A model generated the notes under the pieces. That model searched no databases and was not told where the DNA came from. It saw only the letters and a program-made list of their open reading frames with translations. Below, in pieces: positions 1 to 64,000 of a DNA stretch of 64,000 nucleotides; position 1 is the stretch's first letter; each line of letters starts with the position of its first letter. The stretch comes from Methylacidiphilales bacterium (lineage in GTDB: Bacteria > Verrucomicrobiota > Verrucomicrobiia > Methylacidiphilales > UBA1321): positions 1 to 64,000 of the forward strand of contig JAJSLI010000140.1 of assembly GCA_021272315.1 (NCBI GenBank). Reading direction: 5' to 3'. The position numbers and the translations under genes were made by a program.

Positions 1-2
1 TC

Positions 3-2552
3 ATGTTCAGCGAACGCACCCGGCAGGTTGAAACCGTACTGGCCCTGCTCAAGCGCGGTTACATGCCGGAGCAGGTAAAAGCGCTGTTCAAAGGTATGGG
101 TGAAGATGAGAAAAGGAAGATGCTGGCCCAAGGGGCCGACAAACTGCGCGAACAAATGGGAACGCCTTGGGCGCGTCCCCGGCTGGAGATCGATTTTCAG
201 ATGCGCGATGAGGCGGTTCTTTTGAGCCGACCGAAAAAGGTGGTCATTTCCAGCAAGACGTTGCGGGAAGACGTGGCCAAGCGGCTGCACAACGCGGGCT
301 TGGTCGTGGACAAGCCTTCGTCCTTCCCGGTGAAAGCCAAACTCGACTTGACGGAAGCCATCCGGCAGGGAACCCAAATCGCGTTTGAAAAGGAAAGCGT
401 CGTGCGTCTCGACCATCTCCTCGGGGAAATTGTCCGGCTCGCGCCGGGGGCCGTGGCCAATGAAAAACTGGCTGGGCAACTGCGGGATGATCGCCGGTTT
501 TTGATCCGGCGGATGGACGGCCATGAGGTCGTTACCACCCGGCAAATCCTCGGGGAAGAAAAGACGCTGCTTACGTCGATCATCCTGGGAATGGGTCAGC
601 GTGAACCGCTGCAAAAGGATTACGCGCCTCCCGCCGCCCTGACCGCCACGCCGGAACGGATTGACGAGCTGGTGGCACAGGCCCGCGCCCGTGGCGAGGA
701 ATTGACCCCCGCCCAGGCCGAAAAATGGCTCAACCAGTTTGCGGCCATCCATCGGTACGTTTGCACCTCGAAGGATCAATTTCTCAATATCCGGGGCGGC
801 GCTGGGACGGGCAAGACGTTCTGCCTTGAGCAACTGGTGGGCGAAAGCCGGAAAGCGGAGCGTCCGGTTTTTATTTGCGCTCCTTATGGCGAACAGGCCC
901 GCGTGACGTTAAGGAACGAGGCTCCCCGGCTCGAAGCCTCCGGTCATAAGGAAGTGGCACAGGTTTTCGCACAAGCCAATACCGTTGATGCGTTATTGAT
1001 ACAAGCCCGGCACGATCCCACGCCGCTTCGCGGAGCCGACATCTACGTCGATGAGGCGGGTCTGCTCGACACGCCCAAAGCTCTCGCCCTGGTGCGGGAG
1101 GTAGAACGGGTCCATGCGCGGGTAATTTTTCAGGGCGACACCGAGCAAATGGCGGCGGTGGGCCGGGGCCAGCCCATTAAGCTCTTGCAGAATGAGCTTG
1201 GGCTTGGGATGCACGTTCCCCGCGCTTCCATTTCGAGGCGGCAACTGAGTGTGGCCGACAAGCAGCTTGCGTCCGATTTGTCCTCCGGCAACGAGGAGAA
1301 GTTTGCCGGGGCCGTGGGAAAGATGCTCGAACGTGGGATGATCCGTCAAACCCCGCCCGACGAGGCGATTGAAAAGGTGGCCAGGGAAATCGTCGAGGCC
1401 CGCGCCTCCGGCAAGGAAGTGGTGGCCGTTTCCTCCGTCCATCGGATAAGCGAAGCCCTCGCGGAGCGCATCCACGATTTGCATGTCGAGCGTTCGGGCC
1501 GCGAGGGGCAAGCTTCCCTCGCCGTCCATGTGAAGCGCGATTTGCAACCGGCTGAATTGCGCTCGTCTCAATTTTACAAGGCTGGGGATATCGTTGAATA
1601 CAAGCAAGCCGATGCCGTTGTCCGTGCGCCGGTCACGTCGGTTTTGCCGGACGCCCTTGTCGTTGAGAACAGGCCGAAGCCCCTGCCCCTGGGACAGGTG
1701 CGGGCGGTGTTCGATCTTTCCCGGATCGAGCGCGGTCCCGGTGAAAAGCTTCTCCTCCAAGAAAAGATCAAGCAGGGTGATCGTATTTTTGAGAAGGGGT
1801 CGCGCCAGACCATTTCCCATGTCAGCGGCGGGACGGTTCATTTTGCCAGTGGCCTACAACTTCGCGCCAATGATGGCCGGGTGCGGCAGGGCGATTGCCT
1901 GACCGATTACCGGGCGCAAGGCATCAAGGGCGCGCACGTTCGCGGCATCGAGGACAACGGTTCGGCGCTGGCGATGGCCAACAAAGAGGCGTTCCACGTC
2001 AAAGGGACTCGCCACGTCCAAAACCTGATTTTGCACGTCGAAAACAAGAGTCTCTATGTGGAAGCCATTCAGCGGAGCAACGTGAAATTTTCCGCGCTGC
2101 AACTGGAACGGCTGCCCGAATCCCGGCGTGAGAGGATGAGCCTTCCCCCGCCTGCCGTGGACAAGGGCAGGCTGCTCATGGACATTCGTTCCTGGGGGAA
2201 GGAATTTCTTTCCCGCGTGTCGGGTCACAAACGGGCGGAACAGGTTCGCCGGCATCTTGCCCGTGTGGAAGCGCTGCAACCTCGCGTTGGGGAAGTCGTG
2301 ACAGAAAAGGTCACGCCCAAGGAAGCGGTGACGCAAAAGTTGACGTCTACCCCACAGGAAACCCCTCGGGAGAAGCCAGTCTCCAAGTTGACGCCGTCCT
2401 TAGATGAAATGACACAAAAGCTTCGGCAAAGGCAGCGTGAAAAAATCGCCCAAACGGAAAAAACCGCGCCCCGGCCCCAAGTGCGCCCCAAGATCGACTG
2501 GAACCCGGTCCAATCGCCCTTCCAGCGACAAGGGCCAAGGCTTGGCCTGTAA
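3..2552 (+). CDS. MobF/TraI (TrwC)-like conjugative relaxase, helicase portion; N-terminal relaxase domain apparently cut off by window start
   Basis: 849-aa ORF with Walker A 'RGGAGTGKTFCLEQLV', Walker B-like 'ADIYVDEAGLLD' and 'VIFQGDTEQMAAVGRGQPIKLL', typical of TraI-type SF1 helicases; no three-His relaxase motif visible in this part. Confidence 0.8.
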   Translation: MFSERTRQVETVLALLKRGYMPEQVKALFKGMGEDEKRKMLAQGADKLREQMGTPWARPRLEIDFQMRDEAVLLSRPKKVVISSKTLREDVAKRLHNAGLVVDKPSSFPVKAKLDLTEAIRQGTQIAFEKESVVRLDHLLGEIVRLAPGAVANEKLAGQLRDDRRFLIRRMDGHEVVTTRQILGEEKTLLTSIILGMGQREPLQKDYAPPAALTATPERIDELVAQARARGEELTPAQAEKWLNQFAAIHRYVCTSKDQFLNIRGGAGTGKTFCLEQLVGESRKAERPVFICAPYGEQARVTLRNEAPRLEASGHKEVAQVFAQANTVDALLIQARHDPTPLRGADIYVDEAGLLDTPKALALVREVERVHARVIFQGDTEQMAAVGRGQPIKLLQNELGLGMHVPRASISRRQLSVADKQLASDLSSGNEEKFAGAVGKMLERGMIRQTPPDEAIEKVAREIVEARASGKEVVAVSSVHRISEALAERIHDLHVERSGREGQASLAVHVKRDLQPAELRSSQFYKAGDIVEYKQADAVVRAPVTSVLPDALVVENRPKPLPLGQVRAVFDLSRIERGPGEKLLLQEKIKQGDRIFEKGSRQTISHVSGGTVHFASGLQLRANDGRVRQGDCLTDYRAQGIKGAHVRGIEDNGSALAMANKEAFHVKGTRHVQNLILHVENKSLYVEAIQRSNVKFSALQLERLPESRRERMSLPPPAVDKGRLLMDIRSWGKEFLSRVSGHKRAEQVRRHLARVEALQPRVGEVVTEKVTPKEAVTQKLTSTPQETPREKPVSKLTPSLDEMTQKLRQRQREKIAQTEKTAPRPQVRPKIDWNPVQSPFQRQGPRLGL

Positions 2553-2564
2553 CCTTTCCCCTCC

Positions 2565-2894
2565 ATGCCCGACCTCGATCAAATTTCAGAAACAGAGTGC
2601 TACCAAGGCGAAGTGTACGCTCGGACGGCTCAAGGAATCACGTTCCATTTGCCCTCGCTCCGCCGGTTCATCCCCTATTCGTGGCTCCTCTGTTCCGAGA
2701 TGAACCAAAATGAAACCGAACTTCATCTGTACTACACTCATGCGACCGTGACCATTACGGGGACCAATCTTCATTTCCTCCACGACGCGGTGGAACATTT
2801 TCGACTCAAGGCGGTGCGGGAAATGCCCACCACGGCCAACGCGCAGGATACCACCGTGACGCGGATCGAACTCACGGAAAAGACGGACGACTAG
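2565..2894 (+). CDS. hypothetical protein downstream of relaxase
   Basis: 109-aa ORF directly after the relaxase, same strand. Confidence 0.5.
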   Translation: MPDLDQISETECYQGEVYARTAQGITFHLPSLRRFIPYSWLLCSEMNQNETELHLYYTHATVTITGTNLHFLHDAVEHFRLKAVREMPTTANAQDTTVTRIELTEKTDD

Positions 2895-3552
2895 CGCAAA
2901 CCGCCCCCGGCCTGGGGCTGTCGTCATCGGATGAGGGAATTGCGTATAATAGCGTAAACTTGCGCTAACGCGCCCACTACTCAGTAAGTGATTTCTGGAA
3001 AATCCTTCATCATGAAGGCATGAACCTCCAGAAAATATCGACCTGGTTAGAAATTGAACTTTTCATTCCATCTCCGTCCTTCGGGAAACTCCCCGTTATC
3101 CCTGTTTTCAACCCCATTGGGCGGCAGTGCGTTCCTCGACGCCAATTAGCCGCTGACGGTTTTCCTTCGTGCCGTATCTTATCGACGTGCGCCCCGGTAT
3201 TGGCCGGAAAACGTGGGATGGAAAATCTCACCCTCCCACTTTCCCTCACTTTCTCTCACCACGTTTCCAAAGCACGCTAACGGAAATGGGAAATTCCGGT
3301 CAAAATCGGAACCATGATTCCTTTCTCAACGCTCAATCGGTCACTGAAACGGCCATCGAAATCACTATTTGGCAAAATCGAACCGAACTCTCCCACTACT
3401 CTCTAACCTCTTTCGGATTTTTTCTGCAAAATCAATCTTATGAACTTTGAACAATCAACCAACTCATACGGGCCGCAGGCCAGCCAAAAGTGTACCAAAA
3501 AACTGAAATCAGTTCCCATTCTCGGTTTGGTCACCAGTCATGATCCACGCCT

Positions 3553-3837
3553 ATGAACACTTCCGTCAATACCGTCGTTCCCGGAAACCCGCCGGTTTCC
3601 GAGGAAGTCAAAACCCCCGTCCAAGACTCGGACTTGTGGACAACCAAGGAGGTCGCCAAGTACCTCCATGTCAGTCTCAAGACCGTCTTTAACCTGCGAA
3701 AAAGAGGCTTGCCCTATGTCCAGTTGGGCGGGGCCGTCCGCTTCGTCCCGCAGGAAATCAAGGATTATCTTGTCAGCAGTCGCGGCCTGTCGTCGCACCG
3801 GCTGCGGCAAATAGCACGGAATGGCGGTGCCAGATGA
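3553..3837 (+). CDS. helix-turn-helix, excisionase/MerR-like DNA-binding protein
   Basis: 'LWTTKEVAKYLHVSLKTVFNLRKRGLPYVQLGGAVRFVPQEIKDYL' matches the excisionase-type HTH_17 pattern. Confidence 0.85.
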   Translation: MNTSVNTVVPGNPPVSEEVKTPVQDSDLWTTKEVAKYLHVSLKTVFNLRKRGLPYVQLGGAVRFVPQEIKDYLVSSRGLSSHRLRQIARNGGAR

Positions 3838-4268
3838 TCATGCCAAAGTACCTGCCGCCCAATTCCTATTTTGACGATCCTGCGGAAAAAATCGACCTAC
3901 CGGAAAGCAATGTTCGTGACTTGGCCTTTACTTTTGCCGGCGCCCTGCACGCCCGCATTAATGAATGGGTCACCCGAGGACGGGGCGGCGTCAAGCAACG
4001 GGCCTTGCGCTCGGATATTTCCCTTCTCTGTATTTGCCCCGAGTTGTTCCGCTGCAAGCGTCCCTGCGGCGCATGGGTTGGTCGTCAGCATGGTGTCTGT
4101 CGCGAACGGGTAAGGAAGCTTCGGAAGGAATTTGCCCGCGAATTTGCCGATTACATCCAGTTTCGCGGTCAGCGTTTTCTCAACCGGGCCGGTGTCCCTC
4201 AAAAGCGACGGGGCCGGGGGCGGCGGGGAAAAAAGGGGCCGCAGCCCGGCCCGCTCGCGGGCGCATAG
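3834..4268 (+). CDS. hypothetical basic protein with Cys cluster
   Basis: ORF overlaps the stop of the HTH gene by 4 bp; contains 'CICPELFRCKRPCGAW' and an Arg/Lys-rich C-terminus. Confidence 0.5.
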   Translation: MIMPKYLPPNSYFDDPAEKIDLPESNVRDLAFTFAGALHARINEWVTRGRGGVKQRALRSDISLLCICPELFRCKRPCGAWVGRQHGVCRERVRKLRKEFAREFADYIQFRGQRFLNRAGVPQKRRGRGRRGKKGPQPGPLAGA

Positions 4269-6005
4269 CCCACACCCCCACCCCGCCGCTGTGCCAGCAG
4301 GCACGGCGGCGCTCGATTTCGCAAAAAAACGGCCCGGTTTCAACTTATCCAATTCTTCGCGATCTGTGATCGCACAGCCAGCCGCGCGCAGGTAAATCCA
4401 TGAGTTTTGATGAGGCATTTGCATGCGTTTATAACCATCGGACTTGACTTCATCAAACTTTTCGTCAATGAAGAGTCAGATGCTTAATCTTCATAAGATT
4501 TTTTGTCGCTATAATATTCTATGTATTCCCTATTATCGCGGTCTTTTGGTGGCGAGCATCTTTTTCTTCACGGAATGCCTGGCCTCTGCCGTCGATTGGC
4601 AATTCAATCCTCTTCGCACCGGGAGGGTTTTGGATGAGGGTGGTTGGCTTCAAGAATACAATCTCGGTTCCATCAACGCATCGCCTGAGTTTAATTTTCC
4701 GCTTCAGTTGGTCTATCTCAACACGCGGGCCAATGCCGGTCTCTTTGGGCCGCAATGGTATTGTCCGCAACTGGAAAGTTCCGTGGTACCGGAGGGCGCA
4801 GGTGTTTTTATCTGGCAAATGCCATCGGGAACGATTGACGTTTTTCGGGTGGACCCCAACAACTCCACCGGTTATTTCGACACGTCCCGGCAATGGTTTG
4901 CAAAATACGATTCCGACCGGCAACTCATCCAGAACCAGGAAGGATGGCTCTACGAATATCGCCGGGGTCACCTGGTTGCGGTCACCTCTCCCACCAACCG
5001 CGTCCTCCAATTTAATTGGGTGAACGATCAGCTTCAGGGCATCCAGCTTCAGGACTCGGGGGCGGGCTCGGGGATGCCGCTGCTCCAGGCGGCTTATACG
5101 GATTCAAAGCGAATCAACAACCTCGTGTTTGGCAGCACCCAGCATCAGTTCGACTATCTTTCGGGACGCGACGGTCGTTTGGGTGACTGGTGGGCCCCGA
5201 ATAAACAACGCTTTTCTTTTACCTATGCCGACGTGGGTGTTCTCGAATATATCAACGACTCTACGATCGGCATCCAGACGTTCACGACGGAATTGGACGA
5301 CCCCAAACTTGAATCAAGTGCCCAGAAAGACCCTGCTCATTGGCGGCTGGTCCAGGATCCCGACCAAAAGTATGCTTACCCCGATAAAACGGTGAGGGGG
5401 GACGCCACGTTCACCACAACAAGTGGCACGGGACTGGTCGTAGATAAGGATGCCAATTTCCAGCGCGGCATCGTCACGGAAACCATAGCGGGAGGAGCGG
5501 TCCGCAAGACCTACTACTACCGAGCTCCGGGCCAAAAGTACGACGGGAAGCTTCGCCGGATCGAGGAAAACGGCAAGGTCATGGTGGAGTATTACTACAG
5601 TCGCAAAAGCGGCCTGCTCACTTCCATGCTCGATGAGCATGGCACGATGATCTATTTCGATTATCCCGATAATTGGCAGCCAACGCGGGACAATCCGTGG
5701 GACCCCAAGCCGATCCGGGTCTGGAAAGGGACGCCCGACAATCCGCAAGTCCTCGCCGCCTACCAATACGATGCGGGTGGCCATGTCATCGCCGCGCAGA
5801 ATCAGGCGGGGCAAATCACCCGTTACGCCTATGATGACCGAAACCAGCTTGCCTCGGTGACAAACCCTCAAGGAGTCACTACGACCGTCTCTTATGATTC
5901 CCTGGGTCGTCCGGTCAAGGCTCAGACGGGCTCCGTCTCCCATGCGGTGACGTATGACGACATGGGCCGGGTAAAATCTCAAACCTCCACCGACGGAGTC
6001 GAGAC

Positions 6006-6013
6006 CGATTTTG
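6006..6013 (+). repeat. left target-site duplication CGATTTTG
   Basis: Identical 8-mer at 8174-8181 directly outside the right TIR. Confidence 0.95.
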
Positions 6014-6060
6014 GGTAACAATATACTTGACGCACCACGGATTTGTGGTAGGTTGAGTAC

Positions 6061-7026
6061 ATGAAAGCAGAACAAACCGAGTTTCCCAAGACACTTCAAG
6101 AGGCAATAACCTACTTTGCCGATCCCATGCGCGGCCTGGATTTCATGGTTTCGCTTCGCTGGCAAAACGGCAAGGTGACCTGCCCGCATTGCCAAAGCGA
6201 GCGCGTATCGTTCCTGGCCACGCGCAAGAAGTGGAAGTGCATGAGTTGTCACAAGCAATTTTCGGCCAAGGTCGGAACGATCTTTGAGGACAGCGCACTT
6301 GGCTACGACAAGTGGTTTCCCGCCTTTTGGCTCATCGTCAACGCGAAGAACGGAATCAGTTCCTACGAAATTGGCCGCGCTTTGGGGGTCACCCAAAAAA
6401 CGGCTTGGTTCATGTTGCAGCGTATCCGTCTGGCCATGCAAAATGGCACCATCGTTAAAATGGGTGGAAGCGTCGAGGCGGACGAGACGTTTATCGGAGC
6501 CAAGGCCCGCAACATGCACAAGGGAAAGCGGAAGGTGAAAGGAACCGGCCCGGTCGCCATGACTCCGGTAATGGGCCTTCTTGAGCGCACAACGCCATTG
6601 CGTAAATCTCGGGTGAAGTTGAACGTCCTCAAGAATCGCCGCCGTGCGGCAATTCAAGGCAATGTGCGCGAGTACGTCCTGAAAGGCGCGGAACTTTATA
6701 CGGATGCCCTTCCGTCGTACAACGGCCTTAAGGAAGAGTACACCCACCAAGTCATTGACCATGCCGAGTGCTACGCCAAAGGAAAGGTTCACACGAACGG
6801 ACTGGAAAACTTTTGGAGCCTCCTCAAGAGGACGATCAAGGGCACCTACGTTAATGTCGAGCCGTTTCATTTGTTCCGGTATTTGGACGAGCAAGCGTTT
6901 CGGTTCAATGAACGCGAAGATACGGATTCGGGTCGATTTATGAAGGCGGTTAGCGGCATTATCGGGAAGAGTTTGAGTTATGTTGAATTGATCGGTAAGG
7001 GTGGTGATGACCTTCAGCCTGCCTAG
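6061..7026 (+). CDS. IS1595-family ISXO2-like DDE transposase with N-terminal zinc ribbon
   Basis: 'CPHCQSERVSFLATRKKWKCMSCHKQFSAKVGTIFEDSALGYDKWFPAFWLI' zinc ribbon; 'EADETFIGAKARNMH' and 'YTDALPSYNGL' DDE-type motifs. Confidence 0.95.
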   Translation: MKAEQTEFPKTLQEAITYFADPMRGLDFMVSLRWQNGKVTCPHCQSERVSFLATRKKWKCMSCHKQFSAKVGTIFEDSALGYDKWFPAFWLIVNAKNGISSYEIGRALGVTQKTAWFMLQRIRLAMQNGTIVKMGGSVEADETFIGAKARNMHKGKRKVKGTGPVAMTPVMGLLERTTPLRKSRVKLNVLKNRRRAAIQGNVREYVLKGAELYTDALPSYNGLKEEYTHQVIDHAECYAKGKVHTNGLENFWSLLKRTIKGTYVNVEPFHLFRYLDEQAFRFNEREDTDSGRFMKAVSGIIGKSLSYVELIGKGGDDLQPA

Positions 7027-7046
7027 ACGGGGATCGAAAAGGAAAA

Positions 7047-7970
7047 ATGACAAAGCTCATTCTGATAATTCTGCTATTGGGATTACAAAACCCACCCCCA
7101 AGTAATGGGAAAGATGGTCAGCCACCACAGAAACAAGCCGCAAGCGAACAAACTAATTCCCCCGCAGCTAATACAGAGGCCAAGCCTACGGCTGTTTCTG
7201 CGTCTACCCCCGCCAATCACGACGCCCCAAAGAGTCAGCAAGGGGCCGCTGACGCCAGTAATAATCACGATGATAAATCGCCTCCAGAGGGGGCATCCGC
7301 TTCTGAAATTATAATGGCTATCACCAGTGTAATCATGGTTGTCGTCGGGGTTGGCCAATTGGTCATGTATTGGTGTCAGTGGCAGAGCATGCAGAAAGCG
7401 CTCAGCCAAACGGCTAGAATTGCCAGAAAAACATTGAAGCACGCCACAGACTCTTCTGAGCGAGGATTGAGGGCGTATGTCGGAGTTATTAGCGACTCCT
7501 CTGAGGAGGCTAAGAACATGAAAGTAAGAAAGGTCGCTCCTTTCCCACAATCGGTAATTGTTTATATAAAAAATAGCGGCCAGACCCCCGCATATAGGGT
7601 TGTCGTTTATCTTAACTGGATGAGCGTACAGGGCTTTAATGCTCATTGGCCGGAAAATATTCCATTTACCGTTAAGGATTTTTTTAGCAAATCCAGAATT
7701 GACAATCGAGGTAGCTCTCTGAGCCTTGGAGCCGGTCAGGTAAGCGATTCGACCCACTTGCTTTCTCCAAACAAAGGAGTCACCATTGACGAATTGTTCC
7801 AAGCATTCAGAAGAAAAGAAACAACCATCTTCATATATGGCGTGGTAGCCTATGAAGATATTTATCTGAAAGCTCGATTCACAAAATTCTGCAACGTCAC
7901 CAGGGAGTTCGACGATTCGACTTTCGTTTTTATCACATACGACCAGCACAACGATGAAGAAGAAAAGTAA
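7047..7970 (+). CDS. hypothetical membrane protein, IS passenger gene
   Basis: Inside the TIRs; one TM segment 'EIIMAITSVIMVVVGVGQLVMYW' and 'RGLRAYVGV...NSGQTPAYRV' region. Confidence 0.75.
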   Translation: MTKLILIILLLGLQNPPPSNGKDGQPPQKQAASEQTNSPAANTEAKPTAVSASTPANHDAPKSQQGAADASNNHDDKSPPEGASASEIIMAITSVIMVVVGVGQLVMYWCQWQSMQKALSQTARIARKTLKHATDSSERGLRAYVGVISDSSEEAKNMKVRKVAPFPQSVIVYIKNSGQTPAYRVVVYLNWMSVQGFNAHWPENIPFTVKDFFSKSRIDNRGSSLSLGAGQVSDSTHLLSPNKGVTIDELFQAFRRKETTIFIYGVVAYEDIYLKARFTKFCNVTREFDDSTFVFITYDQHNDEEEK

Positions 7971-8111
7971 ATGACTAAGTCGCCTAAAACCGAATGGGAA
8001 CGCTTCCGCTCCTTTGCGAAGCAGGTCATATCCGTTCCTAAGAAAGAGATAGACCGCCGACAGGCGGAATACCTCAAGGCACGGAAGGCGTTGAAAAAGG
8101 CCAAGCCTTAA
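7971..8111 (+). CDS. small 46-aa protein, IS1595 passenger ORF
   Basis: Read directly: MTKSPKTEWERFRSFAKQVISVPKKEIDRRQAEYLKARKALKKAKP*; start codon directly abuts the upstream stop codon. Confidence 0.6.
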   Translation: MTKSPKTEWERFRSFAKQVISVPKKEIDRRQAEYLKARKALKKAKP

Positions 8112-8173
8112 ACGGCCTTGGTTCTTGCACTCACCACCCTCCCGAGGTATGGTGCGTGAAGTATATTGATACC

Positions 8174-8181
8174 CGATTTTG
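8174..8181 (+). repeat. right target-site duplication CGATTTTG
   Basis: Identical to 6006-6013. Confidence 0.95.
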
Positions 8182-8663
8182 AGTATGACGCGATGGGAAA
8201 TATCTCCAAAATTTTCCGCAAGGGCAAAGTCGTTACGGAATACATCCGCGATGATACGGGCAAGGTCACGGGAATCAAGGATGCGCTGGGCCGCGTGAAA
8301 AAGGTTGAGATGGATAACAAGGGAAACATCACGGCGGATTATGCGCCCGATGGCTCTTGCACCAAGTACGGGTACGATAAATTTAACTGCCGCGTCTCCC
8401 AAACCGACGGCAACGGCAACAAAACCACGTTTGCGTATGACCCCGCCGGGCGTCTCATTCTGCAAGCCAATCCCTTGGGAGAAACCATCAACTGGTACTA
8501 TGACGACCAGGGCCGTTTGCTGACCAAAACAACAGCGGAGCAGACCATCAAAAACACGTACGATGCGGATAATCACCTCCGTGTAATCGACTACGGCTCG
8601 GGCCAGACAATTAATTATGAATACGATGATCAAGATCGGGTAGTTTCCGCCGTCTCATCTCAA

Positions 8664-8686
8664 GCGACCGCTCCCCAAGCGGTCGC
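8664..8686. repeat. perfect inverted repeat GCGACCGCT-CCCCA-AGCGGTCGC within rhs
   Basis: 9-bp perfect stem read directly. Confidence 0.85.
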
Positions 8687-8780
8687 TCCTCAAGCCGCCA
8701 CTGACCAACCAGTCACTGATTACCGTACTGTGTTACGAATGTTAATGAAAGCCGGTGGTCACATGACCGATAAGGCCACC

Positions 8781-8834
8781 GCCACCGCTCCCCAAGTGGC
8801 CACCGCTCACCAGGTTGCCACCGCTTCCCAAGTT
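8781..8834 (+). repeat. three 18-bp imperfect tandem repeats (GCCACCGCTNMCCARGTK) within rhs encoding VATAxQ
   Basis: GCCACCGCTCCCCAAGTG / GCCACCGCTCACCAGGTT / GCCACCGCTTCCCAAGTT. Confidence 0.85.
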
Positions 8835-10032
8835 GCCACTTACTGCAATTATGATTCGCTCGGGCGCGTCGATGCCATTCGCTACGTCAATGGGCAGGAT
8901 GAGCAGTTGGTTCGATTTCGTTACGATCCCTCGGGCCAACGCACCGGTCTTCTCCTGGCTCATCTACGGCCGGCGGTTGCTTCGGTGGGCGCTCAAGTTG
9001 GCAAGGATGCCCAGTACGATATCCTTCAACAAACCGAGTACGGGTACGATGGTTCGGGGCGGCTCAGTTCCATCACCAGTTGCGGCCAGCCCGTGGTTGC
9101 CTACCAGTACGATTTCCAAAACCGCATCATCAAGAAAACTTTCGGCAACGGCATGACGGCCGATCTGAGTTATGACGCGCTGGGACGATTGGCTGGGATC
9201 GCCTTTTCCAACGGCCCGATCTCTTCGCCCCTGACACTGGCCTACGAGTGGGATGCCGCCAACCAGGTGACCCGTCGAACGTGGGACGGCGAGACCCAGC
9301 GGTACGAGTACACACCTGCGGGCCATTTGGCCAAGGTCGTCGACGACAAATCGGGAGCTATCCTCGAAGCCTACGCTTACGACAAAGCGGGGAATATGAT
9401 CGAAAAAACGCTCAATGGCCAAAAAACAACCCTGAGTTACAATGCCGCCAACGAATTGACTTCCAGCACAGGACCTTCCGGTTCCATGTCCTATAGTTAC
9501 GACAAGGCTGGGCGCATGGTCGGCAACGGCACGGTGACGAATGCCTACGGCTGGCTCGACAAGGTTATTAAAACTACTTCGGCCACTGGCGCTCTGATCG
9601 CCATGACCTATTGGCCCGATGGCCAGTTGGCTGCCGAAGGCCCTGCCTCGGTGACCAATAAAGCGGCCTACGACCCAAATCAGCCGGGCACGGAATCTTT
9701 TCTCTGGGATGGCTTGGCGCTTCTTCGCCGTGGCGACACAGTCTACGTGACGGAACCTCATCCCAACGGTGGTACGGTTATCGCAAGCCATCCCATCGGC
9801 CAAACCGCCGAAATTACTTATTATCTAAATGATCTTCTTGGCACGAATTTAGCTTCCATTAAAAATGGAGGTATGGAATTTAATAATTTGACTACATTTG
9901 GCGAACTACCCAACAATACTTCAGGCCAGCCTGTAAATTTGAGTCCCAATACCATAGCCCCACCCTCCAACCCGCTTCCCAAAACCCAACAGATTTCGCC
10001 AACCGGTAATTAGAAAACAAGAGGAAAAAGCC

Positions 10033-10920
10033 ATGAAACTGAACCATGCCCTAGTCTTGACCGCAGCTCTGATCCTAACTCCGCTACTCCGTGCTGGCGA
10101 TTTGCCCGCACCGCTGCCCGAATTCTTGGATCAGCAGCAACTGGCCAAGTGGAATGCCGAGCAAGCTGCTGCGGCAACAACCGCATCGGCAAACGAACCC
10201 TCCAATCAGTTCTACACCGGCAAGCCATATGTGGCTGATGCCGGTGGTTACGTTTACAAATACCGTACCTATAATCCCGGACTGTCTCGCTGGACAAGTG
10301 CTGATCCGAGTGGGTTCCCGGATGGGGTGAATAATTGCGCATATGCACCGGTCCCAACAATTGCCTTGGATAATGATGGATTACTCACGGTATCAGTTTC
10401 AGGAACGAATCCTCCAGCTTCGATAACCACTTCAGGTCATACAATATCATACGACACAATTACGGGAATAAATGCCGCGACGTTTTCATTTACTGGCTTC
10501 ACGGTTACTACGGGCACACTAAGTGGTACATTGAACGTTAACATACCGAGCGCTTCGCCATTTAACAATGGTTCTGTTGCAGGTTACGGTGATAGTAATC
10601 CTGTAGAAGGGAGTTACACCGGGAGTGGAGACTTTGACTGGGTTCAAATTATTACGACAAATGTTCCGGGCTCTGGAACGGTTATTTCGACAAGCGGATC
10701 GGAGACAACATACTTTGATAATCACAGTGATACATTCGTCCCATTCTATGGTAATTCCACTGACAAAAAAACCGGAAATAACCCTTGGGAGACTGATAAC
10801 CCACAGCGGAGCTTTTCGGGTACTTCCATCAATTGGACTGCCGATATGTATTTAGTTTCTGTTGTGGGAAGCAATATTACCGTATATGGCGGCTATACGT
10901 GGGGATTCTCGATGGAATAA
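10033..10920 (+). CDS. Rhs tip protein 1: signal peptide + Rhs-core end + variable beta-rich C-terminal domain
   Basis: 'MKLNHALVLTAALILTPLLRAGDLPAPLPEFLDQQQLAKWNAEQ...FYTGKPYVADAGGYVYKYRTYNPGLSRWTSADPSGFPDGVNN' matches the RHS-repeat-associated core end; RBS-like GAGGAAAA upstream; C-terminus unrelated to copies 2 and 3. Confidence 0.85.
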   Translation: MKLNHALVLTAALILTPLLRAGDLPAPLPEFLDQQQLAKWNAEQAAAATTASANEPSNQFYTGKPYVADAGGYVYKYRTYNPGLSRWTSADPSGFPDGVNNCAYAPVPTIALDNDGLLTVSVSGTNPPASITTSGHTISYDTITGINAATFSFTGFTVTTGTLSGTLNVNIPSASPFNNGSVAGYGDSNPVEGSYTGSGDFDWVQIITTNVPGSGTVISTSGSETTYFDNHSDTFVPFYGNSTDKKTGNNPWETDNPQRSFSGTSINWTADMYLVSVVGSNITVYGGYTWGFSME

Positions 10921-10922
10921 CA

Positions 10923-11498
10923 ATGCATCGGATTTTCATATGTTCGATCCTACTGACAGCCGCGAGCTTTAATTTATACGCTGCTTCAAAAGGCCTTCGT
11001 TTTGAAGCAATTGTTCTGCCGTCCTCCATCGAGATCCCTGGGCCTTCGGCTTTTGCAAATACCCCTATTCTGCTCGCGTTGAAAATAACAAACACAACTG
11101 ATAAAGATATTTTAGTCGATAAGTTTGCATCGATAATTCCCAATCTCAGGACAGTTAATGGCGATCTCATAAATACCACGCAAGGGCAAGATGGGTCTTA
11201 CCAACCCCAAGGTAGAGATTTTATTTTTTTAAAACCGAACCGCACAATATACATGCTTATAGACTGCACTCTTTGTAGAGACTCTGACGGAAAGCTGCAA
11301 TTCCAAGGTGAAACTCAGGCCGGAGGATTCTGGAGAATCGAGAGGCTACCATTGAAAGCATCAAAATATTTTCTATCGTTGGTTTATTGGTCCGAAAAGA
11401 GAGACTTTCCGTCAGATATTGCGAGTTATTTCTATGGAAAAATACCGTGGTATGGCAAGTTTGAAACAAAGCCGATAGCCATAGAGCTTGAAAACTAA
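10923..11498 (+). CDS. secreted partner protein 1 (candidate immunity/accessory), beta-sandwich-like
   Basis: ATG 2 bp after tip 1 stop; signal peptide 'MHRIFICSILLTAASFNLYAASKG'; 'LLALKITNTTDKDILVDKF' Ig-like/BsuPI-like strand pattern. Confidence 0.7.
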   Translation: MHRIFICSILLTAASFNLYAASKGLRFEAIVLPSSIEIPGPSAFANTPILLALKITNTTDKDILVDKFASIIPNLRTVNGDLINTTQGQDGSYQPQGRDFIFLKPNRTIYMLIDCTLCRDSDGKLQFQGETQAGGFWRIERLPLKASKYFLSLVYWSEKRDFPSDIASYFYGKIPWYGKFETKPIAIELEN

Positions 11499-11748
11499 TT
11501 AGAGCTCAAAAAATGAGCAAATTGGGACGAGTTTTAAGAAAATAGAACGGCGGCAACCGATGCAGGCGGGATGCCAGCGCAACAGGCGCAGGTTGGCTTC
11601 GCAAGCCTCCGCCAGTCAGCGACCCGATGGATAAGTTCGCTCTGCGAAGAGTGGTCTCGGCACTCACGGCCGCACTGAAGTGTGGTTACGTTGTGATCCT
11701 GTGGCTATGCGTTGTCGGCCTTGCCAAGGCGAAGATCGTTAGGGCAAT

Positions 11749-11907
11749 TGAATTAATAACTTGACTTCGTTTGGTCAAATGTGCACGATGCCTCAAGGTT
11801 CGCTTCAACCCACGACGATCCAAGCCCCAAGGCCCTGCCGCACCAATTTCCCCGCCTCAGTAACAAATACCTCCCACAACCCGGTAAACGGAAGGAGAAA
11901 AACAGAA
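11749..11907 (+). pseudogene. rhs 3'-end remnant / leader preceding tip gene 2
   Basis: 'aattaataacttgacttcgtttggtcaaatg...' is homologous to rhs 'aatttaataatttgactacatttggcgaac' and nearly identical to 16003-16148. Confidence 0.75.
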
Positions 11908-12824
11908 TGAAAGCGAAAGTCACCCTCGCCCTGCTGGCCTTAGCCGCAGTGTCCCTCAACCTGCAAGCCGCGACCTCGGCTCTGCCCGCTCCCCTGCCTG
12001 AATTCATGGATCAGCAACAACTCGCCAAGTGGAACGCTGATCAAACTGCCGCAGCAACCGCCGCAACGGCAAATGAACCCTCCACCCAGTTCTATACCGG
12101 CAAGCCCTACATCGCCGATGCGGGTGGCTACATCTATAAATATCGCACCTACAATCCCGAAATAAGCCGCTGGACGACCGCTGATCCATCAGGGTTCCCG
12201 GATGGGGCAAATAACTTTGGTTACGCTTCTAATCCCATCTCTCATGGGGATCCATTGGGACTCTTTTTAAGTGGAAGCGGAGATCCGGATCTGTCATACG
12301 ATGAAACCTTCTGGAATTCCTCCTATGCGGCTGCCTCTGCCGCTGGATGGACTATTACGCAGGAAGCATTGGGGACCGCAGAATCGGGCGCTGGGTCGGC
12401 GAGCTTCTCAGAGAGTGATGAAGAAGAGATACAAACCTCCAACTTGTATGGCGAGGGACAGCTAGGCGTTTTGTACGCAGGGCAAGTTTATAATGCTATA
12501 CAGGATTTCGAAAATTCAAATCCGGGAGCGAACTTTGGGCCTCAATCATTTACATTCACCTCTTCAGACCCCGACGAGTATTTTGGATTGCATTCACTCA
12601 CATTCGCCACAACAGGAATTGTAATTTGGAGTGGCAATACCTGGACGTATGATGCAACTGTAAATTTGACTAAAACATGGTCCTTTGCCGGTTACGGTAG
12701 TGGCGGTACGGCCTACAGTGGTGATGCTGCTTGGAATGCGGTTGGTTATCGGCTGCAATACTATGGTTACATTGCTCCATATTCTCTATCAGGCTCCTTT
12801 ACAGATGTCTGGACTGGGGAGTAA
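11908..12824 (+). CDS. Rhs tip protein 2: signal peptide + Rhs-core end + variable C-terminal domain
   Basis: 'MKAKVTLALLALAAVSLNLQAATSALPAPLPEFMDQQQLAKWNADQ...FYTGKPYIADAGGYIYKYRTYNPEISRWTTADPSGFPDGANNFGYASNPISHGDPLGL'; AGGAG RBS upstream of ATG 11908. Confidence 0.85.
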
Positions 12825-12853
12825 CCTGATCATGGTTAGCAATAGCGCTAGTT

Positions 12854-13495
12854 GTGAAAACCCTATTTTTCATATTAATTGGAATTAGCCCCTGTACGAT
12901 AATAGTTGCTGTTGCGCAAACGCCAGCCGGTAATGCTGCCCGGGAAAAGGCTATGATGCAGTTCCTCATGGGACCCTCTTTCTCAGAGGCGGACTACCAA
13001 CTGACTCTCGCTGTAGCTCACCGCGACGACGTACAGGCAGAAGCTGCTTTAAAAAATGGCGCCAATCCCAATTTCTTGGATCTGGGTAACGGAACCCAAC
13101 TGATGCTTGCGTGCCAGAATGGTGATGTTAAAACGGCGGAAGTACTTTTGAAGCATGGGGCCAAACCTGATCTTATGGATGCAGACGGATACACCGCGCT
13201 CATGATGGCATGTCAATTTTTTATGCCTGAAATGGTCAGGGTGCTTTTGAAGCATGGAGCCAATCCCAATCTTAAAGCAGATGGTGATGTTGCCAAATCC
13301 ATGGGCACGCAAGGATACACCGCGCTCATGATCGGATGTCGAAGCTCAAGCTTCGAAACGGTGCAGGGATTACTCGATCATGGAGCTGATCCAAGATGTG
13401 TTGGTGCAGATGGACGAACAGCGCTTGACATTGTAAAACAGCGTAGCGGATGGCGCGAGCAACAACCTGTGATCGAACTGCTTGAGCAGAAGTGA
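12854..13495 (+). CDS. secreted ankyrin-repeat partner protein 2 (candidate immunity), GTG start
   Basis: Signal peptide 'MKTLFFILIGISPCTIIVAVAQT'; ankyrin repeats 'AALKNGANPNF..GTQLMLACQNGDVKTAEVLLKHGAKPDLMDADGYTALMMAC'. Confidence 0.85.
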   Translation: MKTLFFILIGISPCTIIVAVAQTPAGNAAREKAMMQFLMGPSFSEADYQLTLAVAHRDDVQAEAALKNGANPNFLDLGNGTQLMLACQNGDVKTAEVLLKHGAKPDLMDADGYTALMMACQFFMPEMVRVLLKHGANPNLKADGDVAKSMGTQGYTALMIGCRSSSFETVQGLLDHGADPRCVGADGRTALDIVKQRSGWREQQPVIELLEQK

Positions 13496-13638
13496 AAATA
13501 GGTGTTCCTAAAAACATTGGCTTTGAGAGGCCGCTACTTGAAGCGTGCATGTTTTCATCAGCGGTAAAAGCCTTGGGTCGAAGCCAATCACTGCTGTCAT
13601 CAGTCGTCTCTTGCCGTCGAACAGCACGCAAAGCTAGG

Positions 13639-15071
13639 TAGTCGTTCCTTAAAAACCCGGCATTACCTCTGGGATCAATCTGTGGGAGGAAAATAAAACG
13701 ACCGGGAAATGAACGAAATGGCCTGAAAACCGGTCGAAACGGGGAAGATGAAAGCGAAGAAAAAATCTGCCCAACAAAAGTCGTTTTTATTACCCACCCT
13801 GGCCGAGCAGTTGGATGCGCGGCGACCGATCTACCGACTGGCCGGAAAAATCCCGTGGGGTGACTTTGAGGAGGAATTCGGCGCGTTCTACAGCGAGGAG
13901 GGACGACCGGCCAAGCCGGTGCGCTTGATGGTGGGGCTGCTCATCTTGAAACAGCTCCATGATCTGGGGGATGAAACGGTGGTGGAGGCGTGGCGGGAAA
14001 ACCCGTACTGGCAATACTTCTGCGGGGAAGTGGAAATGCAGTGGGGCGCGCCGTGCGAGCCGAGCGATCTGGTCCACTTCCGGCACCGGATTGGGGAGAT
14101 CGGGGTGCAGATGATTTTGGCGGTGTCCATCAGCGTGCACGGGCCGAAGGGCGGGGAAAAGGAAGTGGTGATCGACTCGACCGTGCAGGAAAAGAATGTG
14201 ACCTATCCAACCGACACCAAACTTTACCGCAAGATCATCGCGCGGTGCTGGAAGCTGGCTGACCGGGAACAAATCCGGCTGCGGCGAAGATATGGAAAAG
14301 AAGTGCGAAAATGTCTTTTGGCCCAGCGAGGCCGGGGCCATTGGCGCACGGTGAAGCAGGCCCAGCGGGCCACGCGCAAGTTGAAGACCATCGCCGGGAG
14401 ATTGGTGCGGGAACTTGGACGCAAGCTCGGTGTTGAAGCTCTGGAAAAGCATCAGGACGATCTCCAGCTTTACCGCCGGGCGCTGGCGCAGAAGCGCAAC
14501 GACCACGACAAAATCTACAGTCTGCACGAGCCGCACATCTACTGCGTGGCCAAGGGGAAGGAGCACAAGAAATACGAGTTCGGTACCAAGGCCAGCGTGG
14601 CCTTGACCAAGACCGGCGGGATCATCGTCGGGGCTGTCGCCCATGCGGAGAACCTCTACGACGGTCACACGTTGCCGGAAGTCCTCCAACAAACCGAAGC
14701 CCTCACCGGAGCCGTCCCCACCGTGGCCATTGTCGACCGCGGTTATCGCGGCACGCGCCGCATCGGTGAGACCGAAATCCTCGTGCCTGGTCCCAAACCC
14801 AAAGACCAGACTCCCCATCACACCCGCCTGATGCGCCAGCGCTTTCGCCGCAGCTGCGCCATCGAACCGGTCATCGGCCACCTCAAAAGCGACTACCGCC
14901 TGGCCCGCAACTACCTCAAAGGTTTCACCGGCGACACCCTCAATCTGCTCCTGGCCGCCGCCGCATGGAACTTCAAAAAGTGGCTCAACCTTGCCGTCTC
15001 TTTTTATCTCAACTTCCTGCGCGGGCTCCTCTCGCCTTCTCTACGCCCCAGCCCTTTTTAAGGGGCGACTA
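13639..15071 (+). mobile_element. IS5-like insertion sequence
   Basis: Inverted ends TAGTCGTTCCTTAAAAA (13639-13655) vs reverse complement of 15055-15071 TAGTCGCCCCTTAAAAA (15/17); encloses transposase; TSD ambiguous. Confidence 0.8.
13748..15061 (+). CDS. IS5-family-like DDE transposase
   Basis: 'RPAKPVRLMVGLLILKQLHDLGDETVVEAWRENPYWQYFCG', 'VVIDSTVQEKNVTYPTDTKL', 'VAIVDRGYRG', 'RSCAIEPVIGHLKSDYRLARNYLKG'. Confidence 0.92.
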   Translation: MKAKKKSAQQKSFLLPTLAEQLDARRPIYRLAGKIPWGDFEEEFGAFYSEEGRPAKPVRLMVGLLILKQLHDLGDETVVEAWRENPYWQYFCGEVEMQWGAPCEPSDLVHFRHRIGEIGVQMILAVSISVHGPKGGEKEVVIDSTVQEKNVTYPTDTKLYRKIIARCWKLADREQIRLRRRYGKEVRKCLLAQRGRGHWRTVKQAQRATRKLKTIAGRLVRELGRKLGVEALEKHQDDLQLYRRALAQKRNDHDKIYSLHEPHIYCVAKGKEHKKYEFGTKASVALTKTGGIIVGAVAHAENLYDGHTLPEVLQQTEALTGAVPTVAIVDRGYRGTRRIGETEILVPGPKPKDQTPHHTRLMRQRFRRSCAIEPVIGHLKSDYRLARNYLKGFTGDTLNLLLAAAAWNFKKWLNLAVSFYLNFLRGLLSPSLRPSPF

Positions 15072-15076
15072 GGTAT

Positions 15077-15421
15077 TCAATTCGCCTCGTTCACCATATT
15101 CATGCAACTCGTTACGTTAAGGCTGACAAGGACAATAAGAATGACCATTAGAATTATAAAAACCCGTTTGCTTGGTATAATCAAGCTCAAGGTCAAATGC
15201 GCTAAATAAAAACTATAAGCAAGTAAAAGCAGCACTGGTTTCCCCACAACTGTTGGATCAATGTGGAAGAAGAATTTGACCAGTCCATTTGGAAACAACC
15301 AAAAGAATGGAAAAAAACGAATCAAAGGCACTTGTAGAAAAAAATAGATGCCGAACCACCAAAGCAGACGCTTCTCCTTGGACGGCACGTAGGACGACCT
15401 TGGTGCTTCGTTTTCGGCCAT
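15077..15421 (-). CDS. hypothetical small membrane protein
   Basis: 'MAENEAPRSSYVPSKEKRLLWWFGIYFFLQVPLIRFFPFFWLF...' several TM segments; opposite strand to the array. Confidence 0.5.
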   Translation of the reverse strand: MAENEAPRSSYVPSKEKRLLWWFGIYFFLQVPLIRFFPFFWLFPNGLVKFFFHIDPTVVGKPVLLLLAYSFYLAHLTLSLIIPSKRVFIILMVILIVLVSLNVTSCMNMVNEAN

Positions 15422-15838
15422 ATCTTCCTCTAATCTAACAGCGCGATCACTACTGCCAAGTCTTGTTTTCCAAAATGGTTTAACCATGCAGTTGGAATGC
15501 CAGCATAACAGTAAAACAAATCCATGTGCAGGTTGGCTTCCAAAGCCTCCGCAAGTTAGTGGCCCGACGATAAATTCGCTTCACGAACAGCGATCTTGTG
15601 GTACTCAAGGCCTCATCGAAGTGGGCGACTTGCCCTTATCCATCAGCACATTTTGATTGACTCGGTTCGCTCCCGCTCACCCTCTCCCCGCGGGATTGCT
15701 TACGACGATTCGATCCTGCTCGTTCCCAACTCGCAAGATTGTTCCCATCAACCTCGGAAAGTCTTTGGGTCTTTCACAATAACTCCCTGCTAGCTGAGTA
15801 AGAAACGCGACTGTTCCCGGCTCTGGTAAAAAGATGGA

Positions 15839-16129
15839 CTTGTGGTGCTCCAGCGCCGCGATGACACCGTCTACGTCACGGAACCTCATCCCAACGGCGG
15901 CACGGTTGTAGCGAGCCATCCCGTCAAAGTAACTTTTTATTTGAATGATCTTCTTGGCACGAATTTAGTGCGCATTAAAAATAAAGATGTTCAATATAAT
16001 AGTTTGACTTCATTCGGTCAGATGCGCACGGTACCCCAAAGTTCACCTCAACCCACGACGATCCAAGCCCCACCCCCTGTCTCACCAATTTCCCTGCCAC
16101 AACAACAAATACCGCCCACAACCCGGTAA
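15839..16129 (+). pseudogene. rhs 3'-end fragment (orphan) preceding tip gene 3
   Basis: 'VLQRRDDTVYVTEPHPNGGTVVASHPVKVTFYLNDLLGTNLVRIKNKDVQYNSLTSFGQM' is homologous to main rhs 'LLRRGDTVYVTEPHPNGGTVIASHPIGQTAEITYYLNDLLGTNLASIKNGGMEFNNLTTFGEL'. Confidence 0.9.
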
Positions 16130-16148
16130 ACGGAAGGAGAAAAACAGA

Positions 16149-17057
16149 ATGAAAACCAAACTCGCCCTCATGCTTCTGGCCTTGGCCGCAGTGTCCCTCA
16201 ACCTGCAAGCCGCGACCTCGGCTCTGCCCGCTCCGTTGCCCGAGTTCATGGATCAGCAGCAACTTGCCAAGTGGAACGCCGATCAGGCTGCCACGGCAAC
16301 CGCCACGACGGCAAACGAACCCTCCACCCAATTCTACACCGGTAAGCCTTACGTCGCCGATGCAGGTGGGTACGTCTTTAAGTACCGCACCTACAATCCC
16401 GAGATGTCCCGCTGGACAAGCGCTGATCCGAGCGGTTTTCCGGACGGGGTAAACAATAAAATATATGCGCCATGCCCGACAGATTCATTAGATTCTCAAG
16501 GTCTTAGTGATTCTTCTATCACGTACATATATGGGTTTGTTTCTTCTGGAGGTGGCTCGCTTTCAGGTGAGATTACAACGGCCGCAGAACAAGATCCAGC
16601 GTCCAGTGGCTCTGCGATACAGGGCTATATGAATACGCAGTTCAACATAACATCAGCAACGGGTGGTTATTTAATACAACAAGTTACCCTCACATCGACT
16701 GCCAATTACAATAATGGCGGTGGCGCAGTTTCTCTTGGTCCTCTTGATAATCAGACTTTTTATGAAGCCTACTATGTACCCGGTACCGCGAGTGCGGCTG
16801 ACCCATGGACAACGCCTACATTTGGCCTGAACACGAATGGTAGCCTTACCGTAGATGCAACCGCCACATTTTTCCCTATAGCCGATTTTTCAGGCGCCAC
16901 AGGGAACAATAATCCAGCAAACTGGCAAAATGGTAGTGCAATTGGAGCAGATACAGGTGACTCAGCTACATTCTCCGCTCCTGCCGTTTGGAATAATGTC
17001 AGCTATTCTCAATCGGGTCCCCTTGGTCATTATTTGACAATGAATTGGGGAGAGTGA
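16149..17057 (+). CDS. Rhs tip protein 3: signal peptide + Rhs-core end + variable C-terminal domain
   Basis: 'MKTKLALMLLALAAVSLNLQAATSALPAPLPEFMDQQQLAKWNADQ...FYTGKPYVADAGGYVFKYRTYNPEMSRWTSADPSGFPDGVNNKIYAPCPTDSLDSQGL'; variable C-terminus. Confidence 0.85.
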   Translation: MKTKLALMLLALAAVSLNLQAATSALPAPLPEFMDQQQLAKWNADQAATATATTANEPSTQFYTGKPYVADAGGYVFKYRTYNPEMSRWTSADPSGFPDGVNNKIYAPCPTDSLDSQGLSDSSITYIYGFVSSGGGSLSGEITTAAEQDPASSGSAIQGYMNTQFNITSATGGYLIQQVTLTSTANYNNGGGAVSLGPLDNQTFYEAYYVPGTASAADPWTTPTFGLNTNGSLTVDATATFFPIADFSGATGNNNPANWQNGSAIGADTGDSATFSAPAVWNNVSYSQSGPLGHYLTMNWGE

Positions 17058-17076
17058 TTCTTCAAAATAATTTAAA

Positions 17077-17745
17077 ATGGTTAATTTGATAAAATGCACA
17101 ATCATTGTTTTACTTAGCATATTGATTTCTGACTCGCATTTACTTGGTCAGACCCCTATTGATTTGACGCAGAGTCAGTTAACGCCCAAATCTTATAACC
17201 CGGCGGCAATTCTCAAGACAGCGAACCAATTGATCGCAGTAGGTGACGAAATCACCTATAATTGCTTGCTGGCATACTGCAAAAAGTCGTCTCAGTCTGT
17301 CTCCTCTTCGATGGTCTGTGATGATTATGTGACTTGGCTTTGCCTTCTTCTCTACGATCCAAATCCTAATACGACCTTGGAAACACCGTTTTTGGGCTTT
17401 CCTGATTTTCCCTTCGGTTTTTATGGTCAAGGCCATCAGGATAGCGTTACATGGCCGAAATTTCCCTTGGCCTTCTGTAAAGGAGTACCTTTTTTATTGG
17501 TGGAATACTATCAATGTTTAGGCCCCACAAATCCGGGTTCATATTATGCAAAGCTTTATCATAAAAATGGTATTTTCAGAACACAACCGTATTCTATACC
17601 GACGCAGAGCGATGCCGAATTAGCCTGGAATGAACTCATTTCATCCCCTCAGTGGAGAGGGTTAAATTGGAAAAACTCAGGCCCTGCAAATAATGCAGAG
17701 AAAATCAAATTTCTGCATAATCAAGTTCAACGTATTTCTCCTTAA
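17077..17745 (+). CDS. secreted partner protein 3 (candidate immunity/accessory)
   Basis: 20 bp after tip 3 stop; signal-peptide-like 'MVNLIKCTIIVLLSILISDSHLLGQTP'; no recognised domain. Confidence 0.7.
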   Translation: MVNLIKCTIIVLLSILISDSHLLGQTPIDLTQSQLTPKSYNPAAILKTANQLIAVGDEITYNCLLAYCKKSSQSVSSSMVCDDYVTWLCLLLYDPNPNTTLETPFLGFPDFPFGFYGQGHQDSVTWPKFPLAFCKGVPFLLVEYYQCLGPTNPGSYYAKLYHKNGIFRTQPYSIPTQSDAELAWNELISSPQWRGLNWKNSGPANNAEKIKFLHNQVQRISP

Positions 17746-18052
17746 TAGGGTTCAACCAAGTAGGCAGAGTGCCCACGCGCCGGCAAACAAATTCAGGCGC
17801 AGCTTCTTGATACTCAGGGCCACATCAAAGTGGGTTAATTTTCTCTTATCCGGTCCCCACCGCGATCTCTTATCCATCCGGACGTTCGACGCAAGGTCCC
17901 TCCCCCCTCCAAACGGCTGTCCTCACCAACCACGGCATCCTCCGTCTTTCACCATAGACCGCCTGCTAACTGAATAAGAAACGCGACTGCCCTGCCCCTA
18001 GCTCTGGTAAAAAGATGGACGCACGCCAAGGGAAGGGCCAGCATCGTTCATC

Positions 18053-18904
18053 GTGGTCTATTTGCAGAACAAATTACACCTCGTCATCCTGTGGTTGTTG
18101 ACCATTAGTTTTGGTGAGGCTCAGATCGCTGACGAAATTGTTGTCAACACCAGGTCCGACGATCATCCCACGATTGCCTTTGATTATTGGGTAAGTCAGG
18201 GAGATGTGCCTGCCAATCAGGTTTTGCTCTTGATTCCAGGCTATAATGGCTCGGGGCCACGGATGTTTACCCCACAATGGAGGGATTTCGCCGACAAATA
18301 CCGCCTCGTTCTTCTTGCGCCAACTTTTACGACAAATATGGAAGAACTTAAAAACCATCAGGGTTATTACTATCCGGATCAATGGAGCGGAGATGCGACC
18401 GAAGATGCCTTGGCGGAACTTGGCCGGCGCGAAAATGTCTCAACGGACAAAATTCTAATCTTTGGCTTTTCCGCAGGCGCTCATTTTGCCCATGGATTTG
18501 CGCTCTGGAAGCCGGATCAGGTCAAGGCCTTTGTCGCCTATTCTGCTGCCTGGTGGGATGATCCAACCGAGCAACTGGCGAGTGTTCCCGCCCTTATCAT
18601 GTGTGGCGAGGCCGATCCCCGCTACGATGCGACCTGGCAATTCATGGACAAGGGGCAGGCACTTAATCTTCCCTGGGTTTGGCGTTCTTACGAGGGTACA
18701 GGTCACGAAATGACCGCCGCCGTGCAACGCATGGCGGAAGCATTCTTGGGCCATTATGCATCCGGTGAGCCCGATTCACCTTATTACGGCGATATTCAGA
18801 GCTATCGGTACGTTACTCCCGATAAAATGGAATCCATCCCCCCGCAGGAAAGAATTCGATTGCCATCGAAAGCCATCGCGGAACAATGGATGCAGGAGAA
18901 TTAA
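18053..18904 (+). CDS. secreted alpha/beta-hydrolase (esterase/depolymerase-like)
   Basis: Signal-like N-terminus, 'VLLLIPGYNGSG', nucleophile elbow 'IFGFSAGAHFAHGFALW', 'YEGTGHEMTAAV' His. Confidence 0.8.
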   Translation: MVYLQNKLHLVILWLLTISFGEAQIADEIVVNTRSDDHPTIAFDYWVSQGDVPANQVLLLIPGYNGSGPRMFTPQWRDFADKYRLVLLAPTFTTNMEELKNHQGYYYPDQWSGDATEDALAELGRRENVSTDKILIFGFSAGAHFAHGFALWKPDQVKAFVAYSAAWWDDPTEQLASVPALIMCGEADPRYDATWQFMDKGQALNLPWVWRSYEGTGHEMTAAVQRMAEAFLGHYASGEPDSPYYGDIQSYRYVTPDKMESIPPQERIRLPSKAIAEQWMQEN

Positions 18905-18905
18905 G

Positions 18906-19895
18906 ATGAGAATCACTGCTCTTTTGTTGGTTGTTCTGAGCGGCATGTTCAACCTTCGTGCTCAAACGACGAACACAACTCCAAATCCTGCGCCTCCTCC
19001 GTGGCCCTCCAATCTTGATGAGTTCACCGTCAAAACAAACTCGCCTGAAAACCAACTCGTGCCGTTCTATGTTCGGATCCCGAAAGGTTTTGATCCCCAG
19101 CAGGCTGGCCCCTATCGGGTCCTTTTTATTTGTCCCCCTCACAATTATGATGGTTTGAAAACATTTAGGAATAAGAGTGACTATCAAGAACTCCTGGCTG
19201 TGGCTGATCAAAGAAAATGGTTTGTAGTTTCCCCTACTTTTATACAAAAGGGAAATGTTCAGGATAGAACTTTATGTTACTACTATCCCGAAACTTTCTC
19301 CGGGAAAGCTGTAACGGACGCTCTCGATCTAATTGCGCAAAAGTATCCGGTGGATATCAATCATATTTTCGTCCATGGTTTCTCGGGCGGAGCGCAATTT
19401 GCCCACCGATTTGCGTTGTGGGCTCCCGGTCGGGTTGTTGCGGCAGCCATTAATTCGAGCAGTTGGTTCGATGATCCAACACCTGCCTGCAATCAAGTAG
19501 CCTGGCTGGTCACTATTGGGGAGAGCGATCCCAGTTTTGAAAATACTCTGGGGTTTATTGGGAAACTGCAAGATGCCGGCGTCGCCCCTCTTTTCCGTTC
19601 ATACATCGGTTTGCTGCACGCAGACGCAGGAGACAGTCAGGTTGTGCACCTTGATGCGGAATTTTTGAAGTTTTATGACGACCAGACTCGTAGCCAACTT
19701 GGCAAGACAAACGACGGTTTTCAAACTGCTCCAACCGTGGCGATGCAGGCCAAGGACATGCCCTTTGTCGGAGACAATCAGATGTGGGAGTATGTTCCGA
19801 ACACCGATGCCAACGTCAGCCTGATTGCGGAAGATTCGAGGGTATATCTTCCTTCCAAGGAGATAGCCGATGTCTGGGGCACTCCCAAAAAATAG
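18906..19895 (+). CDS. secreted alpha/beta-hydrolase paralogue
   Basis: 'MRITALLLVVLSGMFNLRAQT' signal; 'IFVHGFSGGAQFAHRFALWAPGRVV'; C-terminal 'RVYLPSKEIADVW' mirrors 'RIRLPSKAIAEQW' of the preceding gene. Confidence 0.8.
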   Translation: MRITALLLVVLSGMFNLRAQTTNTTPNPAPPPWPSNLDEFTVKTNSPENQLVPFYVRIPKGFDPQQAGPYRVLFICPPHNYDGLKTFRNKSDYQELLAVADQRKWFVVSPTFIQKGNVQDRTLCYYYPETFSGKAVTDALDLIAQKYPVDINHIFVHGFSGGAQFAHRFALWAPGRVVAAAINSSSWFDDPTPACNQVAWLVTIGESDPSFENTLGFIGKLQDAGVAPLFRSYIGLLHADAGDSQVVHLDAEFLKFYDDQTRSQLGKTNDGFQTAPTVAMQAKDMPFVGDNQMWEYVPNTDANVSLIAEDSRVYLPSKEIADVWGTPKK

Positions 19896-19903
19896 GCTGC
19901 GAG

Positions 19904-21337
19904 ATGGATTCCGATGTCGAATATTATTACAACGATGCCCTCCGGTGGACTTTTGGCTTCGATAATCCCAACAAAGCCGCCGTCATTTTTGCCTGCCTGT
20001 TTCCGCTGACTTGGTTGCTTTGGTCTTTGACTTGGAAAATTAAATCTCCCTGGTTCAGGTGGCCTGGTATCCTGTTTACAAGTGGAATTGTTCTGGTCAA
20101 TGCCTTTTGCCTTTTTAAGACCTATTCTCGCGGCGGGGTAGTTGCTGCGCTCGTCGGAGGATTATATTTGCTGTGGAAAAGCACCTATTTTGATTCTGGC
20201 TGGCTTAGAGGTCTTCACTCCGGAAAAACCTATGCTGGAAGCATCTTGGGAATCCTTTTGATTGTGCTATTTGTTTGGACGGGATTGGGTGATCGTTCCA
20301 TTGAGCCGGTGACAACTGGCGATGCTTCGGTTGGCCATCGGCTTGTCTTATGGCGATCTGCGCTGGAAATGGCCGTGGATAATCCCTCGGGATTTGGCAC
20401 GGGACGCTCCGGCGAAACGTACATGCAGTGGTATGAACCGCTCGACATGTCGGCCAGTTACCGCACCATGGTCAACAGTTACCTGACCTTTTTGGTGGAA
20501 CAAGGCTGGCTGTTATCCGCATTCCTCCTGATAACTTTTTTGGTCTTCTGGTTTTGGGCCATCCCCCAAAAAAGCCAATCGTTCAACTTTGAAATAATTG
20601 TCGGATTGAGAGCTTCCATTGTCGCTTTCTTGGTCACTGGATTGTTCAGCACCGTCATGGAAGAACCGTTGCTGTGGATCATTCCAGGCATTTGCGCGGG
20701 GGTATTAATTGTCTGGTGCTTACTGTTGAGGATAAGCCTCTCCCTTAACAAGCTTCTTGGTGCATCCATCGGGGGGCTTACCGTGCTGGCATGCCTCTTT
20801 ATTGGAGGGATTTCACAACGACACTTTGATCCCTTGACTCATCAATGCGGACTGATGAATGGTTCCCAAACCGTGGTGGAAATTGGCAAAAGGACGCCGA
20901 ATGTAACACAGACTTGGGTCGTCGTTCCTGACAAGAAGATACTTGGAGATGACTACGGAAAGTTGCTGCGTCAGCTTGTTCTTCAAGCAGATATTCATCT
21001 CAAAATTCAGGATAAAACAAGCCCCATCCCATCAGATTCACCTCTCTTATTGGTGGGCGAAGCTGTCCAGGCAACTCCGATTTCTTCCAGCTTGCCTGTC
21101 GTGTTTTTGTCTCCCTCCATCGTGCCCGATGGACAAGCTGCCCAATGGGTCAAATCATGCCCCCATCTCTCGATGTTCCTTCCTGGAATTGATGAAGACG
21201 GTCGAGCCGGCTTTTGGCAGAATTGCGCTGATACAGCGAAACTGGATCAACACGCTGTAAACACACTTGACGGGGTTGGCCTGCGAATTGATTGGGCGTG
21301 GCCCAATGTCATTACACTGATTAAAGATTTAAACTGA
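19904..21337 (+). CDS. O-antigen ligase/polymerase-like membrane protein with extra C-terminal domain
   Basis: Multiple TM segments, 'LFKTYSRGGVVAALVGG', 'GHRLVLWRSALEMAVDNPSGFGTGRSGETYMQW', 'NSYLTFLVEQGW' typical of Wzy/WaaL-type proteins; ~190-aa soluble C-terminus. Confidence 0.75.
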   Translation: MDSDVEYYYNDALRWTFGFDNPNKAAVIFACLFPLTWLLWSLTWKIKSPWFRWPGILFTSGIVLVNAFCLFKTYSRGGVVAALVGGLYLLWKSTYFDSGWLRGLHSGKTYAGSILGILLIVLFVWTGLGDRSIEPVTTGDASVGHRLVLWRSALEMAVDNPSGFGTGRSGETYMQWYEPLDMSASYRTMVNSYLTFLVEQGWLLSAFLLITFLVFWFWAIPQKSQSFNFEIIVGLRASIVAFLVTGLFSTVMEEPLLWIIPGICAGVLIVWCLLLRISLSLNKLLGASIGGLTVLACLFIGGISQRHFDPLTHQCGLMNGSQTVVEIGKRTPNVTQTWVVVPDKKILGDDYGKLLRQLVLQADIHLKIQDKTSPIPSDSPLLLVGEAVQATPISSSLPVVFLSPSIVPDGQAAQWVKSCPHLSMFLPGIDEDGRAGFWQNCADTAKLDQHAVNTLDGVGLRIDWAWPNVITLIKDLN

Positions 21338-21553
21338 ACACGCCAATGCCTTACACTTAAGGTATCCATTTCAAAGAAACTGGAAAAAATAAATTGGGCA
21401 TAACAGATTCCTTTCTTGGTTGCATAACAGAAGGCTACTTTTCTGTACTAAAATTTACCGAAAAAGACTTGCTATCAACGCAATAAGGCGTTACCCTTTA
21501 GAAACTTAGGAAAGGAGACGGCGGAGTGACATCTATCATAGACCGCCGCTACA

Positions 21554-22048
21554 CTAAATCTCTTTGGGCTTGGTTCGCAGGCCGCTGTTTTGGGCGTGGG
21601 TCAGGGCGAGGGCAAGGGCGTCGGCGGCATCGGGCGGAGGGTTATCGGTAAGACCGAGCAGCGCGCGCATCATGAAGCTGACCTGGGCCTTTTGCGCCGC
21701 GCCGCGTCCGGTGGCGGCGGCCTTGACCCGGCGCGGGGCATATTCATAGATCGGCAGGCCCGCCTCGGCCAGGGCGAGCAGGGCGGCGCCCCGGGCCGAA
21801 CCGAGGGTGATCGCGGTCTTATAATTCTGGAGATAGATAATCCCCTCCACGGCGGCGGCCTCGGGCTGGTAGCGCTGAAGGAGATCGGTGATCTGCTGGT
21901 GAATGGCGACCAGACAGCGGGAGGGAACGATCTTGTCCGGATTTTTGATCACGCCGTAAGCGAGGGATCGGGTGTCGCGGCCCTCGACGCGGATGATACC
22001 GTAACCGGTGCTGCGCAGGGAGGGGTCGATGCCGATGATGATGGGCAT
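21554..22048 (-). CDS. ruvC: Holliday junction resolvase RuvC
   Basis: 'MPIIIGIDPSLRSTGYGIIRVEG', 'AAVEGIIYLQNYKTAITLGSARGAALLA', 'PPPDAADALALALTH'. Confidence 0.95.
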   Translation of the reverse strand: MPIIIGIDPSLRSTGYGIIRVEGRDTRSLAYGVIKNPDKIVPSRCLVAIHQQITDLLQRYQPEAAAVEGIIYLQNYKTAITLGSARGAALLALAEAGLPIYEYAPRRVKAAATGRGAAQKAQVSFMMRALLGLTDNPPPDAADALALALTHAQNSGLRTKPKEI

Positions 22049-22166
22049 AGCCTATCAAACCATTGTCATCCTGAGCTTGTCGAAGGATCTCTTACTATTT
22101 CCTCAAAATTCAAACAACGGTTCATTCGGCTTTGCTCAGGACGGGCTCCGATCACCGCTACATGAT

Positions 22167-23708
<1,542 letters not shown>

Positions 23709-23768
23709 AACGGGTTCTGGCGGTCGATGGTTACGCTTCGCCTAAAGGAATATTGCCGGGTGCGGCAT

Positions 23769-24812
23769 TCATGATTTCTTTTTGAGGGCTTCTTTCAGCA
23801 CGACTTTGCGCTGGCCTTTGACGATCTGGCCGATGATCTTGCCTTTGGTGAGGGCGACGGTTTGGGCGGCGTCCTTGGCGGCAACAATGAACGTCATGCC
23901 AATCCCCATATTGAAGACCTGGTAAAGTTCTTCATTGTCGATGCGGGAGGTGGTGGCGAGAAGGCGAAAGATGGGAGGAATGGACCATGAACCGAGATTG
24001 ATTTCGGCGTCGACATGGTCGGGTAGCACCCGGGGAATGTTGTCGATAAGGCCGCCGCCGGTGATGTGAGCGATGCCCTTGATCTTGACCTTGGCGCGGG
24101 TCTTGCGGATGTGGGGCAGGTAGAGGGTATGGACGCGAAGGAGTTCGTCGCCGAGGATGGCACGGCCGTCGCCGAGACTGGCGTCGAGACGGCAGCCGAG
24201 CTGGTTAAAGAGAATTTCGCGGGCGAGGGAGAAGCCGTTGGTGTGAAGGCCGGAAGAGGGGAGGCCGATGATGATATCACCGGGGCGGATCGACTTGCCG
24301 TCGATGATCCGGGATCGGTCGACGACACCGACGATGGTGCCGACAAGGTCGTAATCGGCCCCGTGGTAGATGCCGGGCATCTGGGCGGTTTCTCCGCCGA
24401 TAAGGGCGCAGCCGGCCCGCGCGCAGCCGCGGCTCATGCCCTTGATGAGCTGGCGGAAACGTTCGGGATTAAGCCGCTCGGAAGCCATGTAGTCGAGGAA
24501 GAAAAGGGGTTCCGCGCCGAGGACGGCGATGTCGTTGACGCAGTGGTTGACGAGGTCTTCGCCGATAGTGTCGTGGCGGTCGAGCAGGACGGCGATCTTG
24601 ATTTTGGTGCCGACACCATCAATGCTGGCGACGAGGATGGGATCGCGCATTTTTGGGAAGGCGGCGCGGAAGAGTCCACCGAAGCTGCCAATCTTGCCAA
24701 GGACTTCGGGCCGATGGGCGGACTTGAGGAGCGCAGGCAGGTCGGCTTTGACCTTGTTGCCGAGGTCAACGTCAACGCCGGCGCGGGCATAGGCTTTAAG
24801 ACGGTCACTCAT
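23769..24812 (-). CDS. purM: phosphoribosylformylglycinamidine cyclo-ligase
   Basis: 'YARAGVDVDLGNKVK', 'ASIDGVGTKIKIAVLLDRHDTIGEDLVNHCVNDIAVLGAEPLFFLDY', 'GGGLIDNIPRVLP'. Confidence 0.97.
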   Translation of the reverse strand: MSDRLKAYARAGVDVDLGNKVKADLPALLKSAHRPEVLGKIGSFGGLFRAAFPKMRDPILVASIDGVGTKIKIAVLLDRHDTIGEDLVNHCVNDIAVLGAEPLFFLDYMASERLNPERFRQLIKGMSRGCARAGCALIGGETAQMPGIYHGADYDLVGTIVGVVDRSRIIDGKSIRPGDIIIGLPSSGLHTNGFSLAREILFNQLGCRLDASLGDGRAILGDELLRVHTLYLPHIRKTRAKVKIKGIAHITGGGLIDNIPRVLPDHVDAEINLGSWSIPPIFRLLATTSRIDNEELYQVFNMGIGMTFIVAAKDAAQTVALTKGKIIGQIVKGQRKVVLKEALKKKS

Positions 24813-24968
24813 GATGCTTTATTCGCGTGTAAAGTGTGCCTAGAAGGTCGGCGGAGTGCAAAACGGATTTAGCGTTTTTTTGAAAAAAGAGGAGAATGGC
24901 AGGTGAATCTTGTCAGGATTTCAGTAGCTAAACGGGTGGGCAGGCCGTATCATGTCCCGTGTTGGACG

Positions 24969-25042
24969 CGGAGTGTAGCTTAGCTTGGTAGAGCGCCTGG
25001 TTTGGGACCAGGAGGTCGCAGGTTCAAATCCTGTCACTCCGA
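24969..25042 (+). tRNA. tRNA-Pro (anticodon TGG)
   Basis: CGGAGTG...CACTCCG acceptor, anticodon arm CCTGG-TTTGGGA-CCAGG, T-arm GCAGGTTCAAATCCTGT; CCA not encoded. Confidence 0.95.
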
Positions 25043-25401
25043 TCCGCTCATCTCTGATGACAGAAGAGGGTCATAAATCGACAAAAACGCCGATTTGCTC
25101 ACACCAAACCGGCTGTTTGACGGCTGTTCTGATGGGAAAAGACACTCCAGCGAGTGCAATGCATCAGCCTTTTGTGCGACAGCCATCGCATTTTCATTGG
25201 CTCTTATTCATTCGTTTGATGATGCCAAGTATCACCTGGCAGATAAATGGTCGAAGGCTTAACCGGTTTTAAGTTAGAGTCCTGCAAAGTACTATCTTGA
25301 CAGCAAGCGCGTTATTCTCCTTTTCAAGGTTTTTGGGTGCAAGCAACCGATTATTTGGAGTTGTTACATTTTGACCAAGCAACGCATTTTGTGTATGTTA
25401 A

Positions 25402-28400
25402 ATGCCGTTGAAGGCAAGCAGGACTTCTTCGTCTGTGATGAACAAAAATGTACGAACAACGGCTGCCATTCTGAACACCTTGCCCGCGCAGGTAGCGGTG
25501 TTGGATTCACACGGGGTGATTGTTTCCGTAAACCGAGCTTGGAAGGGGTTTTCCAAGAAAAACGCGCTGCAAGGGTCCGACTTCAGCGTGGGCAAAAACT
25601 ACGTTGAAATCTGTGAAGATGCGGTTGGTGAATGTTCGGAGGAAGCGCGTGCCGTTGCCCTCGGTATTCGCCGGGTGTTGAAAGGTGACGCAAGCGATTT
25701 CTCCATCGATTATCCCTGCCATTCGCCGACGGAGAGGCTTTGGTTTCGGCTGATCGTCACGCCATTGAGCGAGAATGCCGATGTCGGCGCTGTGGTCATG
25801 CACATCGAGATCACCGAGCGCAAGCGGGCGGAAAAGGCGCTGCAAGAAAGCGAATTACAATTTCGAACTCTCGTTGAACAGGCTCCCGTTGCCATCAGTG
25901 TTTCGCGTGATGGAATCGGCATGTACGCAAATCAAAAATTTTTGCAAACATTCGGACTTCGAAGCACCGAAGAATTCATCGGTCAACCCTTGTGCGAACA
26001 TTATGCCCCGCAATGCCAGGAGGAGATCAAAGAACGCATTCAACGCCGGTCTCTTGGGCTTGCGGTGCCTGATGAATATGAGTCCATCGGATTGCGTGCC
26101 GACGGCTCGATGTTTCCCATGCGGGTGGCGGTTTCTCGCGTCGAGCTTTCAGACGGGATGGCAAACCTGGGTTTTATAACGGACCTCACCGAATTGAAGA
26201 AAACGCAGCAAGAGGCCGCCGACGATCGGGCGCGATTCAAGTTCATTTTTGAGTCCGTGCCCGTTGGCATCAGTCTGGATAACTTGCTGTCCGATGGAAG
26301 TAAGATACGGCTTATTAACGACGCCCACCTGCGCATCTGTGGCATCACCCGCGAGCAGGAACGGGAAGGCGGGGGGAAACTTTGGGAGCGTCTCAACCGC
26401 CCTGAGGACTTCGAACGCCAAACCTTGCTTCTCCGCCAGCTAGAAGAAGGTAAGATTGACCGATTCTCCTTCGATAAATGCTATATCAGGCTGACCGGCG
26501 AGGTCGTTTGGGTTAACATATCCATACTTCGACGGCGTTGCGACGACGGCAGTTTCGAGCATTTGACCACAGTGGTCGACATCACCGAGCGCAAGCGGGC
26601 GGAATCTGAGCTGAAGCTGTTCCGCGAGCTGATTGATCGTTCGAGTAATGGTATCCTTGTGGTTGAGCCCTCAACGGCACGTTTTCTGGACATCAATGAG
26701 AGCGCGTGTCGGGATTTTGGTTACACCCGCGAAGAAATGCTGGCATTGACGGTGTTCGACGTGACGGTGGAACTTGATCATGCGGTTTTTGATGCCCAGG
26801 TCGAGCAGCTGAAAAAAGCGGGCCATGCCCTGGTGGAACACCTGCACCGGCGCAAGGATGGCACGACGTTTTTGGGAGAGGTGAACCTGTCGTTTGTCAG
26901 CCTCGACCGCGAGTATCTGGTGGTAAACATTCGCGACATCACCGAGCGCAAGCAGGCGGAACTGGCGCTCGTGCGCAGCGAATCACGCCACCGCCTGCTC
27001 TTTGAAAACATGTTGGAAGGCTATGCCTATTGCCGGATCATTTATGAGCAGGGCCAAGCGCGGGACTTTGTCTACCTGGAGGTGAACGATGCCTTTGGAG
27101 CGCTGACCGGGCTGAAGAATGTCGTTGGGAAAAAAGCGAGTGAGGTCATCCCGGGAATCCGGGAAAGCAATCCGCAACTTTTTGAAGTTTATGGCAGGGT
27201 GGCTTTGACCGGCGAGCCGGAGAGGTACGAGACTTTTGTGCAGCCCCTGAGTATCTGGTTTTCCATTTCTGTCTACAGCCACGAAAAGGAACATTTTACG
27301 GCCGTATTCGAAAACGTCACTGAACGCAAACGGGTCGAAGCGCAATTGCGCTTGCAAAGCAGCGCTCTGGAAGCCGCAGCTAACTCCATCGTTATCACCG
27401 ATAGCAAAGGTATCGTAGAGTGGGCCAATGCGGCCTTCACCACCAGCACCGGCTACAGCGTTCCGGAAGCCATCGGCAAGAATCCAAGATTGCTCAAATC
27501 GGGCAAACAAGATGAGAAGTTTTATCAGAATCTCTGGAAAACCATTTCTTCCGGAAAAGTCTGGCACGGAGAAGTGATCAACCGACGCAAGGATGGAACC
27601 CTTTATAACGAGGAAATGACCATCACGCCGATTAGGAATCCAGCGGGAGAAATCGAGCACTTTATTGCCGTTAAGCAGGACATTACCGAGCGCAAGAAAA
27701 GCGAAGCCCAGTTTTTGCGCGCCCAGCGCATGGAAAGCGTCGGCGTATTGGCTGGAGGCATCGCGCATGACCTGAACAACATCCTGGCGCCGATTGTGAT
27801 GTCCATCGACGTCCTGAAACTCACGACGACCGATCCTCAGGCGAAGCTCGTTCTCGAAAGCATTGATGTCAGCGCCAAACGAGGAGCGGATATCGTACGC
27901 CAGGTCCTCTCCTTTGCGCGCGGCGAACAAGGTGAAAGAGTCGAAATCCAACCCAAGCACCTCTTGAAGGACCTTGAAAAAATGATCAAGGATACATTCC
28001 CGAAAGACATACGGTTGCAGTTCTCCTTTCCCAAAGATACGTGGACTGTTTTGGGCGATCCAACGCAAGTCCATCAGGTCCTTCTCAACCTTTGTGTGAA
28101 CGCCCGGGATGCAATGCCTCAAGGTGGCAGTTTAACCGTCGGCATCGAAAACTGTGTGTTGGATGAGCAGTACGCCGCGATGAATAAGCAGGCCAAGCCC
28201 GGGCGGTATGTTAACATCACCGTGGCCGATTCAGGGACGGGAATGCCGCCGGATATTCTCGATAACATTTTCGAGCCGTTCTTTACCACCAAAGAACCAG
28301 GCAAGGGTACCGGCTTGGGTCTTTCCACCGTCATGTCCATCGTCAAGAATCACGATGGGATCATCAATGTTTACAGTGAGCCTGGCAAAGGCACCACATT

Positions 28401-28851
28401 TAAGGTCTATCTGCCCGTTGCCGAATTAACCGCCGAAGAGCGCAAGTACCAGACAGCGCCAATCAGCCTGCCACGAGGGAAAGGCGAAGTTGTTTTGGTG
28501 ATTGATGACGAAGCCTCCATCCTCACCATCACCAGCCAGACCTTGCAGGCATTCGGTTATCGGGTTTTGACGGCGACGGATGGAGCGGACGCCGTAGCGG
28601 TTTACGCGCAGCATCAGCATGAAATCGCCGTCGTCCTCACCGATATGATGATGCCGGTCATGGACGGTTCGGCCATGATTCACGCCCTGATGCAAATCAG
28701 CCCCGAGGTAAAGATCATTGCGGTCAGCGGTCTCAATGCGATTGGCAGCGCGGCCAAGGCGGCCGGAGCCGGTGTCAAACAGTTCCTGACGAAGCCCTAC
28801 ACGGCGAGCAGCCTGCTCAAAACCCTGCGGACAGTATTGGACGAAGCGTAA
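25402..28851 (+). CDS. multi-PAS hybrid sensor histidine kinase with C-terminal receiver
   Basis: Repeated PAS/PAC 'ITERKRAE'; '[22 protein letters not shown]' H-box; '[10 protein letters not shown]', 'GTGLGLSTV'; receiver '[13 protein letters not shown]'. Confidence 0.95.
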
Positions 28852-28883
28852 ATGAGGCTGGAGTTTCCCGCCAAGGGCGCGCC

Positions 28884-31358
28884 CTATTTCGTAACGGCTG
28901 CCGGCGAAGACCATTTCGCTATGGCATCGCGCAGGGCCTCGAGACGGACAGGCTTGCTCAGGTAATCGTCCATGCCGGCGGACAGGCATCTATCGCTTTC
29001 ACCACGCATGGCATTAGCGGTCATGGCAATAATGCGCGGAGAGGAAAGGGAGGGCGTGGCGCGGATGCGGCGGGTTGTTTCGTAGCCGTCGAGCTCGGGC
29101 ATCTGGCAATCCATGAGGATGATGTCGTATTCCTTTTCTTTAAGGGCGACAAGCACTTCGATGCCGGTGAGGGCAGTATCAGCGGTGTAGCCGAGGTTTT
29201 GCAGCAGCCCGAGAGCGACCTTTTGATTGATGCGATTGTCTTCAGCGAGGAGGATGCGGACTCCCGAGCGGGCGGTGGGTGGCGGTGTTTCGGGCTTGGA
29301 CGGAACGACCAGACGGACCGAGCCGGACTGGGTGGGATTGCGTGGCACGTGGCTGGCCATAACTTCGGCGAGGCGGTCGAAGAGGCGGGACTGCTTGACC
29401 GGTTTGAGGACACAGGCTTCGATGCAGTGGGCCTTAAGTTCAGTAGGCTCCATGTGATTGCCGAGGGAGGTTAGCATGACGAGTTTGGTGCTCGAAATCG
29501 CGGAATCCTCCTTGATCGCCTTGGCGAGCATAAGGCCGTCCATTTCAGGCATCTGCATGTCCAGAATGACAAGCTCAAACGGCGTACCGGCATCGGCGGC
29601 GGCGCGAAGTTTCTGGAGTGCCTCCTTGCCGCTGGAGGCGCTGGCATTGGTCATTCTCCAAGACCGGGTGTGATGCTCGAGGATTTCGCGGTTGGTGGCG
29701 TTGTCATCGACAATCAGCACGCGCAGCCCAGTGAGATCGTGGTGAGCGACGGGCTTGGCGGTGGTGGTTTGTTTTTCGAACTCGGCTTCGAAGGAAAACT
29801 TGGAACCCTCGCCGAGTTTGCTCTCGACGTGGATATTGCCATGCATGAGGGCCACCAGTTTCCTTGAGATGGCGAGACCGAGGCCGGTGCCTCCGTATTT
29901 GCGCGTTGTGGAGCTATCGGCCTGGGTGAAGGCCGCAAAGAGGCGGCTCTGGGCGACTTCGTCGATTCCGATGCCAGTATCTCGGACCTCGAAGCGGAGA
30001 ATGGCGCTGTCGTTGGTTTCGCTGACGCGGGCGACGGTGACAACAACTTCACCCTGAGAGGTAAATTTGACGGCGTTGCCGACGAGGTTGTTGACGACCT
30101 GGCGCAAGCGGCCGGGGTCACCGCGCAGATGGAGCGGGACTTCGGGCCGGATGAACGCGGCAAGCTCGAGTCCTTTGCTGTGGGCCTGCGCGGCCAGCAG
30201 ATCCATGGTGCTGTCGATGACTTCGCGCAGTTCGAAGTCGATGGTTTCGAGGTCGAGTTTGCCAGCTTCGATCTTGGAGAAGTCGAGAATGTCGTTGATG
30301 ACGATAAGGAGGGATTCTCCGCTGATGCGCACGGTGCGGGCAAACTCCCGCTGCTCGTGCGTGAGGTCGGTCATGAGCAGGAGATCGGTCATGCCGATGA
30401 CGCCGTTCATGGGGGTGCGAATTTCATGGCTCATGTTGGCGAGGAACTCGCTCTTCATGAGATTGGCGGTCTCAGCGGCGAGCTTGGCTTCCTCAAGTTC
30501 GCGGTGGGCGAGTTGCCGTTGGGTGATGTTTTTACTAAAGACAGCCACGCCGGTAATGCCGGCATCGGTCTGGATTGGATTGTAACTTATTTCGTAGTAG
30601 CAGGGGCCGGCCTCCAATTGGTAACACCGCTCGACGAGGAAGCGTTCCCCCGCAAGGGCGCGGTTATAGAGTGAAATCTCCTCCTCGCGCCAGTCTTCCG
30701 GCAGATGGTCGATAATGACATCGCCGGGCTGGGCGGTAACGCCCAGCATGTTGGCGAGATCATGGTTGAAGGTGGAATTGAAAGTGATCAATCGGTAGGC
30801 GGTGTCGACCGACCAGATGGAATCCTCAATATTATTGATGAGCGCGGAAAGATTGTGTTCAGAGGCGAACAACTGGGCTTCGAGTCGTTTGCGTTCCGTG
30901 ATATCCTCGACCATGCCTTCGTAGTAGGAGAGCGCACCGGTGGAGTCGTAGACGGCGCGTGCATTTTCGGAAATCCAGATCGTCGATTTGTCCTTGCGAT
31001 AGATTTCGGATTCAAAGCCTCGGACAACGCCGCTTTCCTGCATAAGGCTGACGAACTCGCCGCGGCGATTGTGATCAACGTAAAGCTGGTTTTCGATCGC
31101 CGTGAGTCCCTCGATAAGATCCTCGACGGAATCGTAACCGTACATTTTGGCCAAGGCGGGATTGACATTGAGATACTGGCCGGTGGGCGTGGTTTGAAAG
31201 ATGCCTTCAATCGCGTTCTCGAAAATGCTGCGATACATCAACTCCGAATCAGGCTGGGGGCTGCTTCCGCCGCCGAATTTTCCGCGCAGGGCAGTGAAGA
31301 GACCGGCACTCCTGCTTGGAGAGCCCTGCTTTTGGTTTTTTTCAGCGGGATTTTTCAT
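28884..31358 (-). CDS. PAS hybrid sensor histidine kinase with two receiver domains
   Basis: 'FLANMSHEIRTPMNGVIGMTDLL', 'GTGLGLAISRKLV', receivers 'LVILDMQMPEMDGL' and 'IILMDCQMPELDGYE'. Confidence 0.95.
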   Translation of the reverse strand: MKNPAEKNQKQGSPSRSAGLFTALRGKFGGGSSPQPDSELMYRSIFENAIEGIFQTTPTGQYLNVNPALAKMYGYDSVEDLIEGLTAIENQLYVDHNRRGEFVSLMQESGVVRGFESEIYRKDKSTIWISENARAVYDSTGALSYYEGMVEDITERKRLEAQLFASEHNLSALINNIEDSIWSVDTAYRLITFNSTFNHDLANMLGVTAQPGDVIIDHLPEDWREEEISLYNRALAGERFLVERCYQLEAGPCYYEISYNPIQTDAGITGVAVFSKNITQRQLAHRELEEAKLAAETANLMKSEFLANMSHEIRTPMNGVIGMTDLLLMTDLTHEQREFARTVRISGESLLIVINDILDFSKIEAGKLDLETIDFELREVIDSTMDLLAAQAHSKGLELAAFIRPEVPLHLRGDPGRLRQVVNNLVGNAVKFTSQGEVVVTVARVSETNDSAILRFEVRDTGIGIDEVAQSRLFAAFTQADSSTTRKYGGTGLGLAISRKLVALMHGNIHVESKLGEGSKFSFEAEFEKQTTTAKPVAHHDLTGLRVLIVDDNATNREILEHHTRSWRMTNASASSGKEALQKLRAAADAGTPFELVILDMQMPEMDGLMLAKAIKEDSAISSTKLVMLTSLGNHMEPTELKAHCIEACVLKPVKQSRLFDRLAEVMASHVPRNPTQSGSVRLVVPSKPETPPPTARSGVRILLAEDNRINQKVALGLLQNLGYTADTALTGIEVLVALKEKEYDIILMDCQMPELDGYETTRRIRATPSLSSPRIIAMTANAMRGESDRCLSAGMDDYLSKPVRLEALRDAIAKWSSPAAVTK

Positions 31359-31521
31359 GATCCTAACGACTGACCTATGGGGACGAAGTTCAAGAAAGAA
31401 TGGTTGCAGAGAGGCGGTTCGTCAAGGGCTACACATAACTTGCGGCTCTAATTACAGCCGGGCAGAAAAGTTAGGGAAAACGTGATTTTGACTTTAGAGT
31501 CCTGAGGTTTGCGAGATGTGA

Positions 31522-32205
31522 TTAATTCCGAAACCAAGCGCCGATGATTTCGCGGAGGGAAGGCCGGAGGACTAATCTTGACCGGGCTTTCTTTTCAAAA
31601 AAACCGAGACCGTGGTCGATTGGAACGTGAAGGAAATCGAACGAGTCGGAATTATCGCGGCCTAGGCGTGTGGCGAAGCGAAAGGTGGTCTGAATCTCAA
31701 GATCGTCGAGAACGATGATGGCACCGGGTCGCGCGTGTCGCAGGGCAAGGATGAGGGCGTGTTCGCGAGTGGCGGGATTGGGCGGACTGTCGATGAGGAT
31801 TAGGCCCGATAACTGAAGCCTGCGGAGAAGGTCGGAGTGACCATCAAGATCGAAGCTTTTGCAGGTAAGAAAACCGAGAGGGCAGGCGGTGAGGGGAACG
31901 ACAGCCGTAAAATCGGTATCACGCTTGGGAAATCCCGCGGCAAACTCTTCGGTTTTGGCGAGCCATTCGGCTGAGTCTTCCACCGAAGTGACCCCGACGC
32001 AGGCGGATCGGAGGGCCAGAGTGGAGCGTCCGGAGCCAAATTCGAAAGCCTGGATGGGAGCATCGGAAAGGGCGCAGATTTTTTTGAGTAGCGCACATGA
32101 AGGCTCGGGGAGAATCCAAGCGGGTGGTTGGTAGCCGGTGTCGCGACAGAAATTGAGGTAATCGGCGATTTCTTGCCGAACGAGATTATCAAGAGCGGGG
32201 TTCAT
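31522..32205 (-). CDS. class I SAM methyltransferase-like protein
   Basis: 'AFEFGSGRSTLALRSACVGVTSVEDSAEW', 'LILIDSPPN', 'GAIIVLDDLE'. Confidence 0.6.
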   Translation of the reverse strand: MNPALDNLVRQEIADYLNFCRDTGYQPPAWILPEPSCALLKKICALSDAPIQAFEFGSGRSTLALRSACVGVTSVEDSAEWLAKTEEFAAGFPKRDTDFTAVVPLTACPLGFLTCKSFDLDGHSDLLRRLQLSGLILIDSPPNPATREHALILALRHARPGAIIVLDDLEIQTTFRFATRLGRDNSDSFDFLHVPIDHGLGFFEKKARSRLVLRPSLREIIGAWFRN

Positions 32206-33128
32206 GGCGAGTTCCGACGCGGATAGCCGCGCAGGGCGTCGACGGCAAGTTTGAAACGGAAGGCAGGACTGAGGTGATTGCCGCGATCACTGCGACGGAA
32301 GAGGAGCAGAACGACCTCGAGAAGATGTCGCAGGGCGAGAAGGAGACGAAGGTAAAGCCGGCTGTTGGGGTCGTGGGTTTCGTAGAAAAGAAGTTTTCCT
32401 CGGTAAAGATCGTGAATACGGCTCAGGCCACCGGTACGCCCGCCGATGCCATCGTGGCGGACGGTGTAGAGGTGGTCGACACCGACTAGCCATCCGGCCC
32501 GGGTGAGGCGCATGCAGAGGTCGTTGTCGGACTGGCATTGCCAGTAGCGGAGATCAAAGCCGTTGATTTCGTGCAGCGCGATCATGCGAACAAGCGCGGA
32601 GCTGGAATGGGCAATGAGGACGCTTTCGATCCGGTCGTTGAGCGGATGGGGACGAAGCTTGCGGCGTTGGCAGTCGCGCCAGCGTTCGGCGATTTGATTG
32701 CCGAGGGCGTAAATCCACGCTGGAGGAATCACGTCTTCACAAGAACTACCGGGCGTGCCTGTGGCGGCGATTTGCCGGAAATTGGACCAGGCGAGTTTCG
32801 GCAGTGATTTGAAGGAGTCGAAGGCGACTCGGAAATCACCGGGGAGGAAGGTGATGTCGGCATCGACGAGAAGGGCGAACGGAGTTTTTACTTCGCGCAG
32901 GGCTTGGTCGGAAGCGGCACAGAAGCCGCGGGCAGTGTCGTTGCGCAGGAGACACAGAGGGGACTGGAGTCCGGTAATGGTGGCGGGCGTGGTGGAGGCG
33001 TCGTCGACGGCGATTATTTCGGCGGGAAGCCCGCCGGCCTCGCGTTCGAAGGAGCGGGCCATTTCCATCCAGCGATCCAAATTATTGTGGATGGTGCTGG
33101 CAATGGTGAGATCGGGATAGGAGGACAT
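32202..33128 (-). CDS. family 2 glycosyltransferase
   Basis: 'LTIASTIHNNLDRW...EIIAVDDASTTP', 'FALLVDADITF', 'DLRYWQCQSDNDLCMRLTRAGW'; overlaps the next gene by 4 bp. Confidence 0.85.
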   Translation of the reverse strand: MSSYPDLTIASTIHNNLDRWMEMARSFEREAGGLPAEIIAVDDASTTPATITGLQSPLCLLRNDTARGFCAASDQALREVKTPFALLVDADITFLPGDFRVAFDSFKSLPKLAWSNFRQIAATGTPGSSCEDVIPPAWIYALGNQIAERWRDCQRRKLRPHPLNDRIESVLIAHSSSALVRMIALHEINGFDLRYWQCQSDNDLCMRLTRAGWLVGVDHLYTVRHDGIGGRTGGLSRIHDLYRGKLLFYETHDPNSRLYLRLLLALRHLLEVVLLLFRRSDRGNHLSPAFRFKLAVDALRGYPRRNSP

Positions 33129-33218
33129 GTTTCGGCGTTTCCCGAGATGATCAGCGATGCGGAATATTCATCAAGTCAAACCAGTTGCCGTGACCTCATC
33201 CTATTTTGAAAATGCATC

Positions 33219-33785
33219 CTAATAAATTCCGGGAATGAGGGCGTAAACTTCTTTTATATAGAGGGCATAACGGGGGCCGAAAGCTTCGCCCATCCAACGC
33301 TCCTCGGTCTGAATCTTGCATACGAAGCCGAAGGTTATGCAGGCGAGGGCGAGGAGACCGCGCCATTCCCCGATCGCGATGACAGTACCTAAAATGGCGA
33401 GGAGAATTCCGCTGTAAATTGGATGACGTACCCAGCCGTAAGGCCCGGTACGGATCAGTTCGTGATCTTTTTTCAGGGTGACGATGCCGCTCCAGTTGGC
33501 GCCGAGATGGACGCGGGCCCAGATCGTGAAGCTGAGACCGAGAACGAGAATGACGGCGCCGAACGGGGCGAAGATCAAGGAGTGGGGAAGAAAGCGCTGC
33601 GAGAGCCAATAGCTGAACCAATGGGGAGCGGCGAGTAGGGTGCCGCCGAGGAAAAGAGGCAGTTTGTGGGAGAGTTGCGACAGGGAGGATTCGCGGCGCT
33701 CAGTGGCTTTATTTCCAATGGCGCTGATGAGCCAATAAGCGATCCAAGACAGCCAAAGGCCGAGAATGAGGAATCCCCAGGTCAT
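33219..33785 (-). CDS. isoprenylcysteine carboxyl methyltransferase family protein
   Basis: 'LKKDHELIRTGPYGWVRHPIYSGILLAILGTVIAIG' is the ICMT/PEMT signature. Confidence 0.85.
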   Translation of the reverse strand: MTWGFLILGLWLSWIAYWLISAIGNKATERRESSLSQLSHKLPLFLGGTLLAAPHWFSYWLSQRFLPHSLIFAPFGAVILVLGLSFTIWARVHLGANWSGIVTLKKDHELIRTGPYGWVRHPIYSGILLAILGTVIAIGEWRGLLALACITFGFVCKIQTEERWMGEAFGPRYALYIKEVYALIPGIY

Positions 33786-33919
33786 CGCATGTATTTCGGG
33801 CGCTGTCTGGCGCTTGGATTGGAATTTGTTTCTTGGTGTGTGAAGGCTATGGTGTAAAGGAATGCTCGGCGGCTGGCGATTGAGATTACCACCCTCCGGC
33901 TGCAAATTATTTCAAGATT

Positions 33920-34207
33920 ATGCCTAAAGTCACGCTTCTCCCGGGTGGTCAAACCGCCGAAGTTCCCGCTGGCACGCTGCTGCTCGATGCCGGAGAGGAA
34001 GCAGGGGTCGAGATGGAGGCGGGTTGTTTTAACTGTTCCTGCGGCACCTGTGTGGTGGCAGTCGCTTCGGGGATGGAAAACCTTGAGCCGCCGACGGATG
34101 AAGAGTTGAACGTGCTCGACCAGTGGAATAAGGACCCGGAAAAATATCGCCTTACCTGTTGCGTAAAAATCCTTAAAGGCGAGGTTGTTCTGCGTCTGGA
34201 GCATTGA
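33920..34207 (+). CDS. 2Fe-2S ferredoxin
   Basis: 'AGVEMEAGCFNCSCGTCVVAV...YRLTCCVKI' plant-type ferredoxin Cys pattern. Confidence 0.85.
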   Translation: MPKVTLLPGGQTAEVPAGTLLLDAGEEAGVEMEAGCFNCSCGTCVVAVASGMENLEPPTDEELNVLDQWNKDPEKYRLTCCVKILKGEVVLRLEH

Positions 34208-34387
34208 CGCCACCCTCCATGTTACCCTCCTTTCTCATCGATGTTGTTCCTACGCATGACAATATTTGGGATCGTTTCGGAAAAAACGTCGCAACTTTTT
34301 CAAAATTCTGCAGCGATGACATTTCGTACGGCCTCCAAGGGGTATAGGGAAATGGAATCTCCCTAACCCCAATTCGTACCAACGAAG

Positions 34388-35569
34388 ATGCGCCTTCTCT
34401 TTCTTAATAGCAGCCTTGAGCCTGGTCGGGACGGCGTAGGTGATTACGTGCGCCTGCTGGCGGGCGAATGCCAGCGCTACGGACACTCCTGCGCAATCAT
34501 TGCGCTACATGATCGCCATATTACGGTGCCAGATGAATCGGTTTTGAATGTAGGGACCGGAAAAATTCCCTTGCTGCGGCTCCCGGCCGCCTCGGCCTGG
34601 CCGGAGCGCATGGGTCGGGCCGTGGCATTTCGTTCTTGGTGGCAGCCCGACTGGATCAGCTTACAGTTCGTTTCCTACGGCTTCAATGACAAGGGCGTCG
34701 TGCTTAATTTGAAATCCGTTTTTCAAGCTATCACGGCGGACTGCCCGCTTCATATCATGTTCCATGAATTATGGCTAGGCGAGGACAAGTCTTCCCCCTT
34801 TCGTCATCGCCTGATTGGAGGATTTCAACGGCATGGGATCAGGCGGTTGGTGGCAGGCTTGAAACCGCAACGGTTGAGCACCTCTAACCCGGCCTATGCC
34901 GCGATGCTGCGCAGTATCGAGATTGAGGCGGCCATTCTCCCTCTTTTTGGCAATATTCCAATCTCAACAATGGATTCGACTGAACCGCTTCCCACCTTGC
35001 TGGCCGACGCAGGCATTCCCCGCGAAGGCGTGGGACGCAATCAATGGTGGCTCGGTCTTTTTTTTGGCGGGCTTTACTCCGAATGGAAAGCAGAACCGCT
35101 GATGAGCACGTTGCTCCGTGCGGTGCAGCAGATCCATAAGCGAATTTGCTTGGTGCTGGCGGGACGCCCCGGTGCCGAGGGCGAGGCGATCTGGGAAACC
35201 TTACAGCGTGATTACCGTCGCAATATCGTCTTAGTGAAGGTTGGTGAGCAGCCTGCGGAAACCATCTCCGCTCTGATGCAAATTGCCGACTTCGGCATCA
35301 GCGCCTCGCCATGGCAATTGATTGGTAAAAGCGGAACTGCGGCAGCCATGCTTGACCACGGCTTGCCCGTCATCTTGAGCCGCGACGATTTTCAGCCGCG
35401 TATTGCACCGGAACTCCCGCCTTCCACCGACCCACTATTTCATCTTTGCGACGCTTCACTGGAATCGAAATTACTAGTCGGCCTGAGGAAATCACCACCA
35501 CGCTCGCGCTTAGGCGAAATCACTGCACAGTTTTGCCGGCTGCTCGAGTCGCCGCGAGTCACTGCCTAA
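34388..35569 (+). CDS. family 4-like glycosyltransferase
   Basis: 'LFLNSSLEPGRDGVGDYVRLLAGECQRYGHSCAIIALHD'; 'ADFGISASPWQLIGKSGTAAAMLDHGLPVILSRDD'. Confidence 0.65.
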   Translation: MRLLFLNSSLEPGRDGVGDYVRLLAGECQRYGHSCAIIALHDRHITVPDESVLNVGTGKIPLLRLPAASAWPERMGRAVAFRSWWQPDWISLQFVSYGFNDKGVVLNLKSVFQAITADCPLHIMFHELWLGEDKSSPFRHRLIGGFQRHGIRRLVAGLKPQRLSTSNPAYAAMLRSIEIEAAILPLFGNIPISTMDSTEPLPTLLADAGIPREGVGRNQWWLGLFFGGLYSEWKAEPLMSTLLRAVQQIHKRICLVLAGRPGAEGEAIWETLQRDYRRNIVLVKVGEQPAETISALMQIADFGISASPWQLIGKSGTAAAMLDHGLPVILSRDDFQPRIAPELPPSTDPLFHLCDASLESKLLVGLRKSPPRSRLGEITAQFCRLLESPRVTA

Positions 35570-35680
35570 ATTTAAAAAAGGCTCCGACTCGATGCAATCG
35601 TGAATTATTGCGCATAAGCGGGAATGGCCCAAGTGTCGTCTGGATTTATTTTGAAGAGTTGCCCTAGCATAAATTTCAAG

Positions 35681-36637
35681 ATGAAAGCGAAGCCTGCTCC
35701 AAAGAAGAAGTCCGCGCCGGCAATTGAGTCGAAGACGCGTAGAGCAGATGATTTGGTCGAGAAGCCGGCGACATTGCTCAAGATTCCAGAAGGCGAGCTG
35801 CTCGGCGCGCACACTTCGACGAGCGGCGGAGTGGCGCAGGCAGTGACTCGCGCCCTTGGGTGCGGATTTACGGCGGCGCAGATTTTCGTCAAGAACAACA
35901 AACAGTGGTTTGCGCCGGTGTTGCGTGAAGAAGAAGCGGCACAATTTCGCAAGGCGCGAAAGGTCTCGGGGATTTATTTTTTTGCGCACAATTCTTATTT
36001 GGTAAATCTTGGCAGCCAAGATGCGGAGATGTTTTCGATGTCGGTGCGGGCAATGATCGCAGAACTGGAACGAGCGGAGGCGTTGGATTTGCCATTTATC
36101 GTGATGCATCCGGGCAGCCATGGGGGTGCGGGCGAAGAGGCGGGACTGAAAAGAATCGCACAAGGGCTTGATGAGATTGTGCGCGGAACGGCGGGCTTTC
36201 ATTGCCGGATGGCGCTTGAGATTACTGCAGGGCAGGGGAAATCATTGGGGTATCGGCTCGAACATTTACAGTGGATAATAGAAAATATCTCAGAGGAAAA
36301 ACGGTTCGGCGCGTGTCTGGATACTGCACACTTATATGCTGCCGGTTACAACGTGAAGAACCGGGAAGGATACGAGGAAACGATGAATCAGGTGGATAAA
36401 CTATTAGGAATGAAGAGCGTTCTCGGTTTGCACCTGAACGATTCGAAGGTTCCGCTGGGCAAACGGGTCGATCGGCATGCCCATTTGGGAGAAGGCGAGA
36501 TTGGAATCGATTGCTTCAGGTGGATTGTGCAGGATCTCCGGTGGAAATCGACGCCTAAAGTATTGGAAACGCCCAAAAGCGAAGACATGCATGAGGATGT
36601 TGAGAATCTCCAAAAACTGGCACCCTATTTGCGTTAA
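35681..36637 (+). CDS. nfo: deoxyribonuclease IV (endonuclease IV)
   Basis: 'LLGAHTSTSGGVAQAVTRALGCGFTAAQIFVKNNKQW', 'MHPGSHGGAGEEAGLKRIAQGL', 'ACLDTAHLYAAGYN', 'HLNDSKVPLGKRVDRHAHLGEGEIG'. Confidence 0.95.
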   Translation: MKAKPAPKKKSAPAIESKTRRADDLVEKPATLLKIPEGELLGAHTSTSGGVAQAVTRALGCGFTAAQIFVKNNKQWFAPVLREEEAAQFRKARKVSGIYFFAHNSYLVNLGSQDAEMFSMSVRAMIAELERAEALDLPFIVMHPGSHGGAGEEAGLKRIAQGLDEIVRGTAGFHCRMALEITAGQGKSLGYRLEHLQWIIENISEEKRFGACLDTAHLYAAGYNVKNREGYEETMNQVDKLLGMKSVLGLHLNDSKVPLGKRVDRHAHLGEGEIGIDCFRWIVQDLRWKSTPKVLETPKSEDMHEDVENLQKLAPYLR

Positions 36638-36681
36638 ATGACTTGATTGCGGCGGATGTGCCGACGTTGTAGACTGTGCGC

Positions 36682-37023
36682 ATGGAAAAACCAAAAATTA
36701 TAGCTTATTTGAAACCGTTCTGCGGCTGGAGCCAGGGTGTCCGCGCTGTTTTACGGAAATATGACCTGCCTTTTGAGGATCGCGACATCTGGAATGATTC
36801 GCAACAGAGACTTGAAATGATCCAGAAGAGCGGGCAGGAGCTTTCGCCCTGCGTGGAAGTGAATGGCCACATGCTGGCGGACATCAGCGGCGAGGAAGTG
36901 GAAGCATGGCTGATTGGAAATGGAGTTGTGGCGAAGGATCATGCGCCGGTCGGCGTACCGATTAATGCCCCATGCGCCGATCATGGTGAGGTTGTCTCAA
37001 CCCCTATCACGCTTAAGAAATAG
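36682..37023 (+). CDS. glutaredoxin-like protein (monothiol CGWS motif)
   Basis: 'IIAYLKPFCGWSQGVRAVLRKYDLPFEDRDIW...SPCVEVNGHMLADISGEEVEAWL'. Confidence 0.75.
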   Translation: MEKPKIIAYLKPFCGWSQGVRAVLRKYDLPFEDRDIWNDSQQRLEMIQKSGQELSPCVEVNGHMLADISGEEVEAWLIGNGVVAKDHAPVGVPINAPCADHGEVVSTPITLKK

Positions 37024-37036
37024 AAAGAGCAGGACA

Positions 37037-37867
37037 ATGCCCATGACGATATCCCAGCAGCAGGCCCTTGTGTCGCTTTTGCAGGATGGGGACGTCTCGA
37101 CCATTGGTCTGATCAAGGGTAAATTACTCGAAGGGGGCCATGCCCGCCTTGCGGAATATCAGCACCTCCTCGATTTGGCGACCGGGTCGGCGCGCAAGAA
37201 CCTTGAGGAAGTGATCTGTCAGATCGAGTCATCCAAGACACTGGGGAATATTTCCCGAGGGCTGGCGAAACTACGGACTTGGAGCCAACTCGAAGATTTG
37301 TGTTGGGACTTGGCAAGTGTGGAACAGCCAGGGTTCGACGGCGGACCGTATGCACGCCAGCTCGACCAGTGGGCACAAGAAGTGGGTCAGATGATCAATC
37401 CGTCTGCCAGCGCCAGCGAGAAAGTGCATTGCCTGGCACGGTATCTGGGCCATGAGCAGGGTTTTGCGGGTAACAGCCACGATTATTATCACCCGCGGAA
37501 CTGCTGCCTGCCGTGGGTGATGGAGTTTCGTACCGGGTTGCCGATTACGCTGAGTTTGGTTTACATGCTGGTGGGCATGCGGCTGCATCTGCCGATAGAG
37601 GGGATCGGAGCACCTGGGCACTTTTTGGCACGGCTGGACGGCGTGATTTTCGATCCCTACCACCGAGGCCGGATTCTTTCCGAAGGGGAGTGGGACCTGA
37701 TTGCGTCGGAAATCCCGGAGCGGCAGCGGCCTTATCTGACCAAAGCTTGTTCACCGATGCAGACGATACACCGCCTGCTAATTAATCTGCGCAATTGCTA
37801 CGTAAAGCACAACGATGCCATGCGTCGGCATCGGGTTGATCATTACCTTGCAGTATTGCAGAGGTAA
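37037..37867 (+). CDS. SirB1/transglutaminase-like family protein
   Basis: 'NCCLPWVMEFRTGLPITLSLVYMLVGMRLHLPIEGIGAPGHFLARLDGVIFDPYHRGRIL'. Confidence 0.85.
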   Translation: MPMTISQQQALVSLLQDGDVSTIGLIKGKLLEGGHARLAEYQHLLDLATGSARKNLEEVICQIESSKTLGNISRGLAKLRTWSQLEDLCWDLASVEQPGFDGGPYARQLDQWAQEVGQMINPSASASEKVHCLARYLGHEQGFAGNSHDYYHPRNCCLPWVMEFRTGLPITLSLVYMLVGMRLHLPIEGIGAPGHFLARLDGVIFDPYHRGRILSEGEWDLIASEIPERQRPYLTKACSPMQTIHRLLINLRNCYVKHNDAMRRHRVDHYLAVLQR

Positions 37868-37904
37868 GTCACCGTCTGCGTTTCAGGCTTTTCCAGCGAC
37901 CCGC

Positions 37905-38900
37905 TTAAAACGAACCTCTAATGCCGATTTCCGCATAAGGGGCACCGTTGCCGATGTCGTTGTGAAAGCTGGTATTTTGAGTGGCGAAGCCAATGTCGTC
38001 GGGGTGAATGTCGAAACTGCGATAAGGCATGTAACCGCCGGAAACATCGAGGTTAAGGTTGGGGGTGAACTTCCAGGTAAATCCGGCCCCAACACGGAAT
38101 TCGATGAAGTCGACAACGTTGTCGTTAAGATCGCTGTAGTCGGAGGCGGGCCCGTGCCCGTGGTCGATGCCGAAGTTACTGTTAAGCTGGTAAGTGCCGC
38201 TGAGGATTTCGGCGCCGGTATAGAGGGTCAGGGCATTGTTAAGCTGATACTGGAGCTGGGGCCTGGGTGGGATGGCCGAGAGGACCCACTTGTCAGCGAA
38301 TTGCCAGCGGAAGCCGGGCAGACCCATGATGGGATAATCGGATTTGAGATCGATTTGCAGGCCGAAGATGATCTGAAAGTCACTGTTCCAAAGATAGGTC
38401 CCGCCGATTTGAACGGGCATATCGAAGTCGTTGCCGTTGACGTTCACGAAGTCACTGTAAATACCGGGGTGAAGTTCGGCGCGGAGAAGAATCTTGTCGT
38501 TGAGGGCGAAGTCGGCCCCGATGATGGCGTTGACGGACTGGAGCGTGTTGGGCAGAGGGGCCTGGGCGGGAAGCCCAAAGGAATTGCGTTCGGCGTCAAA
38601 GCCGAAACGGAGAAGAATGCCGTCAGTGATCTGGGGCGAGATGACGTAATTGAGATGGGAATTGATGTTGCTGACGTCGCCGATATTGGCGCTGCCCTGT
38701 TTTGTTTCTGCGCCGCCGGAATAGCTGGTTTCGGCGGTAAACTCCTGGGAGATGGGGATATTGCTATCGGTACTCGCGGGCGGAGGGGGCGGATTGACCG
38801 CAGCCGCTGCGGAAGGAGGCGGTCCGTCGGCGCGAAGTCCAGGCGCGATGAAGAAGCCGAGGACTCCTATGAGCAGGATGGGGGTGTATTTCGATTTCAT
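37905..38900 (-). CDS. putative outer-membrane beta-barrel protein
   Basis: Signal peptide 'MKSKYTPILLIGVLGFFIAPGLRADG'; alternating aromatic strands; ends '...YAEIGIRGSF' with terminal Phe. Confidence 0.6.
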   Translation of the reverse strand: MKSKYTPILLIGVLGFFIAPGLRADGPPPSAAAAVNPPPPPASTDSNIPISQEFTAETSYSGGAETKQGSANIGDVSNINSHLNYVISPQITDGILLRFGFDAERNSFGLPAQAPLPNTLQSVNAIIGADFALNDKILLRAELHPGIYSDFVNVNGNDFDMPVQIGGTYLWNSDFQIIFGLQIDLKSDYPIMGLPGFRWQFADKWVLSAIPPRPQLQYQLNNALTLYTGAEILSGTYQLNSNFGIDHGHGPASDYSDLNDNVVDFIEFRVGAGFTWKFTPNLNLDVSGGYMPYRSFDIHPDDIGFATQNTSFHNDIGNGAPYAEIGIRGSF

Positions 38901-38966
38901 TATTCTCCGAGGCTATAAAAGCGGGATCATGACGGGAAGACAAACAAAAGTTTAACCTATCGGCGC

Positions 38967-40007
38967 CTATTTGAATTCAGAGCGGAAGGCGTTAACGCCC
39001 TGCTGGACGTCTTGGAGCATGAGCGAAATGGAAGCAAGGCGCTCCATGCCGTGCAGGTAGGCGATGTTGGCAGTGGAGACGAGGTCTGCGCGCCAGACGA
39101 GGGTCTCGGTTTTACCGTTGACGCTGACGGGCCAGAGTTTTTCGAGTTCGATGTCGGCATAGATGCCTGAGCAGAGATAATATTCGATATCGGCGGATTG
39201 GATGGCGGTTCCATTGGTGATCTGGTAGATCGCGCCGGTACCGAGGGTGGCCTCATTTTCGACATCGAAGCATTCATAGTAAAGATTGGCGGGCGTGAGC
39301 TTCGACGAAGCATAAAGGGGCGTCTGGCTGAAGAGCGGGTGGAAATCGGCGTAGATTTTTGGGTCGGAGCGGATCAGGCTGGTAATTTCATTAAAGGGCT
39401 GGATGTCGCCGCCGCTGATGGCGTAGTTGGCGGTGGCGAATCTGTCGCCGAGAAAATTATCGATGCGTCCGGCGAGGATCTGGCTCCAGAAATTGACGAA
39501 GAGGGTTTTTTTATCGAGATTCTGCGCCTTGAGGGAGGTGATGACCTGCGCCTCGGCCTTGCTAATCTGCAGGGAGGGGCTGTCCGGATCAAGATTGGCA
39601 GTTGCGTCGAAGAGATAACCGACGGAGTTGTTGTCAGGCAGGGTTCCGAGACCGTTGAAATCGGTGGCGGTGGGCTTGGCGGGCAGGGACAAATGCATCC
39701 AGACCTTGAGCTCAGGATGGCTGGCCGGGGTCCAGGTCAGCAACTTGTGTGCAACCTCCGCGGGAGCGGCGTCGATGATGTAGAGCGACTGGACGGAGAT
39801 GCCGCGCTGAAAGTCGAGGAGGTTGCCGCGTTCCTGTTGGATTTGGCCTCCGGCAAGGGCCTCAATATCGACCGGCTTGCCGGCGAAGGCGCTAAAAGCA
39901 AGATCGCCGTTAAGGTCGGCGTGGAGCGGGGCAAGGATCACGAGGCTCGCGGCGAGCAGAAGGCCGAGGGATTTGGAGAGATGGAAGTGCAACGGGTTCA
40001 TGGCCAT
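38967..40007 (-). CDS. hypothetical secreted protein
   Basis: Signal peptide 'LSKSLGLLLAASLVILAPLHADL'; 346 aa. Confidence 0.6.
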   Translation of the reverse strand: MAMNPLHFHLSKSLGLLLAASLVILAPLHADLNGDLAFSAFAGKPVDIEALAGGQIQQERGNLLDFQRGISVQSLYIIDAAPAEVAHKLLTWTPASHPELKVWMHLSLPAKPTATDFNGLGTLPDNNSVGYLFDATANLDPDSPSLQISKAEAQVITSLKAQNLDKKTLFVNFWSQILAGRIDNFLGDRFATANYAISGGDIQPFNEITSLIRSDPKIYADFHPLFSQTPLYASSKLTPANLYYECFDVENEATLGTGAIYQITNGTAIQSADIEYYLCSGIYADIELEKLWPVSVNGKTETLVWRADLVSTANIAYLHGMERLASISLMLQDVQQGVNAFRSEFK

Positions 40008-40081
40008 AGAATGGATGAATCTTGGGATTAGAGGGATGGATTTGGTTTATTCCAAGAAAGATTCCGACCGAGTGCGACAGG

Positions 40082-40396
40082 TTACAACTTAAGACGACTC
40101 CTAAGCTCGGTGGCGCACGAGGAAATATCACTCTCGGTGATATCGTTGATTTGCCCGGCGAGGGCGAAATCTTTAGAGGTGACTTTGTGGGCGGCGGAGT
40201 GGGTGGAAAGGGAAAGTCGAACTGTCCGGTAGCGTATATCGATATCGGGATGGTGGTTGGCGGACTCGGCAAGGGAGGCGATTTTGAGCACCAGGGCAAT
40301 GGCCTCCATGAAGTCGGCGCGCTGGATGGTGCGAATGAGGGCATCACCCTGGTGCGTCCAGTCGGGGGGAGGGGCTTGGTTCATCAAAGTCATTGT
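40082..40396 (-). CDS. 4a-hydroxytetrahydrobiopterin (pterin-4a-carbinolamine) dehydratase-like
   Basis: 'RADFMEAIALVLKIASLAESANHHPDIDIRYRTVRLSLSTHSAAHKVTSKDFALAGQIN'. Confidence 0.9.
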   Translation of the reverse strand, partial: TMTLMNQAPPPDWTHQGDALIRTIQRADFMEAIALVLKIASLAESANHHPDIDIRYRTVRLSLSTHSAAHKVTSKDFALAGQINDITESDISSCATELRSRLKL

Positions 40397-40553
40397 AGAG
40401 GGCGTCTTGGAGGGAAGGCAAGTTGTGTCGTATTCTTGAAATGTCATAAAAAGAACAACGAAATAAAGATCCCCTCCTCAAATAACAGGCATACTTTTGG
40501 GGCGAAGCGTTATTGCCGTCCGCAGGACTTCTGATAGGGTCGATTCTTTTCCC

Positions 40554-41606
40554 ATGCAGGACGAAATTATTTCACTCAAGGAGCAAATCCTGGTGGCAAT
40601 CGCCGGAGCAGCCGATGCCGACGCGCTGGAAGCCGTGCGTATCCGGCATCTCTCCCGCAACGGGTCGCTGCCGCAATTGCTCGAGAAGATGAGCACCGTG
40701 CCGAAGGAGCAGCGGCCGATCGTGGGCAAGGCGGCCAACGAGGCCAAGAACGCCATCGCGGCGGCTTACGAGTCGCGCAAGACGGAATTGACCGCGGCAG
40801 CGGAGGCCGCCGATTTCGATCCGACGCTGCCGGGGCGTTATGAAGCGCCGGGCTCGCTCCATCCGGTCTTGCAGGTACGGGACCGGGCGATTGAGATTTT
40901 CCGGCGGCTCGGGTTCGCATTGGCCGACGGACCGGACATCGAGAATGAAGTTTTCAATTTCGACGCTTTGAACACGCCGCCGGACCATCCGGCGCGCAAC
41001 GAGCAGGACACCTTTTACCTGAAAGAGGATGGGCTTGCGCCAAGCCTCGGACTGGCCGCCGGAAGCGTTGGCGGGCGGCGGCTGATGCGGACACAAACTT
41101 CGACGGTGCAGATTCGCACGATGCTGGAGCGGCAGCCGCCCATACGGATCATTGCGCCGGGACGGTGCTATCGCCGGGATGAGATCGACGCGACGCACGG
41201 CATGTCGTTTTTCCAGATGGAGGGGCTCGTGGTCGATGAAGGGGTGACCTTGGCCGACCTGAAGGGGACGCTCGAGTATTTCTTTCGCGAATTGCTGGGC
41301 GGTGATCTCAAATTCCGTTTCCGGCCCCATTTCTTTCCGTTCACCGAGCCGAGTTTCGAGGTCGATTGCGCGCGAACGGGCAGCCAGGTGAAGGGGAAGG
41401 AATGGCTCGAGATCAGCGGCTGTGGAATGGTCGATCCGGAGGTGTTCCGGCAGGTGGGCTACGACGAGGAGAAGTACACCGGCTACGCGTTCGGGTTTGG
41501 GATCGAGCGGATCGCGATCATGCGGCATGGGATTCCTGATCTGCGTTTTTTCACCGAAAACGATGTGCGTTTCCTGCGCCAGTTCAGCACGCGGCTGGAT
41601 GGTTGA
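40554..41606 (+). CDS. pheS: phenylalanyl-tRNA synthetase alpha subunit
   Basis: 'FNFDALNTPPDHPARNEQDTFYL', 'LMRTQTSTVQIRTM', 'GRCYRRDEIDATHGMSFFQMEGLVVD', 'YTGYAFGFGIERIAIMRHGIPDLRFF'. Confidence 0.97.
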   Translation: MQDEIISLKEQILVAIAGAADADALEAVRIRHLSRNGSLPQLLEKMSTVPKEQRPIVGKAANEAKNAIAAAYESRKTELTAAAEAADFDPTLPGRYEAPGSLHPVLQVRDRAIEIFRRLGFALADGPDIENEVFNFDALNTPPDHPARNEQDTFYLKEDGLAPSLGLAAGSVGGRRLMRTQTSTVQIRTMLERQPPIRIIAPGRCYRRDEIDATHGMSFFQMEGLVVDEGVTLADLKGTLEYFFRELLGGDLKFRFRPHFFPFTEPSFEVDCARTGSQVKGKEWLEISGCGMVDPEVFRQVGYDEEKYTGYAFGFGIERIAIMRHGIPDLRFFTENDVRFLRQFSTRLDG

Positions 41607-41874
41607 TGCGGTATTGTTCATATAGGCTAATAATTTAGTTTTTCGTGTTTCGTGGCGAAAAAGAATCGGTTTAGTGGAGCTTTGTGGCGCTTTGCTGCGT
41701 CTTGCTGCGTCCAATGCGACTTTGGGGTTGCCGGGTGATGGTGCGGTGTCCTCGTTTGCACGCTGAAACCAGAGAGAATCCGTTCCGGCAGCGGTCTGAT
41801 GGCGGGCTTGTCGAATCTTTCTGGAGATGGGGCGTCCATGGCCGCACATTACCTCTGCCCGACCCCTGCTGTCT

Positions 41875-41960
41875 TGGCGTCTTGCGCGAAAAGCGCGATA
41901 GCGGATATTTAAAAGCAAAATATGCCTGCTCCGAGTGAGCAAGCGTGCCTGTCTCTTTTA
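41875..41960 (+). repeat. dispersed repeat copy 1
   Basis: GCGCGAAAAGCGCGATAGCGGATATTTAAAAGCAAAATATGCCTGCTCCGAGTGAGC...; homologous to 43437-43520 and 44604-44695. Confidence 0.8.
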
Positions 41961-42112
41961 CGCGCCGTGCGCACACGGGGCAGACCCCATTTCCAATGAA
42001 TGAAAATACCTGGCCGTGTATCCGTCAGCTTTATCGCAAACCGAAACCCTCAAAACCGGCTGAGGCACAATCCCAGATACAGACATTCTTTCTCAGCCGC
42101 CTGCCATGTTTT

Positions 42113-42295
42113 TCAATTATTCAACCGGGAATCTTCTTTTTGTTCATAATGTTGATCGGTAACCGGACTATTCAGTGTGTTACCCTGATAGCTGCCGGTG
42201 GGAGCTGATTGACCCTGCTTACCAAGGTCATACCCCGCACAACCTGTGACTGATACGAGGCCAACGATTAAAAGTAATAGAGCCTGTTTTTTCAT
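42113..42295 (-). CDS. small lipoprotein (60 aa)
   Basis: 'MKKQALLLLIVGLVSVTGCAGYDLGKQGQSAPTGSYQGNTLNSPVTDQHYEQKEDSRLNN*' with lipobox VTGC. Confidence 0.7.
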   Translation of the reverse strand: MKKQALLLLIVGLVSVTGCAGYDLGKQGQSAPTGSYQGNTLNSPVTDQHYEQKEDSRLNN

Positions 42296-42630
42296 GGAAA
42301 ATGCACGGTGAAAATTCACGAACCTGTCATTGAGCACAATACAAGAGAAAGATGAAGGCACAATGGGTATCCGTATCCGCAACTTGGGAGAGCAGGGGAC
42401 AGGTACCCGAATACGGGTCCGGCATCTTGACTTGAGCGTAGGGCGAGTCGGAGATAGCAAAGAGGTATGCCAAGGTTGCCGCGGACCCATCTGGAGCGAG
42501 GGTGGTTTCATGTCCTCGATTGTGGCAATCATGGGCAAATGTTTTTTCGGCAACCGGAAGAACACGCCGTTTCCCTCCAGATCGTGAGCCAGGCCATCAA
42601 GAGGGTCATTCATCCCCAACGGCAATCCGC

Positions 42631-43422
42631 ATGATCATCCGTTACCTGGGCCAGGTCGGCTTTCTTTTTCAGCACCACGGCCTCACCGTCGTCATCGATC
42701 CTTACCTGAGCGACTCCGTCGCCGAGGCCGATTCAATCTGGGTACGCAACTACCGCCCGCCCGTCCAGCCCCATGCGCTCCACGGCGTCGACCTGGTTCT
42801 TTGCACCCACGATCATGGAGATCACACCGATCCCGAAAGCCTCCTCGGCATTCTTTCCGCTTCGCCCAAATGCCACTTCGCCGGGCCGAAAATCAGCGCC
42901 CGGGAAATGGAACGCGCGGGCATTCCGCAATCCCAAATCACGGTGCTCAATGAGGACTCCGGGCTGACGCTGCGCGATCTCACCGTCGAACCGGTTGCCG
43001 CCGCCCACGAGGAGTACGAGACCGATCCGGAAGGCCACCATCGTTTTCTCGGTTATCTGCTGCATTGGGACGGCATCACGCTCTATCACGCCGGCGATAC
43101 CGTCGTCACCCCCGAGCTCGAAAACGCGGTGGGACAGCACGCCATCGAAATCGGCTTCCTGCCCATCAACGGACGCAGCGACGAACGGCACAAGCAGGAC
43201 ATCGTCGGCAACATGGATGCAGCGGAAGCCATCCGCTTCTCCGCCGCCTTGGCGAAGAAAAAAGGCTTTCACCTGCTCGTCCCGACTCACTACGACCTTT
43301 TTGCCATTAACGGCGCCGAACTGGCCCACTTTGCCGCCATCTGGGAGAAAACTCCCGAACCAAAACCCAAGTTCAGGTCGTTTCGTCCCGGAGAACAAAT
43401 CGTCTATCAGAGAAGTTCCTGA
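42631..43422 (+). CDS. metallo-beta-lactamase-fold hydrolase, UlaG-like
   Basis: 'MIIRYLGQVGFLFQHHGLTVVIDPYLSDS', 'LCTHDHGDHTDPESL', 'LYHAGDTVV', 'LPINGRSDERH', 'LVPTHYDLF'. Confidence 0.9.
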   Translation: MIIRYLGQVGFLFQHHGLTVVIDPYLSDSVAEADSIWVRNYRPPVQPHALHGVDLVLCTHDHGDHTDPESLLGILSASPKCHFAGPKISAREMERAGIPQSQITVLNEDSGLTLRDLTVEPVAAAHEEYETDPEGHHRFLGYLLHWDGITLYHAGDTVVTPELENAVGQHAIEIGFLPINGRSDERHKQDIVGNMDAAEAIRFSAALAKKKGFHLLVPTHYDLFAINGAELAHFAAIWEKTPEPKPKFRSFRPGEQIVYQRSS

Positions 43423-43436
43423 AACATAGTGGAGTG

Positions 43437-43520
43437 GCGGCGTCTTTAGCGAAAAGCGCGATAGCGGGGATTTAAAAGCAGAGGTTTGAAAAGATACCTG
43501 GCCGTGTGCCTCTTTTTTCA
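43437..43520 (+). repeat. dispersed repeat copy 2
   Basis: GCGAAAAGCGCGATAGCGGGGATTTAAAAGCAGAGGTTTGAAAAGATACCTGGCCGTGTGCC. Confidence 0.8.
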
Positions 43521-44306
43521 AGGCGCGTTGATCCAAGGCAGAAGCTCGCTTGCAACGTAGTGGTACAGTTTCGGGAGGCGGGAACTGTTGATCCTCAGAA
43601 TCTCCGGTGCAATCGCGCGTTTCCAAACGACAGAGGGATCAATCGCGGAAATTCTCTCCGCGTCGTTACCGCGAATCACTTTGAGCAACGCTTTCAGGGA
43701 CTTGATGACGGCACGCTCTTCCTGCTCCTTGCCGACAGCTTCCATCAAATCCCGCGTGGCCACGGCCATGCACAGAATCAAAAGCTTCAAGTGGAAGCGG
43801 TCATGCTCCTTGTCGGCAGCGTTTCTCACGCCGTCCGGGGCAAGCGCCAAGGCTATTTTCCCTTTGATGAGGGCGGTTCTGTTGGCGATTTTCGCCATGC
43901 GCTCTTTCCCCTGCTTGTCACGGATTAGAACCTCTGCGGTATCCCGTTCCAAGTCCCGGTCTGTCACGCCGTACATTCCGCTGAGCACCTGGATAACGGT
44001 CTCGGGCCTTTCTCCGCTGGTGTCCACCAAGGCCGCCCGGTCTGTTCCGGCGTACCCTTGCTCTACCTCCACAAGCTTTAGCCCCGTCGCCCTGGCAATG
44101 GCCAGTGTTTGCGCCCGCTGTCGCGCCACAACGTCCAGGTCTTCGCTGGTGAAGGGGCGATAAGAGGCCAGTTCGGGATTCTTCCTACAGGCTTGCTCGC
44201 ACCAATAATTGACGGCTTGACCGCCGATAACGGTCGCCACTTCGCCTTTGGGCGGGTGAGCAAAAATGGCCGGGAGAAACTCTTTAAATTGCCGCGCCTT
44301 GGCCAT
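43518..44306 (-). CDS. nucleotidyltransferase-like protein (AbiEii/MNT-like fold suspected)
   Basis: 'VATVIGGQAVNYW...YRPFTSEDLDVVA' resembles the GG..A.N / S.DLD nucleotidyltransferase motif. Confidence 0.6.
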   Translation of the reverse strand: MAKARQFKEFLPAIFAHPPKGEVATVIGGQAVNYWCEQACRKNPELASYRPFTSEDLDVVARQRAQTLAIARATGLKLVEVEQGYAGTDRAALVDTSGERPETVIQVLSGMYGVTDRDLERDTAEVLIRDKQGKERMAKIANRTALIKGKIALALAPDGVRNAADKEHDRFHLKLLILCMAVATRDLMEAVGKEQEERAVIKSLKALLKVIRGNDAERISAIDPSVVWKRAIAPEILRINSSRLPKLYHYVASELLPWINAP

Positions 44307-44475
44307 GACGGACGACCCGCGACTGGACGCCATGAAAAAGAGAGGCGCGTTCCTGGGCGACACGCGGGCTTATGCGACCGGCCTGGACACGGGCACGCTG
44401 CTGCTCCCGCGCCTCATTCTTGAGGCGCAGGGCATCGGCATAGCTGAATTGAGAGGGGGCAATTTTCCGCGGCAT
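44284..44475 (-). CDS. small protein upstream of and overlapping nucleotidyltransferase
   Basis: 63-aa ORF 'MPRKIAPSQFSYADALRLKNEAREQQRARVQAGRISPRVAQERASLFHG...' overlapping the next start by ~23 bp. Confidence 0.5.
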   Translation of the reverse strand: MPRKIAPSQFSYADALRLKNEAREQQRARVQAGRISPRVAQERASLFHGVQSRVVRHGQGAAI

Positions 44476-44603
44476 AAAATCCGGTGTCGTTTCTCGGACA
44501 CGCCACGTTCGGCTCGGGAGCCGCCATTGTCAAGTTCAGGGTGGCCGGAACTCCCGGATGATGGATTTTATTCATTTCCGCACCCTAACCCGCCGCCCCC
44601 GAT

Positions 44604-44695
44604 CCTGCGCGAAAAGGGCGATAGCGGGCATTTAAAAGCAGAGGCTTGAAAAGATGCCTGCTCCGAGTGAGCCGGGGTGCCGATCCCCTTTACTC
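44604..44695 (+). repeat. dispersed repeat copy 3
   Basis: GCGCGAAAAGGGCGATAGCGGGCATTTAAAAGCAGAGGCTTGAAAAGATGCCTGCTCCGAGTGAGC. Confidence 0.8.
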
Positions 44696-44794
44696 CCTAA
44701 CTTTGTGTCAATAGTAAGGTCTGACCCCTTTACAGCAAGAATTTAGCCGTTGCTTGCCATGATTGCATGCCTGCGTTTAAATCAGTTTTACGCC

Positions 44795-45733
44795 ATGCCG
44801 ACAAGGAAACCCAGGATTCGAGGGCGCTATTCGATTGGCGAGTGGTATGGGATAGGTTTCGAGAAGTTGAATCCAAACGATTGGCGTGCACAAGCCACTG
44901 AGGAGATCAAGGTCGACGGTCTTAGCGGTAAGGATTGTCCATTTCGCCTAAACTCGCCTTGTAACAAAAAGGGAGGCGTGTGCAGTCTACGATTTTACGA
45001 ACAAATCAATTCGGGACCAGTACGAGGAACCGGCCCCATTATCACAACGTGCCCAAATCGCTTTCTTGAAGAAAATACCATTTATCGTTGGGTAGGTGAG
45101 ACTTTACTCGGCACCAGCGAACCTGTCATGCTCTCTGAGATTGGCTTTTTGGACCGCCTGAAGAATGCTGAAGCAGGTGAAGAGGAAGAAGACGGAGATT
45201 TCATCGGACGCATCGACAACGTACTTCTTCATCCAGAACGAAAACCGCTTGATTGGTGTGCCTTGGAAATTCAGGGCGTCTATTTTTCAGGTCAAGCGAT
45301 GAAAAAAGAGTTTAATATGCTCGCTCAGCTTGAGGGGGACAATCTGCCTTTCCCGGCAGCTCATCGTCGCCCGGATTGGCGTAGCTCAGGACCAAAACGA
45401 CTACTGCCCCAATTGCAAACCAAGACGCCAACCATTCGGACTTGGGGTAAAAAAATTGCCGTAGTAATTGACGAAGCATTTTTTGGTTCCCTAGTTGGAC
45501 TGGATCGCGAAAAGCACCTTTCTAACTCGGAAATTGCATGGTTCGTCGTGGCGTATCATCCATCTGAGAAAGGTTGGAAATTGACTCCTAAAGAAGTCGT
45601 TTTCACAAGACTTGAAGCCTCAGTCAAGGCCCTAACGGGCGGAACACCCCTTTCAAAAGAAACCTTTGAAAAGCAACTGGTCACAAAGCTAAAATTAACC
45701 ATGCCGAATCATCCGTTGACGACGCAGCTTTGA
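44795..45733 (+). CDS. NotI-family type II restriction endonuclease
   Basis: 'IGEWYG', Cys cluster 'CPFRLNSPCNKKGGVCSLRFYE...TTCPNRFLEEN', 'WVGETLL', 'DFIGRIDNVLL...WCALEIQGVYFSG'; adjacent to DNA methylase (ORF opens upstream at 44750). Confidence 0.75.
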   Translation: MPTRKPRIRGRYSIGEWYGIGFEKLNPNDWRAQATEEIKVDGLSGKDCPFRLNSPCNKKGGVCSLRFYEQINSGPVRGTGPIITTCPNRFLEENTIYRWVGETLLGTSEPVMLSEIGFLDRLKNAEAGEEEEDGDFIGRIDNVLLHPERKPLDWCALEIQGVYFSGQAMKKEFNMLAQLEGDNLPFPAAHRRPDWRSSGPKRLLPQLQTKTPTIRTWGKKIAVVIDEAFFGSLVGLDREKHLSNSEIAWFVVAYHPSEKGWKLTPKEVVFTRLEASVKALTGGTPLSKETFEKQLVTKLKLTMPNHPLTTQL

Positions 45734-45735
45734 TT

Positions 45736-46767
45736 TTAGGACTTCAACCAACTTAGATCCCGGCCTATCAGCAATTCAGTCATTTTTGCATGGTGCGTAT
45801 TTTTCATAGCTACGGGTCGGCTCTCAAAACCAAACTTCTTTGCCAACTCCAAAACCTCAACGGTGTTGTCATAGCTCATAAGAAAGTCTCCTTTGCATTC
45901 TTTCATCTGGCGGAAAAGACGCTCTTGATCGATCTCCCAGTTTGCATAAAGCCTGCGTGCAGCTTGGGTATACGGAGGGTCGATGTAAAAAACTGCATCC
46001 ACATCGGCTTGCTGTTCCCGAATCAAATTAAATCCATCTCCTTCCACAAAAGTTAATCGGTCTTTGAGGCAGTTAATCTCCCGAATGCGACGCGCAAGTG
46101 TTTCCGGATACCACCGTGAACTTATGCCTTTGCCATTCTCCCCAGTCTTAACCAGTCCCGCACCTGGAGCCATAATTCCCCCTCTTTGGACACGATTACG
46201 CAAAATCGTTTGAAAGGCTTTATCACGAAGATCAACCGGGTAGGTTTGAAGTACCTGACGAGCTGCTTCCTCACTCAGGTCAAAATCCAAGATTTTTCGT
46301 ACCAACCATTCGGATTGACCATTGAGGATTATCCTCCAAACCGCCGCCACTCCTGAATCAAGTTCGGAAAAAATTACATGTTTGGCCAAGTTCTCAAATG
46401 CTGCCGTCAGGCTAATAATTGCCCCTCCGGCAAACGGCTCAATCAATCGTATTGGTTTCTTGGAGCAAGATCGCAGCCAATCTCGAACGTAAGGAACAAG
46501 CCAAGTCTTTCCCCCCGGATATCGAAAGGGGCTTCGCTGCGGAACACTCGAAACATTAATGGGCTGATCCGCAACGTATTCAACTTTTTTGGCAGGAACC
46601 AAGTCCAGCACTAACGAGTTAAGCTCTTCGCGAAGTCGAAAACCTCCCGTTGAGTCTAAGCGACGCGCAAGGTGTAAAAGCTGATCCGCCATAACCTCGG
46701 GAACACGGATTACGGTGGTTTTGGCAGAATTCCACTTTTTGGGATATGTCGTTGATGAACGCGCCAT
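45736..46767 (-). CDS. D12-class (Dam-like) N6-adenine DNA methyltransferase with N-terminal DNA-binding-like segment
   Basis: 'SPFRYPGGKTWLVPYVRDWL', 'FAGGAIISLTAAF', 'FYIDPPYTQAARRLY'; N-terminus 'KTTVIRVPEVMADQLLHLARRLD'. Confidence 0.9.
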   Translation of the reverse strand: MARSSTTYPKKWNSAKTTVIRVPEVMADQLLHLARRLDSTGGFRLREELNSLVLDLVPAKKVEYVADQPINVSSVPQRSPFRYPGGKTWLVPYVRDWLRSCSKKPIRLIEPFAGGAIISLTAAFENLAKHVIFSELDSGVAAVWRIILNGQSEWLVRKILDFDLSEEAARQVLQTYPVDLRDKAFQTILRNRVQRGGIMAPGAGLVKTGENGKGISSRWYPETLARRIREINCLKDRLTFVEGDGFNLIREQQADVDAVFYIDPPYTQAARRLYANWEIDQERLFRQMKECKGDFLMSYDNTVEVLELAKKFGFESRPVAMKNTHHAKMTELLIGRDLSWLKS

Positions 46768-46770
46768 ATC

Positions 46771-46785
46771 TCCCTGTTACAGGGA
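46771..46785. promoter_or_regulatory. palindrome TCCCTGTTACAGGGA just upstream of methylase ATG
   Basis: 15-bp odd palindrome 3 bp from the start codon (46767). Confidence 0.7.
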
Positions 46786-46806
46786 TCGAAAAAGCCTGTC
46801 AAGCTT

Positions 46807-46832
46807 GTTACAGGGATTTTTATCCCTGTAAC
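46807..46832. promoter_or_regulatory. inverted repeat GTTACAGGGAT-TTTT-ATCCCTGTAAC upstream of methylase
   Basis: Perfect 11-bp stem; shares half-site GTTACAGGGA with 46771-46785. Confidence 0.75.
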
Positions 46833-46963
46833 TCACTATTTCTATGGTAATTTAGAAAGCTAAAATTAGCAAGATGCGTGAAAAAGGAACAGGTACGAAT
46901 GGCGTTAAGATAAGGCGTATTTAGGACGAGGGGCGCGATAGGGTTCGCGGCGGGCGATGCTCT

Positions 46964-47536
46964 TTATTTCCGGGCGGCGCGGTAGTAGCAGGCGAGGCAA
47001 AACTGGCCGAGGGCGCCGACGACGGCCACGGTGTAGTAGAAGATTCGTTCCCAGAGCAGAATCATCGGAAGCAAGCTGGTGGCAAAATCCTGGTCACCTC
47101 CGGACGAACTGGCCAATAGGCTCCGGACGTCGGGCGAGAGGGAAACGAAGGTGCCGTGATAACCGCCGTAGATGACAAAAAGGAGCGAGAAGAGGCATTG
47201 GTTCCACCAGCCGTAGATCGCGCCGCGCGCGTCGGCGGCCAGAAACAGGGAATGGACCTTGAATTCGACAATCGTCATGCCGGTGAGGAGGACGCCGCTG
47301 ATGAAACCTTCCAAGTCGGGTCCGAAGAGAAAAAAGACCCACGACACGAGAGCGGAAAAGAGGAGCCAAAACCGGCTCCAGTAGGCCGCCCGGGCCCGTT
47401 TCAAAAGGCGCCAGCCTGTCTGCACCAACGCCTGGACTTCGGCGGAACGGAGGTAGTCTTCGACCGATTCCGGGCGCCCCGCTTCGCGGAGGAGCGTTTC
47501 CAGCGCCGATTCCGGGATTTGGACCAGTTTGGACAT
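46964..47536 (-). CDS. hypothetical membrane protein
   Basis: 'MSKLVQIPESALETLLREAGRPESVEDYL...' with several TM segments. Confidence 0.6.
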   Translation of the reverse strand: MSKLVQIPESALETLLREAGRPESVEDYLRSAEVQALVQTGWRLLKRARAAYWSRFWLLFSALVSWVFFLFGPDLEGFISGVLLTGMTIVEFKVHSLFLAADARGAIYGWWNQCLFSLLFVIYGGYHGTFVSLSPDVRSLLASSSGGDQDFATSLLPMILLWERIFYYTVAVVGALGQFCLACYYRAARK

Positions 47537-47595
47537 GGGGCAAGGATAGCATGGCTTACAAGTTTCTCCCACCGCTTCCAGAGAGTGATGGCGTG

Positions 47596-49545
47596 ATGGA
47601 TAAAGATGTGCCAAATCTAAGGACTTCTATGGGCAACCTTCTACGTCACGGGTACGCCCGCGCGGCGACACTGGGCGACCGGAGGGAAGGGGACGGGTCT
47701 CTGACGCGATTGCAGGGGCTGGCGATCATCGCGATCGGGATATGGACTTTTTCGCCGGTGCTGCGCGGTGATTGGCTTTGGGATGACTACAAATACATCG
47801 TACACAATGTCCTGATCCATGACCCGGCGGGATTTTGGAAGGTTTTGACGCGGCCGGATGGCATGGGCGTTTACGATCCGTTGACATCGGGGGTGCGGTG
47901 GCTGCAATGGCAATGCTGGGGCGACAACACGCTCGGGTATCACCTGACGAATGTCGGATTGCATCTGGCCGGTGCGTTCCTGCTCTGGCGGCTTTTTGAC
48001 CGGTTGCGAATTCCGTGCGCGTGGCTGGGAGCGATGATTTTCACGGTTCACCCGCTGATGGTCGAATCGGTGGCCTGGATTGCGGAGTTGAAGAATACGC
48101 TTTCGCTGCCGCTGCTGCTGCTCGCCATGCTGGCGTTCCTGGATTACGACGAGGGCGACCGACGTTTCGCACGGAGGGCCGAAGAGGGCGGAAGAGTGCT
48201 GAAGTCCATGGATTACGACTGGGGCTGGCGGCGACGCGTCGATTATTTCCGGGCGTTGGGCTGGTTTGGGATGTCGATGCTGGCCAAGACCACAGGAATG
48301 ATGCTGCCGGTAATTTTTTTGGGCTATGCCTGGTGCAAGCGCGGGACGATAAGCCGGAGTGAGATCAAGGCCGGCGTGCCTTTTTTTGTCGTCGCTCTGG
48401 CGGCGGGTTGGGTGACAGCCACGCAGCACGGCGATATGTCGAATTCTTTGGACGTCGTCGCGAACGGCGGTTGGGCGGCGCGTTTGGCCAGCGTGGGATG
48501 GGCGGGGCTTTTTTTCTTGGGCAAAGTTCTTTTTCCAGTGGGCCTGATGCCGGACTATCCGGGCAATGCCGTGGTGTCACCGGCACCGGTTGACATTCTG
48601 CCCTGGCTTTTGCTGATCGGCGGGCTTGGGCTTTTCTGGAGCAAGCGCAAGACATGGGGGCTTCCTGTTTTGGCGGGGCTCGGTTTTTTCATGATCAACC
48701 TTGTGCCCATCTTCGGGTTTATCGCGATGAATTACGCCTCGATGGTCTGGTCGATGGATCATCTGGTTTATTTGCCAATCATCGGTTTGATCGGATTGTT
48801 TGCGGCGGGAGTGGGGACGGCAATGAAGAGTCTTTCTCGTGCGGCTCGTCCCTTGGCTACTGGAGCCGTGACCCTGCTTGTCGCGGTCCTGGCTTTTGCC
48901 TCGCATGGCTATGCGGCGAAATTCTCAGATGAAGAAACGCTTTGGCGCTATGCGGTGGGACGCAGTCCGCACCTTCTCTTTGCCCAGGAATATCTGGGGA
49001 AAGCCCTTCTGCTGAATAATCAAACGGAGGAAGCCAAAGCCTACTTCGAAGAAGTGCTGCGGCAGAAACCGCAGCGCGCCACCTCCCATTACGATCTCGG
49101 CAGGGCGCTTGTGCAGTTGGGTCGGCTGGAGGAAGGAATTGCGGAATATCGTCAGGCCCTGGCCCTGGATCCCACGGTTGCCGAGGTGGAGAACAACCTG
49201 GGGACGGCCTTGCTCCAATCGGGTAAAAATTCCGAAGCTGCGGTGCATTTTGAGCGGGCCGTCGACCTGAAGCCCGATTATGCCCTTGCCCAGGACAATT
49301 GGGGTGTTGCGCTGGCGGCAACGGGGCAATATCAGGCGGCGGCGGAGCATTTTGCGCGGGCCATGGAGCTGACACCCGATTCAGCCGAAGCCCACGACAA
49401 CATGGGATATGCTCTCCTTAAGATGGGGCGAAACGAGGAGGCCCAAAAGCACTTTGAGCAGGCGTTGCAAATCGAGCCGGACGACGCCAAGGCCCGTGAG
49501 GGGTTGGAGGCTGTCCAAAAATCGGCGCAAGCCACCCCGAAATGA
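47596..49545 (+). CDS. membrane protein with C-terminal TPR repeats (O-mannosyltransferase/TMTC-like architecture)
   Basis: 'VLRGDWLWDDYKYIVHNVLIHDP', 'HPLMVESVAWIAELKNTLSLPLLLLAML'; C-terminal TPRs 'AEVENNLGTALLQSGKNSEAAVHFERAVDLKPDYA'. Confidence 0.85.
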   Translation: MDKDVPNLRTSMGNLLRHGYARAATLGDRREGDGSLTRLQGLAIIAIGIWTFSPVLRGDWLWDDYKYIVHNVLIHDPAGFWKVLTRPDGMGVYDPLTSGVRWLQWQCWGDNTLGYHLTNVGLHLAGAFLLWRLFDRLRIPCAWLGAMIFTVHPLMVESVAWIAELKNTLSLPLLLLAMLAFLDYDEGDRRFARRAEEGGRVLKSMDYDWGWRRRVDYFRALGWFGMSMLAKTTGMMLPVIFLGYAWCKRGTISRSEIKAGVPFFVVALAAGWVTATQHGDMSNSLDVVANGGWAARLASVGWAGLFFLGKVLFPVGLMPDYPGNAVVSPAPVDILPWLLLIGGLGLFWSKRKTWGLPVLAGLGFFMINLVPIFGFIAMNYASMVWSMDHLVYLPIIGLIGLFAAGVGTAMKSLSRAARPLATGAVTLLVAVLAFASHGYAAKFSDEETLWRYAVGRSPHLLFAQEYLGKALLLNNQTEEAKAYFEEVLRQKPQRATSHYDLGRALVQLGRLEEGIAEYRQALALDPTVAEVENNLGTALLQSGKNSEAAVHFERAVDLKPDYALAQDNWGVALAATGQYQAAAEHFARAMELTPDSAEAHDNMGYALLKMGRNEEAQKHFEQALQIEPDDAKAREGLEAVQKSAQATPK

Positions 49546-49592
49546 TTCCGCAAAAAACTCGACAAAATTCTCCGTGGAGCTTTGTTTGACGC

Positions 49593-50213
49593 ATGTTTAC
49601 GGGACTGGTCGAAGGCACGGGCCGGGTGGTGAATCGCCTGCCGAGCACGGGCGGAACGCGCCTTGTGGTTGATGCGGCCGGCGTGGCCGAGGGCGTGCGG
49701 GTCGGCGACAGCATCGCGGTCAATGGCTGCTGCCTTACCGTCACGTCCATTGACGGCGTCCAGTTTGGTTTCGATCTGCTTGCGGAGACCGAGGCGCGGA
49801 CCAATTTGCGCGAGGTCAAGCCGGGCGCGGTCGTGAATCTCGAGCGGGCGCTGCCCGCCAACGGGCGTTACGGCGGTCACTTCGTGACGGGGCACATTGA
49901 CGCGACGGGAGCCGTCCGGAGTTGGCGGCAAGCCGGGAACGATTTCGAGTTGCGGATTGGGATCGAACCGGCCCACGGTATTTACCTTGTACCGAAGGGG
50001 TGCATCGCCGTGGACGGAATCAGCCTGACGGTCGTGGACGTGGCGCGGGACGAGTTTTCGGTCTGGATCATTCCCCACACGCGCGACGTGACCGCCCTGC
50101 GGCAGCGGTCGGAGGGAAATCTCGTGAATTTGGAATTTGATCTGCTGGCCAAATACACGGAAAAGATTCTGTCAGCGAGGGTCCCGGCGGACGGCGGTAA
50201 GGCTTCGCCCTAA
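49593..50213 (+). CDS. ribE: riboflavin synthase alpha chain
   Basis: 'MFTGLVEGTGRVV', 'VGDSIAVNGCCLTVTSIDG', 'GGHFVTGHIDATG', 'GCIAVDGISLTVVDV'. Confidence 0.95.
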   Translation: MFTGLVEGTGRVVNRLPSTGGTRLVVDAAGVAEGVRVGDSIAVNGCCLTVTSIDGVQFGFDLLAETEARTNLREVKPGAVVNLERALPANGRYGGHFVTGHIDATGAVRSWRQAGNDFELRIGIEPAHGIYLVPKGCIAVDGISLTVVDVARDEFSVWIIPHTRDVTALRQRSEGNLVNLEFDLLAKYTEKILSARVPADGGKASP

Positions 50214-50300
50214 AATATCCTGCTGTGCGGGGGTTATGCCGGACGGCGGCAGAAAAAGGCTTCGCATGAAGCGGGCGGTGGTTTAGTTTGTAAGAACGGC

Positions 50301-51011
50301 ATGAGTAATCAGATCATTGAAGCGCTGTTGGTTTTGCAGGAACGGGATACACGGGTGGCGGCGTTGAGCGCCGAGCTGGAGGATATCCCGGCCCGGATCG
50401 CAGAGGTTGAAGCGGAACTGGCCGCGAAGACGGAGCGGTTCGAGGGCTTGAAGAACAAGGCGCGGCTGACCGAGTCGGAACGCAAGAAAATAGACCTCGA
50501 CGTGCAGTCGAAGGAGGCCGCCATTTCGCGTTACAAGGCGCAGCAACAACAGACGCGCAAAAACGAGGAGTACGCCGCGCTGAATCACGAGATCGAGCAC
50601 ACGCAGAAGGAGATTTCCGATCTGGAGGACAAGGAACTTGAATTGATGGAGGCCTACGACCGGGGATTGGCGCTGGTGGCCGAGGGGCAGAAGGAACTCT
50701 TGAAAGCGCAGGAGAAGGCGAAACAGAAGAAGGCGGAGCTGGAGAAACGATCCGCGGCGCTGGCGGCGGAACTGGTCACGGCCAAGGAGCAGCAGGCCAC
50801 GGCCCAGGCAGCCGTGGATGAGGACGCCGTGGCGCGTTACCGGCGGATTTTAAAGAGCAAAGGGGATTCGGCGATTGTGCCGATTCGGAGCGGGGCGTGC
50901 GGCGGGTGCCACATGAAGTTGACCTCGCAGACGGTTCTCTCCGCCCGCGGCGCGGAAGCTCTGACGGCCTGCGAAAATTGCGGTCGCCTGGTTTATTGGG
51001 CCGGGGAGTGA
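50301..51011 (+). CDS. coiled-coil protein with C-terminal C4 zinc ribbon
   Basis: Long Glu/Lys coiled coil; 'RSGACGGCHMKLTSQTV...ALTACENCGRLVYW'. Confidence 0.9.
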   Translation: MSNQIIEALLVLQERDTRVAALSAELEDIPARIAEVEAELAAKTERFEGLKNKARLTESERKKIDLDVQSKEAAISRYKAQQQQTRKNEEYAALNHEIEHTQKEISDLEDKELELMEAYDRGLALVAEGQKELLKAQEKAKQKKAELEKRSAALAAELVTAKEQQATAQAAVDEDAVARYRRILKSKGDSAIVPIRSGACGGCHMKLTSQTVLSARGAEALTACENCGRLVYWAGE

Positions 51012-51027
51012 GGATCCCGCGGGAAAC

Positions 51028-51498
51028 TCAACGGCGGTTGGCTTCCTTGACGTTCTGTTGCGCGACTTCCTGCAAAAGCTTGAGGACCACGGGGTCGACA
51101 TGGTGGGGCATGACGAGTTCGCCGTTGGAGATTTGCTCGTCGATGAGCGGCGCGTAAACGATAATGCCGTTAAGGGTAACAACAAGGATACGGCCCTGGT
51201 TTTGGCCGGTGACGGCGTCGAGGTCAACCTGGCCATCGTGATCGAAGCGGAAGTGGACGAAACCGGAGGCGTCCTGCTGGACGTCGATCAGGTTGCGCTC
51301 GGTGACTTCAGGAATGGTGCGGACCAGGATGGTCTCTCCGTCGGGCGGCACCTTGACCGGGCTGGCCTGTGAACCGGGCAGTCCATTGCCGGTGGTCTGA
51401 ACGTAAATGGCCAGGAATATCTTCGGCGGGGAATGGCCGGCCACGGCCGGTGTCAGGGCGAGAATGAAGAGCAGGGTCGCGAGGCAAAGCCGGAACAT
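51028..51498 (-). CDS. secreted protein with SecD P1-like region
   Basis: 'MFRLCLATLLFILALTPAVAG' signal; 'GRILVVTLNGIIVYAPLIDEQISNGELVM' resembles SecDF P1. Confidence 0.55.
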   Translation of the reverse strand: MFRLCLATLLFILALTPAVAGHSPPKIFLAIYVQTTGNGLPGSQASPVKVPPDGETILVRTIPEVTERNLIDVQQDASGFVHFRFDHDGQVDLDAVTGQNQGRILVVTLNGIIVYAPLIDEQISNGELVMPHHVDPVVLKLLQEVAQQNVKEANRR

Positions 51499-51578
51499 GA
51501 GAGGGTCACTGTCGCAAGTTCCGGATCGAAAGGCAAAAAGTTTGAACGTGGCGGAGGACTTTGTTACCATGGGGGGTT

Positions 51579-52166
51579 ATGCGACGGATTCTTGTGATTA
51601 TGGTTGGTTTTGCCCTGACGACGGCTTTTGACACGGTTTCGGCTCTCGATGAAGGGGACATCAATCCCAGTAAAAACAACCAGCCGCCGGGTTTTTGGGA
51701 CACGACCGGAAATCATTTCAGTATTTTCAACGGCGACCCGAAACGAATTCAGCGGGCAAACGAGGTGGACCCGAAGGCGTTCGACACGAAACTGGACGTG
51801 TCGCCGAATCCGCTTTCCCTGAAGGTGGCCAAGCAGATCGGGCCGAATCCGAGCGTCAAGATCACCTTCTCGATCCACAACCATGGGAAGAAGACCTATA
51901 CTTTGTCATTTCCGACCGCGCAGCGTTGGGACTTCAGGATCGTGAGCGCGAGCGGTGCGGTGGCTTACACTTATTCGGACGATCATGAGTTCGTGCAGAC
52001 GGTAGGAGTCTCGATGGTAAACCAGGACGACAAGCTGGTTTATACGGAGAACGTTGATTTCGACGACATGACGAGCCCCTTGGCGCCGGGCATCTACACG
52101 GTGCAGGCGGTCATGGCGAATTATCCGGAGATGACCGCACGGACGCAGCTGACGGTGCAGGAATAA
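51579..52166 (+). CDS. secreted BsuPI-like (intracellular proteinase inhibitor fold) protein
   Basis: 'VKITFSIHNHGKKTYTLSFPTAQRWDFRIVSASGAVAYTYS...PLAPGIYTVQAVM'. Confidence 0.7.
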   Translation: MRRILVIMVGFALTTAFDTVSALDEGDINPSKNNQPPGFWDTTGNHFSIFNGDPKRIQRANEVDPKAFDTKLDVSPNPLSLKVAKQIGPNPSVKITFSIHNHGKKTYTLSFPTAQRWDFRIVSASGAVAYTYSDDHEFVQTVGVSMVNQDDKLVYTENVDFDDMTSPLAPGIYTVQAVMANYPEMTARTQLTVQE

Positions 52167-52172
52167 CGCGCG

Positions 52173-54008
52173 TTATCTGATTTCCCAGCCGAGGGGCAGG
52201 CGGGCGTACATGCCGAGGGGATCATTCAGTTCCTCGAGGGTCTTGAAGTCGGCTTTTATCTTGAGAAACTGTTGGGTGAGGGGGTCGACCTTGGCATGGC
52301 TGAGGGGTTCCTCCTGGTTGCTGAGGAGGAGGGCGAGTGTTTCGGCAAAGCTCATTTGCTCGGGGTATTCCTTGACGCGATAGTTGGACCCGATCCCGGC
52401 CTTGTCGGCGGCGTAGTTGATGGCCTGGTCGAGGCCTCCGATTTGGTCGACGAGCTTGATGTTAAGGGCATCACTGCCGGACCAGACTCGGCCTTGGGCG
52501 ATGAGCTCGACGGACTGGACGGGTATGCCGCGGCTGACGGAGACCTTGTCGAGGAACTTGGCGTAGAGGTCATCGACGCGGGATTGAGCGAGGGCGAGTT
52601 CCTGAGGGGTTTTAGGACGGGAGATGGTTTCAAAGTCGGCGTAGTTGCCGGTCTTGGCGGTGTCCCAGGTGATGCCAAAGTTGTTGCCGAGTTTTTGGAC
52701 GTCCATGAAAAGGCCGAAGACGCCGATGGAGCCGGTGATGGTGTTGGGTTCGGCAAAGATGCGGTCGCCGTAGGTGGAGACCCAGTAGCCACCGGAGGCG
52801 GCATAGCTGCCCATGGAGACGATGACCGGTTTTTTCTTTTCCTTGAGCTTGATGATTTCGTTCTGGATGACTTCGGAGGCATAGGCGCTGCCGCCGGGGC
52901 TGTTGACGCGCAAGACTACGGCCTTGATATCGTTGTTGCGCTGGAGTTCGCGCAGTTCGGCGGCGAAACGATCTCCACCGATGTTGGTCAGATCGCCCCA
53001 ACCGTCGACGATTTCGCCTTCGAGATAGAGGACGGCCACGACGTTGTCGCTGTGGCTTTCGCCCGGCAGCCTGGGCGTGCGGCTGGCGTTGATGTAGTCG
53101 TAGATGGAGATTTGTTTGAAGGGCAGGGGAACGAGAGCGTAAGAGCTCGAGGGGGCAATTTTGCCGAGGTCCTTGAGGACGTCGCCGAAGTAGGCGAGTT
53201 TGTCGACAAGTTTGGCGTTGAGGGCCGATTCGGGCCGGATATAGCCCTCGGTATCGACGAGTTGCTGGAAAGCGGCGGGGTCGATCTTGCGGCTGTCGGC
53301 CACGGCGCTCACGAAGTCGCCCCAGAGGTCGCCGAGGAGCTTTTCGGTTTCCTCACGGTCAGCGTCGCTCATTTTATCGACGATGAATGGCTCTACGGCG
53401 GACTTGTATTTGCCGACGCGGGTGACCTGAACGTCGATGCCGTATTTCTGGAAGGCGTCGAAGTAGTAGGTCTTGATGCTGGCAAGCCCGGGCGTTTCCA
53501 TTTCTCCAAAGGGATTCATGTAAATGGTCGAGGCGGCGGAGGCGACGTAGTAATCGCGGGTCGAAGGCGCCTCCACGTAAGCGTAAACTTCTTTGCCCGA
53601 TTGCTTGAAGTCGAGGATGGCTTCGCGAAGTTCCTTGAGTGAGGAAAAGCCGGTGCCGAAGTCCGCCGGCTGGAAGGAGCCGGTGAGAAAAAGGGCCTTG
53701 ATGCGTTCGTCCTTGGCGGCTTTTTCGAGGGCGGTGGTGAGATGACGCAGAGTGACGCTTTTATTGTTGTCGCCGTTGAGGGCGGCCGCGAGCGGGCTGG
53801 TTGGGGTGGCGTGTTCGGGGGAGTCGGTGACGTTGACGGATAGGTCGAAAACGAGGATCGAGCCGCGTTCGATGGAGATCATGCGCTTGCCCTTGGACGA
53901 GACGGAGAAGGAGGCGACAATAAGAATCATCAGGAGGAGGATGGGGCCGCCAAAGACGAAAAGTAGGGCGGCGAGATTGGCAAAGAACGTGATGAAGAAC
54001 TGTTTCAT
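52173..54008 (-). CDS. sppA: signal peptide peptidase SppA, 67K type
   Basis: 'MKQFFITFFANLAALLFVFGG' N-term TM; 'VVLRVNSPGGSAYASEVIQNEI', 'PVIVSMGSYAASGGYWVSTYGDRIFAEPNTITGSIGVFG'. Confidence 0.95.
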   Translation of the reverse strand: MKQFFITFFANLAALLFVFGGPILLLMILIVASFSVSSKGKRMISIERGSILVFDLSVNVTDSPEHATPTSPLAAALNGDNNKSVTLRHLTTALEKAAKDERIKALFLTGSFQPADFGTGFSSLKELREAILDFKQSGKEVYAYVEAPSTRDYYVASAASTIYMNPFGEMETPGLASIKTYYFDAFQKYGIDVQVTRVGKYKSAVEPFIVDKMSDADREETEKLLGDLWGDFVSAVADSRKIDPAAFQQLVDTEGYIRPESALNAKLVDKLAYFGDVLKDLGKIAPSSSYALVPLPFKQISIYDYINASRTPRLPGESHSDNVVAVLYLEGEIVDGWGDLTNIGGDRFAAELRELQRNNDIKAVVLRVNSPGGSAYASEVIQNEIIKLKEKKKPVIVSMGSYAASGGYWVSTYGDRIFAEPNTITGSIGVFGLFMDVQKLGNNFGITWDTAKTGNYADFETISRPKTPQELALAQSRVDDLYAKFLDKVSVSRGIPVQSVELIAQGRVWSGSDALNIKLVDQIGGLDQAINYAADKAGIGSNYRVKEYPEQMSFAETLALLLSNQEEPLSHAKVDPLTQQFLKIKADFKTLEELNDPLGMYARLPLGWEIR

Positions 54009-54273
54009 AAGGGTGACGATCGAATAAGTGCTGGAAGCCGGACCAATGCCGGGCGGGACAGCATAAACGCAGAGCTTTGCGGCGGGCAAGCAATCCCTCA
54101 AAAACAAGGCAGGGGACAAGAAACGAAGTTTGCAGCGTCCTGAATGTTGACGGTATGGAAATAAAAAACACAAATATGACGGCAATGATAATTTAATGCT
54201 TGTCCTGTCCGGATGTTTATCTATGGATGTAGGTTCAACCATCGCCCGTTCAACCCCTTGTTAGATATTTTCC

Positions 54274-54633
54274 ATGAATCGAAATGAATTCCTGATTGTC
54301 ACCAGTCTCAGTGGTTTGGTGGTCATCCTTCTCTTTGCCCAGATAGTCCTTGTGAGAATGGCCAACGCCGATCAGACCCGCCTGATGCAGGCCCAGCAGA
54401 CCATCAACCAAGGCCAAGTTTGCCTGAAAAACCTGCAGCAGGTGGCGTTGCGTACGGCGCAACTCAGTCAACAGAAGGACGACCAAGGTCTGAAAGACTT
54501 GATGGCGCGCCAGGGGATTTCGTTCGGCGCACCGCCGAGCCAGAGTTCTGGAAGCAGCGCGACGCCCGCTCCCGCACCGGCATCCGCCCCCGTTTCCGCC
54601 CCTGCCACCCCCGCTCCTACCTCCAATCCTTAA
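54274..54633 (+). CDS. hypothetical single-TM protein with Pro/Ala-rich tail
   Basis: 'NEFLIVTSLSGLVVILLFAQIVLVRM...QTINQGQVCLKNLQQVALRTAQLSQQKDDQGLKDLMARQGI'. Confidence 0.6.
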   Translation: MNRNEFLIVTSLSGLVVILLFAQIVLVRMANADQTRLMQAQQTINQGQVCLKNLQQVALRTAQLSQQKDDQGLKDLMARQGISFGAPPSQSSGSSATPAPAPASAPVSAPATPAPTSNP

Positions 54634-54650
54634 TCTGAAGGGAACATCTT

Positions 54651-55016
54651 ATGTCCGAAGAAGAATACGAAAGCAATAACGTCTATTATTCACCGTTCTG
54701 GCCGCTGACGACTGTCCTGGTCGGATTCATCCTCTGGTTGGGTGTGCAGATTGTTTTACTGGTTGAGCAGCAGAACACGGCCAACAACCAGCTTGCACAG
54801 TTGGCGCCAACGGTACAGAAGGCGCAGGTGGCGTACAGCCACTTGGTTGCCCTGATACAGGATCTCGCGCAAACGAGTTCAAAGGACCCCTATGCGGCCC
54901 AAATCATGAAGGAAATGGAGAATGCGGGCCTCCTGCGTCCGAATCCCAACACAAATGGGACGGCACCCGCCGCTGCGCCGGCGAGTTCGAGCGAGTCGAC
55001 CAACGCTTCGCCTTAA
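54651..55016 (+). CDS. hypothetical single-TM protein, companion of preceding gene
   Basis: TM 'PLTTVLVGFILWLGVQIVLLV' plus Gln-rich helix; 17-bp spacing from upstream gene. Confidence 0.6.
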   Translation: MSEEEYESNNVYYSPFWPLTTVLVGFILWLGVQIVLLVEQQNTANNQLAQLAPTVQKAQVAYSHLVALIQDLAQTSSKDPYAAQIMKEMENAGLLRPNPNTNGTAPAAAPASSSESTNASP

Positions 55017-55088
55017 GAAGAAAATCTGCCTTGCGCTGGAGGCTGCCCGAAAAGTCGGAGCGGCCTGCGTTGATTTTTCGGACAGTTT

Positions 55089-57482
55089 CTAAGGCAGGCC
55101 GTCGGCCCAGAAACGGGCGAAGGCGTGGTCCCAGCGGCGTTCACTGCCGGCCTGTCGGGCCAAAGCAAGGCGTTCTTCCGGTGTCGGGAGTTTGGCCAGC
55201 ATTTCGGCAAGTCCGGCAATCCAGACGGACGCATCGCGGGCGCGTAAAACACGGCCCATCTGGGCATTTTTAACCAGCTCGCGCGGTCCGCCGATGTCAG
55301 AAACGGCGACCGGCAGGCCGGCAGCCATGGCTTCGACCACAACATTGCCGTAGGTATCGGTGGTGCTGGGAAAGACGAAAAGATCGGCAGAGGCGTAGGC
55401 CAGGCCCAGCTCGCGACCGGTGAGGATGCCGGTGAAAATGGCGCCGGGAAGGAGTTTTTCGAGTTCGGCGCGATAAGGGCCTTCGCCGACGATGGCAAGC
55501 GTGTGCGGCGCGGCCTTCTTTCGGAGGGCGGGCATGATGTCGGCGAGAAGGTTGAGGTCCTTTTCCTTCGAGATGCGCCCGACGTAGAGAAGAACGGGAC
55601 CCTTGGCGCCGCGCCGGGGCCAGAACTGGGCGTCCTTGAGGGCGGGATTGAAAAGCTCGGTGTCGAGGCCGCGCGGGAAGATGCGGAGCTTGTCGGGAAG
55701 GATGCCGCGGTCGATCCAGCAGCGTCGGTAGAACTCGGAGTTGACGTAGACAAGGTCGGTCTGGCCGTAGAACCATTGCATGTAATTCCAGACGAGCGAT
55801 TCCATGAAGGCGTCATCGCTGAGAAAGCGCGCGTATTGGGGAAAGTCGGTGTGGTAGATGCCGGTGGTGCGCAGGCCCAGGAGCTTGGCGCAGCCGAGGG
55901 CGCAAAGGCCGATGGGGCCGGGCGTACTGATGATGAGTTCGGTGAAACGTTCGCGCTGGATGTAGTCGAGCATGTCGAGAAAGGGCGGGAAGCTGAGTTT
56001 CTGAAGCTCGTACTCGGGGATTTCAAATTCCCCGACCGGTGGAAAATTTTTGATCGGAATGTCAGTGATCGAGAGCTTGGAGCGAGAAGTGACGACGGTG
56101 AGGTCGGCTCCGGCGTGGCGCGCGGCCTGGACCATGGCGCGGATGGTGCGGGCGACGCCGTTGACGTCCTCGAGGGTGTCGGTGAACCAGGCCCGCTTTT
56201 CGTTGCGCAACGGCTGCGGAACGGAGCCCGTGAAGCGGCGCGCAATGTGGATCAGGAGCGGCCGGTCGGGCGCCTGCTGACTGAAGGCGACCAAGTAGGG
56301 CAGCATGCCGAGGCCAACGGGCAGCAAACCGATGATGGCCTGGAAGGCATCGATCAGGTTGCCACGGTTAACCCGGGCCTGAAACTGGGTGATGAGGCGA
56401 TAGGAGAGTTCATCGGCAATGTGGGACGCCATGAGAAAGGAACGTCGCTGGACATTGGACTCCTCGGCGATGATCCGGTCGAGGGCCTGCTTGAGCTTGG
56501 GATCGGAGAGGAAAGCGCTGATTTCACGCGCAAGAGTGACTTCGCCCGGCTTGACAAAGTCAAGGGCCTGACCGGTGCGGATCGCCTCGGTCACGTGGCC
56601 AAAGCGTTCGGCGAAGGAGAAAGCGGTGGGGTTTTGTCCGGCGAGAAAGCGACCAGCCATTTTACTCAACAGCCCGGCGCTGGTCGGCGCGTTAAGTTTG
56701 ATTTTGTCGCGCGCGAAATTAAAGACCGTCGTGTAGAGGCTGCTTGAAAAGGTCAGTGGATCGCCGGGAGGTCCCTGGAGAAGGGCGCGGCCTTCGCCCA
56801 GGCCGCGAAAAAAGTCGCCGAGGGTGTCGCCGTCGGGAACCTCGGTGCAGGTCTTGCCGGGGTGGAGTCCGCTGTGGTCGTCGGACGAGGCGAAGAGAAT
56901 TTTGTGATGGGGCTCGGCGTGGGTGGGTTCGAGATTGTGGCGGTTGGACAGCTCGGTGATTTTCTCCGGGGTGAGGGAGGCGAGGCAGCGGTTGGCGACT
57001 TCCTGGGCCAGCGGTTCGCGGTTGCCGTTGCGTCCCTCGAAACAGCGGAAAAGCAGGACGAGTCGCTCGAAATGCTCGACGGTGAGGAGCTGGTTGATGT
57101 TGGCGAGGGGATGCGCGACGCCATGGGGCAGTTGCTGCTGGCGCAGGTAGGCGGCAAGCTCGTAAATATTCGGGCGCAGGCGCTCGATTTCCTGGAACTG
57201 GGCCTCGGTGAGGTTCCAGACGAGGAGATGGATTTTGCAACCGTCGGGAAAGTAGGTCGTGACCTCGACGCTCAGGAAAACGTCGGCGTGATGGGCGATG
57301 GCGAGGCAGCCGTCGAGCCGGTTGTGGTCGGTGATCGTTTTGAAAGTCATGCCGGCGGCCTCGAGCTTGCGGTAAAGCGCCTCGGGTTCGCTGTAACTCT
57401 GCGGCATGCCGAGACGTCGGAAGATCCATCCGCTCGGGCGGTCGGAAAAGCGGGAATGGAGTTGGAGATCAACGCGTAACAT
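55089..57482 (-). CDS. N-terminal PHP-domain-like phosphoesterase fused to family 4 glycosyltransferase
   Basis: N-term 'MLRVDLQLHSRFSDRPSGW...TFKTITDHNRLDGCLAIAHHADVFLSVEVTTYF'; C-term 'GPVLLYVGRISKEKDLNLLADIMPAL...DLFVFPSTTDTYGNVVVEAMAAGLPVAVSDIGGPREL'. Confidence 0.9.
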   Translation of the reverse strand: MLRVDLQLHSRFSDRPSGWIFRRLGMPQSYSEPEALYRKLEAAGMTFKTITDHNRLDGCLAIAHHADVFLSVEVTTYFPDGCKIHLLVWNLTEAQFQEIERLRPNIYELAAYLRQQQLPHGVAHPLANINQLLTVEHFERLVLLFRCFEGRNGNREPLAQEVANRCLASLTPEKITELSNRHNLEPTHAEPHHKILFASSDDHSGLHPGKTCTEVPDGDTLGDFFRGLGEGRALLQGPPGDPLTFSSSLYTTVFNFARDKIKLNAPTSAGLLSKMAGRFLAGQNPTAFSFAERFGHVTEAIRTGQALDFVKPGEVTLAREISAFLSDPKLKQALDRIIAEESNVQRRSFLMASHIADELSYRLITQFQARVNRGNLIDAFQAIIGLLPVGLGMLPYLVAFSQQAPDRPLLIHIARRFTGSVPQPLRNEKRAWFTDTLEDVNGVARTIRAMVQAARHAGADLTVVTSRSKLSITDIPIKNFPPVGEFEIPEYELQKLSFPPFLDMLDYIQRERFTELIISTPGPIGLCALGCAKLLGLRTTGIYHTDFPQYARFLSDDAFMESLVWNYMQWFYGQTDLVYVNSEFYRRCWIDRGILPDKLRIFPRGLDTELFNPALKDAQFWPRRGAKGPVLLYVGRISKEKDLNLLADIMPALRKKAAPHTLAIVGEGPYRAELEKLLPGAIFTGILTGRELGLAYASADLFVFPSTTDTYGNVVVEAMAAGLPVAVSDIGGPRELVKNAQMGRVLRARDASVWIAGLAEMLAKLPTPEERLALARQAGSERRWDHAFARFWADGLP

Positions 57483-58236
57483 AATCGCCGTAGGTGGTGG
57501 GTTGGAAGCCGCGCTTGAGGGAGGCACGGAGGATTTGATCAATCTGCCGCCGGATCAACGGAAACTCAAGATCGCGCGGATGGAGGCTGAGGCGGACCAA
57601 ACTGGTGTCGCGCAGGCGTCCGTAAAGGTGCTTGTTCCAGATGCCGGAGGCGAGGCGTCGCCACGAGGCGCGGGTGCTGTAACAGAGTGATTGCGACGCG
57701 ACCAGGCGGTTGACGCCGGGCAGCAGCGGGATGATTTCTCTCAGGCTGTTGGTATAGGCGAAGCCGAGTTCGGCGAGGAGATTGGTCAGTCCGGGGGCCA
57801 TGAGCCAGGCCGGCGCAATGAAACCACCGGCGCGCCAGCCCTGTGAGGCAAAAAGCGCGCGGCCCCGTTCCAGGCGCAGGCGGGCGGTCGCGGGTGGCAG
57901 GTCGAGGAACTCGGCTTCCCTGCTGGTGTAGAGGCGGGTCCAAAAAAGGGTGGAGAGTTTTTCGGGCGGCGATTCCCGGCGGTCGTGAAAGTAGCCGTGC
58001 AGGACGATTTCGTGGCCCTGCCCCTGCCATGCGGTGACGGCGTCGCAGAAGGCCGGATCCTGTGTGACCGGCCCCTGGTGATGGAACTCCGGGACGACGA
58101 GGATGCTGCTGTGGGCGATGCCGTACCCGGCGAGAAAGGCGATCTGTTCCGCGACCGCGGCGTTCGAGCCGGGATGGGCGTCATGGAGCGAGACGATGAG
58201 CGATTTGGCGGGTGAGTCCGGCACGCGCCGGATCAT
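57469..58236 (-). CDS. polysaccharide deacetylase-family (DUF2334-like) protein
   Basis: 'SLIVSLHDAHPGS', 'GHEIVLHGYFHDRR', 'GGFIAPAWLM'. Confidence 0.75.
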   Translation of the reverse strand: MIRRVPDSPAKSLIVSLHDAHPGSNAAVAEQIAFLAGYGIAHSSILVVPEFHHQGPVTQDPAFCDAVTAWQGQGHEIVLHGYFHDRRESPPEKLSTLFWTRLYTSREAEFLDLPPATARLRLERGRALFASQGWRAGGFIAPAWLMAPGLTNLLAELGFAYTNSLREIIPLLPGVNRLVASQSLCYSTRASWRRLASGIWNKHLYGRLRDTSLVRLSLHPRDLEFPLIRRQIDQILRASLKRGFQPTTYGDYVTR

Positions 58237-58273
58237 AACATCCGCGAGGTGCCGTTTGTCGAGGAGCGGCTTG

Positions 58274-60544
58274 TCAGGCCAGATACGCATCCAACGCTTG
58301 GTCCCAAGCCTGATGGAGCGCGGCCACATCCCAGGCCAATTCGCGGGGCGCGGCACCGGAGATACTGACGGTGAGCTTGTCGCCACCGACGGTGCCAATG
58401 CGGCGGGCGGGCACGCCGTGAAGTTCGAGAAGAGAAGTCAGCGCGGAGGCATTCTCGGGGCAGGTTGTGACGAGGGCGCGGCTCTGCGATTCGCCCAAGA
58501 GGAGGGCGTCAAGACGACTGTAGGGTAGGTCGAGTTGGATGACAGCGCCGATTGGTTTCGCTCCGCTGATGGCGCATTCAGCCAGCGCGACGAGGAGGCC
58601 GCCTTCGGCGAGATCATGGGCACTGCGGATTTCGCCGAGGCGGATGGCGGCGCGGACCGCCTCGTGAAGTTTCTTCTCGCGCTCGAGATCCAGTTCGGGC
58701 GGGCGGCCCCGCTTGAGGCCGTGGGCTTCGCGGAGATAGAGGCTGGCTCCGAGTTCCTCGCCAATACTGCCGACCGCAGGACCACCGACGAGGAAGATGA
58801 TGTCGCCCTGATTCTGGAAATGGGAGGGAGTGATGTGCTTCGGATCGCGGATCAGGCCGACGATGGCGACGGTGGGCGTCGGATCAATGGGCCCGGCGGG
58901 TGATTGGTTATAGAGGCTGACGTTGCCGCCGGTCACGGGAATGTCGAAGGCGCGGCAGCCTTCGGCGAGGCCGTCGACGGCCTGCTGCAACTGGTAGAAA
59001 TTTTCCGGGTTGTGCGGGTTGCCGAAGTTGAGGTTGTCGGTCAGGGCGAGCGGTTCCGCGCCGGTCATGGCGAGGTTGCGGGCGCATTCAGCAACGGCGA
59101 TGAGGGCGCCGAGCTTCGGTTCCAGCGCGACGTAGTGGGCGTTGCAATCGACCGAGGCGGCGAGGTATTTCCAGGAGTTTCCGCCGGTGGGGACGCGCAC
59201 GACGGCGGCATCGCTGCCGGGCGCGGTGACGGTGCCGACGCGGACCATGTGATCGTACTGGCGGTAGACCCAGCGTTTGGAGGCGAGGTCGGGCGAGGCA
59301 AGAAGCTTCGGCAAGAGCGCGGTGAGGTCGGCCTCGGGCAGCGCGGCGAGGTCAAGCTTCTGGCGCCGGTTGAGGTCGGCGGGGCGGCGGGCGTCGCGTT
59401 TGTAGAGGGGCGCTTCGTCGGCGAGTTTCTTTGCCGGGATTTCGGCGACGGTGACGCCGTGGTTCTTGACGCGCATGAAGCCGTCGTCGGTGACGCGGCC
59501 AATGTGGGCGCAGGGGAGGTCCCACTTCTTGAAAATTTCGGTAACGGTTTTTTCGTGGCCCCGGCGGACGATGATGAGCATCCGCTCCTGCGATTCGGAG
59601 AGCATGATTTCGTAGGGCGTCATGCCCGGTTCGCGCTGCGGGACGAGGGCGAGGTCGATCTCGATGCCGCTGTTGCCCCGGCTCGCGGTTTCGCAGGTCG
59701 AACAGGTCAGCCCTGCAGCGCCCATGTCCTGCACACCGACGACGGCTTCGGGGTGCTGGAAGAGTTCGAGGCAGGCCTCAAGGAGAAGTTTCTCAATGAA
59801 CGGATCGCCGACCTGGACGGCGGGGCGGTCGGCCTTCGAGTCCTCAGTGAGGTCGCGCGAAGCGAAGGCGGCCCCGGCAAGGCCATCCCGTCCGGTGCGC
59901 GCCCCGACATAAAAGACGGGATTGCCCGCGCCGGTGGCCGCGCCACGGCGGATTTCGTTGGTTTTAAGCGTGCCGAGACAGAAGACATTCACCAGCGGGT
60001 TGCCGTCGTAGGAGGCGTCGAAATAGATTTCACCGCCCACTGTTGGAACTCCAATGCAGTTGCCGTAATGGGCGATGCCCGAGACGACGCCGGAGAGAAG
60101 GCGGCGGTTGGCCGCGGCATTGGGCGCACCGGGCCGGATGTCGCCGAAACGGAGCGAATTGAGCAGGAAGACGGGGCGCGCGCCCATGGTGAAGATATCC
60201 CGCAAAATGCCGCCGACGCCGGTGGCCGCCCCTTGGAACGGTTCGACCGCGCTGGGATGATTGTGCGATTCCATCTTGAAGGCGACGCCCCAGCCGTCGC
60301 CGATGTCGATGACCCCGGCGTTTTCCTCGCCGGCCTTGACCAGGACGCGCGGGCCGATGGTGGGAAACTTGCGGAGTTCAAGGCGTGAATTTTTGTAGGA
60401 ACAGTGCTCGCTCCACATCACGGAAAAGATGCCGAGCTCGGTGAAGTTGGGTTTGCGTCCGAGGATTTCCACGACGCGCCGGTATTCCTCGGGCGTGATG
60501 CCGTGCTTGGCGATAAGTGCGGGCGTGATGGCGGGATCAGGCAT
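58274..60544 (-). CDS. purL: phosphoribosylformylglycinamidine synthase large subunit
   Basis: '[43 protein letters not shown]', '[29 protein letters not shown]', 'VQDMGAAGL'. Confidence 0.97.
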
Positions 60545-60557
60545 GGTACGGATGGAA

Positions 60558-61115
60558 TTAATTTCTGAGGACACCGTATCGGGCCCTTTGCTCGCGAAAT
60601 CCGATTTTTGGGCGCGGAGTTTCCGGCGGGGGCTGAAGCAGCGGCAGGAGTTTCTGATAAATATCGCGCAAGGCAGCGTTGTGCTGGAGCAATGTTTTGT
60701 CGATTTCAGCCAATCGCTTCAGGATGGTTTCATTGGCTGCCAACACTTCGCGCTGCTGGATGAAGGCGCGTACAATATAGACGCTCATAGCAACAGCTTG
60801 GGGACTGTTCAAGACGTTGGCCGCCATGATGGCGCCATGCTCGGTGAAGGCGTAAGGGAGGTATTTTTGGTGTTGGCCGTGTCTTAAGGTCACAAATTGT
60901 GACCTTAAGATTTTAAGCGCATCTACTTCATCCGCAGTAAGTTGGAACATGAAATCTGATGGAAATCGCTCCAAATTGCGTTTAACTTGCTGATTAAGTT
61001 GCTTGGTTTCTATGCCATATAACTTAGCCAAGTCTGAAGCCAAAATGATCCGCTGACCTCTGATCGTGTGAATCAGTGATAGAATATTTTGAGTGGGAAG
61101 GGAAGAATCGGACAT
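60558..61115 (-). CDS. ORF6N-domain (phage-type DNA-binding) protein
   Basis: '[101 protein letters not shown]'. Confidence 0.93.
60883..60909. repeat. 27-bp palindrome inside ORF6N gene: CTTAAGGTCACAAATTGTGACCTTAAG
   Basis: Perfect apart from the central base. Confidence 0.9.
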
Positions 61116-61120
61116 ATTTT

Positions 61121-61147
61121 TTTAAGGTCGCAATTTGCAACCTTAAA
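61121..61147. repeat. 27-bp near-palindrome directly upstream of ORF6N start: TTTAAGGTCGCAATTTGCAACCTTAAA
   Basis: One mismatched pair; 21/27 identical to 60883-60909. Confidence 0.9.
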
Positions 61148-61158
61148 CGTTTGAAAAG

Positions 61159-61869
61159 TTAACCCGCCCGGGCCAGCGCTTCGCCTTGGCTGGCGAAGAT
61201 GGAGGTGAAGAGGCCAAGGCCGTCGTCGCTGCCGAGGATTTTTTCCGAGGCGCGTTCCGGGTGGGGCATCAGGCCGAGGACGTTGCCGGCGCGGTTGGTG
61301 ATGCCGGCGATGTGCCGCTGCGATCCATTCGGATTGGCGGCGGGGGTGTTGCGGCCCTGGGCATCGCAGTAGGTGAAAAGGACCTGCTTGTGTTGGAAGA
61401 GGGAATCGAGAGTCGCCTCGTCGGCGACGTAGTGGCCTTCGCCGTGCGCGATGGGGAGGCGCAGAACCTGTCCGGCGAGGTAATCGCGGGTAAAGCGGCT
61501 GGCCGGGTGCTCAACGCGCACCGGGATCGCCTCGCAGCGGAAATGGAGACTGGCGTTGCGGATGAGAATCCCGGGGAGAAGTCCCGCCTCGCATAGAATT
61601 TGGAACCCGTTGCAGATGCCAAGGACGGTCTTGCCTTGGGCAGCGGCCTTTTTTACCGCGGGCATGATGGGCGAGAAGCGGGCGATGGCGCCGCAACGGA
61701 GGTAATCGCCATAGGAGAAACCGCCGGGTAGAACGACAGCGTCGGCACCATTGAGCGAGGTCGCCTTGTGCCAGACATAGGCGGCTTCCTGCATCAGGAC
61801 GTTCTGGAGGACGTGGAGAACGTCCTGGTCGCAGTTGGAACCGGGAAATTGAATGACAGCCCAGCGCAT
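61159..61869 (-). CDS. purQ: phosphoribosylformylglycinamidine synthase glutamine amidotransferase subunit
   Basis: '[17 protein letters not shown]', '[25 protein letters not shown]', '[22 protein letters not shown]', '[11 protein letters not shown]'. Confidence 0.97.
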
Positions 61870-61871
61870 GG

Positions 61872-62288
61872 TTATTTCTTTCGGGCTTTTTTAGACTTGG
61901 TGGTCTTGACGGACGGCTTGACGACCTTCTTGGGCTTGGTCGATTTCGTTTTTTTAGCCGCCTTCCCCTTCTTAACCTTGGACGCCTTGGCCTTTTTTAC
62001 GGCTTTGCGTGGCAGTGGCGACTTTTTCAGGGCAGTAGGAGTGCCGACTTCGAGAGTGAGCGCATAGTCTTCGATAACCGGGTTGGAGAGGAGGTCCTTG
62101 CAGATGGTTTCGAGCTGGGCCCGGGTGGCTTTGACATCGGTGGTGTCGAGTTCGAGTTCGATGAATTTGCCGACGTGGGCCTGTTTGACGGCGGAGACGC
62201 CGAGATGCTGGATGGCGCGCTGGACGGCGTCGCCTTGGGGGTCGAAAATGCTGGCGCGTGGCCGGACGATGACTTGGGCTCGGATCAT
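61872..62288 (-). CDS. purS: PurS subunit with Lys/Ala-rich C-terminal tail
   Basis: '[44 protein letters not shown]...[16 protein letters not shown]' then '[46 protein letters not shown]'. Confidence 0.92.
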
Positions 62289-62365
62289 GGTTTAGTTCTA
62301 TCGTCTTTAGCCGGGGTGGGAAGAATTTTTAACGGAACTCCTGCGGAGGGCGGTACATCTCTTGG

Positions 62366-63142
62366 ATGCGAAACATTACTGTCGCCCTCCAGGACAAAAG
62401 TCTCCCTGTTGGAGTTGAAGGGAATTTGATACAAGACGGCATGTCACTGGAAAAAAGAGAGTTTCTGATTCGGGGCGAAGACGGGAAGGAGTACGGTCCC
62501 GCGGGGCTGGAGGAACTTCGCGAGTGGGTCCGGGAGAACCGCGCCGGGCTGGGATCGTTCGTGCGGCTTGATGAGTCGGGAGCGAACTGGGAGCCATGGC
62601 AGCATTACCCGGAACTGGTGGCGCTGGCGGCCGAGGCGCAGGCTTCCCGTTCGGCTCCGGGTGCGGCTGTATTAACGATTGCGCCACTGGGTCGCCGGAT
62701 ACTGGCTGGGGTGGCTGATGTGATTCTGAGCTACATCCTCGCCGTGCCGATTATCGTTGTTGTCTTTATCGTTTTATTTCTGAAGGTTCCGAGTTTGCAG
62801 GCGCAAATGCTCCAGTTTTATTTGCACCCGCAAACAACGGTTCCGGAGCCGCTGTTATCTTACTTGGTAGCGGTCTATTACATGATTTTCTACCCGGTCC
62901 TGACGTTGTACATGGTGGGGTTTCATGTCGTGCACGGCCAGACGCCGGCCAAGGCGTTGATGCATCTGCGGGTGGTGGGGCCGGGAGGCGGCAAACCGCC
63001 GTTCGGCAGATTGCTGCTGCGCGGGTTGATCTTTTCCCTGTCGGTCTACCTTGACTTTTTTCCGATGCTTTACGTGTTGCTCAATCCGCACCGGCGGGCG
63101 TTTCACGATTACGCGGCGGATACGTGCGTGGTGGAAGCATGA
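62366..63142 (+). CDS. RDD-family membrane protein with N-terminal GYF_2-like domain
   Basis: 'FLIRGEDGKEYGPAGLEELREWVRENRAGLGSFVRLDESGANWEPW'; 'GRRILAGVADVILSYILAVPI...HGQTPAKALMHLRVV'; start codon uncertain. Confidence 0.8.
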   Translation: MRNITVALQDKSLPVGVEGNLIQDGMSLEKREFLIRGEDGKEYGPAGLEELREWVRENRAGLGSFVRLDESGANWEPWQHYPELVALAAEAQASRSAPGAAVLTIAPLGRRILAGVADVILSYILAVPIIVVVFIVLFLKVPSLQAQMLQFYLHPQTTVPEPLLSYLVAVYYMIFYPVLTLYMVGFHVVHGQTPAKALMHLRVVGPGGGKPPFGRLLLRGLIFSLSVYLDFFPMLYVLLNPHRRAFHDYAADTCVVEA

Positions 63143-63741
63143 AGGGCCCGGGTGCAAAAACGAGCCGGCTGCGGTTGGGAATTTACGGGGGCACATTCGA
63201 CCCGGTACATTCGGGGCACATCCTGTTGGCGCGGGATGCACTGGAGCAGGTGCGGCTCGATGCGGTTCTCTTTGTGCCATGTGCACAGTCACCGTTGAAG
63301 AGGAGCAAGCCGCGCGTTTCGGACGCGCATCGACTGGCCATGTTGCGCCTGGCCCTGAAGGGCGAGTCGCGATTTTGGATCTCGCGCTGTGAGCTGGACC
63401 GGTCGGGTCCGTCCTACGCGGTCGAGACGGCGACAGAGATCGGGGAGGCGTTTCCTCGTGCAACACTTTTTTGGCTGATGGGCGCGGATCAACTGGCGGA
63501 GTTGCCGCGCTGGCATCGTCAGCAGGAACTGGCACGGCGCGTGACGTTTCTGCTCTTCGAGCGGGGCGGGAAGCCGGTGCGTGGGATAAAAGCGAATGTT
63601 CTGGGCTTGCCGCGGCCCCGGCGAGTCGATATATCTGCCACTGAAATTCGTGACCGCGTGAAATCTCGCCTGCCTATTGATTGTTTTGTGCCCGCTCCAA
63701 TCGCGGCTTACATCGAACGGCACCGGCTTTATCGTTCCTAG
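63139..63741 (+). CDS. nadD: nicotinate-nucleotide adenylyltransferase
   Basis: 'LGIYGGTFDPVHSGHILLARDALEQVRLDAVLFVPCAQSPLK', 'FWLMGADQLAELPRWHR', 'ISATEIRDRVK'. Confidence 0.95.
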   Translation: MKGPGAKTSRLRLGIYGGTFDPVHSGHILLARDALEQVRLDAVLFVPCAQSPLKRSKPRVSDAHRLAMLRLALKGESRFWISRCELDRSGPSYAVETATEIGEAFPRATLFWLMGADQLAELPRWHRQQELARRVTFLLFERGGKPVRGIKANVLGLPRPRRVDISATEIRDRVKSRLPIDCFVPAPIAAYIERHRLYRS

Positions 63742-63755
63742 AACTTATTCGATCC

Positions 63756-64000
63756 ATGGCAGAACTCACGCACGCACCACTGTCGGGACTGGAACTGGCC
63801 CGGTGCTGCGTTTCGTTTGCCCAGGACAAGAAAGCGCTCGAACCGGTGATCCTCGATTTGCAAAAGGTGTCGACGATTGCCGATTACCTCGTGATCTGCT
63901 CGGCGCAATCAGAGCCGCAGATCAAGGCGATTGCCAACGGGGTGGAAAAAGCTCTCAAGGACGAGTTTGGGCGTTATCCGCTGGCGGTGGACGGTTTTCC
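63756..64000 (+). CDS. rsfS: ribosome silencing factor (partial, runs off window)
   Basis: 'MAELTHAPLSGLELARCCVSFAQDKKALEPVILDLQKVSTIADYLVICSAQSEPQIKAIANGVEKAL' read from the 3' edge. Confidence 0.9.
   Translation, partial: MAELTHAPLSGLELARCCVSFAQDKKALEPVILDLQKVSTIADYLVICSAQSEPQIKAIANGVEKALKDEFGRYPLAVDGF

Follow-up and report, generated by a model that had tools for sequence, protein, structure and literature searches.

Palindromes within ORF6N genes of many bacterial phyla are predicted to be operators of the proteins that these genes encode

In 205 of 209 distinct ORF6N genes, drawn from many phyla, the same loop of the coding sequence holds a near-perfect palindrome of 23–27 bp. Because residues of a predicted recognition helix and of a wing motif in the encoded protein predict the bases of this palindrome across the 205 genes, we consider it very probable that the protein binds the palindrome in its own gene; the internal palindrome behaves as a cognate operator, as the initial annotation of one such gene had suspected. 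The universality of the palindrome, the constraint on it at the DNA level, the two-part code that relates it to the protein, and the joint change of both at a single locus were all established by sequence comparison.

The gene that had been annotated lies in the window, a stretch of 64,000 nucleotides from a contig (JAJSLI010000140.1) of a Methylacidiphilales bacterium, and its product matches the PF10543 profile with 113.7 bits, above the curated cut-off of 27.8. No prophage genes were seen beside it; the setting is a purine operon (Table 1), in which purL begins 13 bp past the ORF6N stop codon, and the orthologue in another genome (G006) has the same ATG context. In the AF2 model of the protein, HTH helices are present and two strands enclose a loop (residues 69–87) that is modelled with low confidence (pLDDT about 56 at its centre). 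A PDB sequence search with the protein found no relative, and the best fold match to a solved structure was not significant (E 0.36); that the protein reads DNA is supported by the residue-base code described below. After the long C-terminal helix, a motif PP..PKxxIGF (60558–60660) is conserved in most relatives.

Table 1. Features of the ORF6N locus and their positions in the window
Feature	Position	Strand	Basis and remarks
ORF6N gene, 185 aa	60558..61115	-	PF10543, E=5e-33; AF2 model, mean pLDDT 87
Predicted fold of the ORF6N protein	HTH helices at residues 26–33 and 37–46; strands 56–58 and 88–90; long C-terminal helix 105–160		AF2
Internal palindrome (putative cognate operator)	60882..60910, centre 60896	.	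Residues 69–78; fits helix and wing codes
Recognition-helix codons (predicted)	60978..61007	-	Residues 37–46; specificity residues K38, Q39 and Q42
Wing motif H-GQHQKY, residues 79–85	60861..60881	-	Class GQH.KY, pairs with outer arm TTAA
Upstream near-cognate palindrome	61121..61147	.	Arms compared with internal site
purQ, upstream neighbour, same direction	61159..61869	-	ORF and sequence; purQ searched in genus
purL	58274..60544	-	Start ATG 60544; listed ORF begins at GTG 60574

The window holds two copies of the palindrome. The internal one, CTTAAGGTCACAAATTGTGACCTTAAG (60883–60909), extends to a 29-bp palindrome whose sole imperfection is the central base, and the upstream one, TTTAAGGTCGCAATTTGCAACCTTAAA, contains one mismatched pair and ends 5 bp before the ATG at 61115. 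These positions, the 5-bp gap and the identity of the two copies at 21 of 27 bases are all as the initial annotation had given them, and the internal copy does lie in ORF6N codons; only the residues needed correction, the full 29 bp in frame being codons 69–78. For a 21-bp pattern that fits both palindromes, the number of matches expected from 100 shuffles of the window was 0.00. When the whole genome was searched for further copies, as the initial annotation had advised, the only palindromic match with up to three mismatches besides this pair was a decayed ORF6N relic elsewhere (L004:730–770; G000:C121). A second such relic (L010; G000:C135:62160–62300) is also present, and in both of them the palindrome is the best preserved part.

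The palindrome was called, at an arm score of at least 7, in the loop that is flanked by the F.F strand and the FTE[HQ]G motif. Control stretches from the same coding sequences contained one in only 8 of 575 cases, and nearly all members of a first set of 80 relatives from many phyla have it at the equivalent place. An exact 17-bp core, GGTCRCAAWTTGYGACC, occurs at 59 sites in 289 genomes of the phylum, of which 51 are inside ORF6N genes, six are within about 200 bp of one and two are elsewhere; a reversed control pattern had no match in these genomes. In 49 genomes of other phyla, which were selected for holding an ORF6N gene, 44 of 53 core sites are inside ORF6N genes, seven are within 1 kb on the 5' side, and the last two resemble decayed ORF6N genes. 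Conservation in other ORF6N loci, on which the initial annotation had made its proposal depend, is overwhelming for the internal palindrome. In viral contigs the bare core is unspecific, since its matches (at least 120 stretches) lie mostly outside ORF6N genes and many resemble ordinary terminators; those in contigs L106–L225 often look like a bidirectional terminator (AAAAAGAGGTCACAAATTGTGACCTCTTTTT).

Genes of the palindrome-bearing subfamily are mostly chromosomal; of 50,697 phage records, only five contain one. The palindrome is also present in ORF6N copies on plasmids of Bacteroidota, Fusobacteriota, Spirochaetota, Campylobacterota, Legionella and Bacillota, though it is weak in Alistipes. 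Two Segatella copri plasmids of 4140 and 2955 bp (L321, L322) have a replication initiator and ORF6N as their only annotated genes. The window protein also matches the PADLOC model PDC-S05 (E=6.5e-49), which is a candidate phage-defence system only; in agreement with this label, ORF6N is flanked on Treponema pTS1 (L318:1453–2349) by genes for a DNA methyltransferase and a restriction subunit S, and on an Alistipes plasmid (L325:1504–2082) it directly precedes a putative phage abortive infection gene. Some metagenome contigs (L327, L331) end at or just past the ORF6N palindrome, probably as an effect of assembly.

Two or three palindromes are present in 27 of the 205 loops (L455, L059, L027 and L377 among them), and nearly always one of these fits the helix. 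The outer arms often differ while the cores match the helix, and the units have seemingly been duplicated and replaced over time.

Of the residues outside the loop, those in the predicted recognition helix share the most mutual information with the palindrome arms. With positions counted from the palindrome centre, residue 42 predicts base d4 in 195 of 199 genes with a symmetric d4 (E–C, 84; Q–T, 82; R/K–G, 29), an arginine at residue 39 accompanies C at d4, and residue 38 predicts d7 in 180 of 188 genes (K–C, 134; T with most other residues). Glutamate with C, arginine or lysine with G, and glutamine opposite A are classical contacts of proteins in the major groove. In a tree that left out helix and loop and used about 120 residues, 57 of 69 changes at residue 42 share their branch with a change at d4 (11.5 expected), as do 24 of 42 changes at residue 38 with one at d7 (3.3 expected); joint transfer of the block would also count as co-change.

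The outer bases d9–d12 are predicted by the wing motif in 119 of 122 genes, with 44 same-branch changes against 10.4 expected. Wings of the type WGG or GGRRY go with TCAA, GQH.KY with TTAA, GxN.KY with TTGA, HRD.RF with GGTT and MGLR with TCCA. The helix is associated with d4, d5 and d7 and with almost nothing beyond d8, while the wing is associated with d8–d13 and with almost nothing at d2–d6; this clean partition makes simple hitchhiking of neighbouring DNA an unlikely source of the signal. The 157 genes compared have 62 distinct half-sites. Paralogues within one genome were not found to avoid each other's half-sites, and orthogonality of such paralogues is unsupported.

Both parts of the code can be followed at one locus, as six species of the genus have the ORF6N gene between purQ and purL; a seventh species has lost the gene and palindrome relics remain. 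Residues 38, 39 and 42 and the internal core are KQQ with GGTCACAA, RHQ with GATCACAA, KKQ again with GGTCACAA, KRE with GGTCGCAA, and FRE and YRE both with CATCGCAA; GQH.KY wings go with TTAA and GxN.K wings with TTGA. All six orthologues fit both the helix and the wing code, and all six have kept the internal palindrome.

The upstream copy is intact only in the window genome and one other, decayed in two orthologues and absent from two. In the latter two the gene starts 1–2 bp after the purQ stop codon, which leaves no room upstream, so that only the internal site could be the operator. The pair of palindromes seen in the window is consequently no rule, being lost or decayed in four of the six orthologues, and across the family only 23 of the 205 genes have an upstream palindrome. 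These fit the d4 code of their own helix in eight of 23 genes, no better than chance (p=0.32), and we rejected them as strict cognate operators; their outer arms do resemble the internal arms of the same gene (p=0.008). In the window, 19 of 22 half-site positions (d2–d12, both arms) match between the two copies, the upstream one differing at d4 on both arms and at d5 on one, and it is probably a weaker auxiliary site. The RNA hairpin that the initial annotation placed over the ribosome-binding region can form from this copy, but a fold of this strength is ordinary at such a composition (z -1.8), and G-U pairs are not tolerated across the family.

What is conserved in the loop appears to be neither the peptide nor an RNA structure. 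When peptides were held fixed and codons redrawn synonymously, 4.42 of 10 arm pairs were expected to match, whereas 9.54 were observed. Two reading frames run through the palindrome, one in 183 genes and the other in 22, and give unrelated peptides (LRSQIATLK, EVVTNCDHL), and 96% of the pairs at d3–d12 are Watson-Crick pairs though most positions vary; G-U pairs are no commoner than A-C pairs (18 and 23 of 1920 pair cells). Symmetry that is kept despite varied sequence and two frames, with G-U pairs unfavoured, indicates conservation of a DNA site and not of a peptide or an RNA hairpin. The view that the operator is constrained to encode part of a conserved domain is thereby largely reversed: the peptide of this low-confidence loop varies freely while the DNA symmetry is kept, and the conserved-looking motif SQ[IF][AV]T of the Pfam domain is largely the footprint of the putative DNA-binding site. 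A strong hairpin is predicted at the internal site (-23.7 kcal/mol, z -4.9), which speaks for control of the mRNA by attenuation, RNase or translation; yet an Rfam search gave no match, specificity residues of the protein predict the palindrome bases, and the pair statistics led us to reject an RNA hairpin, which we regard as highly improbable. We attach just as little credence to a symmetry without function, produced by template switching at quasi-palindromes: the arms are indeed more perfect than those of most known operators, but such a process leaves unexplained both the same position in 205 of 209 genes and two frames and the change in step with residues whose codons are about 90 bp distant.

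That the palindrome serves as a site of recombination, insertion or domain shuffling, as the initial annotation had offered as an alternative, is improbable. Units do duplicate, as the 27 loops with two or three palindromes indicate, and several decayed copies end near the palindrome; when such truncations were inspected, several were contig ends and the rest were decayed genes with various breakpoints. No sign of such a target was found: coupling of the flanking parts across the palindrome is no weaker than elsewhere (a weak comparison, as the windows are short), the gene stays at one locus within a genus, and recombination does not predict the helix and wing codes. Somewhat less unlikely, though still unlikely, is that the protein binds its site for another kind of self-recognition, such as the start of replication or segregation, gene marking or phage defence. 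The known targets are almost exclusively ORF6N genes, which leaves hardly any regulon, and PADLOC lists the family as a defence candidate. Moreover, the DNA-binding protein lambda O binds repeated sites (iterons) within its own gene that are not needed for the activity of the protein (PMC4488673). Lambda O, however, initiates replication, and its oriLambda has four 19-bp repeats in direct orientation together with an A-T-rich segment (PMC4488673), whereas ORF6N genes carry one to three palindromes, usually a single one, and do not have direct iterons with an A-T-rich unwinding segment. Single chromosomal genes in ordinary operons, as between purQ and purL across a genus, also speak against these other roles, and domain searches found no replication or nuclease domain in the ORF6N protein.

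We return to the internal palindrome as an operator for a dimer of the gene's own protein, read by two elements and used for autorepression, a reading that we hold to be reasonably likely. A dimer of ORF6N would bind the palindrome of its own gene, with the recognition helix reading the inner bases (d4–d7) and the wing the outer bases (d8–d13), and the bound protein would block elongating RNA polymerase, so that the gene would be repressed whatever its promoter; in the window genome the near-cognate site before the ATG would help repression. Physical binding, the geometry of the dimer and repression by a roadblock are what we infer from the comparisons. Autorepression is most likely as the simplest use, in our analysis, of a site in the path of RNA polymerase with hardly any other targets and with the precedent of C.Kpn2I. 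A strong roadblock would also lower expression of purL, a cost that this model does not explain. As the site sits between the codons of both reading elements, in a flexible loop that accepts nearly any peptide, specificity and target are inherited together, and this position would let a moving or recombining gene take both along.

A familiar operator within a coding sequence is lacO2 in lacZ. This operator and O3 of LacI are single cases, and neither encodes any part of the specificity region of its regulator. At O3, LacI regulates itself by a roadblock (PMC3711431). Closer to the mechanism proposed here is C.Kpn2I, which has a site inside its own coding region at which it blocks elongating RNA polymerase; the authors of that study propose that many regulators may work in this way, and their search covered 50 bp on either side of annotated starts (PMC6237814). 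The ORF6N site is likewise within the gene's own coding region, and binding to it is predicted. C.Kpn2I differs in belonging to an unrelated family in a restriction-modification system, while the ORF6N site is well inside the gene, at the codons of the wing, in nearly every member of a pan-bacterial family and follows a two-part code. No C-protein families were among the matches of the ORF6N protein, which resembles C.Kpn2I in proposed mechanism and not in family. Phage ORF6N antirepressors (PF10543, PHROG 4792) belong to the same domain family as the window protein and are named antirepressors; no internal cognate operator is described for the mostly chromosomal subfamily in the open-access papers searched, and none of these papers was found to link ORF6N with a palindrome. 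Mechanisms of this kind have precedents; a family-wide self-encoded operator with a two-part code is undescribed as far as the searched open-access literature shows.

We think it likely, from these comparisons, that ORF6N is a pan-bacterial family of self-addressed DNA-binding proteins in which helix, operator and wing form one portable cassette. If so, specificity and target change together, the DNA recognition code is readable, and the family holds ready-made sets of differing repressor-operator pairs. Nature would in effect have run the experiment for dozens of specificities, each gene disclosing both a protein and its operator; the recognition code can be put to a direct test, and many repressors with matching operators could be drawn from the family. 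This would be a first concrete handle on a family that is widespread but has no other label than 'ORF6N domain' or defence candidate PDC-S05, and it offers a model for how an operon-hopping gene may retain its own regulation.
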